In this document: piece after piece, positions 1-64,000 of the stretch | How the letters are laid out: every line of letters starts with the position of its first letter | Numbering within the stretch: the stretch's first letter is position 1 | Source: Chrysoperla carnea | Lineage: Eukaryota > Arthropoda > Insecta > Neuroptera > Chrysopidae | Assembly (NCBI RefSeq): GCF_905475395.1 | Contig: NC_058342.1 | Location: 27,438,640 to 27,502,639, forward strand | Direction: 5' to 3' | Length of the DNA: 64,000 bases | The notes under the pieces: model-generated | Databases searched by the model: none | What the model was told of the DNA's origin: nothing | Seen by the model: the letters and a program-made list of their open reading frames with translations, nothing else | Made by a program: the position numbers and the translations under genes

Positions 1-39
1 AGAAATAACACAAAAATGCAATTCACTTCATCGCTTTAA

Positions 40-205
40 ATGTATGGAAAAACGAGTTCCGCATGTTATAATTTTCTTTATAGGAAAATATTTGTCATGC
101 TTTTAACTTATGAATATTAGTTTTCACAAATTAATCCGAAGAAAACTACCCTTGTGACATAATAAAACAACTTTTAAAAAATACTTCAATATATTATTTG
201 TATAT
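40..205 (+). repeat. dispersed repeat H, copy 1
   Basis: This stretch closely resembles 5240-5405 in the same orientation; both contain GTTATAATTTTCTTTATAGG and a later block ending in 'cttcaatat'. Both lie next to a repeat A fragment, so H may be unrecognised sequence of a larger unit. There is no coding potential. Confidence 0.55.
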
Positions 206-253
206 TAAAAATTCAAACTTTAACAGCTTAAATCTATAAATTCATCACCGTAA

Positions 254-345
254 GGAGTATTAAACAAGTGAAAACAAACAATTGACTGTGTTAATTGTTG
301 AAATACCAAGTTTGGATAGTGTTGATTACGCAAGTGTATTTTTGA
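254..345 (+). repeat. repeat A fragment (5' end)
   Basis: It begins with the AAGTGAAAACAAACAATTG end of repeat A and carries the CAATTG...TTAATTG hairpin and the 'gttgaaatacc' block. The body and 3' end are missing. See 37068-37590 for a full copy. Confidence 0.7.
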
Positions 346-360
346 AACAAGTACAACTAA

Positions 361-560
361 ATATTTTTATTTACAATAGAATGGAATGAATTTAAAATAT
401 GAATTCATTGATACAAAATCACTGAAGTTAAGTAAACAAAATCATTACTTCTATGAAAGAAATTGACTTTAGTTTAAAGTCACGCATTTTATTGATTGAA
501 AATAAAATTGTACTTAGTTGGAATATATAATCGTGTAAATAAAGCGAATATACAAATTAA
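361..560 (+). repeat. dispersed repeat G, copy 1
   Basis: It matches the reverse complement of 52518-52705 over most of its length, including the blocks around 'attgatacaaaatcactgaa' and 'ttgtacttagttggaatata'. The following DNA (about 900-1080) also resembles 52720-52830, but there in the same orientation, so the two loci are rearranged. There is no coding frame. The 573-758 minus-strand frame lies partly past its end and shows no family features. Confidence 0.55.
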
Positions 561-1130
561 AATAACATATCTTTACGTGTCTAGTCCGTATGTGATTGAG
601 GCAACTTCATAAAGATTGCTGTAACCAGTGAATAGAGAGTTTGAAATAAACATATTGATCATTTTTATAACATTTACTATATTTTTTGGTTTATATGTAA
701 CAAGCATCGATAGTTGGTTAAGCTGTAGACTTCGAACACTAACATCAATAGCAATCATTATCTTGCTTACTTGAAGAAATCAAATTTTTTTTAAATAACC
801 CTATTACCAGGTATAAACCTTTTAATTTTTTATACCTGCTCATGGAGTTGTTACAATCACATCAGTATTTTGATTAATATTATTCAAAATAACAATATTT
901 GAAAATTGTTAGACAGTATTTTACTTTCATATAAACAACTCATGCGTTTGTGTCAACTTCACCACTCAGCTCCGTATGGTAGATGTATCACATGCGTGGA
1001 ATTATTCACCATATATGATCTCGCGATGAGGTTGATACAACCTCATATCGGTTGGTACTAAAATTTTTTTTTCAGTGTATTCTTACACACAAAATAATAA
1101 AAGTACCATTCTTCTGACTTCTTCCGTGAA

Positions 1131-1468
1131 TATACCATGTGTGTTTGTACCATCTAGGTATATACATATCTGTAGTATGACAGAATACATTCGTTTAGTA
1201 ATGCATCTAAGCGAGAGGTATTATATACATGTATTGAACATTAGTTGGAAAACGCTTGGAGAGTGGGAGTTTATTAGTTACAGATAACTAGTAAGTTCAT
1301 CAAAACTCCCACTCTCTGCATGCATACAACAGAAGATCTGTCGTATCGTATCTGTAGTCTTACAACACATGTATATAATACCTTTCGTTTAGATGCATTA
1401 CTAAACGAATGTATTCTGTCATACTACAGATATGTATATGCCTAGATGGTAAAAACACACATGGTAGG
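1131..1468. mobile_element. foldback (long inverted repeat) element
   Basis: The left arm (about 1131-1272) and right arm (about 1302-1468) are reverse complements with a few indels. Matching blocks include ACCATGTGTGTTT with AAACACACATGGT, 'tttagtaatgcatctaa' with its complement, and 'gagagtgggagttt' with 'aaactcccactctc'. The spacer is about 30 bases. The structure fits a foldback MITE or a hairpin-RNA locus. The 70-residue open frame across the left arm is a by-product of the repeat. Confidence 0.75.
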
Positions 1469-1853
1469 ATATGCTATAAACAAACTACCCAAATACGTAA
1501 CAGATTTGTAAGTAGGTACACTTTGTACATGTTTTATTAAAACTATTATAAATTAATATAAAATGTTAGTATATATTGAATATAACCTATAATTAAATAC
1601 CCAATACATAATTAGTTTTGAGTTAGTGAAGTATAATGATTATTTATATTCAATCTAGTATCTAGTATATGTTTAGGTATCATGATGAGATTTTATTTGC
1701 AATATTATTTTTATTTGTTGTTGTAATTAGTTATTTATAAATAAATATGGATGATTAACCAATATGCAAATAACTATTTAATTATTTATAGAAAGAATTG
1801 TTTAATTTTGAAATAGTATCGACAGCGCTGACATTCGCAACCACATGTAATAC
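1469..1853. other. intergenic, nothing recognised
   Basis: The DNA is AT-rich. I see no open frame of note, no tRNA and no terminal-repeat structure. Confidence 0.5.
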
Positions 1854-1855
1854 TA

Positions 1856-2745
1856 CAGTGTAACCTAGTTAAGTGAGACATCAAAGGATCTGAAAATTTG
1901 TCACATTTATAGAGGTATTCCATTTACCCAGTGTCTCAGATATCCAGATATAAATAATTATCTGTCTCATTTACTGAGGGTTTCATTAATAGAGGTCAGA
2001 ATACACGTTATTTCAGTTATAGAGGTGTGATTATTAAATAAAATAACGAATTATCAATATCATTGCTGCTACAAAAATTATGAATACCGAGCCTTCGTGC
2101 GAAACCTTTTGCCTTTTCTTTAATCACCTGTCCACTTACCGGAACGTTTTTGTAACAAAGTTTGCTTGTCTTTGTTAGCAAACTCTGTTCAAGTTTAGAA
2201 AATTCAGATAAACGTACACGTTTTAGTTTACCTTGTCCTTCGGAACATTGTGATTAAATTTTATCTTTATTCTGAATTATTCTACAAAGAGTAGATTTTG
2301 GCACATTAAATTCGACACAGACTTCATCGCGTGTCTTTCCACTGTCATAAATGGATATAAACTTCAGTTTTTCACGCACTGATAACGATTTGAGCCTTTA
2401 TTTCGGCATTTTTCAAATAAAATACGATAGTAAGCAAAACTAAAATGGAAGATCATTAAGGCTCAAAATTAGTTAAATGCGGAATTTGTGGGTAGAATAA
2501 GAATGAGTAAGTAAACAAACAAAACGATGTTATCTCAGTTCTCAGTTAGAGAAGTTAATGCATATAAAATTCACTTGCTGTCTCAGTTTTAGAGGTGACT
2601 ATGACGATAAAATCGAAAAAACTAATCCCAGATATAGAGGTATTCTTCGCCCCACTACCGGAGGTCATTCAGTGCCAAAGTATGGGGACCTTATTGGATA
2701 AGTGGGACCTGGATAAGTGAAAAACCTCCATAACTGAAACTCACG
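1856..2745 (-). mobile_element. decayed pogo/Tigger-type DNA transposon
   Basis: The left end is TA followed by CAGTGTAACCTAGTTAAGTG, a pogo-like terminal sequence at a TA target. A second end of the same family lies at 41366-41451. Both sides of the transposase remnant carry a repeated motif of the form CAGTTATAGAGGT: left about 1907-1916, 1987-1996 and 2014-2026; right about 2541-2552, 2584-2596, 2632-2642 and 2656-2665. Such subterminal repeats are often transposase binding sites; that role is inferred. The right end is not clear, and 'ggataagtgggacctggata' near 2695 is a direct rather than inverted echo of the left end. Confidence 0.65.
2058..2409 (-). pseudogene. pogo/Tigger transposase N-terminal remnant (CENP-B-like HTH)
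   Basis: Reading down from an ATG at 2409 gives about 117 codons in one frame with two in-frame stops, at codon 4 and after the 'NKDKI' segment. Visible blocks are LSVREKLKFISIYDSGKTR, a helix-turn-helix with VPKSTLCRIIQNK, then LSEFSKLEQSLL and NVPVSGQVIKEKAKGFARR. This order (psq-like HTH, then the CENP-B-type DNA-binding half) is that of the Tigger/pogo family and its domesticated relatives. The DDE catalytic part is absent; the frame leaves the family after 'GIHNFCSSN'. A few residues are also missing before the NVPVSG block. It is a dead copy. Confidence 0.8.
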
Positions 2746-2749
2746 CTGT

Positions 2750-2890
2750 GGCGCAATCAGGCGTAAATTATATAGAATGTATTATATGGGAATATCAGTT
2801 CTGTATGGTTATCTAAGAGTGGCTATCTTTCCTTACATGGTATTTCAACAATTAATTCAGTCAATTGTTTGTTTTTACTAGTATTTTATT
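2750..2890 (-). repeat. repeat A fragment
   Basis: It runs from 'gcgcaat' through 'tatatgggaatatcagtt' to the 'acaattaattcagtcaattgtttgttttt' region, the 5' end of repeat A on the minus strand. It carries the 'atctaagagtggctatc' variant also seen at 59560-59710. Confidence 0.7.
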
Positions 2891-3310
2891 TAAATTTCAC
2901 TTCGGTGGCTATGCAAATCCGTTCTTAAAGGCTAAAGAAAAATACGACAAACATAATTTATTAAAATGAGAATATTGGCATATGATTTCGAATAATTCAT
3001 TTAATACAAATGTAGAAACTTCGATGTCAGAGTGCATGACTGACTTGTAAATACTTGTAAATAAAATTGCATATAGATTATGCAAAAAATGATTAATTCA
3101 TACAAAATTGTTTATGTATAATAATTTATTCAAAATATAAATCTTAAAAACAATCAATCGTATACCAATAACTTATATTGAGTGATCAATTATACCAATT
3201 TTTAAAATGAGTTTTATAAAGTAGAACGTGTAACGTTGCCAACTACAATGCTTGAAAAACCAAAATCCCCGGTTTTAAAATCTGGAGATTAGAGAAATTT
3301 CTATTTATGA
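2891..3310. other. intergenic, nothing recognised
   Basis: AT-rich filler between the repeat A fragment and the Helitron. I see no open frame or structured repeat. Confidence 0.5.
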
Positions 3311-3796
3311 CTAGAGTGATACCCACCCGCTTCGCTGAGTTTAAATTTAAAAGTAAAGATTGATAAAGATTGCTCTCGCTTATCCCCTTTCTATAACACT
3401 CGAAATAATGGTAAGGATTGTTTTACACAGGTAAAATATATGTATGGTTTTCTATTTTTTTAAATGTATAATAGTAATTAATGAAGGAGTATATCAGAGA
3501 AGATGGCCGTGAAATATTTTATATTGACTATTTTTACAGAAATCTATAATTAATGGTAATGTCAAATGACTACTTCTACAAAAATCTGTAATTGTAATAT
3601 GATAATGTCAAATGAAATTAATATTTAAATATTTTTTTTATTAATATATCTTTAAAAATTATATCTCATGTGTTATTCTGAAGTATGAGCTATATTGCTG
3701 TACAGTTTCATTAAAAACCATTCGCTAGTTTTAGCATAAAAGCGTCACAAACAAACAAACAAAAATGCTTACTTTCGCATTTATAATATATAGAGA
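3311..3796 (-). mobile_element. non-autonomous Helitron, copy 1
   Basis: Read on the minus strand it starts TCTCTATATATTATAAATGC, runs through 'ctaaaactagcgaatgg', and ends GGGTATCACTCTAG, giving the TC...CTAG ends of Helitrons. The flanks are A before TC and T after CTAG, the A|T insertion site of the family. A short GC-rich hairpin (CCCAGCGAAGCGGG type, here with one change) lies about a dozen bases before the CTAG end. No Rep/helicase frame is present, so mobility would depend on a helper element. Confidence 0.85.
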
Positions 3797-4079
3797 TTTA
3801 ATTAAATTTGTATTAAGAAAGATTTCTTATTCGTTTTTCTGTTAAATAGTCCATTTTCGACTTTAATTCACTCGAAACACTCGATATTTGCAACGAAAGT
3901 GCGTTTCTAAATATCTACCAAATGCTTCGTGTTCTAACTCTAATAACTTTCTATATAGTTTTCAATTAATTTATTAGATTAATCTTTACTTTTTTAAAGT
4001 AAGTATATGACCAAGTTTTACTAGCATTTTTTTTTTTTTAGTAAATCGGTGTTTTTTATTAGATTAAAAAATCGTGTTT

Positions 4080-4230
4080 TCTTTGAGAAGGCAAAATTGG
4101 GAAATATTTCATTTTAGAATTGTGATTTTTAACACAGTACTTTATGGAAGACAATAATGTTAATTGTTTAAAAATTAAGCGGTGATTGAGGTTCAAAAAA
4201 GTTTTCATTGTGAAGAAAATTTATCACGGA
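4080..4230 (+). repeat. dispersed repeat T, copy 1 (next to tRNA-Asp)
   Basis: Blocks such as 'attgtgatttttaaca' and 'gttttcattgtgaagaaaa' recur at 46120-46300 (+) and, inverted, at 36222-36425. Here and at 36 kb the repeat lies on the 3' side of a tRNA gene in the same relative orientation. Confidence 0.55.
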
Positions 4231-4297
4231 TTTTGTTTATGCAAAAACAAAAAAAATATTACCTTATAGCGTCAAAGAGAAAATATAAAAAATTATT

Positions 4298-4369
4298 CTC
4301 TCCGGCGGGGAATCGAACCCCGGTCTCCCGCGTGACAGGCGGGGATACTGACCACTATACTACCGAAGA
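4298..4369 (-). tRNA. tRNA-Asp (GTC)
   Basis: This is a 72-base cloverleaf. The acceptor strands TCTTCGG and CCGGAGA pair with one G-T wobble, and G is the discriminator base, as expected for tRNA-Asp. The A box is TAGTATAGTGG. The anticodon arm is CCCGC-CTGTCAC-GCGGG with anticodon GTC. The T arm carries GGTTCGATTCC (B box). No intron is seen. The sequence is very close to the usual animal tRNA-Asp and appears functional. The first T run downstream on the minus strand is about 20 bases from the gene end ('ttttttatattttc'). Confidence 0.95.
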
Positions 4370-4659
4370 CTTGGTATCAATATTCAAAATTTTACTACTG
4401 TATCAAATCCTCATAAACGAAAAGTTTTAATAATATAAAATAATTTCTCAAGCGTTCTTAATGTCAATTCTGATAAATCGGTAACAAAATTATGATCATT
4501 TCAAAAATTTTTAAATTTTATATTACACTGCTTGACACAAAATCGGTCATGGTTGCAATAATGATAAAAATTATTGTTGGGACAAAGAAAATGCCTGAAT
4601 ATACTTAAAGACGTTCTCAAAAAAATAAGTGTGAAAATTCAGAAAATTAGACTATAATT

Positions 4660-5216
4660 ATACCATGCATACATGTAATATGGAAGGTATAGTAAGTTTA
4701 GTCCCAAGTTTGTAACGCTTAAAAATATTGATGCTACGCACAAAATTTTGGTATAGGTGTCCATAAAATCACCTAATTAGTTCATTTCCAGTTGTCCGTC
4801 CGTCCGTCTGTGAACACGATTACTCAAAAACAAAAAAATATATCAAGCTGAAATTTTTTCAGTCGGACTTAGGACCTAAAAAGTGAGATCGAGTTCGTAA
4901 ATGAGCAATATAGGTCAATTGGGTCTTGAGTCCGTAGAACTCATCTTGTAAACCGTTAGAGATAGAACAAAAGTTTAAATGTAAAAAATGTTCCTTATAA
5001 AAAAATAAACAACTTTTGTTCAGAACATTTTTTTGTAAACATCACTGTTTACCCACGAGGGCGCTGATTATGTGCAAATTAAATAGTATGTATTATATGG
5101 GAATATCAGTTATGTATGTGTGACATGTATGAATGTGTAATGTGATAGAGTAATCAACACTGTCCATACATGGTATTTCAACAATTAACTCAGTCAATTG
5201 TTTGTTTTCACTTGTT
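4660..5216 (-). repeat. repeat A, near full-length copy
   Basis: On the minus strand it runs from AAGTGAAAACAAACAATTG (near 5211) to the 'ggtataattatag' end (near 4660). Internal landmarks are the 'gcgctcacgggtaaaca' type block, the 'ctatctctaacggtttac' block, a GTCTGTCC-rich stretch and 'gcgttacaaacttgggacta'. Compared with other copies it is intact with point changes. There is no coding frame. Confidence 0.8.
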
Positions 5217-5239
5217 AAGAGTATAATTTTTTAAAAAAT

Positions 5240-5405
5240 TATACAAAAAGAAAAACTAGTACCGCTTGTTATAATTTTCTTTATAGGAAAATATTTTCCA
5301 TCCTTTAGCTAATGAATTTTAGTTTTCAAAATTAGTTTTAAGAAAATTAGTCTTGTTACATAATAAAACATACTTTTAAAAACACTTCAATATGGGATTT
5401 ATATG
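5240..5405 (+). repeat. dispersed repeat H, copy 2
   Basis: This is the direct-orientation partner of 40-205, with small indels. It starts just after the 5' end of a repeat A copy. Confidence 0.55.
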
Positions 5406-5837
5406 TATGGCGCGGCGTCTTAACGTCAAAAAGTGATAAAAGTTCTTTTTCTGGAGCTGCGCTAGGTTTGTTTAATGAATACGGAACATATTCGGTTCAC
5501 ACACGCTTAATTTTTTTTAAATCCATAGATAATATTTGTATACATACTTTTATGTTTGACAATACACAATGACATATTTGCATAAATTTTAATATTCGAA
5601 TAACAAATTTAGAAAAGTAATTTTTTACAATAATAGTTTATTTTGTTTACTTGACTGTAGAGCCCTCATATAGGCAGTTCTACAAGCTAAGGATTTTTGG
5701 CGTTTCAGCAATATCATGAAAAATCTAGTTGGCCATTAAAAATAATTTTCTACACGTAAAAATATTTTGGCTGTTCCCTTTAAGAACGTCCTCAATAAAT
5801 TATGTTTTCATAGGATCATTTTTAAATCGTGTATTCG
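5406..5837. other. intergenic, nothing recognised
   Basis: It contains a short GCGGCGCGGCGTCT-like word (here 'ggcgcggcgtct') also seen near 52935. Otherwise I see no gene or element. Confidence 0.45.
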
Positions 5838-6186
5838 ATGTGTGCGTAGTCATAGTAGGGACAATAAAATCGATGTCAGCGCTTCCAGTGTAAAATTTTG
5901 GCGATAAAGAACGCTGTTATGACTAATTTGCAATTCTTTACATGTTAATGTTATAGCAAATGTCAAATTAAAATTATTGAAAAATACTAATTAATTAAAC
6001 TTAATACATTAAAAATTGTGACAATAAGAAATCAAATTGCACAAATATTATTTTTCAAATGTAAATTATCATAATTATTTATTTAAATTTGTGAGACAAT
6101 AATATTAAATTTTCAATGTAAGTCATAAATGCAATCCATACAATTATATATGCATCCATACAATTCTATAATTAAAGTAGTGTATG
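5838..6186 (+). repeat. left arm of a 2.9-kb inverted repeat
   Basis: It pairs as reverse complement with 8406-8735 over about 340 bases, e.g. 'tgtgagacaataatattaaa' with its complement near 8457, and 'gggacaataaaatcgatg' with 'catcgattttattgtccc'. The spacer holds the 316-bp satellite. The arms may be two copies of one element inserted in opposite orientation, or the ends of one composite element. Confidence 0.7.
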
Positions 6187-6310
6187 CATGCAAAATTTTA
6201 GCTCAATCGGAAATAGGAAAGTGGATCAAATTTGACTTGGAAGATTTGATTATAGACAGACAACGAGACATGTGAAACTAAATAAAAGCTTGTAATAAAC
6301 AAGACTCATT
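6187..6310 (+). repeat. foldback J outer-arm fragment
   Basis: 'gcatgcaaaattttagctca' and the closing 'gtgaaactaaataaaagctt' match the outer arm of foldback J, seen near 27127-27225 and inverted at 30430-30530. Confidence 0.6.
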
Positions 6311-6615
6311 TTCTTCGCTAGTTTGTAGAACAGCCCGTATAATTTCACTTTGTTCGTGTGCGTCTGTGTTCATCCATCAAACCCACCTACAGATTATTTT
6401 GTTTGTGGGAGGTTTAACAAAACGTAAGAGTTTTTTGATGAGATAATTTCTTAGTATATTTTCATTCAAATTGGATATTGGCTGTATGAATTTTTGAAAG
6501 TAGAATTTAAAAAACTGACAGATGTAAGGGGATAATAGCCATAAAATGCATTTAAAAAAACGACATGCTATTTTGGTCTATGTGTGTTTACGCCATTTCT
6601 ATATAAAAAAAAAAA

Positions 6616-7530
6616 CGCTAACTATCAATTATAAGCTTAATTTCGGGACCAGGACTCCACATTCTTGAAACCTATTATAGCTTGGTTAATTTTGTCGACA
6701 AATTTGAAAAGTATAGTCTAAATTTAGTAAGATTACATACTTGATTTATCAAAATTGGATAAAATTTGGATGCGATAGAACAAAATTAAATTTTTTTCAT
6801 TCTGATGACATCATCAAGTTAAAAAATTCAATTTTTTTGTTAACACAGGCAAATTTCTTTCGATCTTATTGGAATTTTTTTTGAAATCCACTAATATTGG
6901 GTCATTCTTTTCAGCTGTGATGTCAGTTTTTCGCTAGCTATCAGTTATGTGCTTAATTCCGGGACCAGGACTGCATATACTTGAAATCTATTATAGCTTG
7001 GTTAATTTTGACCACAAATTTGAAAAGTGTGGCCCAAATTTAGTAGGATTACATACTTCATTTACCAAAATTGGATAAAATTTGAAAGTAATAGAACAAA
7101 ATTAAATTTTTTGGTTTTTGATGACGTCATAAAGTTAAAAAATTCAATTTTTTTGTTAACACAGGCAAATTTCTTCCGATCTTATTGGAATTTTTCTTGA
7201 AATCCACTAATATTGGGTCATTCTTTTCAACTGTGATGTCAGTTTTTCGCTATCTATCAGTTATGTGCTGAATTCCGGGACCAGGACTCCATATACTTGA
7301 AATCCATTATAGCTTGGTTAATTTTGACCACAAATTTGAAAAGTATGGCCCAAATTTAGTAGGATTACATACTTGGTTTATCAAAATTGGATAAAATTTA
7401 GATGAGATAGAGCAAAATTAAATTTTTGGAATTCTGATGTGAGTTAAAAAATTCGATTATTTTAGGCAAATTTCATCCGATTCAATCTTTTTGGAGTTTT
7501 CACATTCTCCACATTCTTGAAACCTATTAG
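6616..7530 (+). repeat. 316-bp tandem satellite, three units
   Basis: The word GGGACCAGGACT occurs at 6645, 6961 and 7277, exactly 316 bases apart each time, and flanking sequence is highly similar between units. Each unit holds a TGATGACGTCAT-type block and 'ccactaatattgggtcattc'. The third unit is internally deleted and rejoins at 'ccacattcttgaaacctatt' (7507-7527). The same satellite recurs at 47862-48385. Confidence 0.9.
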
Positions 7531-8405
7531 ACCTAGTCCTAAGTAAAACATTTATGTATAATCAATTATTATAAATTGATTGATTGAGTATTTTTTTGTA
7601 GAATCAAACGAAATTATGTATTTTGGAGAGATTTTTTGCAGTATCTAGCTGCTTTAAAGATAGACAAAGAGACAAAGACACACACAAATTTGGTTTTTTT
7701 TTTGCTATCCTTAAAATCCTAAAAATCAGGTAAAATCGATAAAAACATCGTTGTGATTATTCAAAAGCAATGCATTAAATTCGAATCGAATTTGAAAATC
7801 TTTTGTTTCAAAATTTCAAAAATAATTTCATTTCATAAAGTGATTGATCAAAGAACGCCGAAGATAAACGAATTCGATAATAAAAATATGAGAAAATACA
7901 ATGAACCCATAAATAAAAGTTTCTTTGAAAAATTTATTTCGAAATTAATTAAAACAGAATGTGAAATTTTTTTAATTACTTTTGAAATAAAAATAAAATT
8001 TTTATCTTTTTCAATCAATTAGAAATAAACAAAACTGAATCAACTCAATCTGAATCATCGGATGTTTAGGAGGTCAAAATTATATAAAATATTTCAAGGT
8101 CAAGGTCAACCGATTTATTATTGACGGTCGTCAGTCGTGTCATTTTTCATACATTCCATGTACATTTATGAATTTTTTCAATTTGCAGAAAAATGATGAT
8201 TTATCCACGGAAAATTCTTAAACACTTCTCAAAGTAATAGTATGGGAAGACATGAAATCTATGTAATTTTATAATGATGCAAGTCAACAAGTTCAAATTG
8301 ATGAAATATAGAAATAAGAGTCGTAAAATAGGCTTTAATTTATTGTCACACTTCGAACGTTTTAGTATTCGCTCCGTGCGTGAGTTTCGTTTCCATGGTA
8401 ACGAT
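7531..8405. other. intergenic, no gene supported
   Basis: A lysine- and phenylalanine-rich open frame of 89 codons at 7753-8022 lacks an ATG start and family features, and looks like AT-rich chance. I see no tRNA or repeat structure. Confidence 0.5.
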
Positions 8406-8735
8406 ACACTACTTTAATTATAGAATTGTATGGATGCATATATAATTGTATGGATTTAATATTATTGTCTCACAAATTTAAATAAATAATTATGATAATT
8501 TACATTTGAAAAATAATATTTATGCAATTTGATTTCTTATTTTCACAATTTTTAATGCATTAAATTTAATTAATTAGTGTTTTTCAATCATTTTAATTTG
8601 ACATTTCTATAACATTAACATGTAAAGAACTGCAAATTAGTAACAACAGCCCCCTTTAACGCCAAAATTTTCACTGGAAGCGCTGGCATCGATTTTATTG
8701 TCCCTACCATGACTACGCACACAACGAATACTAAA
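8406..8735 (-). repeat. right arm of the 2.9-kb inverted repeat
   Basis: Reverse-complement partner of 5838-6186. The inner end 'tttaattatagaattgtatg' and outer end 'gactacgcacaca' match the other arm. The 8615-8875 minus-strand frame crosses its outer edge and is not supported as a gene. Confidence 0.7.
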
Positions 8736-8807
8736 AAAGGTCGTCGGCAGTCGATGGCAAAGAAGGGAGCAAATTGCTTCATGGATAATGGGTAAAGTAT
8801 GAATAAT

Positions 8808-8883
8808 ATAAATATATAGAGATGTGTTATTCTGAAGTATGAACTATATTGCTGTACAGTTTCATTAAAAACCATTCGCTAGT
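8808..8883 (-). mobile_element. Helitron fragment (5' part, internally deleted)
   Basis: 'atatatagaga' is followed directly by 'tgtgttattctgaagtatga' and 'ctgtacagtttcattaaaaa', internal to the Helitron family at 3311-3796. The GTTTGTTACGC part is missing, and a run of about 20 A follows at 8884-8903. Confidence 0.6.
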
Positions 8884-8931
8884 TTAAAAAAAAAAAAAAA
8901 AAACATTTTGAAAATTTGTATATCATGTATA

Positions 8932-8990
8932 TGAAATATCAAGGTATACTTAATTTAGTCCCATGTTTGTAACGCTTAAAAATATTGATA
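8932..8990 (-). repeat. repeat A fragment (3' end)
   Basis: Contains the 'aatttagtcccatgtttgta' / 'acgcttaaaaatattgat' block of repeat A only. Confidence 0.7.
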
Positions 8991-10252
8991 CAAACCCATA
9001 TCATTGTTTTTTTCAGAGAATATAAATTTAAAAAATATTGGTGGCTACCATGGGTTTCGGGACTCTAATTTTTTTTTTAAGTTTAAAAAAAATAGAAGCA
9101 ATTCGGTGTCATTTTAAACGCTTTTAATGCTCGGTAATTAAATTTCAGTATGTAAGGGTATTAAAACAATTAAGTTTGTTAGTTTTCACTTACGTGTGTA
9201 TAAATAGACGCCGTTGTATTTAAAATAATTGAATTAATAAAAAAGCATATAGTATTTTTATAAAACAAGGTTATACTGGTACCAATTATAAATAACACGT
9301 GCGCCCCTATCCAAATAAGTGAGAGTTAAAAGGGGTTCATTTACTAAGCCACTGAATCGTAAAATCAAAATTCTGGCAATTAACTTTCCAAATACACAAA
9401 AACAACAAATGCGATATTCTTTATTTCGTTAAAAATACACAATATTTGTAGGAATTTAGGAATCTTAATGTATCCCGATATTCCATATTTTAAGTCCCTA
9501 CAAAAAGGGTTGTGGTCGTTAAAAAAAGTTTAAACGTTCAGTAATTCTTTTTTAGTAAATAATTAATCCATTTTAATGAAAATTGTTAGGGTACAAGGCT
9601 TATAAATGACTTAAAACGAATTTTTAAAATTGTCTGCTAGCTTCAGTTTTCCTTAGTTAGAGTCCCTATGAATGAGATTTTCACCACTTTAGAGACTTGA
9701 ACCTTTTTAAAATTTATTATTATTTTAGTATAAACTTTATACAAATTATTATTTTCAATTATATTTGAGTTTTTCAAATTTTTAATGATGTACAGGGAGT
9801 TTCGTATATTCTTGAGAGGAGAATAAATTTGTCTGCTAGCTTCCGTTCAGTAGTGTCAGGTCAATGGAATAAAAAATCATGTTAATTAGAATATCGTCAT
9901 AAGATTCGATTTCTTGTAAAGATTATGCAAAATAAACTTCAAAACAAAAAATCTAAACTAAAAAAAAGAAAAAAAAGATGTAACATTTTTTTTCATGTTG
10001 TTAATTTTAATATTTCCTGTCTTAATATCACAAAACGAAACAATAACTATAAAAAGTGGGAAGATGTTGGAAGGGGATTCGCTGAGAAGTATTTATACTT
10101 GTTTAAGGTAGTTTGACCCTTTGATCACTTCTCTTATTAAATAGGTGTATTTAATTTATCCAAACACAAAAAAATGAATTTTGTTGTAATAAAATATGAC
10201 CGAAATTTTATAGATCCGGAATATTGTGGAAATTGCGAGTTGTTTGTCGACT
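8991..10252. other. intergenic, nothing recognised
   Basis: A 14-base word TGTCTGCTAGCTTC occurs twice (about 9631 and 9828) in otherwise different sequence. The 63-codon frame at 9925-10116 is lysine-rich and unconvincing. Confidence 0.45.
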
Positions 10253-10267
10253 ATAGAGGAGAAGGTT

Positions 10268-10785
10268 AGAAGGTCTTAACAGATTAGGAGATAATCTGAA
10301 AAACCAACAATTAAAGGCATGGACCAGCTACGAGAGAGGGCGAATTGCCAAAAGCCTGTTGGGTGAAGTAAACTCGCTCGGTAACAGAGCCGAGGAGATC
10401 TTGAAACTAAACAGAGCTGATCATCGTAGAGTTACTCACGGGGCATGATATCCTGAACAAGTTCCAAAATCAGATTGGGAAAAGACAGTCTCCCGCGTGT
10501 GACAGATGCGGAGAAAATTGAGAAGAAACATCGATCCACTTTCTCTGTTACTGCCCGGCGCTCATACAGCAGCGAAGGAAATGGTTTGGTCCAGCCATAG
10601 TCGAACCAGAAGAAATTAGGAAACTCAGCACTAGACTCCTAAATCCTAGGTTTCTGCAAATCAGTTGGTTATAATAGCCACTGAAAAGCGTAGCGGGGAT
10701 AGAGTACAAGAGTCTATTTGGCTAGGTGCTCTGAACCATTGCTTCGAGGCGCGATGCTCGAGCATGGCCCGCTAACCTCCATACC
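10268..10785 (+). mobile_element. 5'-truncated non-LTR retrotransposon, copy 1
   Basis: A perfect 15-base target-site duplication, ATAGAGGAGAAGGTT, lies at 10253-10267 and 10786-10800 and fixes both ends. The insert encodes the C-terminal end of a retrotransposon polyprotein past the RNase H domain. Recognisable pieces are the 'LKNQQLKAWTSYE' segment and the cysteine/histidine cluster C-x2-CG then H-F-x-C-Y-C-P-A-L. An 8-base deletion near 10422 shifts the frame, so it is a pseudogene. The 3' end is '...catggcccgctaacctccatacc', shared with the copies at 34373-35005 and 50940-51474. Confidence 0.85.
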
Positions 10786-10800
10786 ATAGAGGAGAAGGTT

Positions 10801-11069
10801 GGGTTTTGAAGTTTTCAGCTCTTGCGTTCAAAAATGGGTCACTATTAAAGAAATTTTTTTTGATCTATTTGTTCAGAAGTGCAAAATTCACCACAGCACA
10901 CTCGTCTTACTTCGCAGTGTTTAGAACTCAATGATTTTACACTAAAACTAGTTTTTTCTCTTCCTATGATGAGCAAAAAAATTTTTTGAGTGGGAAAATA
11001 ATTTTATATTGAAAGAATGAAAGTTAATAATGGTCTCTCCATAAATATTCCAGTAACACTGCTGCCGAG
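10801..11069. other. intergenic, nothing recognised
   Basis: No open frame or repeat stands out. Confidence 0.4.
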
Positions 11070-11160
11070 TTGTTTTTTGTGGTTTTCTATCGTCTGTTTA
11101 GTGGACCTTTCCGTCGATTTCGATTTCGACCTTTGAAGAAGGTCTGGAGTTTCCAAGTTA

Positions 11161-11415
11161 ATGGGAATTTTATTTCTTCTAGTTTTCTTGGTTTATACTT
11201 GTTCCTCGAAGTGTTCAGAAGAGATCCAGGTCATTGTACAAGCGGACTCGAGCTTTCGAGTGAAGTTCAATGTACTAGTCTGGGTGCCTCATGTTACCTT
11301 TGACTCGGATAAAAAAAGCGCCCTTTCAGCGAAGTCAAAGCGAGGAGAGGTGAGACACGGAAAGCATCACCTCCACATTTGGTTCCTCGCCCAACTTTCT
11401 ACTGCTTCGAAATGA
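11161..11415 (+). CDS. hypothetical small protein with signal-like N-terminus (doubtful)
   Basis: An 84-codon ATG-initiated frame begins MGILFLLVFLVYTC, a plausible signal peptide or membrane segment, then a charged region with DSDKK, SAKSKRGE and a HGKHHLHIW cluster, ending in TGA. The surrounding 11070-11415 block is richer in G and C than its neighbours, and a second frame (11070-11303) overlaps it. AATAAAA follows at about 11498. I recognise no family. It could be a single exon, a piece of a transposable element, or chance; no splice structure or related copy is seen in this window. Confidence 0.25.
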   Translation: MGILFLLVFLVYTCSSKCSEEIQVIVQADSSFRVKFNVLVWVPHVTFDSDKKSALSAKSKRGEVRHGKHHLHIWFLAQLSTASK

Positions 11416-11534
11416 GGCTTTATAATTAAAGTGCAGATAATTAACAAACAACAGGCCGATTAAAAACAGTTTTTAGGAATGCTCCAAAAAAAATTTAATA
11501 AAACAAAGAATAAGGAAACTTTAGATTCTGGATC

Positions 11535-11714
11535 AAAGAAATAAGCACCAATCAACGTTTCGCAAACTTTTATCAACTAAAGTTTTTTGGTTTATTGAAT
11601 TAGTCTTTTTTAATAATTTATATGTTTGTGTTTTTTGTATAGAGCCTGAAGAAGCTATAAATTAAATAGCGAAACGTTGCAATTAAATGTTTGCTGATTG
11701 GTGCTTATTTCTTT
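11535..11714. mobile_element. small foldback element
   Basis: AAAGAAATAAGCACCAATCA at the left end is complemented by TGATTGGTGCTTATTTCTTT at the right end (11694-11713). An inner 'acgtttcgc' / 'gcgaaacgt' pair is also present. A block reading 'cctgaagaagctataaatta' precedes the right arm. It fits a MITE-like insertion of about 180 bases. Confidence 0.65.
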
Positions 11715-11774
11715 CTCTATTCTCTTTCTCTTTTATTGTAATTTTTCGGATCTGATATTTTTTAAATAATAATA

Positions 11775-12080
11775 GAGCCTAAATGGCCGAGCGGTCTAAG
11801 GCGTTTGTCTTCGACTGTTTGTCCAATTAGATTTAGGTTGCGGGTTCGAATACAGGCAGCGGCAGTGTGAACAATTATGATTAATGAGGGCGGTAGAATT
11901 GATCACATTGTCGTCGCTTGGATAAGAACGAAGCAACCGACTCCACCCACATCAAAATGTAATTGTAAATATGTTTGTAATTAAATAAATAAAGATTAAC
12001 AAATAATGATGTGGGTGGCCTCTGTTATAAGATAAGATAAGTCAGAGAAACGGAAGTTAAAACCCATTCTTATTATTATT
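11775..12080 (+). mobile_element. tRNA-Leu-like SINE, copy 1
   Basis: The element is bracketed by a perfect 20-base target-site duplication at 11755-11774 and 12081-12100. The head has a tRNA-Leu-like A box, ATGGCCGAGCGGTCTAAGGC, and a B box, GGTTCGAATAC (one change from consensus), typical Pol III promoter parts. The body includes 'gatcacattgtcgtcgcttg', and the tail is (TTA)n. It has no coding content. A second copy lies at 13319-13613 and fragments at 15568-15612 and 39957-40031. Confidence 0.9.
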
Positions 12081-12100
12081 ATATTTTTTAAATAATAATA

Positions 12101-12625
12101 AAAATCTTTTTTTTTATCGATTTTTTGAAAAATTAAAAAAAAAAACTGAAATAAATATGCAGTTGTATCTGTGTATTGATTTCATGTACACACACTAAGC
12201 CTGTGTCTTAAGTATTATGTACCATAACATGGCTGTTGACACAAATATTGACTATAATTAGCGAACTTGACTATAATGGCTAAACTACCTTAAGACGTTT
12301 ATAACAATTTAATGTAAATAATTTTTTAGCGGAAGTGTACACTGCGAGACTCTCCTTTCCCTCAAATAAAGTTTTATATAATTATAAGAATTTAACAGAC
12401 CATGAAGAGAACTGAACCCGATTAATCACTAGAAATTAGCATATTATATACATATAGAAACAGGGTTGGACATTTTACTCTGCCATAGGTCCATAGTAGG
12501 CAGATCCAACTACCATCTATTTTGATACGGAGTAAATTACCCCTCCATTTTTATACTGGGTAAAATCATCCTAAAAAATTTGTGAAATTTGTAGAAAAAC
12601 GTGTTTTGAAATCATTAGTCTAGTC
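12101..12625. other. intergenic, nothing recognised
   Basis: Contains A/T runs and a word 'cactaagcctgtgt' also present near 23810. No gene is supported. Confidence 0.4.
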
Positions 12626-12802
12626 CAGGGGTCGGCAACCTTTTGAGTCAGAAGAGTCGAAAATTACAATTAACAAAATATACCAAGAGCCAGGGACCAA
12701 TTTTAGGTTGTCATTTCAAAAGTCACGAAAATTTTCATAAAAAAATCTCAATACCTACAGATACTGAAAAACCACTTCTGGCAGCCATATGTGGCCGAGT
12801 TG
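12626..12802 (+). mobile_element. hAT-like MITE, decayed
   Basis: It starts CAGGGGTCGGCAACCTTTTG, a terminal inverted repeat of the hAT type also present at 20518. The right end, near 'tgtggccgagttggactacc', is degraded, so the boundary is approximate. No transposase is present. Confidence 0.6.
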
Positions 12803-13304
12803 GACTACCCTAAATTTTTAAAGAGGGTAAGAAATTAGGCTCATTTTTGTTAAAGTATAAGTCATAAAATTTTAGGAAATTACTTTCGACACTATTTTTA
12901 CTTCATACAATTTTTGCCAGAACATTTACATCCCTCCTAATTGTTGCATCCCACCTTTCGTTTTTAAACATGTAGAAAAATAGAATTTTACCATATTTTA
13001 GGCGTTTTTTCACCTGGCTGCCTAATGTTATTGTGCTCATTCGACTACTTGTGCTTTTCTAGCTTTGGAGCAAAAGATATTGCTCAAAAATTTTTATCAC
13101 CTCCTATCGCTTTGTTCTGAGGACAGAAATGGTGAAAAATTCGATGGTATTAATTCGAGAGTATTGTAGTATTTATTTCAATAACTCTCTTCCAATTTGC
13201 TTTTCAGCTCTGTAAATTGTTCACCCCACAAAGCTTTACTTATTAAATCGATCAATTGCAAAAGAGATCCAGTATCAACTCCAAATGGCTCAATGTAGAT
13301 TTCG
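12803..13304. other. intergenic, nothing recognised
   Basis: No open frame, tRNA or repeat structure was found before the SINE. Confidence 0.4.
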
Positions 13305-13318
13305 TTACTATTTGTGTT

Positions 13319-13613
13319 AGAGCCTAAATGGCCGAGCTGTCTAAGGCGTTTGTCTTTGACGGTTTGTCCATTTAGACATAGGGTGCGGGTTCGAATCCAG
13401 GCAGCGGCAGTGTGAACAATTTATAATTAATGGGAGTGCAGAATTGATCACATTGTCGTCGCTTGGATAAGAACAAAGTAACCGCCTCCACCCACATCAA
13501 AATGTAATTGTAAAATATGTTTGTAATTAAATAAATAAAGATTAACAAATAATGATGTGGGTGGCCTCTGTTATAGGCGTATATGTCAGAGAAACGGAGG
13601 TTAAACCCCATTA
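13319..13613 (+). mobile_element. tRNA-Leu-like SINE, copy 2
   Basis: A target-site duplication TTACTATTTGTGTT lies at 13305-13318 and 13614-13627. The A box is ATGGCCGAGCTGTCTAAGGC and the B box GGTTCGAATCC matches consensus. The rest parallels copy 1, including GGTGGCCTCTGTTATA near the 3' end. The 79-residue minus-strand frame within it is a by-product. Confidence 0.9.
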
Positions 13614-13627
13614 TTACTATTTGTGTT

Positions 13628-14900
13628 TAGAGAATTTACCATGAATGCTAGAGTGATTTTTTTGGGTTATTACAAATTTTTATTTTGGCTGAAATGACAC
13701 AAGTGTCTCAGTTCAAATACATTTTTTCGGAAGCGCATTCTCATTTGTCTCTTCAGCGGTGAAAAACCGCGGTTGATTTATAATATTATGATTTAATTAT
13801 ATAGCCGACAGGTTGTTAAGACATAGAATTGCTCAACATTCATGGAATTACCCATATAGAAAAATCGGGTTGAACATCGGTGTGGCATGATATAAATTAT
13901 CAACACTTAAAATTGATATATTTTCATCAAACTTTTTTTATTATGACTTTTTTTCGGTTGAATTAAATTAAAATACAGTGTGTAACAAAACTTGGTGGTA
14001 AATAATTTAAATAAAATTATTTTACAACTTCAGTATTATTGATTCCACACGACAATCAGTTTCTCGAGACTATAAAATAAAATATAACATGCAATAACCA
14101 CTACAGACCCTCTGAATCTAAACTGTTGCCCCAATAAAACTTAATAACAATTCAGATTCAAACATAAAAAACCCCGTACAAAAAACAACAACATACCTAA
14201 AATAAATCCACTGCGTAATTATCCAAATCCATGAAGACACATTAACAACAAAATAATTAGCTAGCCACAAAAATATTTCGCACTGAATTTAATACTTTCC
14301 AAAAATAATTTAAAAATTTTTCAAACCAAAACAAAGAAAATAAAAAAAATTTTTTTTTAAACAATAATTTCAAAATTTGAAAACTATTTTTGATATTCAC
14401 AAATTTTTTCGGTACCATAAAAATAATTGTCTGGCCCAACAATGACAATCACGTTTTGAATAATTTTTTTTGAATCATACCACTTTTTTGCATACACTGT
14501 ATTTGTTGGTAACTGCGCGGTATCCATGTTCAAACACCAACACAACTTTTGTTAAAAAACGGCTTGTTTTTTTTTTTTTTATTATTTAAAAAAAATTTTC
14601 ACAATCACTTTTTTTTTTCTTCAAAAAATATCAAAAATAAACTCGAACCAGTTTTAATTAAAAATTTTTACAAATACAAATTGAACACATTCGTTTTTTT
14701 ATTTATTTTTGTTCTTTTCGGGTTAAAAAAAAGGAAACCAGCTCCTTTGTTGTCGCCACAAATCTGATCCAAGAATCTGCAACAAAAATATTAAATTTGG
14801 TTGAAGAAATTTTGATTAAAGGAAAATATTAAATTTTGATTTGACCCAATAATGAAATTGATGAAATGAGTTTATTTAAATTTAAACATAAAATTGAGTG
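13628..14900. other. intergenic, no gene supported
   Basis: AT-rich with long homopolymer runs (14340-14640). The short F/K-rich frames at 14257-14448 (-) and 14549-14767 (+) are of the kind expected from such runs. Confidence 0.45.
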
Positions 14901-14963
14901 ACGGAGTTGGTTACGTCCTAGACTGGAGATCTAGAGGTCCCGGGTTCGAGTCCCGGCTTCTGT
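14901..14963 (+). tRNA. tRNA-like sequence, anticodon GGA (short; possibly a pseudogene)
   Basis: The anticodon arm CTAGA-CTGGAGA-TCTAG is perfect and gives anticodon GGA (Ser). The T arm CCGGG-TTCGAGT-CCCGG is also perfect and holds a B box GGTTCGAGTCC. The acceptor strands ACGGAGT and CTTCTGT pair at six of seven positions with wobbles. The D arm is short and a serine-type long variable arm is missing, so at about 63 bases it is not a normal tRNA-Ser. T runs follow at 14967 and 14975, as for Pol III termination. It may be a truncated tRNA gene, a SINE head or a transcribed tRNA-like RNA. Confidence 0.55.
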
Positions 14964-15184
14964 GTAATTTTTTCGTTTTTTTTTTCATATGTGAAGTTTT
15001 ATAATGTGTTGAGATTGCAAAAGCTAGTAAAAGTATCATCTTTGAGAGACTATTTGAAATAAATTTATCATTTAATTGCATAAAAATATTAAAAAATTAA
15101 GTATTGGGTTGTGCGCGTAATGGTTGCGCCGCAATCCTTTATAATTTTAATTTAAAAGATTGATTAATTAAGACACGTTTTTAT
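14964..15184. other. intergenic, nothing recognised
   Basis: Only the T runs after the tRNA-like sequence stand out. Confidence 0.4.
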
Positions 15185-15567
15185 TTATGCATATATGTAA
15201 TATGCAAGGTATACTAAGTTTAGTCCCAAGTTTGTAACGCTTAAAAATATTGATGCTGATGAAGAACAAAATTTTGGTATACGTGTTCATAAAATCACCT
15301 AATTAGTCCATTCTCGGTTGTCTGTCCGTCTGTTTGCCAACACGATAACTGAAAACGATAAAAGATATCAAGCAGAAATTTTTACAGCGTTTTCAGGACG
15401 AAAAAAGTGAGGTCGAGTTCGTAAATGAGAAACATAGGTCAATTGAGTCTTGAGGTTCGTAGGACCCATCTTGTAAACCGTTCGAGATAGAACAAAAGTT
15501 TAAATTTAAAAAATATTCCTTATAAAAAAAACAATTTTTGTTAGAAACATTTTTTTGTAAACATCAC
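15185..15567 (-). repeat. repeat A, 3' two-thirds
   Basis: It starts with 'tgcatatatgtaatatgcaa', passes through 'gtcccaagtttgtaacgctt' and the GTCTGTCC-rich stretch, and stops at 'aaacatcact'. It then joins abruptly to a SINE head fragment. Confidence 0.8.
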
Positions 15568-15612
15568 TCATACTGCCGCTGCCTGGATTCGAACCAGCAA
15601 CTTCCCAGTCAG
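15568..15612 (-). mobile_element. SINE head fragment (tRNA-Leu-like family)
   Basis: 'tgccgctgcctggattcgaa' is the reverse complement of the B-box region of the SINE at 13319-13613. Only about 45 bases remain. Confidence 0.65.
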
Positions 15613-15865
15613 TAGCCTAACGTTCTTAAAACACTTTCAAGTTCATAAGCCGGTAATTTTCGATATACATTCCAAATATATTTTCGAAATAAATATAGAA
15701 TAAAATTTTTACGACTTTTATCAGAGATGGATTATCCATAAGGCAAAGTGTTCACGTGTCTTCATCCGCGAGGAAACAAAGAGGCGCGTGCGTGGAAATT
15801 TTATAAAAAAAAATAGAATTAATAATTAATTAGTATTGCAGTCTTATTCATATAATTTCTGCAGA

Positions 15866-16261
15866 AAGGGAAAATTTGAATAAAAATAAACAGAAAGCCT
15901 TGGAACTTTCAATAGTCAAAGAATATGAAAAGGACACAAAGATGATACGAAAGAGAAAGCTCACAGTAGATGAATCTGTCAAAGATATTACGTCTTCATT
16001 ATCTGATCGAGATTCTTTCAGAGTGATATAGAGACTTGTGGTTGAATTCTACTGCGATTTTTTTCGTTTCTAAGCAATTTAATCAATTTGAATACTCAAG
16101 AAGATCAGAATAGAGCACGTGTATTGGTAACGATGTATTCTAGTGATTTAGAAAAGTGCTTTTTTGATGAATGTATCCATATACGAACCGGAAAACTAAC
16201 CCAAACAACCAATGCGATTTTACAGTTTTTACGAAATAAAAAACTTGAAATTAAAGAACTA
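15866..16261 (+). pseudogene. hAT (ZMYM1-like) transposase fragment
   Basis: Two stretches of one protein are visible. The first (about 15870-16030) reads KNKQKALELSIVKEYEKDT, then RKRKLTVDES and DRDSFRV before a stop. The second opens about 16090 with QEDQNRARVLVTMYSSDLEK and CFFDECIHI. An RKR...DE block, then 'F' followed by an LV-x-Y-x2-DL-E-x-C-F-x-DEC block, is the pattern I know from zinc-finger MYM-type-1-like hAT transposases; this match is from memory of the family. Most of the catalytic core between the two stretches is lost, and the frame runs into repeat A at about 16262. Confidence 0.5.
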
Positions 16262-16738
16262 ACAAGTGAAAACAAACAATTGACTGAGTTAATTGTTGAA
16301 ATACCATGTATAGACAGTGTTGATTACTCTATCACATTACACATACATACATGTTACACATATATAAATGATATTCCCATATAATACATACTATACAATT
16401 AGTGCATAATTTGCGCTCTCATGGATAAACAGTGCAAAAATGTTTCAAACAAAAGTTGTTTATTTTTCTAAACTTTTGTTCTATCTATAACAGTTTACAA
16501 GATGGGTCCTTCAGACCCAAGACTCAATTGATCTATGTTGCTCCTTTACGAACTTGATCTCACTTTTTACGTTCTTAGCACGCTACAAAAATTTCAGCTT
16601 GAACCGACAGACAGAATACCGAAAATGGACTAATTAGGTGATTTTATGAACATCCTATACCAAAATTTTGTTCATAGTACCAATATTTTTTAGCGTTACA
16701 AACTTGGAACTAAACTTGGTACATGGTACATGGTACAA
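16262..16738 (+). repeat. repeat A, near full-length copy
   Basis: From ACAAGTGAAAACAAACAATT to 'catggtacatggtacaaaaa'. The 5' end interrupts the hAT fragment. The 98-codon frame beginning at 16088 is a read-through from hAT sequence into the hairpin end of repeat A. Confidence 0.85.
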
Positions 16739-17799
16739 AAAAAAGGTTTTTATTTGTGGGGGCAAATTTTTTTGAATCCGCCTCTGACTTATTTTTTTAC
16801 GATAGATAAGTTTACTTAAATATCAAGTTTTTTTTTATAAATTTTAATTCTAATTAAACTCAAAAACATGATTAACTAACAAAAAAAAATAAGTAAAGAA
16901 TTAAAAATTTTGATGCCAATTAATATATTTATGTAAATTTTTTCTTTTCAAACAGACATATTTTGTTTTAGTATTTAGAGCACAATTCTATTAATAAAAA
17001 GTAAAAAAAAAAATTGAAATACACGAATTATTTATTATCTAAGAAACAAGAGTGAATATAATACAAAACACTTATTCTATAATATTATCCAATCACATAA
17101 TGGGATAAAATTCTCTCATAGTACACATTTACATGGATTTGAAAGTAACTCTGAAAAATATTTCAACTTTGAAGTGAATGTATTTCAACTTTACAAAAAA
17201 AAATAAATACAAAAATTAAAAACCCATATAATACAAATTCAAACCATATTTTCTAATAATATGGAAATCTATTTTAGAAATTTCCATTCGAAAAAAGAGA
17301 GCAACCTTGAGTTAACAAACACTGCACACAAAAAACACAGGATATGAAAAAAATAAACAAGGTCAAATCATAGACACTCACACTGACTGTTTCACATTTT
17401 CCGATCACTGAATTTTTCGAGGATACCGGGTGTCTTGGAATGCAGAACAAAATTTCTGTAGAAAAATTTTTTGTAAAAAACTAGTTGAGAGTTGGAATTT
17501 TTATTGAAAAGTGTGTTTTATTGTACAACAGTTAAAACACACTCCAGTGTTTAAAAACTGCTAAATTCAAGTGATTACGACACAACCACTGAAATGAAAG
17601 TAAAAGTGAAACTGTAAGTTGTTAGCTAGTATACCGTCGCGGCTTCATAATAATAAATGTTGAATATTATAAAATGCATAGTAGTGTAGAAGAGAGAGAA
17701 CAGACACTGTGTACTGTGTTCAAGAAACACCAGAATCAAAAGGTATAACATTCATGTAGTCTGGGTGCTGGTGACGCACAATGCTTCCATTGAATTGAT
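16739..17799. other. intergenic, nothing recognised
   Basis: AT-rich. The word AAAAGGTATAACATTCAT at about 17737 recurs near 19696. No gene, tRNA or inverted repeat is evident. Confidence 0.45.
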
Positions 17800-18330
17800 T
17801 AGGGTATTCTACTATATTTGATAAAGTACTTCAAAATGTTGTTTTTGCTAATAAAAAGCCACCAAAAATTTATTTCGGAAAAATATACAAACTTTCTTGC
17901 CAAAAACTTAAATTTTAAACCTTTTTTAAACTGTCAAAAACACGGGCATCCAACTTGATGGGGTAATATCGGTATCATTATACGAAATAACACAAATAAG
18001 TTTGACAGACATATTCATAGACATTTGATTATAATAAATATAAATACTTAGTGTCTATGGATATATTATACCCAGCTGTCTACACTGAACTAACCGATGA
18101 TCTATGGTTCATACCGATATGACATCATATCAAGGATTGCCCGCGTTTTATGTCACATGATTTTCAGTTTAAAAATTACTTTTTAACTTTTTTTTATATT
18201 TTTAATTTTAATATTTTAAAAGAAAAATGTGCTTTTATGACTCGAAATCAGAATATTTAAGTATATTTTTACATAAATTTTAACTTTTTTCAAATTTCAT
18301 AATTTATTTTTCACTAACCGAAGTACCCTA
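17800..18330 (+). mobile_element. MITE-like element K, copy 1
   Basis: About 530 bases with short terminal inverted repeats TAGGGTA...TACCCTA. It matches 22541-23056 (+) and 49068-49551 (-) throughout, including 'tactatatttgataaagtac' and 'ttcataccgatatgacatca'. It has no transposase frame. The open frames at 22560-22835 and 49382-49600 are the same K sequence read in other copies. Confidence 0.8.
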
Positions 18331-18339
18331 TTGAAAATT

Positions 18340-18541
18340 ATTTATTAATATCTATAGTTCCTAGCCTAAGCTTTACCTATAATACATCATCTTATTAATT
18401 AAATACATCGAAATATATTTTACATCGTTTCTTAAATGGAAAAATATTATATAAAAGACCATTGATATCTAAAATTAACCTAAATTGGACGGAAGTCTCG
18501 TCCCTAAAAGTAGATCTTAAAGAAAATATATACAATTAAGA
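18340..18541 (-). mobile_element. jockey-like retrotransposon 3' UTR
   Basis: Blocks 'ctttacctataatacatcat' and 'accattgatatc' recur at 38165-38290 in the same orientation. The stretch directly follows the stop of the coding remnant at 18542. Confidence 0.55.
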
Positions 18542-19022
18542 TTACACCGAGTCAATTTCGATTACAACCGAATCAGTTTCGATAACAACGTTTACAACAT
18601 CATGTGGCCCGCGATATTGTTTCCGTAAAAACATTGTACGCGGATCAAATTGGCCCAGTTCATTGATTTCAAGGAAAGGATTTTGGCGAGAAGATTGGAA
18701 ATAGAATTTCGAAATGGTTTGGATGAAGATTTTGATTGTGGGGTGCCCAGTTTCTCTGTGGAGAGCTTCAGTCGGATATCGTAGGGGGACTTTCGAAATC
18801 GTCCGAAAACAACGATTTTGAAATTTTCGCAAGCTGCGAAGGTGAAACGTTCGATCAGATTGGGGCAGCGTACGTGAGTACGGGCCGAATACATGGCTAC
18901 ATGGCTTAAAAAGTCGATTTTTCAAACGTTCGTCCAACTTACTCCTAGTGTTGAGTAGTGTATACAACCCAGCAAAGGATGCGTTTTCAAGGGCAAGACG
19001 TTTCTTAACGTTCTGCGTCCAA
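18542..19022 (-). pseudogene. jockey-like reverse transcriptase, C-terminal fragment
   Basis: The minus strand reads about 160 codons. Visible pieces in order are an 'ASFAGLYTLLNTRSKLDER' segment, LRKFQNRCFRTISKVP, ALHRETGHPTIK and SSRQNPFLE. The 'LQ-x2-QN-R-x-LR-x-I' then 'LH-x-D/E-x-G' order is the thumb/C-terminal region of jockey-clade ORF2. The catalytic FADD part is absent upstream, so this is a 5'-truncated or decayed copy. A second overlapping frame (18592-18894) is a shadow. Confidence 0.8.
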
Positions 19023-20517
19023 TTTCAACTGTCTTTAAAGGGTTACACTCAAGTATTCAACACTTTGAGTCTGCTAATGAATTCCATCATAGCACAGTGA
19101 AGTATTTATACCAAATTTCCGGACAAAAGTCAGAAAACTCAACTCTTTACCGGGCAAAAAAAAGCTTTGAGTTTAGTACCTTTTTTAACAGCAAATATGA
19201 ATCACAAATATTGAATTATTTTAAAAGAAACATTAACATTAAATACTTATAAATAAAGCATAAACATTCGCTTTCAATATAAAAAAGAATCCTTACTCAA
19301 TTGCACTAACAAACACAGTAAACGTAAATTGAATGACACGGTAAATCGAAAAAACAATAATAACATGCATCCGTAAGAACAGGTGGATAGTTAAGGTAAT
19401 TTAAGTGACCTGTTTGTGATGGAGTGGTTATCTAACTACACCAAAGAACAAGTTTCAATGCAAAATAGAAGAGTTTTCTACGGAAATTTGGTATAAATAC
19501 GTTCAAAAAATGATGTAATGAAAATGAAAATAATTAAGAAAGTACTTTTATTTTATATGTTCTTGAAGTTTAAATTTTCTAAATGTTAAAAAAACATAAA
19601 TTTTTGGAGCTGATTTTGTTATTTTTGTTCAATGATGGAACTTTTTTATGCATGTGCATTTATGTAGTCTCTACTGTTACCAGCTCCCAGAGTAAAAAGG
19701 TATAACATTCATAAAATAAGCTAACACACAAATGTAGGTATATTACTACAGCGGATTGGAGAATATGATTATGTGCTCATAAAATAATCTACTGAATAAA
19801 AATAAAGTTTCGTAAGTTGGACTGTTTTTGTTTTAGTGAATTGCCTTTTTTACGTAGACTGTGCTACAAAAATGGCTGTAAAAGTTTAATTTTATATTCA
19901 AAATTAATACTTCTTGTTATCCATATTTTTCGTAGTCAAGTAAATAAAGCAGAAAATATCGTAAAGGTATTCCTAAGACCTATAGGAACATTTATCACCA
20001 TAAAAATTTGCAATCATTTGAAAATTGGGGGTGTTTCAACCTTCCCAAACCACCCAAGCAAGAAATAGTCATGAAAAAATTTCTAAAATGAAAATTTTGC
20101 CACTGGAACTGGCTCTAAGGTTTTTTCTCTGGTCACTGATCACGAATCGAGAGTCCAAATTAAAAACACCGTACAAAATTTTTGTAACCAACTCCCCCAA
20201 CATGAAAAATGTCAATCATGACCCGCCTCTTGACATTCAGCATTAATTCGTTTGTTCAAGGTAATTTTCTATGATTTTTCGAAAGTTTCGAGTTGTTATT
20301 TCGACCTTAACTTGGCAGATAATAGCTTTTAGATACTAGATCGTTTTTGGTTTGTTGATATAAATGCGACTCTTAAGAAAACCCCATAAAATGAAATCCA
20401 ATGGCATATTCTTGGCTGAACGCACGCTAAAAGTTATCGATACTAAACAAATTAATCTGCTCTTATTTGTTGTCTTGGTAAGTCTTAAAATTTATATAAT
20501 CCACTTATAGTATAGTG
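19023..20517. other. intergenic, no gene supported
   Basis: The stretch at 19500-19640 loosely resembles 46625-46770 ('atgaaaatgaaaat', 'gaagtt'). The frames at 19817-20068 and 20025-20246 have no family features. Confidence 0.45.
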
Positions 20518-20634
20518 CAGGGGTCGGCAACCTTTTGAGTCGAAAGAAAAAAATTACAATTTACAAAATTTCAAAGAGGTTTTCAAGAGCCACAAAAATT
20601 GGCCGCCGATTGAGCCGCAGGTTGTCGACTCCTG
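20518..20634. mobile_element. hAT-like MITE
   Basis: The ends CAGGGGTCGGCAACC and GGTTGTCGACTCCTG are imperfect inverted repeats of the hAT type (CAGGGGTCGGCAACC). The length is 117 bases and there is no coding content. An 8-base target duplication is not apparent. Confidence 0.75.
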
Positions 20635-22540
20635 TTTTTTCAAGTTTTGTGTATTTAGTTTCCCTTTAGATCGATAAGTATTCAAATTAAGTAGCCCTAA
20701 GGAACCTTGCACTCCGGGTGGTCGCCCCAGTCGCCATCATAGTTTATTTATTCCCATTTTCCTTTATTTAACACATTGCAATTCAACCTTTCATAGAGAC
20801 GACGTATAGACTTATCCTGCCAAGAATAAGTTCAAGTTACTGTAATCTTGTCTTATCCTTAATTTTGAGAACCAATCGTTCAATATTGGTTCAGCTACTT
20901 GGATAGAGGTTGGAGGTAGCTTTTTTAAATCGATACATCCAGGCCTTTGCCCACTTAACTACGCCACTGACTAAACTATCAAGAATAAGTTCAACATAAT
21001 TCAATCCTATATTAACTCGACTTAAATCGTTTTGGTTTGCTAGATTCAAAGTTTGACCCAAAAAAATCAACTTTCCCCTTTCCTGGCATGTGCAATCTGA
21101 TAAATTCGATCATAAACTTTTTCTCTGTTCCAATTTTTCTTAAGCATTACAAACTTGTGTATAATATAAACCTAAATTGTTTTCGCTTTCGCTTTTTCTT
21201 TGACCGATTTATATTGCTTATTATTTTCTAAGAAAGTTATCCAAAATGCAAAAAAAAATAAATTCTTTAATCCCTTTTTTTTTTTGAATAATTACCGGAC
21301 ATAAAATTTTTTTGAAAGGCATAATAAAAATATTTACAAATAGTAAAAAAAATCCTTTCACTATTAACCAACCGGAATCCTGAATTCTCTGAAATACAAT
21401 TACATAACACAAAATTGCCCTACAATAAAATTACATAACAATAACAAAACAAACAAAAAAGTTTCAAAAATCACCCGCCAAAAAAAAAATTTTACAGACA
21501 GTAAAATTTTATTACATCTGTCTTAAATATTATTGAGATTAAATAAAAGAGAGGCCAAGCGAATTATTAGAAAAAAAATATTACGAAAGAGTTTATAAGT
21601 GGCCTTGGAAATATATAAATGTATAATATAAAGTAGAAGGGGGAAAGAGATGTATAGCAAAAGTCAAGACAATTTCCTCTAAGCATATACACAAAAAAAA
21701 AAAAAACATCAAAAAGTTTTTCAATCGAAAACAAAAATTAAAATTCAAAACATCTTTTAACCCTGGAAAAATTATGCAATCCTACCAAAAAAATAAAAAA
21801 AATTTCATAATAAGTGTATGAACACACAAAAAACAGATTTCACAATTTCACTAAAATATTTATTGTCTTCGATTACCAAACAATTGAAAGTGTATGAAAA
21901 TTTGTTTAAAACTTTCCCTCAGAAAAAAAAACACAAAAAAAATATGACCATGAAAAGGGAATGTTTCAATGTCAGTCTAATTAATAATTTTTTTTTCAAA
22001 TGAAAGTAAAAAAAACTTAAAACTTGAATAATTATTTTGTAAATAACTGCCTTACCTATTATCAGAAAAGTAAAAGTAACCAGTTTTGAAACAGTTCTGG
22101 CCTTGAATTGCTACAAGACATCATCTTAACACTTTTATTTTTTAATATTAATATAAAAATCACTATAATTCACACTCAAAAAAAAAGATACACAAACTGA
22201 AAAACTCAAAAACACTTGAGAGGAAAAACTGCGTCACATCGAGGAAAATGTGTGTGTTAGATATAAACAAAAAAAAAAAGAAAACAAAGTTAAGAAAAAC
22301 ACTATATTTTTTGAAGACACAACACAAACTCTCAACTCATAATATAAATATAAATAAATTATATTTTGAAAAGTTTTGTTACGTAGTCAGAAGTTATTGC
22401 GAGCGGAGTAACAAATAAGTGAATTATAAGCTATGGGTTTTGTATATGTGAGTGTGTGTTGTGTATGTATCATTGAAAGGCGTATACAGTCAAACTTGGT
22501 TATAGTGAAACAGCTGATGGGTAGTTCTACAAACTGATGA
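20635..22540. other. intergenic, A-rich, no gene supported
   Basis: Long A/T runs between 21250 and 22300 give several short K/F-rich frames that look like chance. At about 22487 'cagtcaaacttggttatagt' resembles a pogo-type terminal repeat, but no partner end is seen. Confidence 0.45.
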
Positions 22541-23056
22541 ATAGCGAATTCTACTATATTTGAAAAAGTACTTCAAAATGTTGATTTTGCTAATAAAAAG
22601 CCACCAAAAATTTATTTCGGAAAAATACACACGCTTTCTTGCCAAAAACTTAAATTTTAAATCTTTTTTAAACTGTCAAAAACGCGGACATCCAATTTGG
22701 AGACGTAATATCGGTATCATTATACGAAATAACACAGATAAGTTTGACAAATATATTCATAGACATCTGATTATAATAAATATAAATACTTATTATCTAT
22801 GGATATATTATACCCAACTGTCTAAACTGAACTAACTGATGGTCTATGGTTCATACCGATATGACATCACATCAGGGATTGCCCGCGTTTTAGGTCACGT
22901 GATATACAGTTTAAAAATTACGATTTTTAATTTTAATATTATAAAAGAAAAATGTGCTTTTATGACTGGAAATCAGAATATTTAAGTAAATTTTTACATT
23001 AATTTTAACTATTTTCAAATTTCATAATTTATTTTTTACTACCAAAAGTACCCTAT
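22541..23056 (+). mobile_element. MITE-like element K, copy 2
   Basis: It matches 17800-18330 end to end with scattered substitutions. The right terminal TACCCTATT is intact. The left terminal is changed to 'atagcgaattc'. The 91-codon frame inside is not a gene. Confidence 0.8.
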
Positions 23057-23414
23057 TGGCCTGAAATTGCCAATACTACAAACTAAGAAATTGTTCTGAA
23101 AATGCTAATAACCTCAATTCTTATGCCGTCATTAAACTTGACCTAGGTTTGCAAGCTCAATGAAGTGCTCACTCTACTTAATATCTGGTAATCGATAAAT
23201 GATAAAATTGGAAAGAAATTTGATTGAGTAGACAGTATCATTATATGTATGTCTTCTTGACTTGATAATGAACAAACGACGTTCCATCCAAGGTGGAAGG
23301 GGTCAAATTAGAGGCTACGGTAAAGTATATGGAAACAGGGAAGGATTCTGATGAGGGTGGAATTGAGCCACATAGTTTATGGACGCTCCCTTGTATATTT
23401 TGGCAACCATCCCG
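23057..23414. other. intergenic, nothing recognised
   Basis: No gene or repeat was recognised. Confidence 0.4.
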
Positions 23415-23607
23415 TTAGCCATTTATAATAAATGAAGTAAGAAGAGCTTTTATTTACTTTCATATGTATAAGACAAAGAAAGAGTCAAATGTATTGTGTG
23501 TGATGCACGCGTGACTGACTTGATGTGTATATATGAACACATAAGATCGTTTTATACATAAGACGTCCATAGAAACTCTTCTTACTTCATATATTTTAAA
23601 TGGCTAA
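23415..23607. mobile_element. MITE-like element with 30-bp inverted ends
   Basis: TTAGCCATTTATAATAAATG followed by 'aagtaagaagag' is complemented by 'ctcttcttacttcatatatt' and AAATGGCTAA on the right. The middle is not palindromic. The size fits a small non-autonomous DNA element. Confidence 0.7.
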
Positions 23608-23926
23608 GGAGATGGTTGTCAAACTGTAAAAACGTATTATAGGATATAGCGACCATATTTGTAGGTGTCATCAATGTCGTTATAGATAATTTTGACTGTA
23701 TTTTATATATTTATAAAAAGGACATGACTGTAGTATAGTGTATAATGTATGTGATCAGGACATTGTTAATAATGTGAATTGTAATATAAATATTCATACT
23801 ACAATATACACTAAGCCTGTGTTCTCTAACTATAAAATCAGGTGTTGAATACTCAGCCACGACTTCTATATGCAAATATAGGTAAAAACTTCGTAAATCA
23901 CTTTAAACTCGGCCGACTAGAAATAT
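23608..23926. other. intergenic, nothing recognised
   Basis: No gene or element was recognised. Confidence 0.4.
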
Positions 23927-24475
23927 AATAATAATAATAGACTTTCTTTTTCGAATTGTAGGTCATTTCTTAAAAGTTTGTATAATATCTTTCAATCCGG
24001 TGTGCCTTTTGGCATAGGCCTCCTCCAACTGTCTTCACTGTATTCTGTCTTCTGCAATACTTGTCCAGTAGGGTCCCAAAGTAAGGCATATTTTATCTTC
24101 CCATCTTCTTATTGGGCGACCATGTCTTCTGTTACTGCCTCTTGGGTACCATAAAGTAAAATGTTTGCTCCACTTATTTTTATTACACCGTAGCATATGG
24201 CCAGCCCAACCCCATTTTTTGTGATCAATACGGTTGAGTATATCTACCATTGTGGAGTTAGTCATCGAGTTCATTTCTAGGCTGACCTCTCAACTTTCCA
24301 TAGCAAGTGATTGAATCGTTTGCTCTAGTTTCTTGGGATCTTCTTCCATTCCTTTTTCTTCCATTGATATTATATCGTCAGCGAAACTCAAGTGACTCAG
24401 ACGTCTGTCAGTCAAATTTTCTAAAGATGCTTTCAAGTACAGCATTGGTAGTTTGGGAGATAAGAAATAGTTGAG
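23927..24475 (-). pseudogene. RTE-like reverse transcriptase with a large internal deletion
   Basis: Reading the minus strand, 24360-24420 encodes NLTDRRLSHLSFADDIISM, carrying the FADD active-site motif of reverse transcriptase. About 60 codons later 24035-24274 encodes the family C-terminus: KKWGWAGHMLRC, then WYPRGSNRRHGRPIRRWEDK. Intact elements have far more protein between these parts, so a large piece is deleted. A TGA replaces the usual TGG after 'EDRIQ'; the frame then continues with QLEEAYAKRHTG to about 23965. The 3' end is (TTA)n at 23928-23940, a microsatellite tail typical of such elements. Confidence 0.85.
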
Positions 24476-24510
24476 AAAAACAATATGTCATAGAAATAAA
24501 TTTGTCTGTA

Positions 24511-25797
24511 GTTTATTTGGCGATTGGCCCAGTAATTTTCGAAAAAAACGATATTTCGGATCGATTTCCGGTATTATCTCGAGAATTATTAGCCCAATCG
24601 TTAAATGAAACCGATTTTTGTATTTTTTGGGTCAAAATTACCTTATATACAGAGTTTTATCGAAATTGGAGACGATAAATTTGTATCGATTTTTTGCAAT
24701 TTTTTCAAGGGGTACCCCTTAGAAAAATTCGAAAAAATCGTAAAAAATTATTTGTTTCGGAATTTGATGAAACTCAGTTTATAAGGTAATTTTGACCCAA
24801 GAAATTCAAAAATCGAGTTTATTTGGCGATTGGCCCAGTAATTTTTGAAAAAAACGATATTTCGGATCGATTTCCGGTACTATCTCGAGAATTATTAGCC
24901 CAATCGTTAAATGAAACCGATTTTTGTATTTTTTGGGTCAAAATTACCTTATATACAGAGTTTTATCGAAATTGGAGACGATAAATTTGTATCGATTTTT
25001 TGCAATTTTTTCAAGGGGTACCCCTTAGAAAAATTCGAAAAAATCGTAAAAAATTATTTGTTTCGGAATTTGATGAAACTCAGTTTATAAGGTAATTTTG
25101 ACCCAAGAAATTCAAAAATCGAGTTTATTTGGCGATTGGCCCAGTAATTTTCGAAAAAAACGATATTTCGGATCGATTTCCGGTACTATCTCGAGAATTA
25201 TTAGCCCAATCGTTAAATGAAACCGATTTTTGTATTTTTTGGGTCAAAATTACCTTATATACAGAGTTTTATCGAAATTGGAGACGATAAATTTGTATCG
25301 ATTTTTTGCAATTTTTTCAAGGGGTACCCCTTAGAAAAATTCGAAAAAATCGTAAAAAATTATTTGTTTCGGAATTTGATGAAACTCAGTTTATAAGGTA
25401 ATTTTGACCCAAGAAATTCAAAAATCGAGTTTATTTGGCGATTGGCCCAGTAATTTTTGAAAAAAACGATATTTCGGATCGATTTCCGGTATTATCTCGA
25501 GAATTATTAGCCCAATCGTTAAATGAAACCGATTTTTGTATTTTTTGGGTCAAAATTACCTTATATACAGAGTTTTATCGAAATTGGAGACGATAAATTT
25601 GTATCGATTTTTTGCAATTTTTTCAAGGGGTACCCCTTAGAAAAATTCGAAAAAATCGTAAAAAATTATTTGTTTCGGAATTTGATGAAACTCAGTTTAT
25701 AAGGTAATTTTGACCCAAGAAATTCAAAAATCGAGTTTATTTGGCGATTGGCCGAGTAATTTTCGAAAAAAACGATATTTCGGATCGATTTCCGATT
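24511..25797 (+). repeat. 306-bp satellite, 4.2 tandem units
   Basis: GTTTATTTGGCGATTGG occurs at 24511, 24817, 25123, 25429 and 25735, exactly 306 bases apart. Units differ at only a few positions (e.g. TATTATCTC or TACTATCTC; ATTTTCG or ATTTTTG), so they are young or homogenised. Each unit is a 214-bp imperfect palindrome centred on AAGGGGTACCCCTT (first unit 24607-24820, centre 24713/24714) plus a 92-bp segment (e.g. 24821-24912) whose ends are also inverted repeats. The fifth unit stops after 63 bases and joins a repeat A 3' fragment. Confidence 0.95.
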
Positions 25798-25885
25798 GAT
25801 TTACCTATACCAAAATTTGTTTCGTAGCATCAGTATTTTTAAGCGTTATAAACTTGGGACTAAACTTAATATAAATATATTTATA
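25798..25885 (+). repeat. repeat A fragment (3' end)
   Basis: 'acctataccaaaatttgttt', then 'gcgttataaacttgggacta', abutting the satellite end. It is the 3' third of repeat A. Confidence 0.75.
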
Positions 25886-26270
25886 AAGTTTTATTGAAAT
25901 CTCTAGTATTATCCAATCCTTGCATAAAGTTCATTGCATATAGTTTTGTATATTGTGTATGGAGGTAAAAACATACACTTTTCATAATACTCTTACATTC
26001 ACATAGACATGCATGATACTAATACATGTATACATAATATTATAAAGTTTTAAACGTAACGATTTGAACGCATGGTCATTTTATATATACGATGATACAG
26101 AAATACTATCATGTTAGAGCATTTACTAATGGAATGCACTTTTACTTTCTTTTAACTAGTTTTTAAATATAATTATTACCTATGTTTTGATCTGTATTGT
26201 AATTGAATTTTAAGATTATTTTTAAAATAGTCAATGATTTTAAATTAATTTAAATTTTATTTGATTTTTA
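25886..26270. other. intergenic, nothing recognised
   Basis: No gene or element was recognised. Confidence 0.4.
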
Positions 26271-26450
26271 AAGTAGTTCGGCCGTCAAGTGACTAGTCAA
26301 GTTATCAACTAATTTATATTCATTGAATTTTAATCTAAATTATGAATAAAAATAATATTTGTATCACGTAAATGTTTTTTAATGCTTTGAAAATATCGTA
26401 AAAGATAAAATTTATATGTCAATTTGACTAGTTTTTGACGTTTAAACGTC
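26271..26450 (+). repeat. dispersed repeat L, copy 1
   Basis: It is close to 53178-53345 (+) and 46332-46508 (-). The common core includes 'actaatttatattcattgaa' and 'tttgtatcacgtaaatgttt'. It starts GTAGTTCGGCCGTCA, a GC-richer end that is shared by all copies. There is no coding frame. Confidence 0.7.
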
Positions 26451-26764
26451 AAAAACCAAAGTTTTTTTATATTTTCTTTTTGGAAAGCGTCGTAAGGTTT
26501 TTAAAAAATGGTTTATTAAAACATATGAGAAAACTGGATTTAGGAAAAAATAGACCGAAAAAAATTTTGTAATAGTGTCCCATTTTTGAATGACAAAGCT
26601 AAAAACGTCAGAAGCCAACCAACTCCTTTATAGTTGACAAACTCAACCTTACTAACTCGTAATTACAACAATATTCCGGGTCTATAAAATTTTCGGTTTG
26701 TTTTTTCCGATTTCCGAGAAAACTATATCACTATATGAATTATAATTTAGAATTATTGTTTTAA
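26451..26764. other. intergenic, nothing recognised
   Basis: 'tatattttctttttggaaag' near 26470 resembles the window's last bases (63961-63980). No gene is seen. Confidence 0.4.
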
Positions 26765-27225
26765 ATAGAAAATAATTTTATCTATAAGTCACTCATACCC
26801 GACTATTTGTAAAAGCTTGAGGCGCTTAATATCAAGGGTGAATCGAAAAGTAATTAGGCATGTGGAGTAGATGAGGGGTTCCGATTCATTTTTGATATTT
26901 TAAAAAAACCGCCTCAAACTTTTACAAATAGTCGGGTATGAGTGACTTATACATAAAATTATTTTCTACTTTTTAGTACAATAAAAGCTTGTTCCATAAA
27001 AAATATTTTTTTATTAAAATTTTTAATTTAAGACTAAAAAAATGTATTTATATAAAATATGGTAGAAGCGATGGGAAAATCAGGGCGTCGCAACCTTACC
27101 GTGCATTGTCATCCAAACTAAATGTGCATGCAAAATTTCAGCTCAATCGTTTGAAGATATCTACTTCAAAATTGAGTTCAAAAATCCACCGTAACATACA
27201 TTCATACATTGCAAGCTAAATAAAA
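26765..27225. mobile_element. foldback element J, copy with right outer arm
   Basis: The inner palindrome (about 26765-26967) pairs 'gtcactcatacccgactatt' with 'aatagtcgggtatgagtgac' around a spacer of about 90 bases. A single outer arm follows: 'gatgggaaaatcagggcgtc', 'tgcattgtcatccaaactaa', 'gcatgcaaaatttcagctca', then 'ctaaataaaagctttt'. The copy at 30430-30960 has the same core but keeps the opposite outer arm. The 76-codon frame at 26989 lies in this arm and is not supported as a gene. Confidence 0.75.
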
Positions 27226-27287
27226 GCTTTTAAAAATGAGAAATTATAAGAATTTTGCTCACGCTCGATTTAAAACATGAGTAGTTT

Positions 27288-27623
27288 TTATTTTTCAGTT
27301 GTTAAAAAGACTGCGTTAGAGTCAAGAATGTATCTTTTTGAAGGTATAAATTTGCCAATACTCGTATAAATCCTCACGGGTCTTTTATGTAGATATTGCA
27401 TGCCATCAAAAACTGTTGAAGACATACATTCCATTTCAATAAAGGTGTCTTTTCTTAAGATATATTTCATGAAAGGGAAATATGACTTTAGTGGCGGAGT
27501 CCTGCACGAGCTGTTTTTAAAAATGTGACAGAACAAATTGTTCTTTTTGTAGATATCAAATTCAAAAAAAAGAAACTTCCTTACATCTAGAACAAATATA
27601 ATATTAAATTTGGAAATACTCAT
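27288..27623 (-). CDS. hypothetical open reading frame (doubtful)
   Basis: A 111-codon ATG-initiated frame. It is basic and aromatic-rich, with CRTPPLKSYFPFMKY and GMQYLHKRPVRIYTS segments. Its composition is less lysine-biased than nearby chance frames. I recognise no family, promoter or neighbour. It may be part of an old transposable element or chance. Confidence 0.2.
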   Translation of the reverse strand: MSISKFNIIFVLDVRKFLFFEFDIYKKNNLFCHIFKNSSCRTPPLKSYFPFMKYILRKDTFIEMECMSSTVFDGMQYLHKRPVRIYTSIGKFIPSKRYILDSNAVFLTTEK

Positions 27624-28739
27624 CAGATATTAACAAATATGCCACTTTTTAAATATCAGCTAAAAATAAAAAAATCTAAAAATAAAGAAAAGTATAATAA
27701 AAAACAAGAAATTTTGCTGACATGAAAAAGATTTTATCATTTATTTGACTTTCTGATATTTGATATTAATGAGTAATGATAAACTATAAGCTAAAAAATT
27801 TATTTATTTTCAAGAATTGAGTCATATGTCTGACTCAATATCGTAAACGCTTGCTTAATATTAGATGACTTTTATTATATGAGCAAAATTTTTGTCATTT
27901 TTAAGAGTAAGACTGTATATTTGAGTAAGACATCAAATTTTTTCATAGTACTGATTTTATGAGTAAAATAAGTTTATTAGGTTCATGCTGAAAAATATGA
28001 ACAAAATTCGATAAGGTAAAAATCTGAAAATACGGTTCTCTTTCAACGAATGTGATTTTTCTTAGCAAAAAGTGAGAAAAAAGTCAATTTTTCTTATAAT
28101 GTCTACTAACGAAACATCGCTAAAACTACGAATCTCCTTAAAGTATAATGTCCGTTATATTTAAGCTCATAAAAACATATTGCTGTATACGTAAACTATC
28201 TGGGACAATAAACTGTAACTGCACATAATACTTAGACAACGTATGCACACATATACAAATTATACACGCACAGGTGCATTATGTATAAATTTTTTTAAGG
28301 ACGTACATTTATGAGACTTGTTAATAGACAAATAAATAAAATTATGATAATATAAAAGTTTAAATGATTACGATTTAAGAAAAGAAATACTGGTATCGAA
28401 ATAATTTCGTTGACTTTTAAGTTGAAAAAGTTACAAAAAGAAAGGTTTAACATGGGACTAAATGGAAAATATAAATCAATATTTCTTAATAATATCGATA
28501 ACTATACTTGAAATTTTAACCAGTTAAAAATCATTTAAACTTTTAATAGAATAATTAAAATTATTTAAAATTTACATACTGTTTCTCTATGAACGCACAT
28601 AGCAAAACCGGTTTGTGAAAAACATAGCGTAACTAGCTTTGATAGCGAATATCTTTGATAGACAAAAATTTTGAGTTTAGTAGTTCCCAAGGAAGTGATT
28701 ATTCTTAACATCTACTCAAAATTTTATTTCATTTTGTAA
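27624..28739. other. intergenic, nothing recognised
   Basis: AT-rich, with no frame, tRNA or inverted repeat of note. Confidence 0.45.
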
Positions 28740-29293
28740 ACAAGTGAAAATAAACAACTGGCTGAGCTAATTGTTAAAATACCCTGTATAGAAAGTGTTG
28801 AATGCCAGTGCTTGCATTATTTCTTTTATAAATTAGAAGAGTTTAAAAAACCATCACAATTATGGCAACCTTTTACAACCATTTATTTGGTTTTGGAACA
28901 TTTCGAAAATTTTCGAAAATATTTTCTAGAATTTTTGTTCGTTTTGCGAGAATGTTTCACAAAACCAATGGTTGAAGCTATCTACAAATGTTCAGCTCCC
29001 TATCTTTTACAGTTTTTCAGGAAATGGACAGAAAAATTTTGTCCTAATTTATTTTTATTTTTAATTTAAAACTTTTAGTCTATCTCTAACGGTTTGCAAG
29101 GTGGGTCTTACGAACCCAAGACCCAAAAGAAATATATCAAATTTCAGCTTGATATCTCTTTTCGTTTTTGAGTAATCGTGTCCACAGATAGACGAATAGA
29201 CAGACGGGCGGACAGCCGGAAATAGACTCTTTAGGGAATTTTATGAACACTTATACCAAAATCTTGAATCCTATAGAATCTGGCCTCAGTATT
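28740..29293 (+). repeat. repeat A, long subtype
   Basis: It starts 'caagtgaaaataaacaactg' and ends near 'ttttcaatttac'. The inner part (about 28810-29060) has 'tgaagctatctacaaatgtt' and 'cagtttttcaggaaatgga', shared with the long copies at 33861-35127 and 44956-45535 and the fragment at 30305-30425. The 85-codon frame at 28812 is repeat sequence. Confidence 0.75.
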
Positions 29294-29765
29294 TTCAATT
29301 TACTTCCTCAATAGAACCTCTGAATATACGCCAACGCAATTTTCCTACAATAAACATGCTTTAAAAAAAGAACATAAAAAAAAAAACACTATTACGAGCC
29401 ACTCTATAGACTAGAAAAAAAAAACATAATAATATAAAAATAATAGTCTGAACTGAACTGAATATGCACTAATATATAAGTGAGATATACTGATGTGAAT
29501 GTAATGTTATCTCTGTTTACCATTCACTCTCAATTTCTCTGAGGCTTAACTTAACTCACTTAAACAATGTGGTATAAGCTAGTTGGCATTATTTTCCCCT
29601 TTAAAAGTTTTGTGTGATCTGTGTTGTGTATTTAATATAACATACTACACCACACATACTTAAATACTACTGCTTAACTTAAGTATTATAAACACTATTG
29701 TGTATTAGGACATGTTACGCATATCGAGAAAATTTAAGGAACTGTTTAGGGGTATATTGCATTCG
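29294..29765. other. intergenic, nothing recognised
   Basis: No gene or repeat was recognised before the SINE tail. Confidence 0.4.
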
Positions 29766-30292
29766 ATATAGGTTAGGTTAGGTTATTGGCTGTCCACGAA
29801 GAACACACTTAGGCTATAGAGCCCATTGTGATACCATACATGTGTTTTATCACCTTTTCCGCTGATAATTTCATTTATCAGGTCCTCAATTTCAGAGGCT
29901 GAGTGCACATCCTTCATGCATATACCATGCACTAGCCCACCAGCCCATCACAACTATTAATTAAATTAATTTTGTTGCGACGGCGGGAATCGAACTAGCT
30001 ACCCTAAGCATACCGTGGATGGAATTGGTTATGCCTTAACCAACTGAGCTAATAGGGTGGCCACTAGGATATAATTCTCAAAACGTTATTAGGCAAACAT
30101 ATTTATCATTTTGAGTTTTTTAATCCCAATCCATTATGGTGTTTCAGCATGGCATACAAACAATATTTCACCAAACTGTTCGCACTGTAGGAGGGGCAGA
30201 GAGCTGGTTGGAATTCACACCCTTAGGGCTTAGTGCCCTTTGGCATGTCGCGGACGTAATTGGTAACGTCTTAACCAACTGAGCTAGAATTG
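29766..30292 (-). mobile_element. dimeric tRNA-related SINE with TTAGG-type tail, copy 1
   Basis: On the minus strand the order is as follows. First comes a tRNA-like head with an A box CTAGCTCAGTTGGTTAAG (about 30290). A linker follows with 'atggattgggatt'. A second tRNA-like head has TTAGCTCAGTTGGTTAAGGC and a B box AGTTCGATTCC (about 30060-29985). The body has 'atttcatttatcaggtcctc' on the plus strand. The tail is three CCTAA units (plus strand 29767-29783). Two Pol III-type heads in one unit make it dimeric. The same unit lies at 43563-44060. Confidence 0.8.
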
Positions 30293-30304
30293 CAAATAAA
30301 TTGT

Positions 30305-30425
30305 ATCAGATTTTCACCATATTTTTTGCGTGAATGTATATCACAAGACCACCTAGTTGAAGCTACCTGCAAATTTTCAACTACCTATATTTTATAGTTT
30401 TGGAGAAAATGGACACCAAAGTTAT
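30305..30425 (+). repeat. repeat A internal fragment (long subtype)
   Basis: 'agttgaagctacctgcaaat' and 'tagttttggagaaaatggac' belong to the long subtype of repeat A. Both ends are missing. Confidence 0.55.
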
Positions 30426-30429
30426 TACA

Positions 30430-30960
30430 AGCTTTTATTTAGTTTCAAATGTCCCGTTATCTGCAAGTCAAATTTGATCCACTTCCCGATTTCCGATTGA
30501 GCTGAAATTTTGCATGCACATTTAGTTTGGATGACAATGCATAATAAGGTTGTGGCGTCCTAGTTTTCCCATCGCTTCCACCATATATGATATATATATA
30601 CATTTTTTTTGTCTTAAACTAAAAATTTTAATAAAAAATACTTTTTAAGAGACAAGCTTTTATTGTGCTAAAAAGTAGAAAATAATTGTATGTATGAGTC
30701 ACTCATACCCGACTATTCGTAAAACCTTGAGGCGCTTAATATCAAGAATGAATCGAAAAATAATTAGGCATGTGGAGTAGATGAGGTGTTCCGGTTCATT
30801 TTTGATATTTTAAATTGAGCGCCCCAAGCTTTTACAAATAGTCGGGTATGAGTGACTTATAGATAAAATTATTTTCTACTTTTTAGTACAATAAAAGTTT
30901 GTCCGTTAAAAAATATTTTTTATTAAATTTTTTTTAATTTACGTTTTATTTAAGTTGTTT
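30430..30960. mobile_element. foldback element J, copy with left outer arm
   Basis: The left outer arm (30430-30660: 'aagcttttatttagtttcaa', 'tgagctgaaattttgcatgc', 'cgtcctagttttcccatcgc') is the reverse complement of the right arm at 27060-27225. The inner palindrome at about 30677-30881 pairs 'gtcactcatacccgactatt' with its complement. The expected right outer arm is lost after 30960. Confidence 0.75.
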
Positions 30961-31315
30961 ACTTTTTTATAAGGGACATTTGGTACGTTCTATCTCTAAC
31001 GGTTTAAAAGATAGGTCTTACGGACTTAAGACCCAATTGATCTATGTTTAACGAACTCGAACTCACTTTTTTCGTCCTGTGCAAATTTCAGCTTGATATC
31101 TTTTTTCGTTTTTGAGTTATCCTGCTGTCAGGCAAACAGACGGGCAGACGGACAATCGAAAATAGACTAACTTGATGATTTTATGAACATCATTACCAAA
31201 ATATTGTTAGGTGGTAAAATTTTTCTCTTATTATCAATATTTTTAAGCGTTACAAACTTGGAACTAAACTTAGTATACCTTGATATATATTACATATATA
31301 CAGGGTATAAAAAAA
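30961..31315 (+). repeat. repeat A, 3' two-thirds
   Basis: From 'tataagggacatttggtacg' through the 'ctatctctaacggttt' block and the GACGGGCAGACGG stretch to 'cagggtataaaaaaatt'. The 5' end is absent. Confidence 0.8.
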
Positions 31316-32250
31316 TTAACCTTTAATCTACACTGCTCCTAGTTTTACTTCCTTAAATTTCGCCTCGATGGACATGTATTTCGCTTTACAGTTTCACAAA
31401 CTCCAGTAAAGTAAAATCACTGGGATTGGTTTCAAATCTGTAAAGTGTAACCTATCGGTATATGTAGATTAAAGAGGTCCTAAGCTTTGTTGGTGAATGT
31501 AGTCATTATTGTAGATATAGAATTTTATAATATAAAGGTCTATACCTAAATTAAACAATCTATCTCATTGATTTCATACAAGTTAAACAACGATAGCATT
31601 TTTTTTTTTGTTGAATTATGATGTCATAATATTAAATGGTATCATTTTAAATGGTTTAGAGTGTAGTTTGTTCACAAAAGAACTTCACTTCTTTTTTAAT
31701 GATGTGTACTCCTTATTTATTAATATTTTGATCCTTCTGTGATTATTAATTTATTAATTTTTTAGTTCATTAAGTTAGTTATATTTACTTTTTTTAATCA
31801 TTTTTGTATTTTGTGAAAAAGAATTAACTAAGTTTTAAAATGCATGTATTGTAATTGTATTGGGTGACTCATTTATCTGTTCTGTTAAATTTAAAAGTGA
31901 CACTTCTTGTTTCGATAAAAATACACAATATTACTACTAAGACTAAGTGTAAATCAATTCTAAAATTTAAGGGAGGGGGGGGGTTCTTAATTCTTTTGGG
32001 TGCTCTTTTTAAGTCCTGCGACACGGTTCATCCCTTGTATTGTACGCAGTGACAGTGACAGTATTAAAAGGAAAAAAAACGGGAGTGTACGTTATTATAC
32101 AGACAAAACAAACAAAAATTTCCGTTTCTTCTAACGAAAATTTTTAAAACTACACAATAGTTGCTTCAACAAAGTCTCGTTTGTCACTGACCAGATGGTG
32201 GAGTGAGCGACTGCGGACCAATACCGTAGCGTTTACACCAACTAAGCGCA
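31316..32250. other. intergenic, no gene supported
   Basis: A run of nine G lies at 31974-31983. The 65-codon frame at 31855-32052 has no family features. No repeat was recognised. Confidence 0.4.
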
Positions 32251-32698
32251 TCTTTATATATTATAAATGCGAGAGTAAGCATGTTTGTTTGTTTGTTTGT
32301 TACGCTTTCACGCTAAAACTAGCGAATGATTTTTAATGAAACTGTACAGCAATATAGCTCATACTTCAGAATAACACATGAGATATACTTTATAAAGATA
32401 CAGTAATAAAAAAAAATAAAAATTTAAAAATTAATTTAATTTGACATTTCACACCAGATTTTACAGATTTCTGTAAAAATAGTCAATATAAAATATTTCA
32501 CGGCCATCTATTCTGATATACTCAATGAATAATTACGACTATTATACATTTAAATAAATAGAAAACCTTACATATATTTTACCTGTGTAAAACAATCGTT
32601 ACCATTATTTCGAGATTTATAGAAAGGGGAAAAGCGAGAGCAATCTTTATCAATCTTTAATTTTAAACCCAGCGAAGCGGGTGGGTATCACTCTATAG
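32251..32698 (+). mobile_element. non-autonomous Helitron, copy 2
   Basis: It begins A|TCTTTATATATTATAAATGC, with 'tgtttgtttgtttgttacgc' and 'aactgtacagcaatatagct' inside. The 3' hairpin CCCAGCGAAGCGGG is followed by GGGTATCACTCTATAG, in which the end is altered from CTCTAG, so the exact boundary is uncertain. No coding frame. Confidence 0.85.
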
Positions 32699-32948
32699 TG
32701 AATGCATAAAGAAATGAATTATTGCATTGAATTGCAGTAAATTTAGAGAGAGACACCCGATATGTATGTTGAATGAAATTGAAATTGATTAGACTTATAA
32801 TCTAATGAGGTCAAAAGATTTAAAGTACATACATACAAACATTTTTACTTTTTATAATCAATCTATATATATAAAAATAAAATATTTGTAATTAAAATGT
32901 TTTAATTATTATTTCATGTTATTTATTTATAAATATTTTATTATGTTA
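32699..32948. other. spacer between two inverted Helitrons
   Basis: AT-rich DNA of about 250 bases without a recognised feature. Confidence 0.4.
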
Positions 32949-33418
32949 CTAGAGTGATACCCACCTGCTTCGCTGGGTTTAAAAGTAAAGATTGATAAAG
33001 ATTGCTCTCGCTTATCCCCTTTCTATAACACTCGAAATAATGGTAAGGATTGTTTTACCCAGCTAAAATATATGTATGATTTTCTATTTTTTTAAATGTA
33101 TAATAGTCGAAATTATTTGTTGAGTATATCAGAAAAGATGGCCCTGAAATATTTTATATTGACTATTTTTACAGAAATCTGCAATTTCTGGTAATGACAA
33201 ATGACTACTTTTACAGAAATCTGTAATTTATGGTAATGTCAAATTAAATTAATTTTAAAATTTTTTTTGATTTTTTATTTTTATTACTATATCTTTATAA
33301 ATTATATCTCATGTGTTATTCTGAAGTATGACCAGTTTCATTTAAAACCGTTCGCTAGTTTAAGCGTGAAAGCGTAACAAACAAACATGCTTACTTTCGC
33401 ATTTATAATATATAGAGA
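32949..33418 (-). mobile_element. non-autonomous Helitron, copy 3
   Basis: Minus-strand ends are TCTCTATATATTATAAATGC and GGGTATCACTCTAG with A and T flanks. The hairpin is CCCAGCGAAGCAGG. It faces copy 2 across 250 bases, so the pair could form a long hairpin. Confidence 0.85.
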
Positions 33419-33562
33419 TGTTATAATTGAATTGAGTTTATAGTAAGATTTTTAGGAGCAACAAAATGCATTTTCAATATTCTGCCACAAAAAAAATATA
33501 GATTTGGGAAACCTAAAACAAATGAAATGAAATTTAGTCCAAAATTATAGATTGTTCACAAT

Positions 33563-33634
33563 TGCCTCCTGTGAGAATCGAACTCACGACCCCTGGTTTA
33601 CAAGACCAGTGCTCTGCCTCTGAGCTAAGGAGGC
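33563..33634 (-). tRNA. tRNA-Thr (TGT), copy 1
   Basis: A 72-base cloverleaf with acceptor strands GCCTCCT and AGGAGGC perfectly paired and A as discriminator. The A box is TAGCTCAGAGGC. The anticodon arm CTGGT-CTTGTAA-ACCAG gives TGT. The T arm carries GAGTTCGATTC. No intron. Of the four copies this has the best acceptor stem. A strong T run does not follow at once ('tgtgaacaatctataatttt' on the minus strand). Confidence 0.95.
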
Positions 33635-34372
33635 GTTGTATAATAAGTTTTTAATTACGACTTGCACGTGTATGGGGGTAAAAATCTTATGTGAAACCGT
33701 CAAATAATTTAACTTCCATTCACTAAGCGTTGATAAAATATTTATATGAGTTGAATAGTGACCAATTAAAAAATAATAAAAAATTGGTCTATAACATAAA
33801 ATATTTTAAATAGATATTATGGTCAAATTTAGTACCGCAAGTCATAATTAATTATATTTATACCATGTATATATGAAATATATCAAGGTATACTAAGTTT
33901 AATCTGAAGTTTGTAACGCTTAAAAATATTCATGCTACGAACAAAAAGTTTGGTATAGGTGCTCATAAAATCACCTAAATAGTCCATTTCCGGTTGTCTG
34001 TCTGTCCGTCTATCAGCCTGTGATTACCATAACTAAATATCGAGTTGAAATTTTTATAGAATACGTAGAACATAAAAAATGAGGTCGAGTTCGTAAATGA
34101 GCAACATAGGTCAATTGCATCTTAAGTTCTTAGGACCCATCTTGTAAACCGTAAGAGCTAGAACAACAGTTTAAATGAAGAAAATGTTCCTTATAAAATA
34201 AAAAATTTGTTTGAAATATTTTTCGTAAACGTCACTGTTTACCCGTGAGGGCGCAAATTAGGAAAAAAATTTGTGTTTATATTTTCTCCAAAACTTTGAA
34301 GGATAGACAGTTGAATCTTCAACTAGTGGCCTTGGAAAACATTTTCGAAGTAAGAAAAACATTCTAGTAAAT

Positions 34373-35005
34373 GGGTATAGGTATGGGTATGGAGATTAGC
34401 GGGCCATGCTCGAGCATCGGGCCTCAAAGCAATGGTTCAGAGCACCTAGCCAAATAGACCCTTGTACTCTATCCCCGCTACGCTTTTCAGTGGCTATTAT
34501 AACCAACTGATGTACTGAAACCCAGGATTTGCCTAGCGCTGAATTTCCTAATTTCCTCTGGTTCGACTATGGCCGGACCAAATCATTTTCTTCGATGCTG
34601 TATGAGCGCCGGACAGTAACAGAGAAAGTGGATCGATGCTTCTTCTGAATTTTCTCCGCATCTGTCACACGCGGGAGATTGTCTTTTTCCAATCTGATGT
34701 TGGAACTTGTTCAGGTTATCATGTCCTGTGAGTAACTCTACGATGACTCTAATATCAGCTCTGTTTAGTTTCAAGATCTCCTCGGCTCTGTTACCGAGCG
34801 AGTTTCCTTCACCCAACAGGCTTTTGGCGATTCTCCCTCCCTCGTAGCTGGTCCATGCCTTTAATTGTTGGTTTTTCAGATTATCTCTTAATCTGTTAAG
34901 ACCTTCTTGGTAAGGCATCCTCGCAAGCTTTTCTTGAGTGGGAGCCATGGTGGTTCCCAGTTTGGCCAGCTTGTCTGCTCTCTCATTACCGTTCCAACCA
35001 GAGTG
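34373..35005 (-). mobile_element. 5'-truncated non-LTR retrotransposon, copy 2
   Basis: It has target duplication TCTAGTAAAT on both sides. It reaches further 5' than copies 1 and 3: just before the 34948 ATG the minus strand encodes TRHSGWNGNERADKLAKLG, the H-x-G-x2-GNE-x-AD end of RNase H. The 3' end reads 'attagcgggccatgctcgag' on the plus strand, then a short GGTATG-type repeat that is the complement of a CCATAC tail. Confidence 0.9.
34583..34948 (-). pseudogene. RNase H / C-terminal zinc region of a non-LTR retrotransposon
   Basis: A 121-codon open frame. Residues about 25-70 hold LKNQQLKAWTSYEGG and EEILKLNRADIRVIVELL. Residues about 71-115 hold TGHDNLNKFQHQIGK, then CDRCGENSEEASIHFLCYCP. 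This LTGH...C-x2-CG-x3-E-x4-H-x4-C-P pattern ends the polyprotein of several insect non-LTR clades. A TGA replaces TGG after 'RRK' (copy 1 reads RKWFGP here), so the last part is cut off. The ATG is internal to the original frame, which continues upstream into the RNase H motif. Confidence 0.85.
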
Positions 35006-35127
35006 TCTAGTAAATACTTTAGAACATTTTCTAATTTATATAAAATAATGCAAGCACTGATGTTCAACACTTTCTATATAGGGTATTTCTACAATTAACT
35101 CAGTCAATTGTTTGTTTTGAGTTGTTT

Positions 35128-35697
35128 AAATTGTGTTTTAGTTTTCACACAGATAACGCCATGCATGATAGATTGTTTAAGTAGTTGTTCAATGTTCTAC
35201 ATGAAAAAAAAAATTATAAAATTCAAATTTAAAATACAATTGTTTTTTATATTTTTATTACAAGCAATTTCCTGTTGGGTGTTAGTTCCCCTCACTTTTG
35301 CAGATAAGTTATATATTTATAAAAGAAAACATATTCTCACATAAAAACATTAAAAAAACGTCTTATATTTCGAAGTTCAGCCATTCAGGAGACTTAAACA
35401 GATAAAAAAAATTATGATACTATGAATACTTTAGACTTCAGAGAATTATTTTCTACATTAAATTACAGGAGTTATTTTTTTTATTTAAATAGATTCAGTA
35501 TCACGTACTGAATGTAAATGCACAAAATCATTTTAAGGAAATCGATTTTGAAAATTTGTTGTTTCTTGTCCCATAATTGTTTTTCGGTTCAGTAGTTTTT
35601 ATTAGATATAGACAATATGCGTATAAGTGATATAAAAGATCAACTCCAAAAAAAATGTACAAAAGAATAAAAAATAATTTTTTTGTTTCACATCAAC
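35128..35697. other. intergenic, nothing recognised
   Basis: The 78-codon frame at 35108-35344 begins inside repeat A without an ATG and is not supported. No other element was seen. Confidence 0.4.
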
Positions 35698-35769
35698 GCC
35701 TGCTTAGCTCAGAGGCAGAGCACTGGTCTTGTAAACCAGGGGTCGTGAGTTCGATTCTCACAGGGGGCA
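35698..35769 (+). tRNA. tRNA-Thr (TGT), copy 2
   Basis: Same A box, anticodon arm and T arm as copy 1. The acceptor GCCTGCT/AGGGGGC has one G-G mismatch (position 5) and one T-G wobble, weaker than the other copies. A T run follows at 35771-35777, a good Pol III terminator. Probably functional but possibly drifting. Confidence 0.9.
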
Positions 35770-36099
35770 ATTTTTTTATATTTAATCATTTTCATTTACA
35801 ATATTACGATGTTATTGTTTTAATATTATTCTCAAATAATCAATAACGGTTTTTTGATGTCTTATTTTTGAAATTTTATGCGAGGATTTTATTTCTCAGA
35901 TCGATTTTGAGCAATTTATTAGAAAATATTTGTTTAATAGTTAAATGAACTATATTTTCGTGCCAAATAGGGTTCTTTATTGGCCTCATATCCTACAGTT
36001 TTGAATTTCGGGTGAAATAAACCACGAATATCGAAAAAAATGAGTTTTATCTTAAATTTTAGGCGCTACTCCTAATTAACTATTAGGATGGACACCAAC

Positions 36100-36171
36100 G
36101 CCTCCTTAGCTCAGAGGCAGAGCACTGGTCTTGTAAACCAGGGGTCGTGAGTTCGATTCTCACAGGGGGCA
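36100..36171 (+). tRNA. tRNA-Thr (TGT), copy 3
   Basis: The acceptor GCCTCCT/AGGGGGC pairs fully with one T-G wobble. The remainder is identical to copy 2, and both are preceded by 'CAAC'. The nearest T run downstream is TGTTTT near 36190. Copies 2 and 3 are in tandem with 330 bases between them. Confidence 0.95.
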
Positions 36172-36221
36172 AGATATAAATAATTTATTGTTTTCATTTG
36201 CATAAATAGAATCCTTGATAA

Positions 36222-36425
36222 ATTTTCTTTATGATGAAAACTTTTTTGAAGCTCAATCACCGATTAATTTTTGTCCAATTAAGATTATCGCGAGTTCTTC
36301 CATAAAATACTGTGTTCAAAATCACAATTTTAAAATGAAATAACTCACAATTTCCCCCGCAAGAAGCCCTAAAACTGTGTTTGTTGTGATCAAGGGACTT
36401 TGAACGACCATTTACCCTAAAAATT
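36222..36425 (-). repeat. dispersed repeat T, copy 2 (downstream of tRNA-Thr)
   Basis: Reverse complement of 46120-46300 and similar to 4080-4230: 'agctcaatcaccgattaatt', 'aaaatcacaattttaaaatg', 'gatcaagggactttgaa'. A 101-codon frame (36257-36562, minus) crosses it. It begins MSFFVIPAMFHARICA and has no recognised family. Because it shares this repeat with two other loci, it is more likely element sequence than a gene. Confidence 0.6.
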
Positions 36426-36569
36426 AGTGAACATTCACCGACTTGCTCAAACAACCGAACTACTTTAAACAAATCCGGCTTTTCTTTTTGTATTGTTTGT
36501 CCGTTATATACACAAGCACATATTCTTGCATGGAACATGGCGGGAATTACAAAAAATGACATATTATTT

Positions 36570-37067
36570 ATAAATAATATTATTTATAAAATTAAAAAAA
36601 AAATAAATATTACAAATACAGTATCAATATATTAATAAATACGATTGCATACATATCACATGAGTATAATACATTTTAACCACAGCATCATGTTTTTAAT
36701 GGTGTTGTATTGAATACGTCTGATTCAGAAATTTTAATGCTTTTTTTAACTCTTCAGTACTCCCGTTATGATCATTTTGCTCTCGCTCGATTTAAAACAT
36801 AAATAACTTTTATTTTTCAAATGGTATTTGTGGCTGAAACTATTTCTACCTTCATATAATTTAGTCTACTTTCGAATTATAAATTTTTCATATTTTTTCA
36901 ACCTATCGAACAAAATCATAAACAAAAAATATTATTTTCGAAAATATTCGATCCTGTTCGTGTACTTTCGTTAGTTAATTATAAGCCGTACTCAGTAAAT
37001 TAAAAAAAAAAACTTGTGATAGAAATTAGTTAAAATGAATTTAATTATTTAGATTATTTCTTTATTA
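36570..37067. other. intergenic, nothing recognised
   Basis: AT-rich with no supported frame or element. Confidence 0.4.
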
Positions 37068-37590
37068 AACAAGTGAAAACAAACAATTGACTGAGTTAAT
37101 TGTTGAAATACCATGTATGGACAGTGTTGGTTACTCTATCACATTACACATACATATATAACTGATATACACATATAAATAATACGTACTATTTAATTTA
37201 CGCTCACACGGGTTAACAGTGATGTTTATGAAAAAATGTTTCAAACAAAAGTTGTTATTTTTTTATAAGGAACATTTTTTAAACTTTTGTTCTATCTCTT
37301 ACGGTTTACAAGATGGGTCCTCGTTGCTCATTTACAAATTCGACCTCACTTTTTACGTCCTAAGCACGCTATAAAAATTTCAGCTTGATATCTTTTTTAG
37401 TTTTTGAGTAATCGTGATGACAGATGGACAGACAGACGACAGACAGACAGACAACCGAAAATGGACTAATTAGGTGATTTCATGCACTCCTATACCAAAA
37501 TTTTGTTCATAGTATCAATATTTTTAAGCGTTACAAACTTGGGACTAAACTTAGTATACCTTGGTATATTTCATATACATGGTATAAAAA
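37068..37590 (+). repeat. repeat A, full-length reference copy
   Basis: It starts AACAAGTGAAAACAAACAAT. The 5' hairpin is AACAATT-GACTGAGTT-AATTGTT. Then come the 'cacacgggttaacagtgatg' block, 'ctatctcttacggtttacaa', the (GACA)n/(GTCT)n-rich stretch near 37420-37460, 'taattaggtgatttcatgca', and 'gcgttacaaacttgggacta'. The 3' hairpin pairs ATACCTTGGTATATTTCATA with its complement and the element ends GGTATAAAAA. No Pol III boxes, LTR or coding frame is visible. The family class is unknown to me. Confidence 0.85.
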
Positions 37591-38164
37591 GACGATTTGC
37601 CTGTAAACTGTATATCTATATACTCTCGAAAGCAAACGACGTATTTTCTCATGCAACTGTCTTAGACTCAAAAGTACACAGTTCTTGAAAAAATTCATGG
37701 AAAAAGTGACCCATCTTTCTTTTCGAATTTCGAGAGAATACTTCCAGATAATTTTTTGATGAAAATTTTCCTAAATCAAAATTGTTTATTCCAACACTAA
37801 TTTGTTAATATGACTGGTTTGGTTTAATACGTTTTTTTTTTGTTTGTAGGATAATTGATTTAAAAATAAAAAAATTGACATTTTAAAAAGTGATTTACAA
37901 AATTTTTTGATTAAAAAATTTAAGGTTAAAAATTTCTCAGATTTCAAGTGTATTGACTAAAACATATTTATGTAGGTGTCTCTTTTATGACTTTCATGTA
38001 AATTACTTTCAAAATATTCAAGTTTTTTTTTTGTCACTTAAATAAATAAAACGAAACAAAAACAAAAAAAAAGTTTTTTTATGACTTTTGAAAATTTCCA
38101 AAGTTGAACTTAGTAAGTGAAAAACTAAAGTCTGTTCAAGTTCAAGTTAAAATACGTCTTAAAA
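37591..38164. other. intergenic, nothing recognised
   Basis: Homopolymer-rich, with no gene or repeat recognised. Confidence 0.4.
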
Positions 38165-38290
38165 ACTATAGTATCTAGCCTAAACTTTACCTATAATACA
38201 TCATCTTATTAAATACATCGAATTATATAAATATGTTACATCGTTAAAAAACCATTGATATCATAACTTAAACCTAAGTTGGACGACAGA
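38165..38290 (-). mobile_element. jockey-like retrotransposon 3' UTR fragment
   Basis: 'ctttacctataatacatcat' and 'accattgatatc' match 18340-18541, which follows a jockey-like coding remnant. The coding part is not recognisable here. Confidence 0.5.
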
Positions 38291-39247
38291 CATTGACGAG
38301 CTATGCTTTGAGGCGACACAAGGTTGAAAAGGCGCGTTCATTCGTCGCTGTTTTCACATGTAAAACTGCCAGAACCCGAAGAATTTACCTTTACGAATGT
38401 CTACGGAAATACATCTTTATTGCTAATATAGAATGCTTCGAGTGAATTTTTGGCATCCCGTCCGTCAATGCGTTTTCGCTAAAGTTGAACTTTGGCAACC
38501 CAGATGTGACGGGAAACATCGTGCAAAATTGAATATTCTAGTTCAAAAAGTTGAAATTGAATATCGCTCATGGTTTTGAAGATTTTCACTCCAGCGTTTC
38601 CTCTTCAATCAAAATATGTTTCGCAGCGTCAGTCAGTTCGTAGCCTCGCCCAAAATCTAGGTTTTCTGTTTGATGTACTCCACTCAAAAACAAAGTCAAA
38701 GAATGTACCGAGCTCAAAATATGCGTGGATATCTGATTCGTCAGTGGAAATAAATGAGTGCATTTACAGGACTTTATTGATAATTGAAAGATTATGTGAA
38801 CACGTTCTCAATGGGATGGGGTGGTGTCCCCCAAAACCCCTCCCTTGCGCATGGGACTGATGGACAGATAAAAGCATGCTGGAGAAATAATATATAAGAT
38901 AATAATTTATAAATTTGTACAATTCAATCTGAATCACCTATATGTATCTATTTCTCGATGAGGACGGCCTTGATTCAATCACAATCCGAGGCGTACGAAC
39001 AAAAAAGAGATATACATATATCATATAAATATAAATTTTTTTTTTTTTCGAATTTTTTTACAAATACTAGTTTTTTTTTAAACTTGTCTATGTTTTCATA
39101 ACAAACAATAATAATTTTTAAATAGTTTGTTATTAAATCAAGGTTACTTATATATGTATTCATTTTATATATATATATAGCTACTTTTCCCGCGTCCCTA
39201 CCGCGCACATTTCAATTTTCATTCTCAAAAAAAAAAAAAAAATTAAA
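38291..39247. other. unassigned GC-richer block and intergenic DNA
   Basis: 38290-38880 is less AT-rich than its surroundings and contains a 96-codon frame (38570-38860, +) without an ATG start. The minus strand has short readable pieces broken by stops (e.g. FELEYSILHDVSRHIWVAK). It may be decayed ORF sequence of the element whose 3' UTR precedes it. I assign no function. Confidence 0.35.
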
Positions 39248-39717
39248 TCTCTATATATTATAAATGCGAAAGTAAGCATGTTTGTTTGTTTGTTACGCTT
39301 TCACGCTAAAACTAGTGAATGTTTTTTAATGAAACTGTACAGCAATATAGCTCATTATCAGAATAACACATGAGATATAATTTTTAAAGATATATTAATA
39401 AAAAATTTAAAAATTAATTTAATTTGACATTACCGTAAATTACAGATTTCTGTAAAAGTAGTCATTTGACATTACCAGAAATTACAGATTTCTGCAAAAA
39501 TAGTCAATATAAAATAATTCACGACTATCTTTTCTGATGTACTCAATGAATAATTAAGGCTATTATACATTTTAAAAAAAATAAAACCATACATATATTT
39601 TACCTGTGTAAAACAATCCTTACCATTTTTTCGAGTGTTAAAGAAAGGGGATAAGCGAGAGCAATTTTTATCAATCTTTACTTTTAAACCCAGCGAAGCG
39701 GGTGGGTATCACTCTAG
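39248..39717 (+). mobile_element. non-autonomous Helitron, copy 4
   Basis: A|TCTCTATATATTATAAATGC at the start and GGGTATCACTCTAG|T at the end. The hairpin CCCAGCGAAGCGGG lies just before the 3' end. It is well preserved and similar to copies 1 and 3. No helicase frame. Confidence 0.9.
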
Positions 39718-39956
39718 TCAAAGAATAAATTTATAAAAACTATCTTTATACAGTCTATAATTTTGTTACATTGTGTTTTTATAAGTTGTCTTATAATTTA
39801 CTGCGAAAGTACTGCGAAAATAAAATTAGTTATTTGAATGTTTAGATATTAGAAATTTAGGATATTTGAAATTTTTTGATGCTTGTTATTCAATCCTACA
39901 AAAACAGCTGACCAGATTATGATGAAATTTGGTACACAGATAATTAATTACCTCTA

Positions 39957-40031
39957 AAAAATAATGATATGGGTGGCCTCTGTTATAGCAAGATAACTTA
40001 AAAACGGAGGTGAAACCCCATTATTATTATT
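39957..40031 (+). mobile_element. SINE 3' fragment (tRNA-Leu-like family)
   Basis: 'ataatgatatgggtggcctc', then 'aaacggaggtgaaacccc' and (ATT)n. This is the last 75 bases of the SINE at 13319-13613. Repeat A begins directly after the tail. Confidence 0.8.
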
Positions 40032-40032
40032 A

Positions 40033-40590
40033 TACCATGTATATATGAAATATATCAAGGTATACTAAGTTTAGTCCCAAGTTTGTAACGCTTAAAAATA
40101 TTAATACTATGAACAAAATTTTGGTACAGTTGTTCATAAAATCACCTAATTAGTCCGTTTCCGGTTGTCTATCTGTCTGTCTGTCGTCTGTCCGTCTGCC
40201 ATCACGATTACTCAAAAACGAAAAAAGATATCAAGCTGAAATTTTTATAGCGTGCTGAGGACGTAAAAAGTGAGGTCAAGTTCGTAAGTGAGCAACATAG
40301 GTCAATTGGGTCTTGGGTTCGTAGGACCCATCTTGTAAACCGTTAGAGATAGAACATAAGTTTAAATATAAAAAATGTTCCTTATAAAATAAACAACTTT
40401 TGTTTGAAACATTTTTTCATAAACATCCTTGTTTACCCGTGAGAGCGCAAATTGTATAGTAAGTATGTTATGGCTATACCAATTATATATGTGTGACATG
40501 TATGTATGTGTTATGTGATAAAGAAATCAACACTGTCTATAAATGGAATTTCAACAATTAACTCAGTCAATTGTTTGTTTTCATTTGTCT
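40033..40590 (-). repeat. repeat A, full-length copy
   Basis: From 'taccatgtatatatgaaata' to 'caattgtttgttttcatttg'. All landmarks of the 37068 copy are present in inverse order, with a long GTCTGTC stretch at 40170-40197. Confidence 0.85.
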
Positions 40591-41149
40591 TAAAATCAAG
40601 TTAAAATCAAAAGTAAAGATTCTAAGGTGTGACATTCCATAATTATATTCAAGAGAAATTTGTTCAACAATCCTTGAATTCAATCATATTGAACAAATAA
40701 TAAATTGTTATAACACCTTACTATACTTACAACCAAGCATAAGTAGGCGATTCAATAAAAATTTAAGCTAATTGCCAAAAAACCAATTCAAATACACATG
40801 AATATGAATTGAAGCGGGGATTGGCTACAACTTCAAGTATCTCTTTTATTTAATAATAATTTACTCAATTAATGATATATGTATTCAGTTCCTGATATTT
40901 ATTTGAATCATTTGAATAATTAAGATTAAAATTTATTTAATAATAAAAAAAAAAAACAAATCTTTATTTCAAGGTTGATTGCTGTTTTTTTTTTTTGTTT
41001 AAATCGTTCAATTTTTTGTTTGCTCTTAATTGCGTGAACCTGTTAATTATGAGTGAAAATTATCAATTGAAGAGTTGGATATAATAAGGGCGTAAGTGCC
41101 TTTTTTTCTCAGAATAGTTTATTTAGATTCTTGTATTATTATGTAGGCT
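40591..41149. other. intergenic, nothing recognised
   Basis: AT-rich with no supported feature. Confidence 0.4.
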
Positions 41150-41326
41150 AGGTTAGGTTAGGTTGTATTGGCTGTCCACGAAGGACACACTTAGGTTATA
41201 GAGCCCATTGTGATAACATACATGTGTTTTTCCACCTTTCCGCTGATAATTTCATTTATCAGCTCCTCAATTTCGGAGGCTGAGTGCACATCCTTCATGC
41301 ATATACCATGCACTAGCCCACCAGTA
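41150..41326 (-). mobile_element. TTAGG-tailed SINE fragment (3' part)
   Basis: The tail TAGGTTAGGTTAGGTT (41155-41170) is followed by the SINE body ('ggctgtccacgaaggacaca', 'gcatataccatgcactagcc') and ends at 'cccaccag'. The tRNA-like head is missing. Confidence 0.8.
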
Positions 41327-41365
41327 TTTTTCCCTCTGTATTTATACCTTCATTTATTTATACCT

Positions 41366-41451
41366 GAATATCTGAGACACTGAGTAAATGGAATATATTT
41401 AAAAGTGAGAAATGCAGGTTCCTTGCTGTCTCACTTAACCAGGTTTCACTG
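41366..41451 (-). mobile_element. isolated end of the pogo/Tigger element
   Basis: The minus strand reads TA-CAGTGAAACCTGGTTAAGTG, then 'gtgtctcagatattcaggta', parallel to the left end at 1856-1950. The TA at 41452-41453 fits the target. Only about 86 bases remain. Confidence 0.7.
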
Positions 41452-41453
41452 TA

Positions 41454-42053
41454 TATCTCACGTATTGTGTAACTGTTTAAACAAATTAACTAATTTGTTT
41501 ATAACATTCAGCTGATTTTACCTAAAGATGGACATTTTTTAACTACACACTGGAGTAGGTATTCCGGTATTGGCATGTCTTTTTTTGTAGTTTTATGTCT
41601 GGACGGATCTTAATATTGTAAGTAATTTTAGGAAAATTTAAACAATTGTTAAAAACAAATGAAAACATTCTTTATTTTTACATATATGAACAATCACAAA
41701 TCATTAGAGCATAGCGTTCATATAATCTTCGCCATTAAATCATGGATTTACCTTGAACAAATTTTTAATAAATATAAATACTTTTTTTGTGTGCAAAGAT
41801 TCCATCTAATTATCAAATTTAAATCCTTTCTTGTACATCAATTTTTCCTCAAAGATAAACATCAACAGAAGTAAATTCTCTCAAGCGATAAAGGTGACTA
41901 AGAAAGTACGAGCTGAAATTTATAAGATGAAAATCGTCAACACGTTAGAAAAATAGATAAATTTAGCTTTAATATTTTATTCTCACTTGGTTGTCACGGA
42001 GACAATGTGTCATAGAAAATCTTTGCAAAAAAAAAAAAAAAATGAATCTTAAC
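41454..42053. other. intergenic, nothing recognised
   Basis: The 71-codon frame at 41659-41874 begins with ATG (MKTFFIFTYMNNHKS) but has no family features and is AT-rich. Confidence 0.4.
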
Positions 42054-42112
42054 AAGTGAAAATAAACAATTGACTGAGTTAATTGTTGAAATATCATGTA
42101 TAGACAGTGTTA
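42054..42112 (+). repeat. repeat A fragment (5' end)
   Basis: 'acaagtgaaaataaacaatt' to 'tatagacagtgtta'. The terminal 60 bases only. Confidence 0.75.
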
Positions 42113-43562
42113 TTTTTAAGTAATTGACATTAATTTGATTTCAAAGTAATAAACGCCCCTATAGGCACATCTTAAATACTATTTGAATTTTCAAATTGGT
42201 AATTTGAGTATACACTACATCCCAATTTGGAGGAACTGTAGAGATTAGCAAAGCCCCATAAAGCATCGAAAAAGGCGGATTTTTTTCTTCCGGAAATGTT
42301 TCCAATCTGAATCGATATTCTTAAATCATAAAACAGTCTCGATTAAGTGACCTTGCAAACAACACAAGTGGTTGAGGAAAAATTGACCTCCCAGAGATAG
42401 TTAACGAGTTCATCAGAGCTAGTGTTACGTACCAAGTAGATTGTGCTCGGTTTTGTCTAGTTTTAGATCAAAATTTCTGCTCGAGACCGAATGTTAATAT
42501 TTTCTTCTAACCTTGTGACCGAAGTATTTTACCAATCACACGCATCAAAGCCCTTGCAACAAAGAATACTATTATTTTAATTGCTAAAGTAATTTCACTG
42601 TATTATACTTCAGTGTTAATGATGTAATTCATTGATTTTTAAGCATCATGGTGATTATTTTATGTTTATGAAGACAAGAGGCGGATTTAAGATGTTTCTA
42701 TCGAAGTGAGAGAGAACGCGAGATATTAGAAAGGGACGAAAGGGTAGTTCCCTAAATGGTAGTTTTATTAGTGCAGTAAATCTGGCGCATCCGGAACACA
42801 CGGTCTAGCAATAAGCACATGATCACCACACAGAAGTAAATTTTACAACGTTGCCACTTGTAGGTACAATTCACTTCTGGATAAGACTAAATATTCGTCA
42901 AAGAGTAACCTTTTTTTGTAAACTATGCGGTAAATTGCATACTGTTTAGGCTCAAAGCATTCCTTATGTATTTACTTACATATATCTGGTTGTAAACTTA
43001 GGATTAAACGTGGTATAGCTTGATATGTTTCAGATATGCGTGGTATTAGAACGGGCAACCAATGGAAATTATCCCTTGAGTCTTTTTTCTTAAATCCGAC
43101 ACTGGTATATGAAGACTACAATAAGTAATTAATTCTAATTTATATAATTTGTTTGGCATTGTTTTGTGTAATTTTTTTTGTTATTTCTACAATTTTTTTT
43201 CGAGTATTTAATACCTACACCTCGCTTTTGATATTTAAAAAAATTTTCTTTTATAATTGTATGTACAATACTTGGTAAGGTCAAATATATTCACAAAAAA
43301 TCAATTTTATGTAAAGAATTGTTGTTAGTGGTTACCTATTTTCATTTCTATTAAAACGATCTTATATATTATTTACTCTAGTAAGTTTTTTTCTGTCCTG
43401 TTCTTAGCTTCCTTGTTCTTTTGTCAAATTCCATGGTTCACCCCCTCATTTTCACAAACACGCTAGACATAATTTGAACGCAAATATATCATAAATTGAA
43501 ATAATAAGTTTATCAGGCAAACATATTAGTTATTACAAATGCTCTCCTAATACTCTAGACGT
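42113..43562. other. intergenic, little recognised
   Basis: A short repeat A 3' end remnant lies at about 42990-43050 ('ggttgtaaacttaggattaa', 'atatgcgtggtatta'). No gene is supported. Confidence 0.45.
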
Positions 43563-44060
43563 ATAGGTTAGGTTAGGTTAGGTTATATTGGCTGTCCACG
43601 AAGAACACACTTAGGCTATAGACCCCATTGTGATACCATATATGTGTTTTACCACCTTTCCGCTGATAATTTCATTTATCAGCTCCTCAATTTCAGAGGC
43701 TGAGTCCATCTCCTTCATGCATATGCCATACACTACACCAGCCCATCACAACTATTAATTAAATTAATTTTGATGCGACGGCGGGAATCGAACCCGCTAA
43801 CCTGAGCATACCGCGGACGGAATTGGTTATGCCTTAACCAACTGAGCTAATAGGGCGGCCTCTAGAATATAATTCTCAAAACGTTATTAGGCAAACATGT
43901 TTGTCATTTTCCAACCTAACATTGCGAGTTCCTTTCTTCCCAATCCATTATGGTATTTCAGCATGGCATACAAACAATATTTTACCGAACTGTTCGCACT
44001 GTAGGAGGGGCGGAGAGCTGGTTCACATCCTAAGGGCTTAGTGCCCATTGTCACTTTTAA
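43563..44060 (-). mobile_element. dimeric tRNA-related SINE with TTAGG-type tail, copy 2
   Basis: Four TTAGG-type units form the tail (43564-43585). The inner head has A box TTAGCTCAGTTGGTTAAGGC (about 43850) and B box GGTTCGATTCC (about 43790). The linker and outer-monomer part ('ctgttcgcactgtaggaggg') match copy 1, but the outermost tRNA-like head is cut off near 44060. Confidence 0.8.
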
Positions 44061-44151
44061 ACTATTTCTTTAAATTATTATATACAGATTCCATAGTTTC
44101 GTTCGGTAAATAGTTGGTAAAACTGACTATTTCAGAAACATTGCCATTTCC

Positions 44152-44408
44152 CATAAAAGAATAGACTGAAGAAGTGAGCGTGATCTCCCCAGACTTGATG
44201 CTCTGACGTACGTTTCGTTTCTTTTTAGTTGCGTTTGCGCATTAACAGTCTTGGACAAGTGCTTACTGTAAGTGGACAAGTGCATCAGTAGGTTACGCCC
44301 AAAAAAAGAGAAAAACGTACGTCAGAGTATCGTTCTCTTTTTACCGAGTCTGGACTCCCACTTAAACAATCGTCCGTTATTAGCGTGGTCTATTCTTATA
44401 TGTCTATG
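44152..44408. mobile_element. MITE-like foldback element
   Basis: AAGAATAGAC near the left end pairs with GTCTATTCTT at the right. Inside, 'gctctgacgtacgttt' pairs with 'aaacgtacgtcagagta'. The arms are interrupted by unpaired blocks and the size is about 257 bases. The element includes a direct 'gacaagtgc' repeat in the centre. Confidence 0.65.
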
Positions 44409-44955
44409 AAAGAAATACTTAATAGGTATTTTCCTCTTTATAGATTTTATAGTTTGAATTCATAGATTATACTGTTTACTCAGAAACTTTAATGAAGGTA
44501 GGTAAGTGAAGAAAATTGTTATTATTATCTGTTGTAAAAATATTATTTTAATCATACCCAACGCTGATAAAGTTATAATAAAACATAATTATTATTAAGT
44601 AAGGTTATGATCTATCTATCATAAAAACATGATAAAGTTTTATTGATTAATCTAAAAAGCATTACATTGAAGATTATATTTTATATAACTTACGTAATTT
44701 GAATTTAGCTTTAAATTGTAGATTAAAGGACATTAAGTATTTATACTAAGAAGTGCGTTATAAAATTTTTTGAACCTTTGTAAAAATTTTTGTTAGAAAA
44801 TAAGAAAACTAATGAATTTTTTCAGATTTTTTTGCTACTTTTCTTATTTAATTTGTAATCAACAGATCTTCCTTAAAATTATGTTACTATATTTACAAAA
44901 TCTTCACTAAAAATGTCGAAAATCGTTTGCCAGACGAAAATCTGGTCTAATTTTT
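44409..44955. other. intergenic, nothing recognised
   Basis: AT-rich with no supported feature. Confidence 0.4.
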
Positions 44956-45535
44956 ATACCCTGTATATATGTAATATATATCAAGGTATACTAGTTTGTA
45001 ATGCTTAAAAATATTGATGCTACGAGCAAATTTTTGCTACGAGCAAATATAGGTAACTTGATAACTCAAAAACGAAAAAAGAATATCATTTTTATAGCGC
45101 GCTCAGGAAGTAAAAAGTAAGGCTGAGTTCGTAAATAAGCAACATAAGCCAAAGTCTTGGGTCCGTAAGACTTATCTTGTAAACCGTTAAAGATAGAACA
45201 AAAGTTTAAATCTAAAAAATGTTTCTTATAAAAAAATAAACAACTTTTGTTTGAAACATTTTTTGTACATATCAGTGTTTACTCGTGAAAGCGCAAATTT
45301 AGCCAAAATTTTGCCGTCCATTTTCTCCAAAATTAGGAAACAAAGGGAGTTGAAAATTTGCAGGTAGCTTCAACTAATTGTCTCTTGAAGCATTCTCGAA
45401 AAACGAAAAAACTTTCTAGAAAATACTTTCTAACAATCAAATAAATAATTTTTTAAACTCTGAACTTCAGCACTTTCTATACCTTTCTGTACTATTTCAA
45501 CAATTAACTCAGTCAATTGTTTGTCTTCAATTGTT
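44956..45535 (-). repeat. repeat A, long subtype, uninterrupted
   Basis: From 'taccctgtatatatgtaata' to 'cagtcaattgtttgtcttca'. It has the long-subtype insert ('ccattttctccaaaattagg', 'tgcaggtagcttcaactaat'). It is the best uninterrupted comparison for the split copy at 33861-35127. Confidence 0.8.
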
Positions 45536-46119
45536 TTTCAAAAATTTTTTGTTTTTTACAACTGTTAATTTTTAGAACCAAATAAAGTTATGTTAGGATT
45601 TTGGTAAGCACAAAAAAATTGCTTTTCAGCCTTGGAAATGGCCTTTTCGGAGGTTTTCTAAACATTAAATTGTTAATTAAAATATCTCGGAAATCAAAAG
45701 ACACCTTTTTCATGTAAAATGACTTAAACAACTTAAAATAGCTTTATTTGATTCAAAATCAGATTTTCACCTGGAAAACTCTGGATACTTTTTAAGAAAT
45801 TTTCTCTAAACGATGTACGCTTTTGTGCTCCACTACAAAGCGATTAATAAAAGTTTTTGGAATCAGTCACTAAACCATTCCAAATATTACTAATAAAAAA
45901 CAAACACAATGATGAAATTTTAAAAGTGTATGAAATATTTGATTCTTAAAATGAAATTTTAGAAACAATTACAAAACTTCCTCAAAGTATTGTTAAAAAA
46001 ATTGTATGTAGGTACAAACGCAACAATTAATGTGTTGAAGTATCAAGTAGTGTTTTTTAATGTTATGACAAAAAATTATACTAACCAAATTTGTTCTTTC
46101 ATATTAAAAATTTACCTTT
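45536..46119. other. intergenic, nothing recognised
   Basis: The 62-codon frame at 45990-46178 runs into repeat T and is not supported. Confidence 0.4.
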
Positions 46120-46300
46120 CAAAGTCCCTTGATCATATTAAACACAGTTTTGGGCTTTCTTTCGGAGCAAAATTGTGAATAATTGCATTTTAAAATTGTG
46201 ATTTTTAACATGATAGTTTACGGAAAAACTCACAATAATGGTAATTGTACAAAAATTAATCGATGATTGAGCTTGAAAAAAGTTTTCATCATGAAGAAAA
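46120..46300 (+). repeat. dispersed repeat T, copy 3
   Basis: 'tcaaagtcccttgatcatat', 'aaattgtgatttttaacatg', 'gttttcatcatgaag'. Unlike the other two copies it has no tRNA gene beside it. Confidence 0.55.
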
Positions 46301-46331
46301 AATCAAAAAAATCGCAAATAATGTTTATGCA

Positions 46332-46508
46332 AGACGTTTAAACAAAAACCAGTCGAAATTGACGTAAAAATTTTATGTTTTACGATATTTTTAAAGCTAA
46401 AAAACATTTACGTGATACAAATATTATTTTTATTCATAGCTTCGATTTAAATTCAATGAATATAAATTAGTTGCTAACTTGACTAGTCATGTGATGGCCG
46501 AACTACTT
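46332..46508 (-). repeat. dispersed repeat L, copy 2
   Basis: Reverse complement of 26271-26450 and 53178-53345. It ends 'gtgatggccgaactac'. Confidence 0.7.
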
Positions 46509-46528
46509 TGTCACTTACCATGATATAA

Positions 46529-46620
46529 GCCCTATTAGCTCAGTTGGTTAAGGCGTAACCAGTTCCGTCCGCGGTAAGTGTGTCCTTCGTGGACAGCCAA
46601 TATATCCTAACCTAACCTAA
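46529..46620 (+). mobile_element. internally deleted TTAGG-tailed SINE with target duplication
   Basis: CCATGATATAA occurs at 46518-46528 and 46621-46631, bracketing the insert. The insert has the tRNA-like head (GCCCTATTAGCTCAGTTGG, A box) joined at about 46577 to the last 45 bases of the SINE ('gtgtccttcgtggacagcca') and a CCTAA tail. The B box and about 150 bases of body are missing. Confidence 0.9.
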
Positions 46621-46802
46621 CCATGATATAATGAAAATGAAAATTATTAACGAAGTACTTTAACTTTATATTTTCATGAAGTTCGAACTTACTAGATGGT
46701 GGAAAGTTAAAACATTTCCAAAAATTTTACAATCGATTTATTATATTTGTCCTATGATGAAACCTCTGTGAGTCGGAGCAGTCCAATTTATCAACGCATC
46801 TA

Positions 46803-47052
46803 GGCCAGGCATGTGAAAATGTGACTCAGAGAAGTTCCTCGGATTCCTCATTTAAAATACGAGTAAGACAGTGACAACCTAACCAGCGACAACCTAAAAT
46901 ACGAGTAAGACAGAGAGACAACATACTATTACCATTAGAGAAACTGAGATAGGTAGAAGATTCGTATACCTGTCTCTCTCACACTTCTATAAAGAGACAC
47001 ACAATAAAGTTTATGGCACACATTAAAGTTATAACAATGGTGACTTCGCCAT
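46803..47052 (+). repeat. dispersed repeat M, copy 1
   Basis: Blocks 'gactcagagaagttcctcgg', 'gagtaagacagagaga', 'aagagacacacaataaagtt' and 'gttataacaatggtgacttc' reappear inverted at 58040-58312. There is also an internal duplication of 'aaaatacgagtaagacag' within 46853-46912. Confidence 0.65.
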
Positions 47053-47861
47053 CGTCATCAAATTCAATCTTTACACATCTAAAAGTGAACAAACTTGACA
47101 AAAAAAAGTATTAAAAAAAAGATTACATCTTTTGTATAATATTTTTGTGAACATTTATTTGTCACAGTGATCTTTCTTATGAGGTTTTGAGAACACTTTC
47201 ATTCGGTAAGTACTTACTTATACTTTTATACTACAATAATACTATTATATTATAGGGTAAGATGTAGTACCTGGAATCAAATGTACCGTGAATAATTTTA
47301 TAGTTTCTAATTTCCATACAGATATTGATATTTACTGTACATTATATTTATTCAAATGAGAGTATTTTATCAGAATGCAGGTAGGATGAAGGCTGGTTGT
47401 CAAGGGGTTTTGTTTTCCAATAAACTAAAAATAATAATTTAATATGTAATTTTTTTTCGAAAAAAGTTAGTAATTTTGATTTTTCTGACTGTCTAGTTAC
47501 AAGTTGATCATTGGCAATTTCCATTGGGATATTTAAAAAATCTCTTATAAGACAAATAAATATAAAATGTTATTCTAGGTACTACACGTTCCCCTACACA
47601 TTGCACTTACATGAATATTATTTTGCATTACTTCTTTTTAGTCTAGGAGCTGACATATATTTTTATGTAAACATCTTAACCATTTGATGGTATATGATTG
47701 GTATATGATGGTGATAAAACAAGAATTTTGTTTATTCTACATTTGATTGGGAAACCCGTCGTTTACGAGATATTGGACCTTGGGCTGCAAAGTTAAGAAT
47801 TAAATTTAAAATTTTTATCGGACTTCCTAACTCGATGTTATCGACTGATAGAGGAAAATTA
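47053..47861. other. intergenic, nothing recognised
   Basis: No supported feature. The 47732-47965 minus frame overlaps the satellite and is not a gene. Confidence 0.4.
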
Positions 47862-48385
47862 AATTTTTTATATTCTAATGAAGTCATAAAGTTAAAATAT
47901 TCGATTTTTTTGATAACCCAGGCAAATTTGATCCGATCTAATTGTAATTTTTTTTTTGAACCCACTAATTTTGGGTCATTCTTTTCAGCTGTGATGAGTG
48001 TTTTTCTCTAGCTATCTCTTATGTGCTTAATTTCGGGACCGGGACTCCACCATTCTTGAAACGTATTAGAGCTAAGTTAATTTTGACCACAAATTTGAAA
48101 AGTATGTCCCAAATTTAGTAGGATTACATACTTGGTTTACCAAAATTGGATAAAATTTGAATGTGATACAGCAAAATTAAATTTTTTGGATTCTGATGAC
48201 GTCATAAAGTTAAAAAAATTCGATTTTTTTGATAACATCGGTTTTCATTCGATTTTATTGGATTTTTTTTGAAACCCACTAATTTTGGATTATTCTTTTC
48301 AACTGTGATGTCAGGTTTTTGTAAGCGACCACTTATGCTCCTAATTCCGGGGACAGGACTCCACATTCTTGAAACCTATTATAGT
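47862..48385 (+). repeat. 316-bp satellite, second block (about 1.7 units)
   Basis: Same family and orientation as 6616-7530: 'ccactaattttgggtcattc', 'gattctgatgacgtcataaa', 'aatttcgggaccgggactcc'. The two GGGACC-type landmarks are 314 bases apart. The block is more diverged than the first one. Confidence 0.85.
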
Positions 48386-49067
48386 TTTCTAACGTAAATC
48401 GATGGTTTCAACTTGACGCCGACTCATTTAAATAATATACAAATGCATGCCAGTTCCTAGACTATTTTACATTGTGTAAAAGTAAATCAAAGAAAGTTTT
48501 TATTTTTATTTTGTATAATACTTACTCTGTAAGTATTTCTCTCTGAGTCTCTGATAGAAATTATAAATGGTGTTGTGTAATCATAATTCGGTCACACAAT
48601 AATCATTTAAATAACAACAGATGAAGAGAAATGTAGATTTGTATTTATAAATACATCTACCATTATTCATTATTCTTGTATTTTTATACGATTTTAAAAA
48701 TAGGATTCATTCAAATTTGCTAATTACACAGGATGCGTTTATAATATTACAATATTGATTGATTTTTATTTACGTGTTGACTAGGTACAGATATATTCAG
48801 CGGTGGACTTGCCATATGGGAAGTCGGTAGAATTTCCGGTGGGCCGGTGGCCTCAGAAATGAAAAACAGATTTCCTATAATAAAATTTACCTGTGTATTT
48901 AATTGAAACCAAACTTACTCTTAATTTTTTCTATGCCAGCTGTTCACTATATATTCCAAGCGCCCTCTACCTTAAATTACTGCGGCGCGGCCCAACGTTG
49001 TGTAAACGAAAAATCCCTATAATTATCGATTGTCAGTCAGTCTATCAGGTGTATTATATGATTTCGG
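48386..49067. other. intergenic, nothing recognised
   Basis: Contains short GC-rich words ('gtgggccggtggcctc', 'gcggcgcggccc') but no recognisable gene or element. Confidence 0.4.
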
Positions 49068-49551
49068 AATAAAAAATATACTTAAATATTCTGATTTCGA
49101 GCCATAAAAGCACATTTTTCTTTTAAAATATTAAAATTAAAAATAAATAAAAAAATTTTAAAGGTAATTTTTAAACTGTAAATCACGTGACCTAAAACGC
49201 GGGAAATCCCTGATATGATGTCTTATCGGTATGAACCATAGACCATCAGTTAGTTCAGTGTAGACAGCTGGATATAATATATCCATAGATAATAAGTATT
49301 TATATTTATTATAATCAGATGTCTATGAATATATCTGTCAAACTTATTTGTGTTATTTCGAGTAATGATACCGATATTACGTCACCAAATTGGATGCCCG
49401 CGTTTTTGACAGTTTGAAAAAGGTTTAAAATTTAATTTAAGTTCTTGGCAAGAAAGCGTGTGTATTTTTCTGAAATAATTTTTTGGTGGTTTTTTATTAG
49501 CAAAATCAACATTTTGAAGTACTTTTTCAAATATAGTAGAATATCCTATTA
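49068..49551 (-). mobile_element. MITE-like element K, copy 3
   Basis: Reverse complement of 17800-18330 and 22541-23056, closing with 'tagtagaatatcctatt'. One end (toward 49068) is shortened and lacks the TACCCTA terminus. Confidence 0.75.
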
Positions 49552-50181
49552 GATAAATAAAATTTTGACCTCCATTACATGAATTTACTACTATAGACAC
49601 TATAAATTAAAATTATACTGCCATGAATATTCAAATAATAAATATAAAATTGAATAAAAACCAATCATTATTTTCACTCATTAATTTTTATTTTATTAAA
49701 TCATCAAAATTACCCATAAAAATCTCTAAATTCGATTACTTATTATATGTTTTTTTGGTGGATATAATCATTTATTTAGCCTTGTTTAACTGTAATTCAA
49801 GGGTAAGGAATTTTTTTTATTGTACTACAAAAAAAAAAATATATTATGAAGATATGCGATTCGTACATATTTTTATTTCCCAATTTATGAAGTATGAATC
49901 AAAAATATGAAATTTATTTTTACTTCCATATGTCACCAACGAAGTAATTGTAGAGTAATAGTTTTTTTTTTAAATATAAGATGAAATTTCTCCGAATAAT
50001 TTGCTTTTCCAAAATATTCTGAGGTGGATAGATCAAAGCAACGACCCCCACCCCTCCTGGACCTAGATTTACCATCGATTCAATTGACTAAGTATTTGTT
50101 TATGTCAAAATACTGTTGAATTTATAAAATTCTTAGGACAAACAATTCTGATTTAACCATGGATATAATAACATCGAGCTA
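49552..50181. other. intergenic, no gene supported
   Basis: A 95-codon ATG frame at 49623-49910 is very rich in I, N, K and F and has no family features; I treat it as chance. Confidence 0.4.
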
Positions 50182-50365
50182 CACCAGGTACTTCTGACAC
50201 CTGGATTCTGTCACGATATTCATGTTCAGTGATCCCAAAAACCTCCCAGTAACGAGTTGGGACTGATTATACGCTTGGGATACCGTTGCACCAGGTACCT
50301 CTGGGACCAATTCTGTCACGATATTCGTATTCAGCGATCCCAGAATCCCCCGTGTAATAAGTTTG
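50182..50365 (+). repeat. imperfect 107-bp tandem duplication
   Basis: CACCAGGTAC starts at 50182 and again at 50289. TTCTGTCACGATATTC and 'cagtgatccca' / 'cagcgatccca' follow in both. Related 'gatcacgattccga' words are seen at 56285-56545. Confidence 0.65.
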
Positions 50366-50515
50366 AAATCATTTTCATCACTATTAATCGAATTGTGAAT
50401 TTAATATTAACGGTCAATTTAAAATGCAATTATAAAATGCATATTAATTATGCTAATTGCATATTATTAATCAGACTAGGTCACAAAATTTCCTGATGCT
50501 CTAACGAATCGAAAA

Positions 50516-50810
50516 CAGGACGTAAAAAGTGAGGTCGAGTAGGACTCATCTTGTAAACCGTTAGAGATAGAACAAAAGTTTAAATATAAAAAATGTTCCT
50601 TATCAAAAAATAAACAACTTTTGTTTGTAACATTTTTTTGTAAACATCACTGTTTACTCAAGAGGACATACATGCAAATTTTATAATATGTTTTAATATG
50701 GGATTATCAGTTATGTATGTGTGACATGAATAGTTATATAGGTAATGTGATAGAGTAATCAACATGGTATTTCAACAATTAACTCAGTCAGTTGTGTGTT
50801 TTCACTTTTT
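50516..50810 (-). repeat. repeat A fragment between imperfect direct repeats
   Basis: It spans 'gacgtaaaaagtgaggtcga' to 'ttgtgtgttttcactttt', the 5' half of repeat A. It is flanked by about 37 bases of similar sequence: 50479-50515 'gtcacaaaatttcctgatgc' and 50827-50864 'gtcacaaagcttcctgacgc'. These are longer and more diverged than a normal target duplication. Confidence 0.7.
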
Positions 50811-50939
50811 AACATTAACTTTGCATGTCACAAAGCTTCCTGACGCTCGAACGAATCGAATGCCGAAAACTGCATTCAAATCCGACTTACTGCTCAAAAT
50901 TTTCGAACTGATCATTTTTTGTGCTTCGTTTCTTCGTCT

Positions 50940-51474
50940 ATTAAGAAGGTCTTAACAGATTAGGAGATAATCTGAAAAACCAACAATTAAAGGCATGGAC
51001 CAGCTACGAGGGAGGGCGAATCGCCAAAAGCCTGTTGGGTGAAGGAAACTCGCTAGATAACAGAGCCGAGGAGATCTAAGCTAAAACTAAACAGAGCAGC
51101 TGATATTAGAGTCATCGTAGAGTTACTCACAGGGCATGATAACCTGAACAGGTTCCAACATCAGATTGGAAAAAGACAATCTCCCGCGTGTGACAGATGC
51201 GGAGAAAATTCAGAAGAAACATCTATCCACTTTCTCTGTTACTGCCCGACGCTCATACAGCAGCGAAGGAAATGGTTTGGTCCGGTCATAGTCGAACCAG
51301 AAGAAATTAAGAAACTCAGCGCTAGGCAAATCCTGGGTTTCAGTACATCAGTTGGTTATAATAGCCACTGAAATTCGTATCGGGGATAGAGTACAAGGGT
51401 CTATTTGGCTAGGTGCTCTGAACCATTGCTTCGAGGCGCGATGCTCGAGCATGGCCCGTTAAACTCCATACCCA
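50940..51474 (+). mobile_element. 5'-truncated non-LTR retrotransposon, copy 3
   Basis: Target duplication TTCTTCGTCT at 50930-50939 and 51475-51484. The content is as in copy 1, ending '...catggcccgttaaactccatacc'. An insertion near 51080 breaks the frame. The 5' junction lies within two bases of the junction in copy 1. Confidence 0.85.
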
Positions 51475-51728
51475 TTCTTCGTCTTTTATTACATGGACGA
51501 TGTATGAATATTTTACACCAAAGTTTTTTTTTTTTCGTACACATGGATATATTCTAATATATAATTACAAAAATATGAAGTAATGTATTTTATAAGTCCA
51601 ATTAAATTCTACATTGGGTGTATGTTAGGTATCTATCCGTAATGTAAGTATATAAATATATTTTTTTTATTTTTACTAACTTCAAGGTTAAAATTTTTAA
51701 TAGATTATTATAATATTCATATAATAAA

Positions 51729-51758
<30 letters not shown>
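51729..51758. repeat. (ATT)n microsatellite
   Basis: About ten ATT units. Confidence 0.9.
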
Positions 51759-51760
<2 letters not shown>

Positions 51761-52269
51761 TTGAAATCTTCATTATCTAATTTTTAAAAGGAAGTTATTT
51801 AATTTTGTATTTTTTTTCCTATTAATAAATGTTTATAATTGAATGAAACTAACTTTTACCAAAATGTTTATTCTTTAAACATTTAAATTTTATAAATGAT
51901 TAAAATGTCTGTTCTATTATGATTCAAAGTTGAAATTTCTATTTATAAAAGTTTTTTAATAAAAGGTATTCAATTTTTAGCGAATTTTATAAAGGTATTT
52001 AGGTTAAACAATGGGGGCTTAACTGTTTAACTGGCTTCAATCCAGGGCCTTAAACATAAGGGCGATGGGTCGAGGTGAATTAAGCATTAGGTGGAGTAGG
52101 CAATTGCTTAGGGGGACCCCGCATTTGCTATGGGCTCCGAATAATTTATGAAGAGTAAAAATAAAATTAAAAAGGAAAATTTTTATGAGAAGGGCATACA
52201 ACCACATGAGCAGACCGGGATAACTGAGATTATGTTTTCTATTCTAGGATTATTTTAAAAAAAAATTTC
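51759..52269. other. intergenic, nothing recognised
   Basis: A GC-richer patch at 52010-52140 ('taggcaattgcttaggggga') looks like an old repeat, but there is no second copy in the window. Confidence 0.35.
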
Positions 52270-52271
52270 TT

Positions 52272-52342
52272 TGAGGCGGATTTGCACCAGCGCCCTATGG
52301 ATTACTATTACGGTAGGCAGTACCAACAGGGCTACCGATGGT
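52272..52342 (-). other. tRNA-like SINE head remnant
   Basis: The minus strand reads 'ggtagccctgttggtactgc' (A-box-like) and, about 40 bases on, 'ggcgctggtgcaaatccgcc' (degenerate B box). The spacing fits a tRNA-derived Pol III promoter. It is too decayed to name an amino acid. Confidence 0.4.
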
Positions 52343-52517
52343 TGTTAGATAAATATAAAAATATGTTATATCTTATATAAATGATTAATAAGTTTATTTC
52401 AACTCTCTGTCAATTAGTACCAACAATCTTCATGTAGTTGAGACAACCGCATATTGGCTAGACATCGCAATTGTGTTCATAGTAACAAAATCCTACATTT
52501 AAAGCTAAGAAATGTTC

Positions 52518-52705
52518 ATTTCATTCGTCGATTCGCTTAAATTACAAGATTATATATTCCAACTAAGTACAATTTTATTTTTCATCAATAAAATGCATGA
52601 CTTTAAATTAAAATCAATTTCTTTCATAGAAGTAATGCTTTTGTTTATTTAACTTCAATGATTTTGTATCAATAAATTCATATTTTAAATTCAATCCCAT
52701 GTACT
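52518..52705 (-). repeat. dispersed repeat G, copy 2
   Basis: Reverse complement of 361-560. 'tatattccaactaagtacaa' and 'ttcaatgattttgtatcaat' are the clearest blocks. Confidence 0.55.
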
Positions 52706-53177
52706 TGTTCCAATCATTAGGAAATTGTTTGAAAGTATTTTTACTTTATTTCAATATGAAACGACTAACTTCAGGATGAGGTCGTTATTATTTTAAATTT
52801 TTTTTTCAGTGTACTTTTGCCTGTTTTTCTCAGTTAAGAGTACTTTTGACCGGCTAAGAGTTTTGATTGTGACACAAATAATATATGGTATATTAAAAAA
52901 GAAAATGTTTAACGATTATAAAAGAACATTGCGGCGCGGCGTCTCATGGCCATAAACACATAACGCAACCGTGTAAGCAAACAACATTTCATATATACAA
53001 ACTTGTTGATTTTTTCGAAATGAGTATTTATTTTTTGATTTAAAATAAACAGAAATTAAAATAAAAATATATAAACAAAAAAATGTATTTCATAATACAT
53101 ATATTAAGCTGAAAGAAGTGAGTATTGAGTATAATGTAAGCGGTAGCACGTCAATTGGGCAATTGTAAGGAGACGAA
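52706..53177. other. intergenic, nothing recognised
   Basis: 52720-52830 resembles about 900-1080. The rest is AT-rich without a feature. Confidence 0.4.
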
Positions 53178-53345
53178 AAGTAGTCCGACCGTCACATGAC
53201 TAGTCAAGTTAGCAACTAATTTATATTCATTGAATTTAAATCAAAGTTATCTATAAAAATAATATTTGTATCACGTAAATGTTTTTTAATGCTTTAAAAA
53301 TATCGTAAAAGATTAAATTTATACGTCAAGTTGACTAGTTTTCTT
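53178..53345 (+). repeat. dispersed repeat L, copy 3
   Basis: GTAGTCCGACCGTCACATGA start, then the shared core. It is very similar to 26271-26450. Confidence 0.7.
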
Positions 53346-53524
53346 TTTTATCATATCGTTAGTGGGTTATTATTTGCATTTTAATAAATAAATATTTACA
53401 AATGAAATTCACTGCCGAAAGGACTCAGTTAAATTTGACAGATATGTACCCAGCTGTTTACAATGAACTGACAGTTAATGCCATAGAATATTTCACATAG
53501 AGAACGTCATTACCCAAAATTTTC

Positions 53525-53688
53525 GATATGGGGAATGAAAACGAAGACTGCCAGTTAGTTTCTATATGTCATTGGCTAGATATTGCTTACATTACACAAA
53601 ATCTCTATGCATCATATGATTATGACATATGACTATGACAAGGACACATTGGAACTAACTGGCAGTCTTCTCTTTCATTCATCATATC
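53525..53688. mobile_element. MITE-like foldback, about 164 bp
   Basis: GATATGGGGAATGAAAACGA with 'agactgccagttagtt' on the left pairs with 'aactaactggcagtcttctc' and 'tttcattcatcatatc' on the right. The loop is about 70 bases. Confidence 0.7.
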
Positions 53689-54519
53689 GCATATGATATA
53701 CATATACAGATATAGACTACATGCATACGTGAGTTTTTTAATGTAAGGATGTTGTTTTTTAATTCTTGTTTTTTTTTAAGAATATGCTACGAAATTCAAA
53801 GAAGAAGCAGTGTTAGATGTTCAGTGGATCAATAATATGAAGAATTAAGATCAATATTTTCAGCTACATATATACTTAAATGATTTTTGACAATTTTTTT
53901 TTATATAAATGAGTACATTTTCCAATTTTAATTTAGCGATAACTTGAAATCCTGTCATTTTCATGACTTGTAACCATCGAAACTTTTATTCAGAATGACT
54001 TAAACTAACATTTCCAAAAATTTGAAAAAGTTTAACCGAAATACAGATTACATCTAATTTGTGCGAGATCTTTTCATAATTTATTTTTCACTTCTGAAAG
54101 TACCCAATTTAAAGACAGATAAATAATGCTGAATAAACTTTCTGACATATATATTTACTTATATATTGTATGTATAAAATAATGTAATGTGTGTATAAAA
54201 TTTTTTTTTATTGTATTGATAATAGTTAAAGAATTACAACTTTCATTGTAAGTGCGCCTTATTAATGTGAAAGACTTATGTAATCATATACTATAGCATA
54301 CTATAACGTATAGCATATATATTGTTGAGTTGATATATAAAGAAATTAGAAGAAGTGTAAGTGTATAAATACACTGCACTATACTATTATATACTTTTAA
54401 ATATAATATAGTTACATAAATATTAGCTTCCAAAAAACATAATATACATGATAAGAATATTGCATATTATAGATGTAATCAAAAAATATTCACTACGACA
54501 CCTTAAGAAATGTATGGAG
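53689..54519. other. intergenic, small element K remnant only
   Basis: 54070-54110 ('ttcataatttatttttcact' then 'aaagtaccc') is the right end of element K. No gene is supported. Confidence 0.4.
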
Positions 54520-54690
54520 TTTATTACAATACTGGTATGGTAAAGAATAGGGATCACATTTTGACCTCTTTGAATGTTCTCTTACTCGAAAAAAGTAGTA
54601 CTATTCACCAGAAGTATTGTTTATACGCCCAGTCAGTATGGACCTGACACCAAAATCAAAACCATCGAAACTATACAGTATTGTGTTCAA
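54520..54690 (+). repeat. dispersed repeat N, copy 1
   Basis: 'gtttattacaatactggtat', 'gtagtactattcaccagaag' and 'ccagtcagtatggacctgac' recur inverted at 58730-58985. Confidence 0.6.
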
Positions 54691-54718
54691 GCCTATCTGA
54701 AAGAAAATCAGTCTGATT

Positions 54719-55530
54719 CAAGCTTTTACTAATAGTCTTGTATGAATAACTTATAGAAATAATTATTTTTTACTTTTTAGTACAATAAAAGCTTGTCTTT
54801 TAATAAATATTTTTTATATTTAAATTAGATTCCATATTGGATTCTTATCACTTAGCCAACCATGCATTGTCATCCAAACTAAACATGTATGCAAAATTTC
54901 AGCTCAATAAGTCGTAGATTACAGAAGCCTGAATGTCTCACTGTCAATTTATGAGAAAGTTATACTAGTATAAAACCAACTTTTAAAAAAAAAAACATTA
55001 GTTCACTTTCAACAAGTGCACTTGTGACGTGTGGAATTATGGAAACGAACCCTTTTGAAGATGTCAGTCGGTGATGACTATCGTTCAATTAGACAGTACC
55101 GAAACTGTCTGGAATTATTAATAATCGTATGCCCGGATTTAATAATAATATGATAATGTTTACAATTTGTTTTATGTAGTTAGTTACAAATTTTCTTAAG
55201 TTAGTTAAAAAATATAATGCGTTAATCATTGATGTTTTTCTTTTTCACCTGCACATTCCTAATTTCTAACCTTTAAAAGTATTATTAAGTGTTTATTATG
55301 ACGTTTAATTAGAAATCTGCACATGAAAAAATATCGACACCTTCATAGAGGTTCGTTTCCATAATGTCACAAGTCACAAGTGCACTTGTTAAAAGTTGGT
55401 TTTATACTTGTGGGTAGTACACATTTAAAAAATAAGCTAGTGTAGCGCCACTTTCATAAATTGACAGTGAGCTATTCAGGCTTCCATAGTAGATAATTGC
55501 TTTAAAATTAAGTTACGAGACTTAACCCGA
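54719..55530 (+). mobile_element. foldback J right arm, interrupted by a MITE
   Basis: 54719-54919 ('tttttagtacaataaaagct', 'tgcattgtcatccaaactaa', 'gcaaaatttcagctcaataa') and 55489-55530 ('gataattgctttaaaattaa') are one J arm, as at 26950-27190, with an insertion between them. Confidence 0.7.
54920..55488. mobile_element. MITE-like foldback nested in J
   Basis: Ends TACAGAAGCCTGAATG and, inverted, TATGGAAGCCTGAATAG. GTAGAT is duplicated at 54914-54919 and 55489-55494. Long arms pair over about 150 bases: 'cactgtcaatttatga', 'tataaaaccaacttttaa', 'acaagtgcacttgtgac', 'ttatggaaacgaacc'. The unpaired centre holds no gene. Confidence 0.85.
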
Positions 55531-56284
55531 ACAATGATACAAACTTTGTTTGTTAAAAAAAAGTCTTTTTTGTAGACCAGTACAATCTGTTGTACGCTAA
55601 ACGGACATATTTTATGATATCAACTATAGAAAGTAAAGATAGGTTCAATTATTGAATGAAAAAAAAAACACTCATAATACAAATGTGATGTAACCGTTCG
55701 ACTTTCTATGGTAATAAATTTCTTTTTGAGGTCAATTAAATCGTTGAAACAGTACACACAATTGTTTGTTGTGTACAGTGCCAAAAACTTGTAACCAAAA
55801 AGTAGTGATCATTTTCACGAATATTGCATAATCACTTTTGGTTACGTACAAATTAAATGTTTTTTCTACTTTGTTTGTTCAACGAATATGTGGTCATACA
55901 ATTGGACCACAAACTTTTTAAATTTTATTCAGTGTTTTAACTAAATTTTTTCGAATATGAGATATCAGACAAAAATTTTATCGCCTTTTTTCTCTAAATC
56001 GGTTTTATTTTACAAGCATTTATTTATCTTGCAATGTTTGTATATTTAGACGAAACATTTTAGACGAAAAAAGTGTAAGATGAAGACATATTGAGCCAAT
56101 TTTTTTAAAACTATTCTGGGCGATGCATAAATCAAAATATACATCTAACTTGGTGCCGCTAGAAAGTTTGACCATTGCTATTTGCCAAATAAATCAATTA
56201 TTGGAATCCATTTCTGGGGCGAAAACCATAAACCTTTGAAAATATTCAACAAAATAAGCCAAAACAGTATGCTCGGTGGTTCTC
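55531..56284. other. intergenic, with a small hairpin
   Basis: 55791-55809 'gtaaccaaaaagtagtgat' pairs with 55831-55845 'atcacttttggttac' around a 21-base loop, with a 4-base bulge. Otherwise nothing was recognised. Confidence 0.5.
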
Positions 56285-56545
56285 GGGGTCGTTGATCACG
56301 ATTCCGAAGCCAGAATTTCGATTATTACCCCTGTTGGGATGTTCATTGGGGTGGGATGTATATTCAAGGGTTTTTGGGGTCACTAATCACGATTCCGAGG
56401 TCGTAATTTCTATATATGCCTCCCATTTTCCTGGGATAGTTTACCCTCTGCTGGTCCAAAACAGCAATATTCGATAAATTTGGAGAAAAAAGCATGTTGG
56501 GGAATTTTTAGGGTAACTGATTACGATTCCGAAGTCAGGATTCCG
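56285..56545. repeat. degenerate short repeats, 'atcacgattccgaag' type
   Basis: 'gatcacgattccgaagccag' (56294), 'aatcacgattccgaggtcgt' (56384) and 'gattacgattccgaagtcag' (56518) recur at uneven spacing. The 61-codon frame across them is not protein-like. Confidence 0.5.
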
Positions 56546-57446
56546 ACATGCGCCCCCCTACCTCTGACATAATTCATAATTTTGTCGAAGATTTACAGTT
56601 GCTCTTTAAGACCAGTGAGAACGGGAGTTTATCAAAATTTTGACTTTGTAATTATGATCAGCAACCCCAAAAAGCCCCGAGGAAACTTTTTTGTCCCATT
56701 TTGTAGGGGATACGTTTTAGAAGGTTCAAATGACGGTACCTGGCAATTACTATCTCTTGTATAGTTTTCTCGCTTTTCCCGGTCTGCACTTAGGTTTGAC
56801 TATATACTAGCTACTTTTATCGACTTTTTTTTACAAAAATTTAATTTATACAGTACAGTCGTGGACCTGGTACATGCCTTCAGCAATTTTTTTTTTATTG
56901 ATTACAAAAATTACTCAATAAAATCAATCAACAATATAGTTAATCAAATAGTAATTGCAAAAGAAAGCTTCTACAAAACTCATACTTTTATTACTAAAAA
57001 AAATTAATCAAAATAAATTGATCATTGTTGATTATACTAATCAATTATTATTAATCAATTTATAAAATATTTGGTGGTTTTATTAAAATAAAAATTGTTG
57101 ATTTTATTAATTTTTTTTTTCTTTTTTTGTCAAATATAGCTTACAAAAATTATAACAACGCGAAAAATAGAAAGTATTAAAAATATTAAAAGAATATATG
57201 GTTATAAAAACCAATAATAGGTTGAAAATAAAAAAAAAACTCTTGAGCAGCAAAGGTGCTCCATCACCAACATCATATTTCCCCCTAATTTAATTTTTCT
57301 ATTAAAATTGTGAGTTTTGTCTTTTCACATGAAATATTTACATAAAAAAGCGTATAGAGAGGCCGGGAATTCAACATTAACTCAATTGTCAAATAAATTT
57401 TCAACCATCTAGATCAATTTGGGACAGCTTTGGAGTTGCGCAAAGT
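56546..57446. other. intergenic, AT-rich
   Basis: 56880-57130 is a cryptically simple stretch of 'tgattaa/ttaatca' words. The 60-codon frame at 56582 has no family features. Confidence 0.4.
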
Positions 57447-57513
57447 CTTAAAAACAGAGACAGAGCATTGATCTTGTAAACATCAGTTGTGAGTTCGATT
57501 CTCAGAAGGTGCA
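57447..57513 (+). pseudogene. decayed tRNA-Thr
   Basis: 'agagacagagcattgatctt', then 'gtaaacatcagttgtgagtt' and 'cgattctcagaaggtgca'. The anticodon loop CTTGTAA and T arm can be aligned to the intact copies, but the acceptor 5' strand and D arm are lost and the anticodon stem is altered. The 3' flank 'ttttcatttacaatatt' is shared with tRNA-Thr copy 2, so the copy arose with its flank. Confidence 0.75.
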
Positions 57514-58039
57514 AATTTTTAATAATTAATTGTTTTTCATTTACAATATTTAAATATTCTTGTTGCAATATTCATCTTAGATTATCAGTATATTGATCAA
57601 TATCGATAATGACTCAATAATATTGATCGTGTGAAATAAACTTGACATTTTATTGTATTTAATTTTTTTTTTCCATTGAATTTCACTCCTCAGACAATCA
57701 ATATTGAATTAATAAGCTTCTATCTACGTGGTTCAATTCTAGCCTCTTCCACTACCGCATGTATGGAAAAGCGAATGCCAGTGTGTCTGTCCGTTTCCGG
57801 GCTATAGGCGTGCTTTGATTGACTCTCTTTAATCGTTAATAACTCCGCTAATTTTGAGTTGGGGAAAAAAACGGCAAAGGAATAAATGTCTTAGAATTTT
57901 TGCAAGAAATATACCCTCAAATTTATACACGGTGATTTCTGAACACTCAATATTTCAGCTATTCCTAAAAATTCCATAAATCATGTTCTAAGAGTCATGA
58001 AACGGATTTACAACACACCTTAATTCGGGCATGGGCGAG
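57514..58039. other. intergenic, nothing recognised
   Basis: No gene or element apart from the tRNA flank. Confidence 0.4.
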
Positions 58040-58312
58040 TTATTTTAAATCGAAGTCACCATTGTTATAACTTTATTGTGTACCATAAACTTTATTGTGT
58101 GTCTCTTTATCCAAGTCCGCATTGCTCATAGAGGAGGAAGCGAGAAGGGCATACGACTCTTGGGTAGATATATAGGGTAGGTAGAAAAAAATGTCGTATC
58201 TCTGTCTTACTTATATTATTGGTTAACACTGGTTAGGTTGTCGCTGTCTTGCTCGTTATTTAGTTACAGAAGTCTGAGGGACTTCTCTGAATCATATTTG
58301 CCCATGCATTCC
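58040..58312 (-). repeat. dispersed repeat M, copy 2
   Basis: Reverse complement of 46803-47052: 'gaagtcaccattgttataac', 'aactttattgtgtgtctctt', 'ttctctgaatca'. Confidence 0.65.
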
Positions 58313-58729
58313 TTTTCCAATAACCTTCAATACAGTACATAAGTCTGCATTTTTGGGAAAAATATAACTAAAAAAATATATAATAACTTTCTATTAAGTT
58401 ACTTTAAATACATCCAACAGGAATTGTGCAATCCATTGCTAAAATTGTTATTTTCAGTAACAACGGACCATGAAATTAATTTGACCTTCAATCATGTTTG
58501 GTTTCTTCAAACATACCTACATTACATTACAACTTTTAAAACAAAATGATATTATTAAAAAGTATATATATTTAATAAAAAAATTTTAATATAAATCAAT
58601 TGTGATATGCAGCTCTAAACGCGATTCCAATCAATGCACAAGCAGTGCAACAAGAGCTCAATGATTTTGTTTGCTAACAAATTTTAAACATAGATGATTT
58701 TACCATTAAATGTATCGGAAAATGAGCCG
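58313..58729. other. intergenic, nothing recognised
   Basis: AT-rich with no supported feature. Confidence 0.4.
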
Positions 58730-58985
58730 ATGTCAGTATGGGTGTCAGATCCATACTGACTAGACGTATCCACAATACTTCTAGTGAATAGTACTATTTA
58801 ACACTGTAATGTCACTGATGTTATGGCATACCAGCAATATTTATTGAAATGGTAAAATTGGTTAAGAATAATAGAATGAGTGGCAGTTTGACAATAAACA
58901 TAGCGTTACACCTAAATTGAAATCAGATACTTTTTCTGTATCTATTCCTATACCATACCAATACTGTAATAAACGCCATGCATTT
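58730..58985 (-). repeat. dispersed repeat N, copy 2
   Basis: Reverse complement of 54520-54690 with extra sequence in the middle. 'atactgactagacgt', 'atacttctagtgaatagtac' and 'accaatactgtaataaac' are shared. Confidence 0.6.
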
Positions 58986-59559
58986 CTTTATCGTGCAGAA
59001 GGAAAAATTATTAAAAGGAACTGTGGGAAAAGCTTCAACTCCGAATTTATCTTATTTTGGAGACAGCTGTACTGATGGAGGCCCCAATTCGGCGGGACCA
59101 CAATGTGGCCCCTTAGGCTATTGGCCTCACTGATCTCATTGTTAATGTGCCCCTAAACGTCCTACACCAGCCAAAAACAAACTTTATAATTCCATGGTCT
59201 AGTACCTTTCAACGATCTTACTTTACAATACGCGAGTTATATAATGTTTGATAACTACGAATTAAATTTTTTTTAAGAGAAAGATTTCATTACACGTTCT
59301 TTTATGTTTGGTAATTACCCACAACAAGTTGGACCACCTTTTTTTTATAAAACATGATTCTTATATTTTTAATAACAATGAAACAAACCATCCTAGCGAT
59401 GACCTTAAAGAGTTTTAAGTGAAAAACTTCCATGCAAATTAATTTTGTAAGTTTGTAATTGTACATACACAAAATTTTTATTAACATTTTTCATGGCCTT
59501 TTTTTTAATTGTGTTGTATATCCAGAGCCGGGTTAAGGGGACTTTCTCATTTAAAATTT
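58986..59559. other. intergenic, nothing recognised
   Basis: The 61-codon minus frame at 59302-59487 has no family features. Confidence 0.4.
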
Positions 59560-59710
59560 TCAAAAAAATTTTGTTTGAAACATTTTTTCGTAAACATCAC
59601 TGTTTACCCGTGAGGACTCAAATTAGTATAGATCATTATACAGCATGTATTGTATGGGAATATCTAAGAGTGGCTATCCTTCTATACTTACATGACGGAA
59701 AAAATGGAAT
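59560..59710 (-). repeat. repeat A fragment
   Basis: 'tttgtttgaaacattttttc', 'catcactgtttacccgtgag', 'atctaagagtggctatc'. This is the middle part of repeat A with the same variant as 2750-2890. The 75-codon frame starting at 59493 overlaps it and is not a gene. Confidence 0.75.
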
Positions 59711-59821
59711 TAGTTCTTGAATCTAACCTTTTTATATCATAATTCATTATTCGGATGTACAATTAATTTGTTCGATTTTCGTAAAAATAGTCAAATTTTT
59801 AAATAATTAGTTGTAAAAAAA

Positions 59822-59893
59822 TGCCCCCTGTGAGAATCGAACTCACGACCCCTGGTTTACAAGACCAGTGCTCTGCCTCTGAGCTAAGGAGGC
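59822..59893 (-). tRNA. tRNA-Thr (TGT), copy 4
   Basis: Acceptor GCCTCCT/AGGGGGC with one wobble. Anticodon arm CTGGT-CTTGTAA-ACCAG and T arm GAGTTCGATTC are identical to the other copies, and A is the discriminator. The minus strand continues GGGGGCATTTTTTT, so a T run follows at once, a good Pol III terminator. It lies about 24 kb from the 33-36 kb group. Confidence 0.95.
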
Positions 59894-60257
59894 GATACAT
59901 TCCAGTAATAATTCCTTAAAGTTTTGCCCGAATATTAAAAACCTACAAACACTCGAATAAAGCTAATTTTTTGGAAAAAGTGAAATATAACATCTCTTTA
60001 ACACTTTGTCATACAATGATCAACCGTACTAATTCAGCACGTGTTAACTCAATCCAACTTTTCACGTATGGACCTATTTTGGTGGTATTAGAAGACTTAA
60101 AAAGTTTGTACATTGTTCTACCAGATATAGTACAGCTCAAAATAAGTCGACTTAGCTAAACTTAGTACCTAAGTTGCTACGTTTGGGAGTTTGGCTGTCC
60201 AAAATTAAAATTTTAAGATTATTTTTGTAACTTAGCACGAAAAGAAGCGATTACGTA
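59894..60257. other. intergenic, nothing recognised
   Basis: A 62-codon frame at 59971-60159 has no ATG start and no family features. Confidence 0.4.
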
Positions 60258-60325
60258 ATTAACACTGTCTATAAATGGTATTTCAACAATTAACTCAGTT
60301 AATTGTTTGTTTTCACTTGTTTTTT
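60258..60325 (-). repeat. repeat A fragment (5' end)
   Basis: 'ttaacactgtctataaatgg' to 'ttaattgtttgttttcactt'. Confidence 0.75.
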
Positions 60326-61455
60326 ACATAAAAATGTTTCTTAATATGAGACAAAAATACTCTCCTTAAATTTTATGACAATTTGAAGGAAGAAAACTTG
60401 ATCAAGTTTGAAACCTAAAAAATAAACTTTCTTTTTTACTGGAACCGCAAAGCTCGGAAATTCTTCTTTAATTTATTACAGGATTCTAAAACTTCGATTG
60501 AACTTAAAATATTTTGAAGATGAAAAATAACTATATATTGGAAACTTAAATCGACAATTTAATCAAATTTTAATTATTTTTAGCGATTGAATTAAGAAAA
60601 TACGAGCAGAGTAGATAAATATTATAATTTTTTTATCAAGTTTTCAACTTTGTTGATGCACTTTGTTATAACTGAACGAATTTAGACGAAAAGTAAAAAT
60701 AAAATTTTTCGATATTTGACTTAATTTTCGAAATACCGAAACAGAATAATTAAAACGATATTTCAAAACTAAGCCAGATATCGAAAAATTTTACTTAGTG
60801 TTTTGTAAACTAAGTCCGCCCCTGTGTATATTGTTGCTGTTTATTATTAAATTTTATTGTAATTAAAGATTATAGGAGGATTAAAAATAATAATTAAAAC
60901 AATTATCCATTTTATTTTTATCGAAATATAAAAATAAAAGTGACCTCCGTTGAGCTAGCTTTAAGATAGGAATCTATAAATATAGGTATCGATAGTTGAT
61001 AACTGAGATACCATATTTAATTGTTATGTCACTCATTCTCATATCCATATACGGCCCACAGTGTAGAGATTTTCAGGCCTCCTTTCTAACAAAAGGGAAA
61101 CGAATTCATTTAAATTCAAATTAAGATATTGAATTTGAATTTGACAAGATTTGGAAATTATTTTTTCGATACTGACGTATCATTTTCATTTTTGCGGTAT
61201 CGAACCAAGGGCGTCACTTGCCGATAAAATATAAAATTAAATCTATTCTACAGGCGTGCATCTAAAGTTAAATTTTGGGGGGTCATAGACACTGAAATCC
61301 GGATTTATACTGGTGAGAACCGTGGACTTTTTTTTATGTTTTCGTGAAGGGCCTTACCTAAAAATTCCTTTTTCTACTATTATTTTTTTGCCCTTCATTG
61401 CATGGGCGCCCTTTTCTTAAAAATTTATTGTCAAAAATGATTTTATTTAGTTTTT
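60326..61455. other. intergenic, with repeat O copy 1
   Basis: 60640-60790 ('ataaaatttttcgatatttg', 'ttttcgaaatac') resembles 63810-63965 in the same orientation. No gene is supported. Confidence 0.45.
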
Positions 61456-61830
61456 TGTACCCTATATATGAAATATATCATGTATATTCAGTTTAATCCC
61501 AAGTTTGAAACGCTTAGAAATATTGATGCTACTCAAACACGGAAAGAAATATCGAGTTGATTTCCGGACCCTAAAAGTGAGTTTGAGTTCGTAAATTGGT
61601 AACATGGGTCCATTGAATTTTGTAAACCAAGATTTGCAAGAAAAATAACAAAAGTTTAAATGTAAAATTTTTTCATATAAAAAATGAAACATTTTTTCTT
61701 AAATAACTTTGTTTTTCCATGAGAGTCCAAATGAAGGCAAAAATGAAGTTCCCTTTTTCTCAAAAACTATAAAAGATGATTAGTTGAAAATTTGTAGGTA
61801 CCTTGATTGATTCTAATTTCATACTAAATT
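61456..61830 (-). repeat. repeat A, diverged copy
   Basis: 'taccctatatatgaaatata', 'agtttaatcccaagtttgaa' and, further on, the long-subtype words 'ctcaaaaactataaaagatg' and 'ttgaaaatttgtaggtacct'. It lacks the GTCTGTCC stretch. The 76-codon minus frame inside it is not a gene. Confidence 0.7.
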
Positions 61831-62628
61831 AATCCGAACGCTAAAATTTTGAATTCAGTAGAATTATCCTTTTTTTAAAGCAAGTGGGTGCTTTGAACCA
61901 TTTTTGTGAATTTCTAGAGGGAGCAGCAGGCCCTACCTGACACCCCTTAGCGACGCTCATGTATCGAACAAAACACCTTGTTGTAAATTGGTTTTGAAAA
62001 AAACTTGTTAAAAAAGTGTTTAAAGATATGATTTAAAATATGTCAATTTTAATTGAATCCATGGAAAAAATTCCAATTTTTCAATTAAAAAATTTTCAAA
62101 GGGGCGATTATTCTTGGTCTCTACTCATAATTTTATTTCATTCTGTAAAAAAATGAGTTTACAGACATTCTGCGTTCAGAGAAAATTTAAGGAAAAATCA
62201 TGTAATAATTCCAAAAACAAGTAATTATACCTAAAATGTCTAGTTTTGATGAACTATTTTTGTTTTATTCAAATTTTAAAAGAATAATTAATCTTTCAAA
62301 AAAAAATCCACAACATTTCAAACACATTTGATTTGATAAATGGCTGTCAGTACATAATTGAGGAAGATTTAAAGAAAAAATTATATCTAGTGAGAAATAT
62401 ACTTTAAAAAAAACATATATAAATTGTTTTTGGATGAAACTGAAAACGTATTATTTTACACCTGGCAGCACAATATTCAACACAGCGTCCTCGAGACTAA
62501 TTTTACCTGTTTCAAATATATAAACATAAAAAAAAAATTCAAGGTCCTCTTGCGCTTTGTAGGGAAGTGAAAGTGCCTTCCCTTCCCTACACATATTATA
62601 ATTTACAACTAAAAATACATGTATATAG
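61831..62628. other. intergenic, nothing recognised
   Basis: No gene or element was recognised. Confidence 0.4.
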
Positions 62629-62630
62629 TA

Positions 62631-63569
62631 CAGTCAATCTGGCATTTTGACTGGAAAAAATTTCAATGGTGGATCTGAGGTTATAGATCGTTAGGGGGGC
62701 ATGTAAACAACTTTAAAAAAAATTAAGAGAATTTTTCGTTCCGCTGTTTTTGAGAAAATCCAAAAAAATTTTGGATTGCGTTTTTCTCGGAATCTATTGG
62801 TTTAAGGTAAAAGTTTTTCAAATAAAAAATGTAGAGGGCATTGTCAGCTACATACGAGCTAAATTACAAAAAGTAGGTGGCGCTAAAGTATCAAAAAAAG
62901 GGTTTTTCACGATTTTCATTAAGAAAAAATCATTTTTTTGTAAAAGTGTAAAAAAAATTAGCTTCAACTTTTATTTAAACAATTTTTTTATAAAACTTAC
63001 CGTTTTTGAAATACAGCTTGCTGAAGAGTACACATCGGACATTTTATGCCGTGCTGTGTTTGAGATTGTAGAATTTAAAATTGAATTGATTGTTCGAAGA
63101 ACTGTTAACTACGGTGCGTTGCATTTTTGGCCTATAGCTCGGAAACGGTAAGTTTTTCATAAAAATTGTTTGAATAAAAGTTGAAGCCGATTTTGAGTCA
63201 AACAACTTTCTCATTTACACTTTTACAAAAAAATCATTTTTTCTTAATGAAAATGGTGAAAACCCCTTTATTTGATACTTTAGCGCCACCTACTTTTTGT
63301 AATTTAACTCGTATGACGTTGCTCCAATGACATAAAATGTAGCTGACAATGTCCTCTACATTTTTTATTTGAAAAACTTTTACCTTAAACGAATAGATTC
63401 CGAGAAAAACGCATTCCAAAATTTTTTTGGATTTTCTCAAAAACAGCGAAACGAAAAATTCTCTTAATTTTTTTTAAAGTTATTTACATGCCCCCCCAAC
63501 GATCTATAACCTCAGATGCACCATTGAAATTTTTTCCAGGTCCGGCCTTTTTTTCGTCTAGATTGACTG
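62631..63569. mobile_element. 939-bp near-palindromic foldback transposon
   Basis: Terminal inverted repeats CAGTCAATCT...AGATTGACTG are flanked by TA on both sides (62629-62630, 63570-63571), as in Tc1/mariner-type or related TA-targeting elements. The arms pair almost to the middle: 'gatctgaggttatagatcgt', 'gcgtttttctcggaatctat', 'aagtaggtggcgctaaagta', 'ttcaacttttatttaaacaa'. The unpaired centre (about 63010-63140) is short. Two open frames, 62750-63151 (+, 133 codons from TTG) and 63234-63440 (-, 68 codons), are the same arm sequence read in each direction and share RKSKKIL and KLQKVGGAKVS. They lack ATG starts, so I do not call genes. Confidence 0.9.
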
Positions 63570-63809
63570 TATCAATATGTTCATTTACGATACTATAAAA
63601 ATGCTTCTGAAGTGTTATTTCATCACTCAGAATGGAGATAGCTGCAGTCAAAATATATTATATTGAACATAAATTAAGATAGTATAGCAGTATCGAAGTC
63701 ATATAACTCTAATCAAATCAGCAATAATTTTTTTGCTGATTTAAAATCATTTATAATTTTTTTTTTTGAAGTAATATGAGCCCCAAGGCAAGTTTAAACT
63801 TGTGGTTGA

Positions 63810-63965
63810 AATTATTTGTATCTTATTTTCAACTTTGATGATGAATTTTGTTAAAACTTCATGAATGTAGACGAAAAATAAAAATAAAATTTTTCGATAT
63901 CTGCCTTGGTTTTCGAAATATTGAAAGCTAAATAATTAAACGCAATTTGACGAGTTTTTTATGTT
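63810..63965 (+). repeat. dispersed repeat O, copy 2
   Basis: 'gacgaaaaataaaaataaaa', 'tttttcgatatctgcc' and 'ttttcgaaatattgaaa' parallel 60640-60790. The last bases of the window ('atgttttctttttggcaagc') resemble 26467-26486. Confidence 0.55.
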
Positions 63966-64000
63966 TTCTTTTTGGCAAGCATTAAGAAAAAAAGCAGCAA

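Follow-up and report, generated by a model that had tools for sequence, protein, structure and literature searches.

The repeat array and its surroundings

The window, that is, the whole stretch of 64,000 nucleotides that was analysed (C6:27,438,640-27,502,639 of a genome of 559 Mb in 337 contigs), contains a tandem array that Tandem Repeats Finder places at 24510-25794 with a period of 306 bp, 4.2 copies and 99% matches. This confirms the near-identical tandem 306-bp units reported in the initial annotation of this DNA; the limits given there, 24511..25797, point to the right place but begin 1 bp and end 3 bp away from those found here. The features on which the following description relies are listed below, X and X' being two segments of the unit that are defined in the next section.

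4653..5217, + strand (Helentron orientation): satellite-free relative of about 557 bp with the same two ends (end alignment)
24490..24509, no strand: left breakpoint region, where unrelated sequence abuts unit position 1 and there is no Helentron 3' end (flank comparison)
24510..25794, - strand: array of 4.2 x 306 bp, very probably the central repeats of a non-autonomous Helentron (HINE) (repeat call, and arrays of the same unit enclosed by element ends at other genomic sites)
24571..24713, + strand: one X' segment (unit positions 62-204, 143 bp), inverted relative to X and 78% similar to it
24714..24876, + strand: one X segment (unit positions 205-306 plus 1-61, 163 bp), which stands at both the start and the finish of complete arrays
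25795..25873, - strand: inner part of the conserved right tail, on the Helentron 5' side, with the terminal hairpin and the 5' subTIR missing (25798-25873 is 96% identical to the tail of copy L025)
37068..37590, - strand (Helentron orientation): satellite-free relative of about 518 bp with the same two ends (end alignment)
40023..40588, + strand (Helentron orientation): satellite-free relative of about 558 bp with the same two ends (end alignment)

The Helentron 5'->3' direction corresponds to the minus strand of the window. The array comprises four full units and a 61-bp fifth part-unit, and only unit positions 21, 31 and 65 vary among them. Position 31 is C in units 1 and 3 and T in units 2 and 4, position 65 is T in units 1 and 4 and C in units 2 and 3, and all four of the four possible combinations of states are present, so the shuffling of diagnostic sites between units that had been noticed earlier is real. 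These combinations are as expected from exchange between units and could also come from recurrent change at two C/T sites. Signs of the exchange proposed in the initial annotation are also found in the genome at large: four-gamete pairs occur in 6 of the 15 arrays with at least four full units, most of them in the longest array, L021 (54 of 136 pairs). All four full units in the window carry C at position 21 and A at position 82, neither of which appears in the other 20 arrays sampled, and the trailing part-unit keeps the common state at position 21, which suggests that a variant unit was amplified locally.

The copy in the window is a dead fragment without the 3' end and the terminal 5' part; its right tail covers positions 1-76 only of the right-tail query. 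Since it has neither subTIR, it is not expected to move, and, since it has neither terminus, its assignment to the HINEs rests on its relatives. Eight satellite-free relatives, each with one or both ends, were aligned in the window, and a 39-mer of this sister group occurs 988 times in the genome. A derivation of X from these relatives was rejected, as only 10-17-bp matches to X were found there.

Several other repeats lie in the same window. A second tandem array, at 6616-7439, has a period of 316 bp, 2.6 copies and 90% matches; its kinship with the 306-bp unit was considered and dropped, because the two share no more than weak AT-rich matches, the best of them with E 2e-4 over 48 bp. At 3525-3615, 33160-33244 and 39422-39506, a 42-bp repeat recurs in similar form, each time in about two tandem copies; it probably belongs to another dispersed element. 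At 26431-26456, GTTTTTGACGTTT/AAACGTCAAAAAC forms a perfect palindrome of 26 bp that overlaps a repeat with two other copies in the window (46333-46509 and 53177-53342). Four tRNA-Thr (TGT) genes or tRNA-like copies are present within 26 kb (33563-33634, 35698-35769, 36100-36171 and 59822-59893), each inside a stretch that is repeated in the window. The Rfam search of the window at gathering scores returned six tRNA matches and no other, and a Pfam search of 10 of the 40 listed open stretches returned no match.

Inverted segments alternate in the 306-bp unit

The centre of dyad symmetry falls between unit positions 204 and 205 (AAGGGGT/ACCCCTT), and in a consensus built from 117 units the two 107-bp arms are 78.5% complementary in an ungapped alignment, so that the 214-bp imperfect palindrome described earlier from the window is a genuine feature of the repeat. 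The similarity of the arms is far above chance: the circular consensus unit is 73.2% self-complementary, whereas 1000 dinucleotide shuffles average 39.8% and do not exceed 47.1%. Of the two symmetry axes per unit that the initial annotation had claimed, the first is thus strong, but the second is weak: complementarity reaches 61% in the outer 46 bp of each arm and drops to 15% in the 13 bp nearest the axis. The unit is better described as two alternating segments, namely, X of 163 bp and the inverted X' of 143 bp, which are about 78% alike. The potential to form hairpins that had been suggested is borne out by the predicted folds of a 214-nt stretch of the window, at -59 kcal/mol for DNA (z -11.8) and -100.6 kcal/mol for RNA (z -15.5).

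Arrays are enclosed by constant ends

A genome search with one unit produced at least 494 matches (40 scored of 537 candidates), and 20 of the 39 other array places among the matches listed were fetched. A left flank of about 265 bp, whole or partial, adjoins the array in 12 of these 20, with the joint at the dyad centre or beside it; it is nearly complete in nine (including L025, the query), inner-gapped in two (L015 and L024) and represented by its inner 43 bp only in one (L020). The array match starts exactly at unit position 205, the dyad centre, in 9 of the 20, and a right tail of about 107 bp, partial in three cases, directly follows the array in 17 of the 20. Apart from short repeat matches, the sequence beyond the left end is not common to L025 and the other copies, and this difference in the outside DNA implies separate insertions.

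Pattern searches of the genome found 88 exact left junctions and 84 exact right ends, with no match for the reversed-pattern control of either. Both exact junctions were listed for 18 elements, and in 17 of these the length from junction to junction comes to within 0.1 of a whole number of units (n = 0, 1, 2, 5, 6, 8 or 9), the remaining one, on C2, being of half-unit length (0.48). Whole-unit lengths between fixed junctions indicate that complete elements have the form left end - (X X')nX - right end. One copy with n = 0, L033, from which the outer 80 bp of the left end are gone and in which there is an extra run of A, represents either the ancestral state or a contraction. The longest of the 20 fetched arrays contains 18 units.

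Many copies are incomplete. With the window included, the left (Helentron 3') terminus is absent in 9 of 21 copies, versus 4 of 21 in which no right (Helentron 5') terminus directly follows the array (one of these, L015, has a partial tail 1.1 kb further on); some copies are cut on the right instead of the left. The truncated copy L011 and the window copy start at the identical unit position, and the other starts are scattered over the unit.

These truncations bear on the possibility, which we regard as improbable, that the dyads themselves are functional, either as a source of long double-stranded RNA that would feed small-RNA silencing or as hairpins that would act in rolling-circle replication, for example, as early terminators. 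The very strong predicted folds, the more frequent loss of the 3' terminus and the starting position shared by L011 and the window are compatible with such a role, but the scattered starts of the other truncated copies count against it. The variation among units likewise speaks mostly against it. There is not a single compensatory pair change in the 117 units, and variants that restore pairing at mismatched positions are at expectation (19 of 45 versus 16.2), so that neither arm-to-arm conversion nor selection for pairing is supported. Paired positions are less often variable than unpaired ones (68 of 224 versus 39 of 82, p 0.007). This contrast speaks for constraint but may stem from base composition, with which it is confounded: variation is higher at G and C, and G is less often paired.

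Copy number and chromosomal distribution

The 25-base core of the dyad has 785 exact occurrences in the 559-Mb assembly, equivalent to about 240 kb or about 0.04% of the assembly as a lower bound. The exact junctions are unevenly distributed: 77 of the 88 left and 71 of the 84 right junctions are located on C3 above 66.4 Mb or on C4 below 24 Mb, two blocks that together make up 51.7 of 559.5 Mb, or 9% of the genome; the binomial probability of 2.5e-67 for the left junctions is post hoc, the blocks having been picked from the same list. As judged by the contig order of the first 100 places listed, C1, C2 and C3 below 64.7 Mb hold only 42 of the 785 cores, so the concentration is not an effect of the junction pattern alone. 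Its extent is C3:64.7-91.7 Mb and C4:0.4-23.8 Mb, and C1 has a smaller group at about 7-28 Mb. The + strand carries 32 of the 44 exact left junctions on C3.

Satellite-free sequences served as controls. None of the 19 copies of one such 80-mer is in the blocks, versus about two expected by length, and the 988-copy 39-mer is, among the first 100 matches listed, entirely on C1, spread over 3-52 Mb. Protein-kinase matches (122 of 468 candidates scored) number, among the matches listed, 6 of 142 in the C4 block, which is near the expectation for 4.3% of the genome, and 1 of 142 in the C3 block; by this measure, the C4 block is not gene-poor, whereas the C3 block may be. Tentatively, and with considerable doubt, we suggest that the (X X')nX Helentron lineage could have expanded mostly in C3 beyond about 65 Mb and in C4 below 24 Mb, with its satellite-free sisters spread elsewhere. 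If this is true, transposition would be limited by chromosome territory or sex linkage or, alternatively, blocks of different ancestry (introgression) would have brought the active lineage along.

The initial annotation had considered a centromere- or heterochromatin-type satellite and had named low genome copy number as the observation that would speak against it. The 785 exact cores fit this as far as the assembly goes, and the arrays examined are short and scattered, with the ends of a transposable element as their limits. Assemblies often collapse long arrays, so that the short arrays could, in principle, be seeds or spill-over of a genuine centromeric or pericentromeric satellite; the crowding of the exact junctions in two blocks and the slightly greater similarity of units within arrays than between arrays (1.5% versus 2.1% divergence) would agree with this. 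Nevertheless, we consider such an origin very unlikely, given the modest number of cores, the limit of 18 units among the 20 fetched arrays, the transposon sequences at which arrays end and the about expected number of kinase matches in the C4 block, even if the C3 block has few.

The termini match those of non-autonomous Helentrons

The ends of the element are well defined. The 5' terminus is a hairpin (on the minus strand of the window) that contains the 11-bp subTIR ATACCATGTAT, located 1 nt from the terminus as defined here, or 2 nt when the flanking T is counted, and the complement of ATACCATGTAT is found 39 nt from the 3' terminus; with truncated copies counted, the subTIR is exact in 15 of 21 copies at the 5' side and in 9 of 21 at the 3' side. 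A palindrome, ACAATT...AATTGT (ACAATTGACTGAGTTAATTGT), is located 14 nt from the 3' terminus; 7 of 21 copies preserve its inner 19 bases exactly, and its predicted stem is weak (-2.5 kcal/mol). A T stands directly before 29 of 32 5' ends and directly after 25 of 26 3' ends, in a count that pools satellite-bearing and satellite-free copies from the window and L009-L028 with end matches of at least 40 and at least 30 bp, respectively. Among 19 joined flank pairs that were searched for empty sites, one was informative, namely, L012, for which paralogous empty sites in L015 and L024 reveal no duplicated bases; two other matches were self-matches.

The published description of HINEs places their subTIRs, of which at least 11 bp are identical per family, at distances of about 2-4 nt (5' end) and 38-60 nt (3' end), with a palindrome about 8-35 bp from the 3' end, T-rich insertion sites that have T on both sides and no target-site duplication, and ends in common with an autonomous element that encodes Rep, helicase and endonuclease (PMC4067079, in the parts cited). 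The subTIR positions, the 3' palindrome, the T-T insertion and, in one insertion, the lack of duplication all conform to this pattern. Because the termini match those of HINE/DINE-1 elements and because oyster HINEs carry satellite-like central repeats, we assign the array to this class: judged from its sequence, it is very probably the tandem-repeat module in the middle of a non-autonomous Helentron (HINE), a rolling-circle transposon of the DINE-1 type. A canonical Helitron (5' TC, 3' CTRR, insertion between A and T) was rejected given ends of the form TATACC... and ...CTCTTGT with T on both sides, and so was a MITE with terminal inverted repeats and a target-site duplication, since the two termini differ and the one insertion with empty sites has no duplication.

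The same termini dispose of two further explanations. The dyad centre, GGGG-TA-CCCC, resembles two inverted ends around a TA, as if each unit were a terminal-inverted-repeat element plus its TA target site and the dyad centre the joint between neighbouring tandem MITEs; however, all 18 two-junction elements have the same outer ends, with an array that finishes in X and not at a TA, no solitary 304-bp element came up in searches that had other targets, and, given also the subTIRs and the lack of duplication, this reading was dropped as extremely improbable. A retroelement whose 3' region contains the array and whose copies are 5'-truncated, to which the several copies cut at varying left points with the right end intact might point, is scarcely credible and was abandoned as well, considering that 12 of 20 fetched copies have the fixed left terminus, which includes a hairpin and the subTIR (in L016, 35 bp of the terminus), that T is found on both sides, that the one insertion with empty sites lacks a target-site duplication and that some copies are cut on the right.

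Possible mode of propagation and candidate partners

The full element, in the orientation of the window, consists of a left end of about 265 bp (Helentron 3', bearing the palindrome and a subTIR), X, n copies of X'X and a right end of about 107 bp (Helentron 5', bearing a subTIR and the inverted repeat of it). Presumably, the dyad was born from a single early inverted duplication of X that was later amplified in tandem, and arrays would then lengthen or shorten in whole 306-bp steps via exchange or slippage. A Rep/helicase encoded elsewhere would nick the element, replicate it in single-stranded form and carry the array to new sites. The array is probably selfish DNA, and the lack of a host function is the most likely state for the copy in the window.

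Potential sources of the enzyme are present in the genome, with 64 matches to the Helitron-like Rep family (PF14214) and open Rep-type frames of 1462 aa. As many as 34 of the 64 matches are within C6:4.3-12.8 Mb. Open frames of 1462 aa from C5 and C6 (L038-L041) share 99.9-100% identity across 3.4-3.5 kb, and this near-identity suggests recent Helitron activity in the genome. The frames are of more than one kind: L034 and L038 have RGLPH, a Helitron rather than a Helentron signature, L044 has a mixed signature, with FWR before the motif but RGLQH, and the match on C7 is preceded upstream by an OTU protease and DUF6570. The region that contains L044, C3:3767553-3809834, includes seven Rep-family matches, of which six follow one another at a spacing of 5,813-5,815 bp, and by its sequence is a tandem array of a Helentron-like unit, the frames of which resemble the OTU/DUF6570 frame on C7.

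Ends in common with the element were found at none of eight Rep loci, in stretches of about 3.5 kb each that possibly fall short of the element ends. The two upstream stretches on C7 are 98.9% identical to each other throughout, and the one that was compared with the element ends had no match; the same holds for one tandem unit from C3. Because most of these stretches stop short of their own element ends, such negative results do not exclude a partner.

Relation to known systems

Short satellite-like arrays that are the central repeats of non-autonomous Helentrons have been described in the oyster Crassostrea gigas as Cg_HINE (PMC7492417), and, judging from the portions of the reports cited here, the element of Chrysoperla carnea shares much with them. 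Both are dispersed, mostly with few units and in a fixed orientation relative to the ends, and in both, related ends are combined with different cores (PMC7492417). The more general hallmarks of the DINE-1/HINE families, namely, the subTIRs, an inverted repeat beside the 5' subTIR, a 3' palindrome, T-T insertion without duplication and optional central repeats, are common to this element as well, the comparison being one of structure; an autonomous partner has been found for DINE-1/HINE elements (PMC4067079), whereas none was linked here in the short stretches compared.

The differences concern the unit and its distribution. The Cg_HINE consensus monomers are 138-181 bp long, and an inverted-alternating unit does not figure in the cited portions of that account (PMC7492417), whereas here a 306-bp dyad results from two monomer-sized segments of alternating orientation, and the copies cluster in certain chromosome regions. 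Changes of orientation as such are not new because oyster arrays inside Helitron/Helentron elements are said, in the cited part of a later review, to be 'oriented in different directions' (PMC12628747). Helentron units made of inverted alternating segments were not met in the parts of the literature consulted, an absence that is weak evidence, and a literature search by DNA words gave no relevant title among the matches listed. Alternating orientation makes for an odd rolling-circle substrate, since the single strand should fold into long hairpins.

Two beetle systems offer partial parallels, again as far as the cited parts of the sources go. In Tribolium castaneum, the satellite-type repeat TCsat23 similarly occurs as short arrays inside a DNA transposon, Rehavkus-1_TC, but it sits in the inverted termini of a large transposon and not, like the array described here, in a Helentron core (PMC10218199). 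The satellites of Tribolium madens also are dyad-symmetric tandem repeats able to form hairpins or cruciforms, but their macro-dyad symmetries span tens of kilobases in putative pericentromeres (PMC13081366), whereas here each 306-bp unit contains its own dyad and the short arrays are carried by transposons.

What looks, in one window, like a dyad satellite can turn out to be the core of a transposon. A single genome displays the carrier, its ends, arrays from n = 0 to 9 and satellite-free sisters, so that the growth and loss of arrays become traceable; the regional concentration, if upheld by an independent test, calls for a cause. Compared with the known systems, this is a known kind of element, very probably a HINE, in an unusual version, with repeats that alternate in orientation and with most of the copies found in two chromosome regions.
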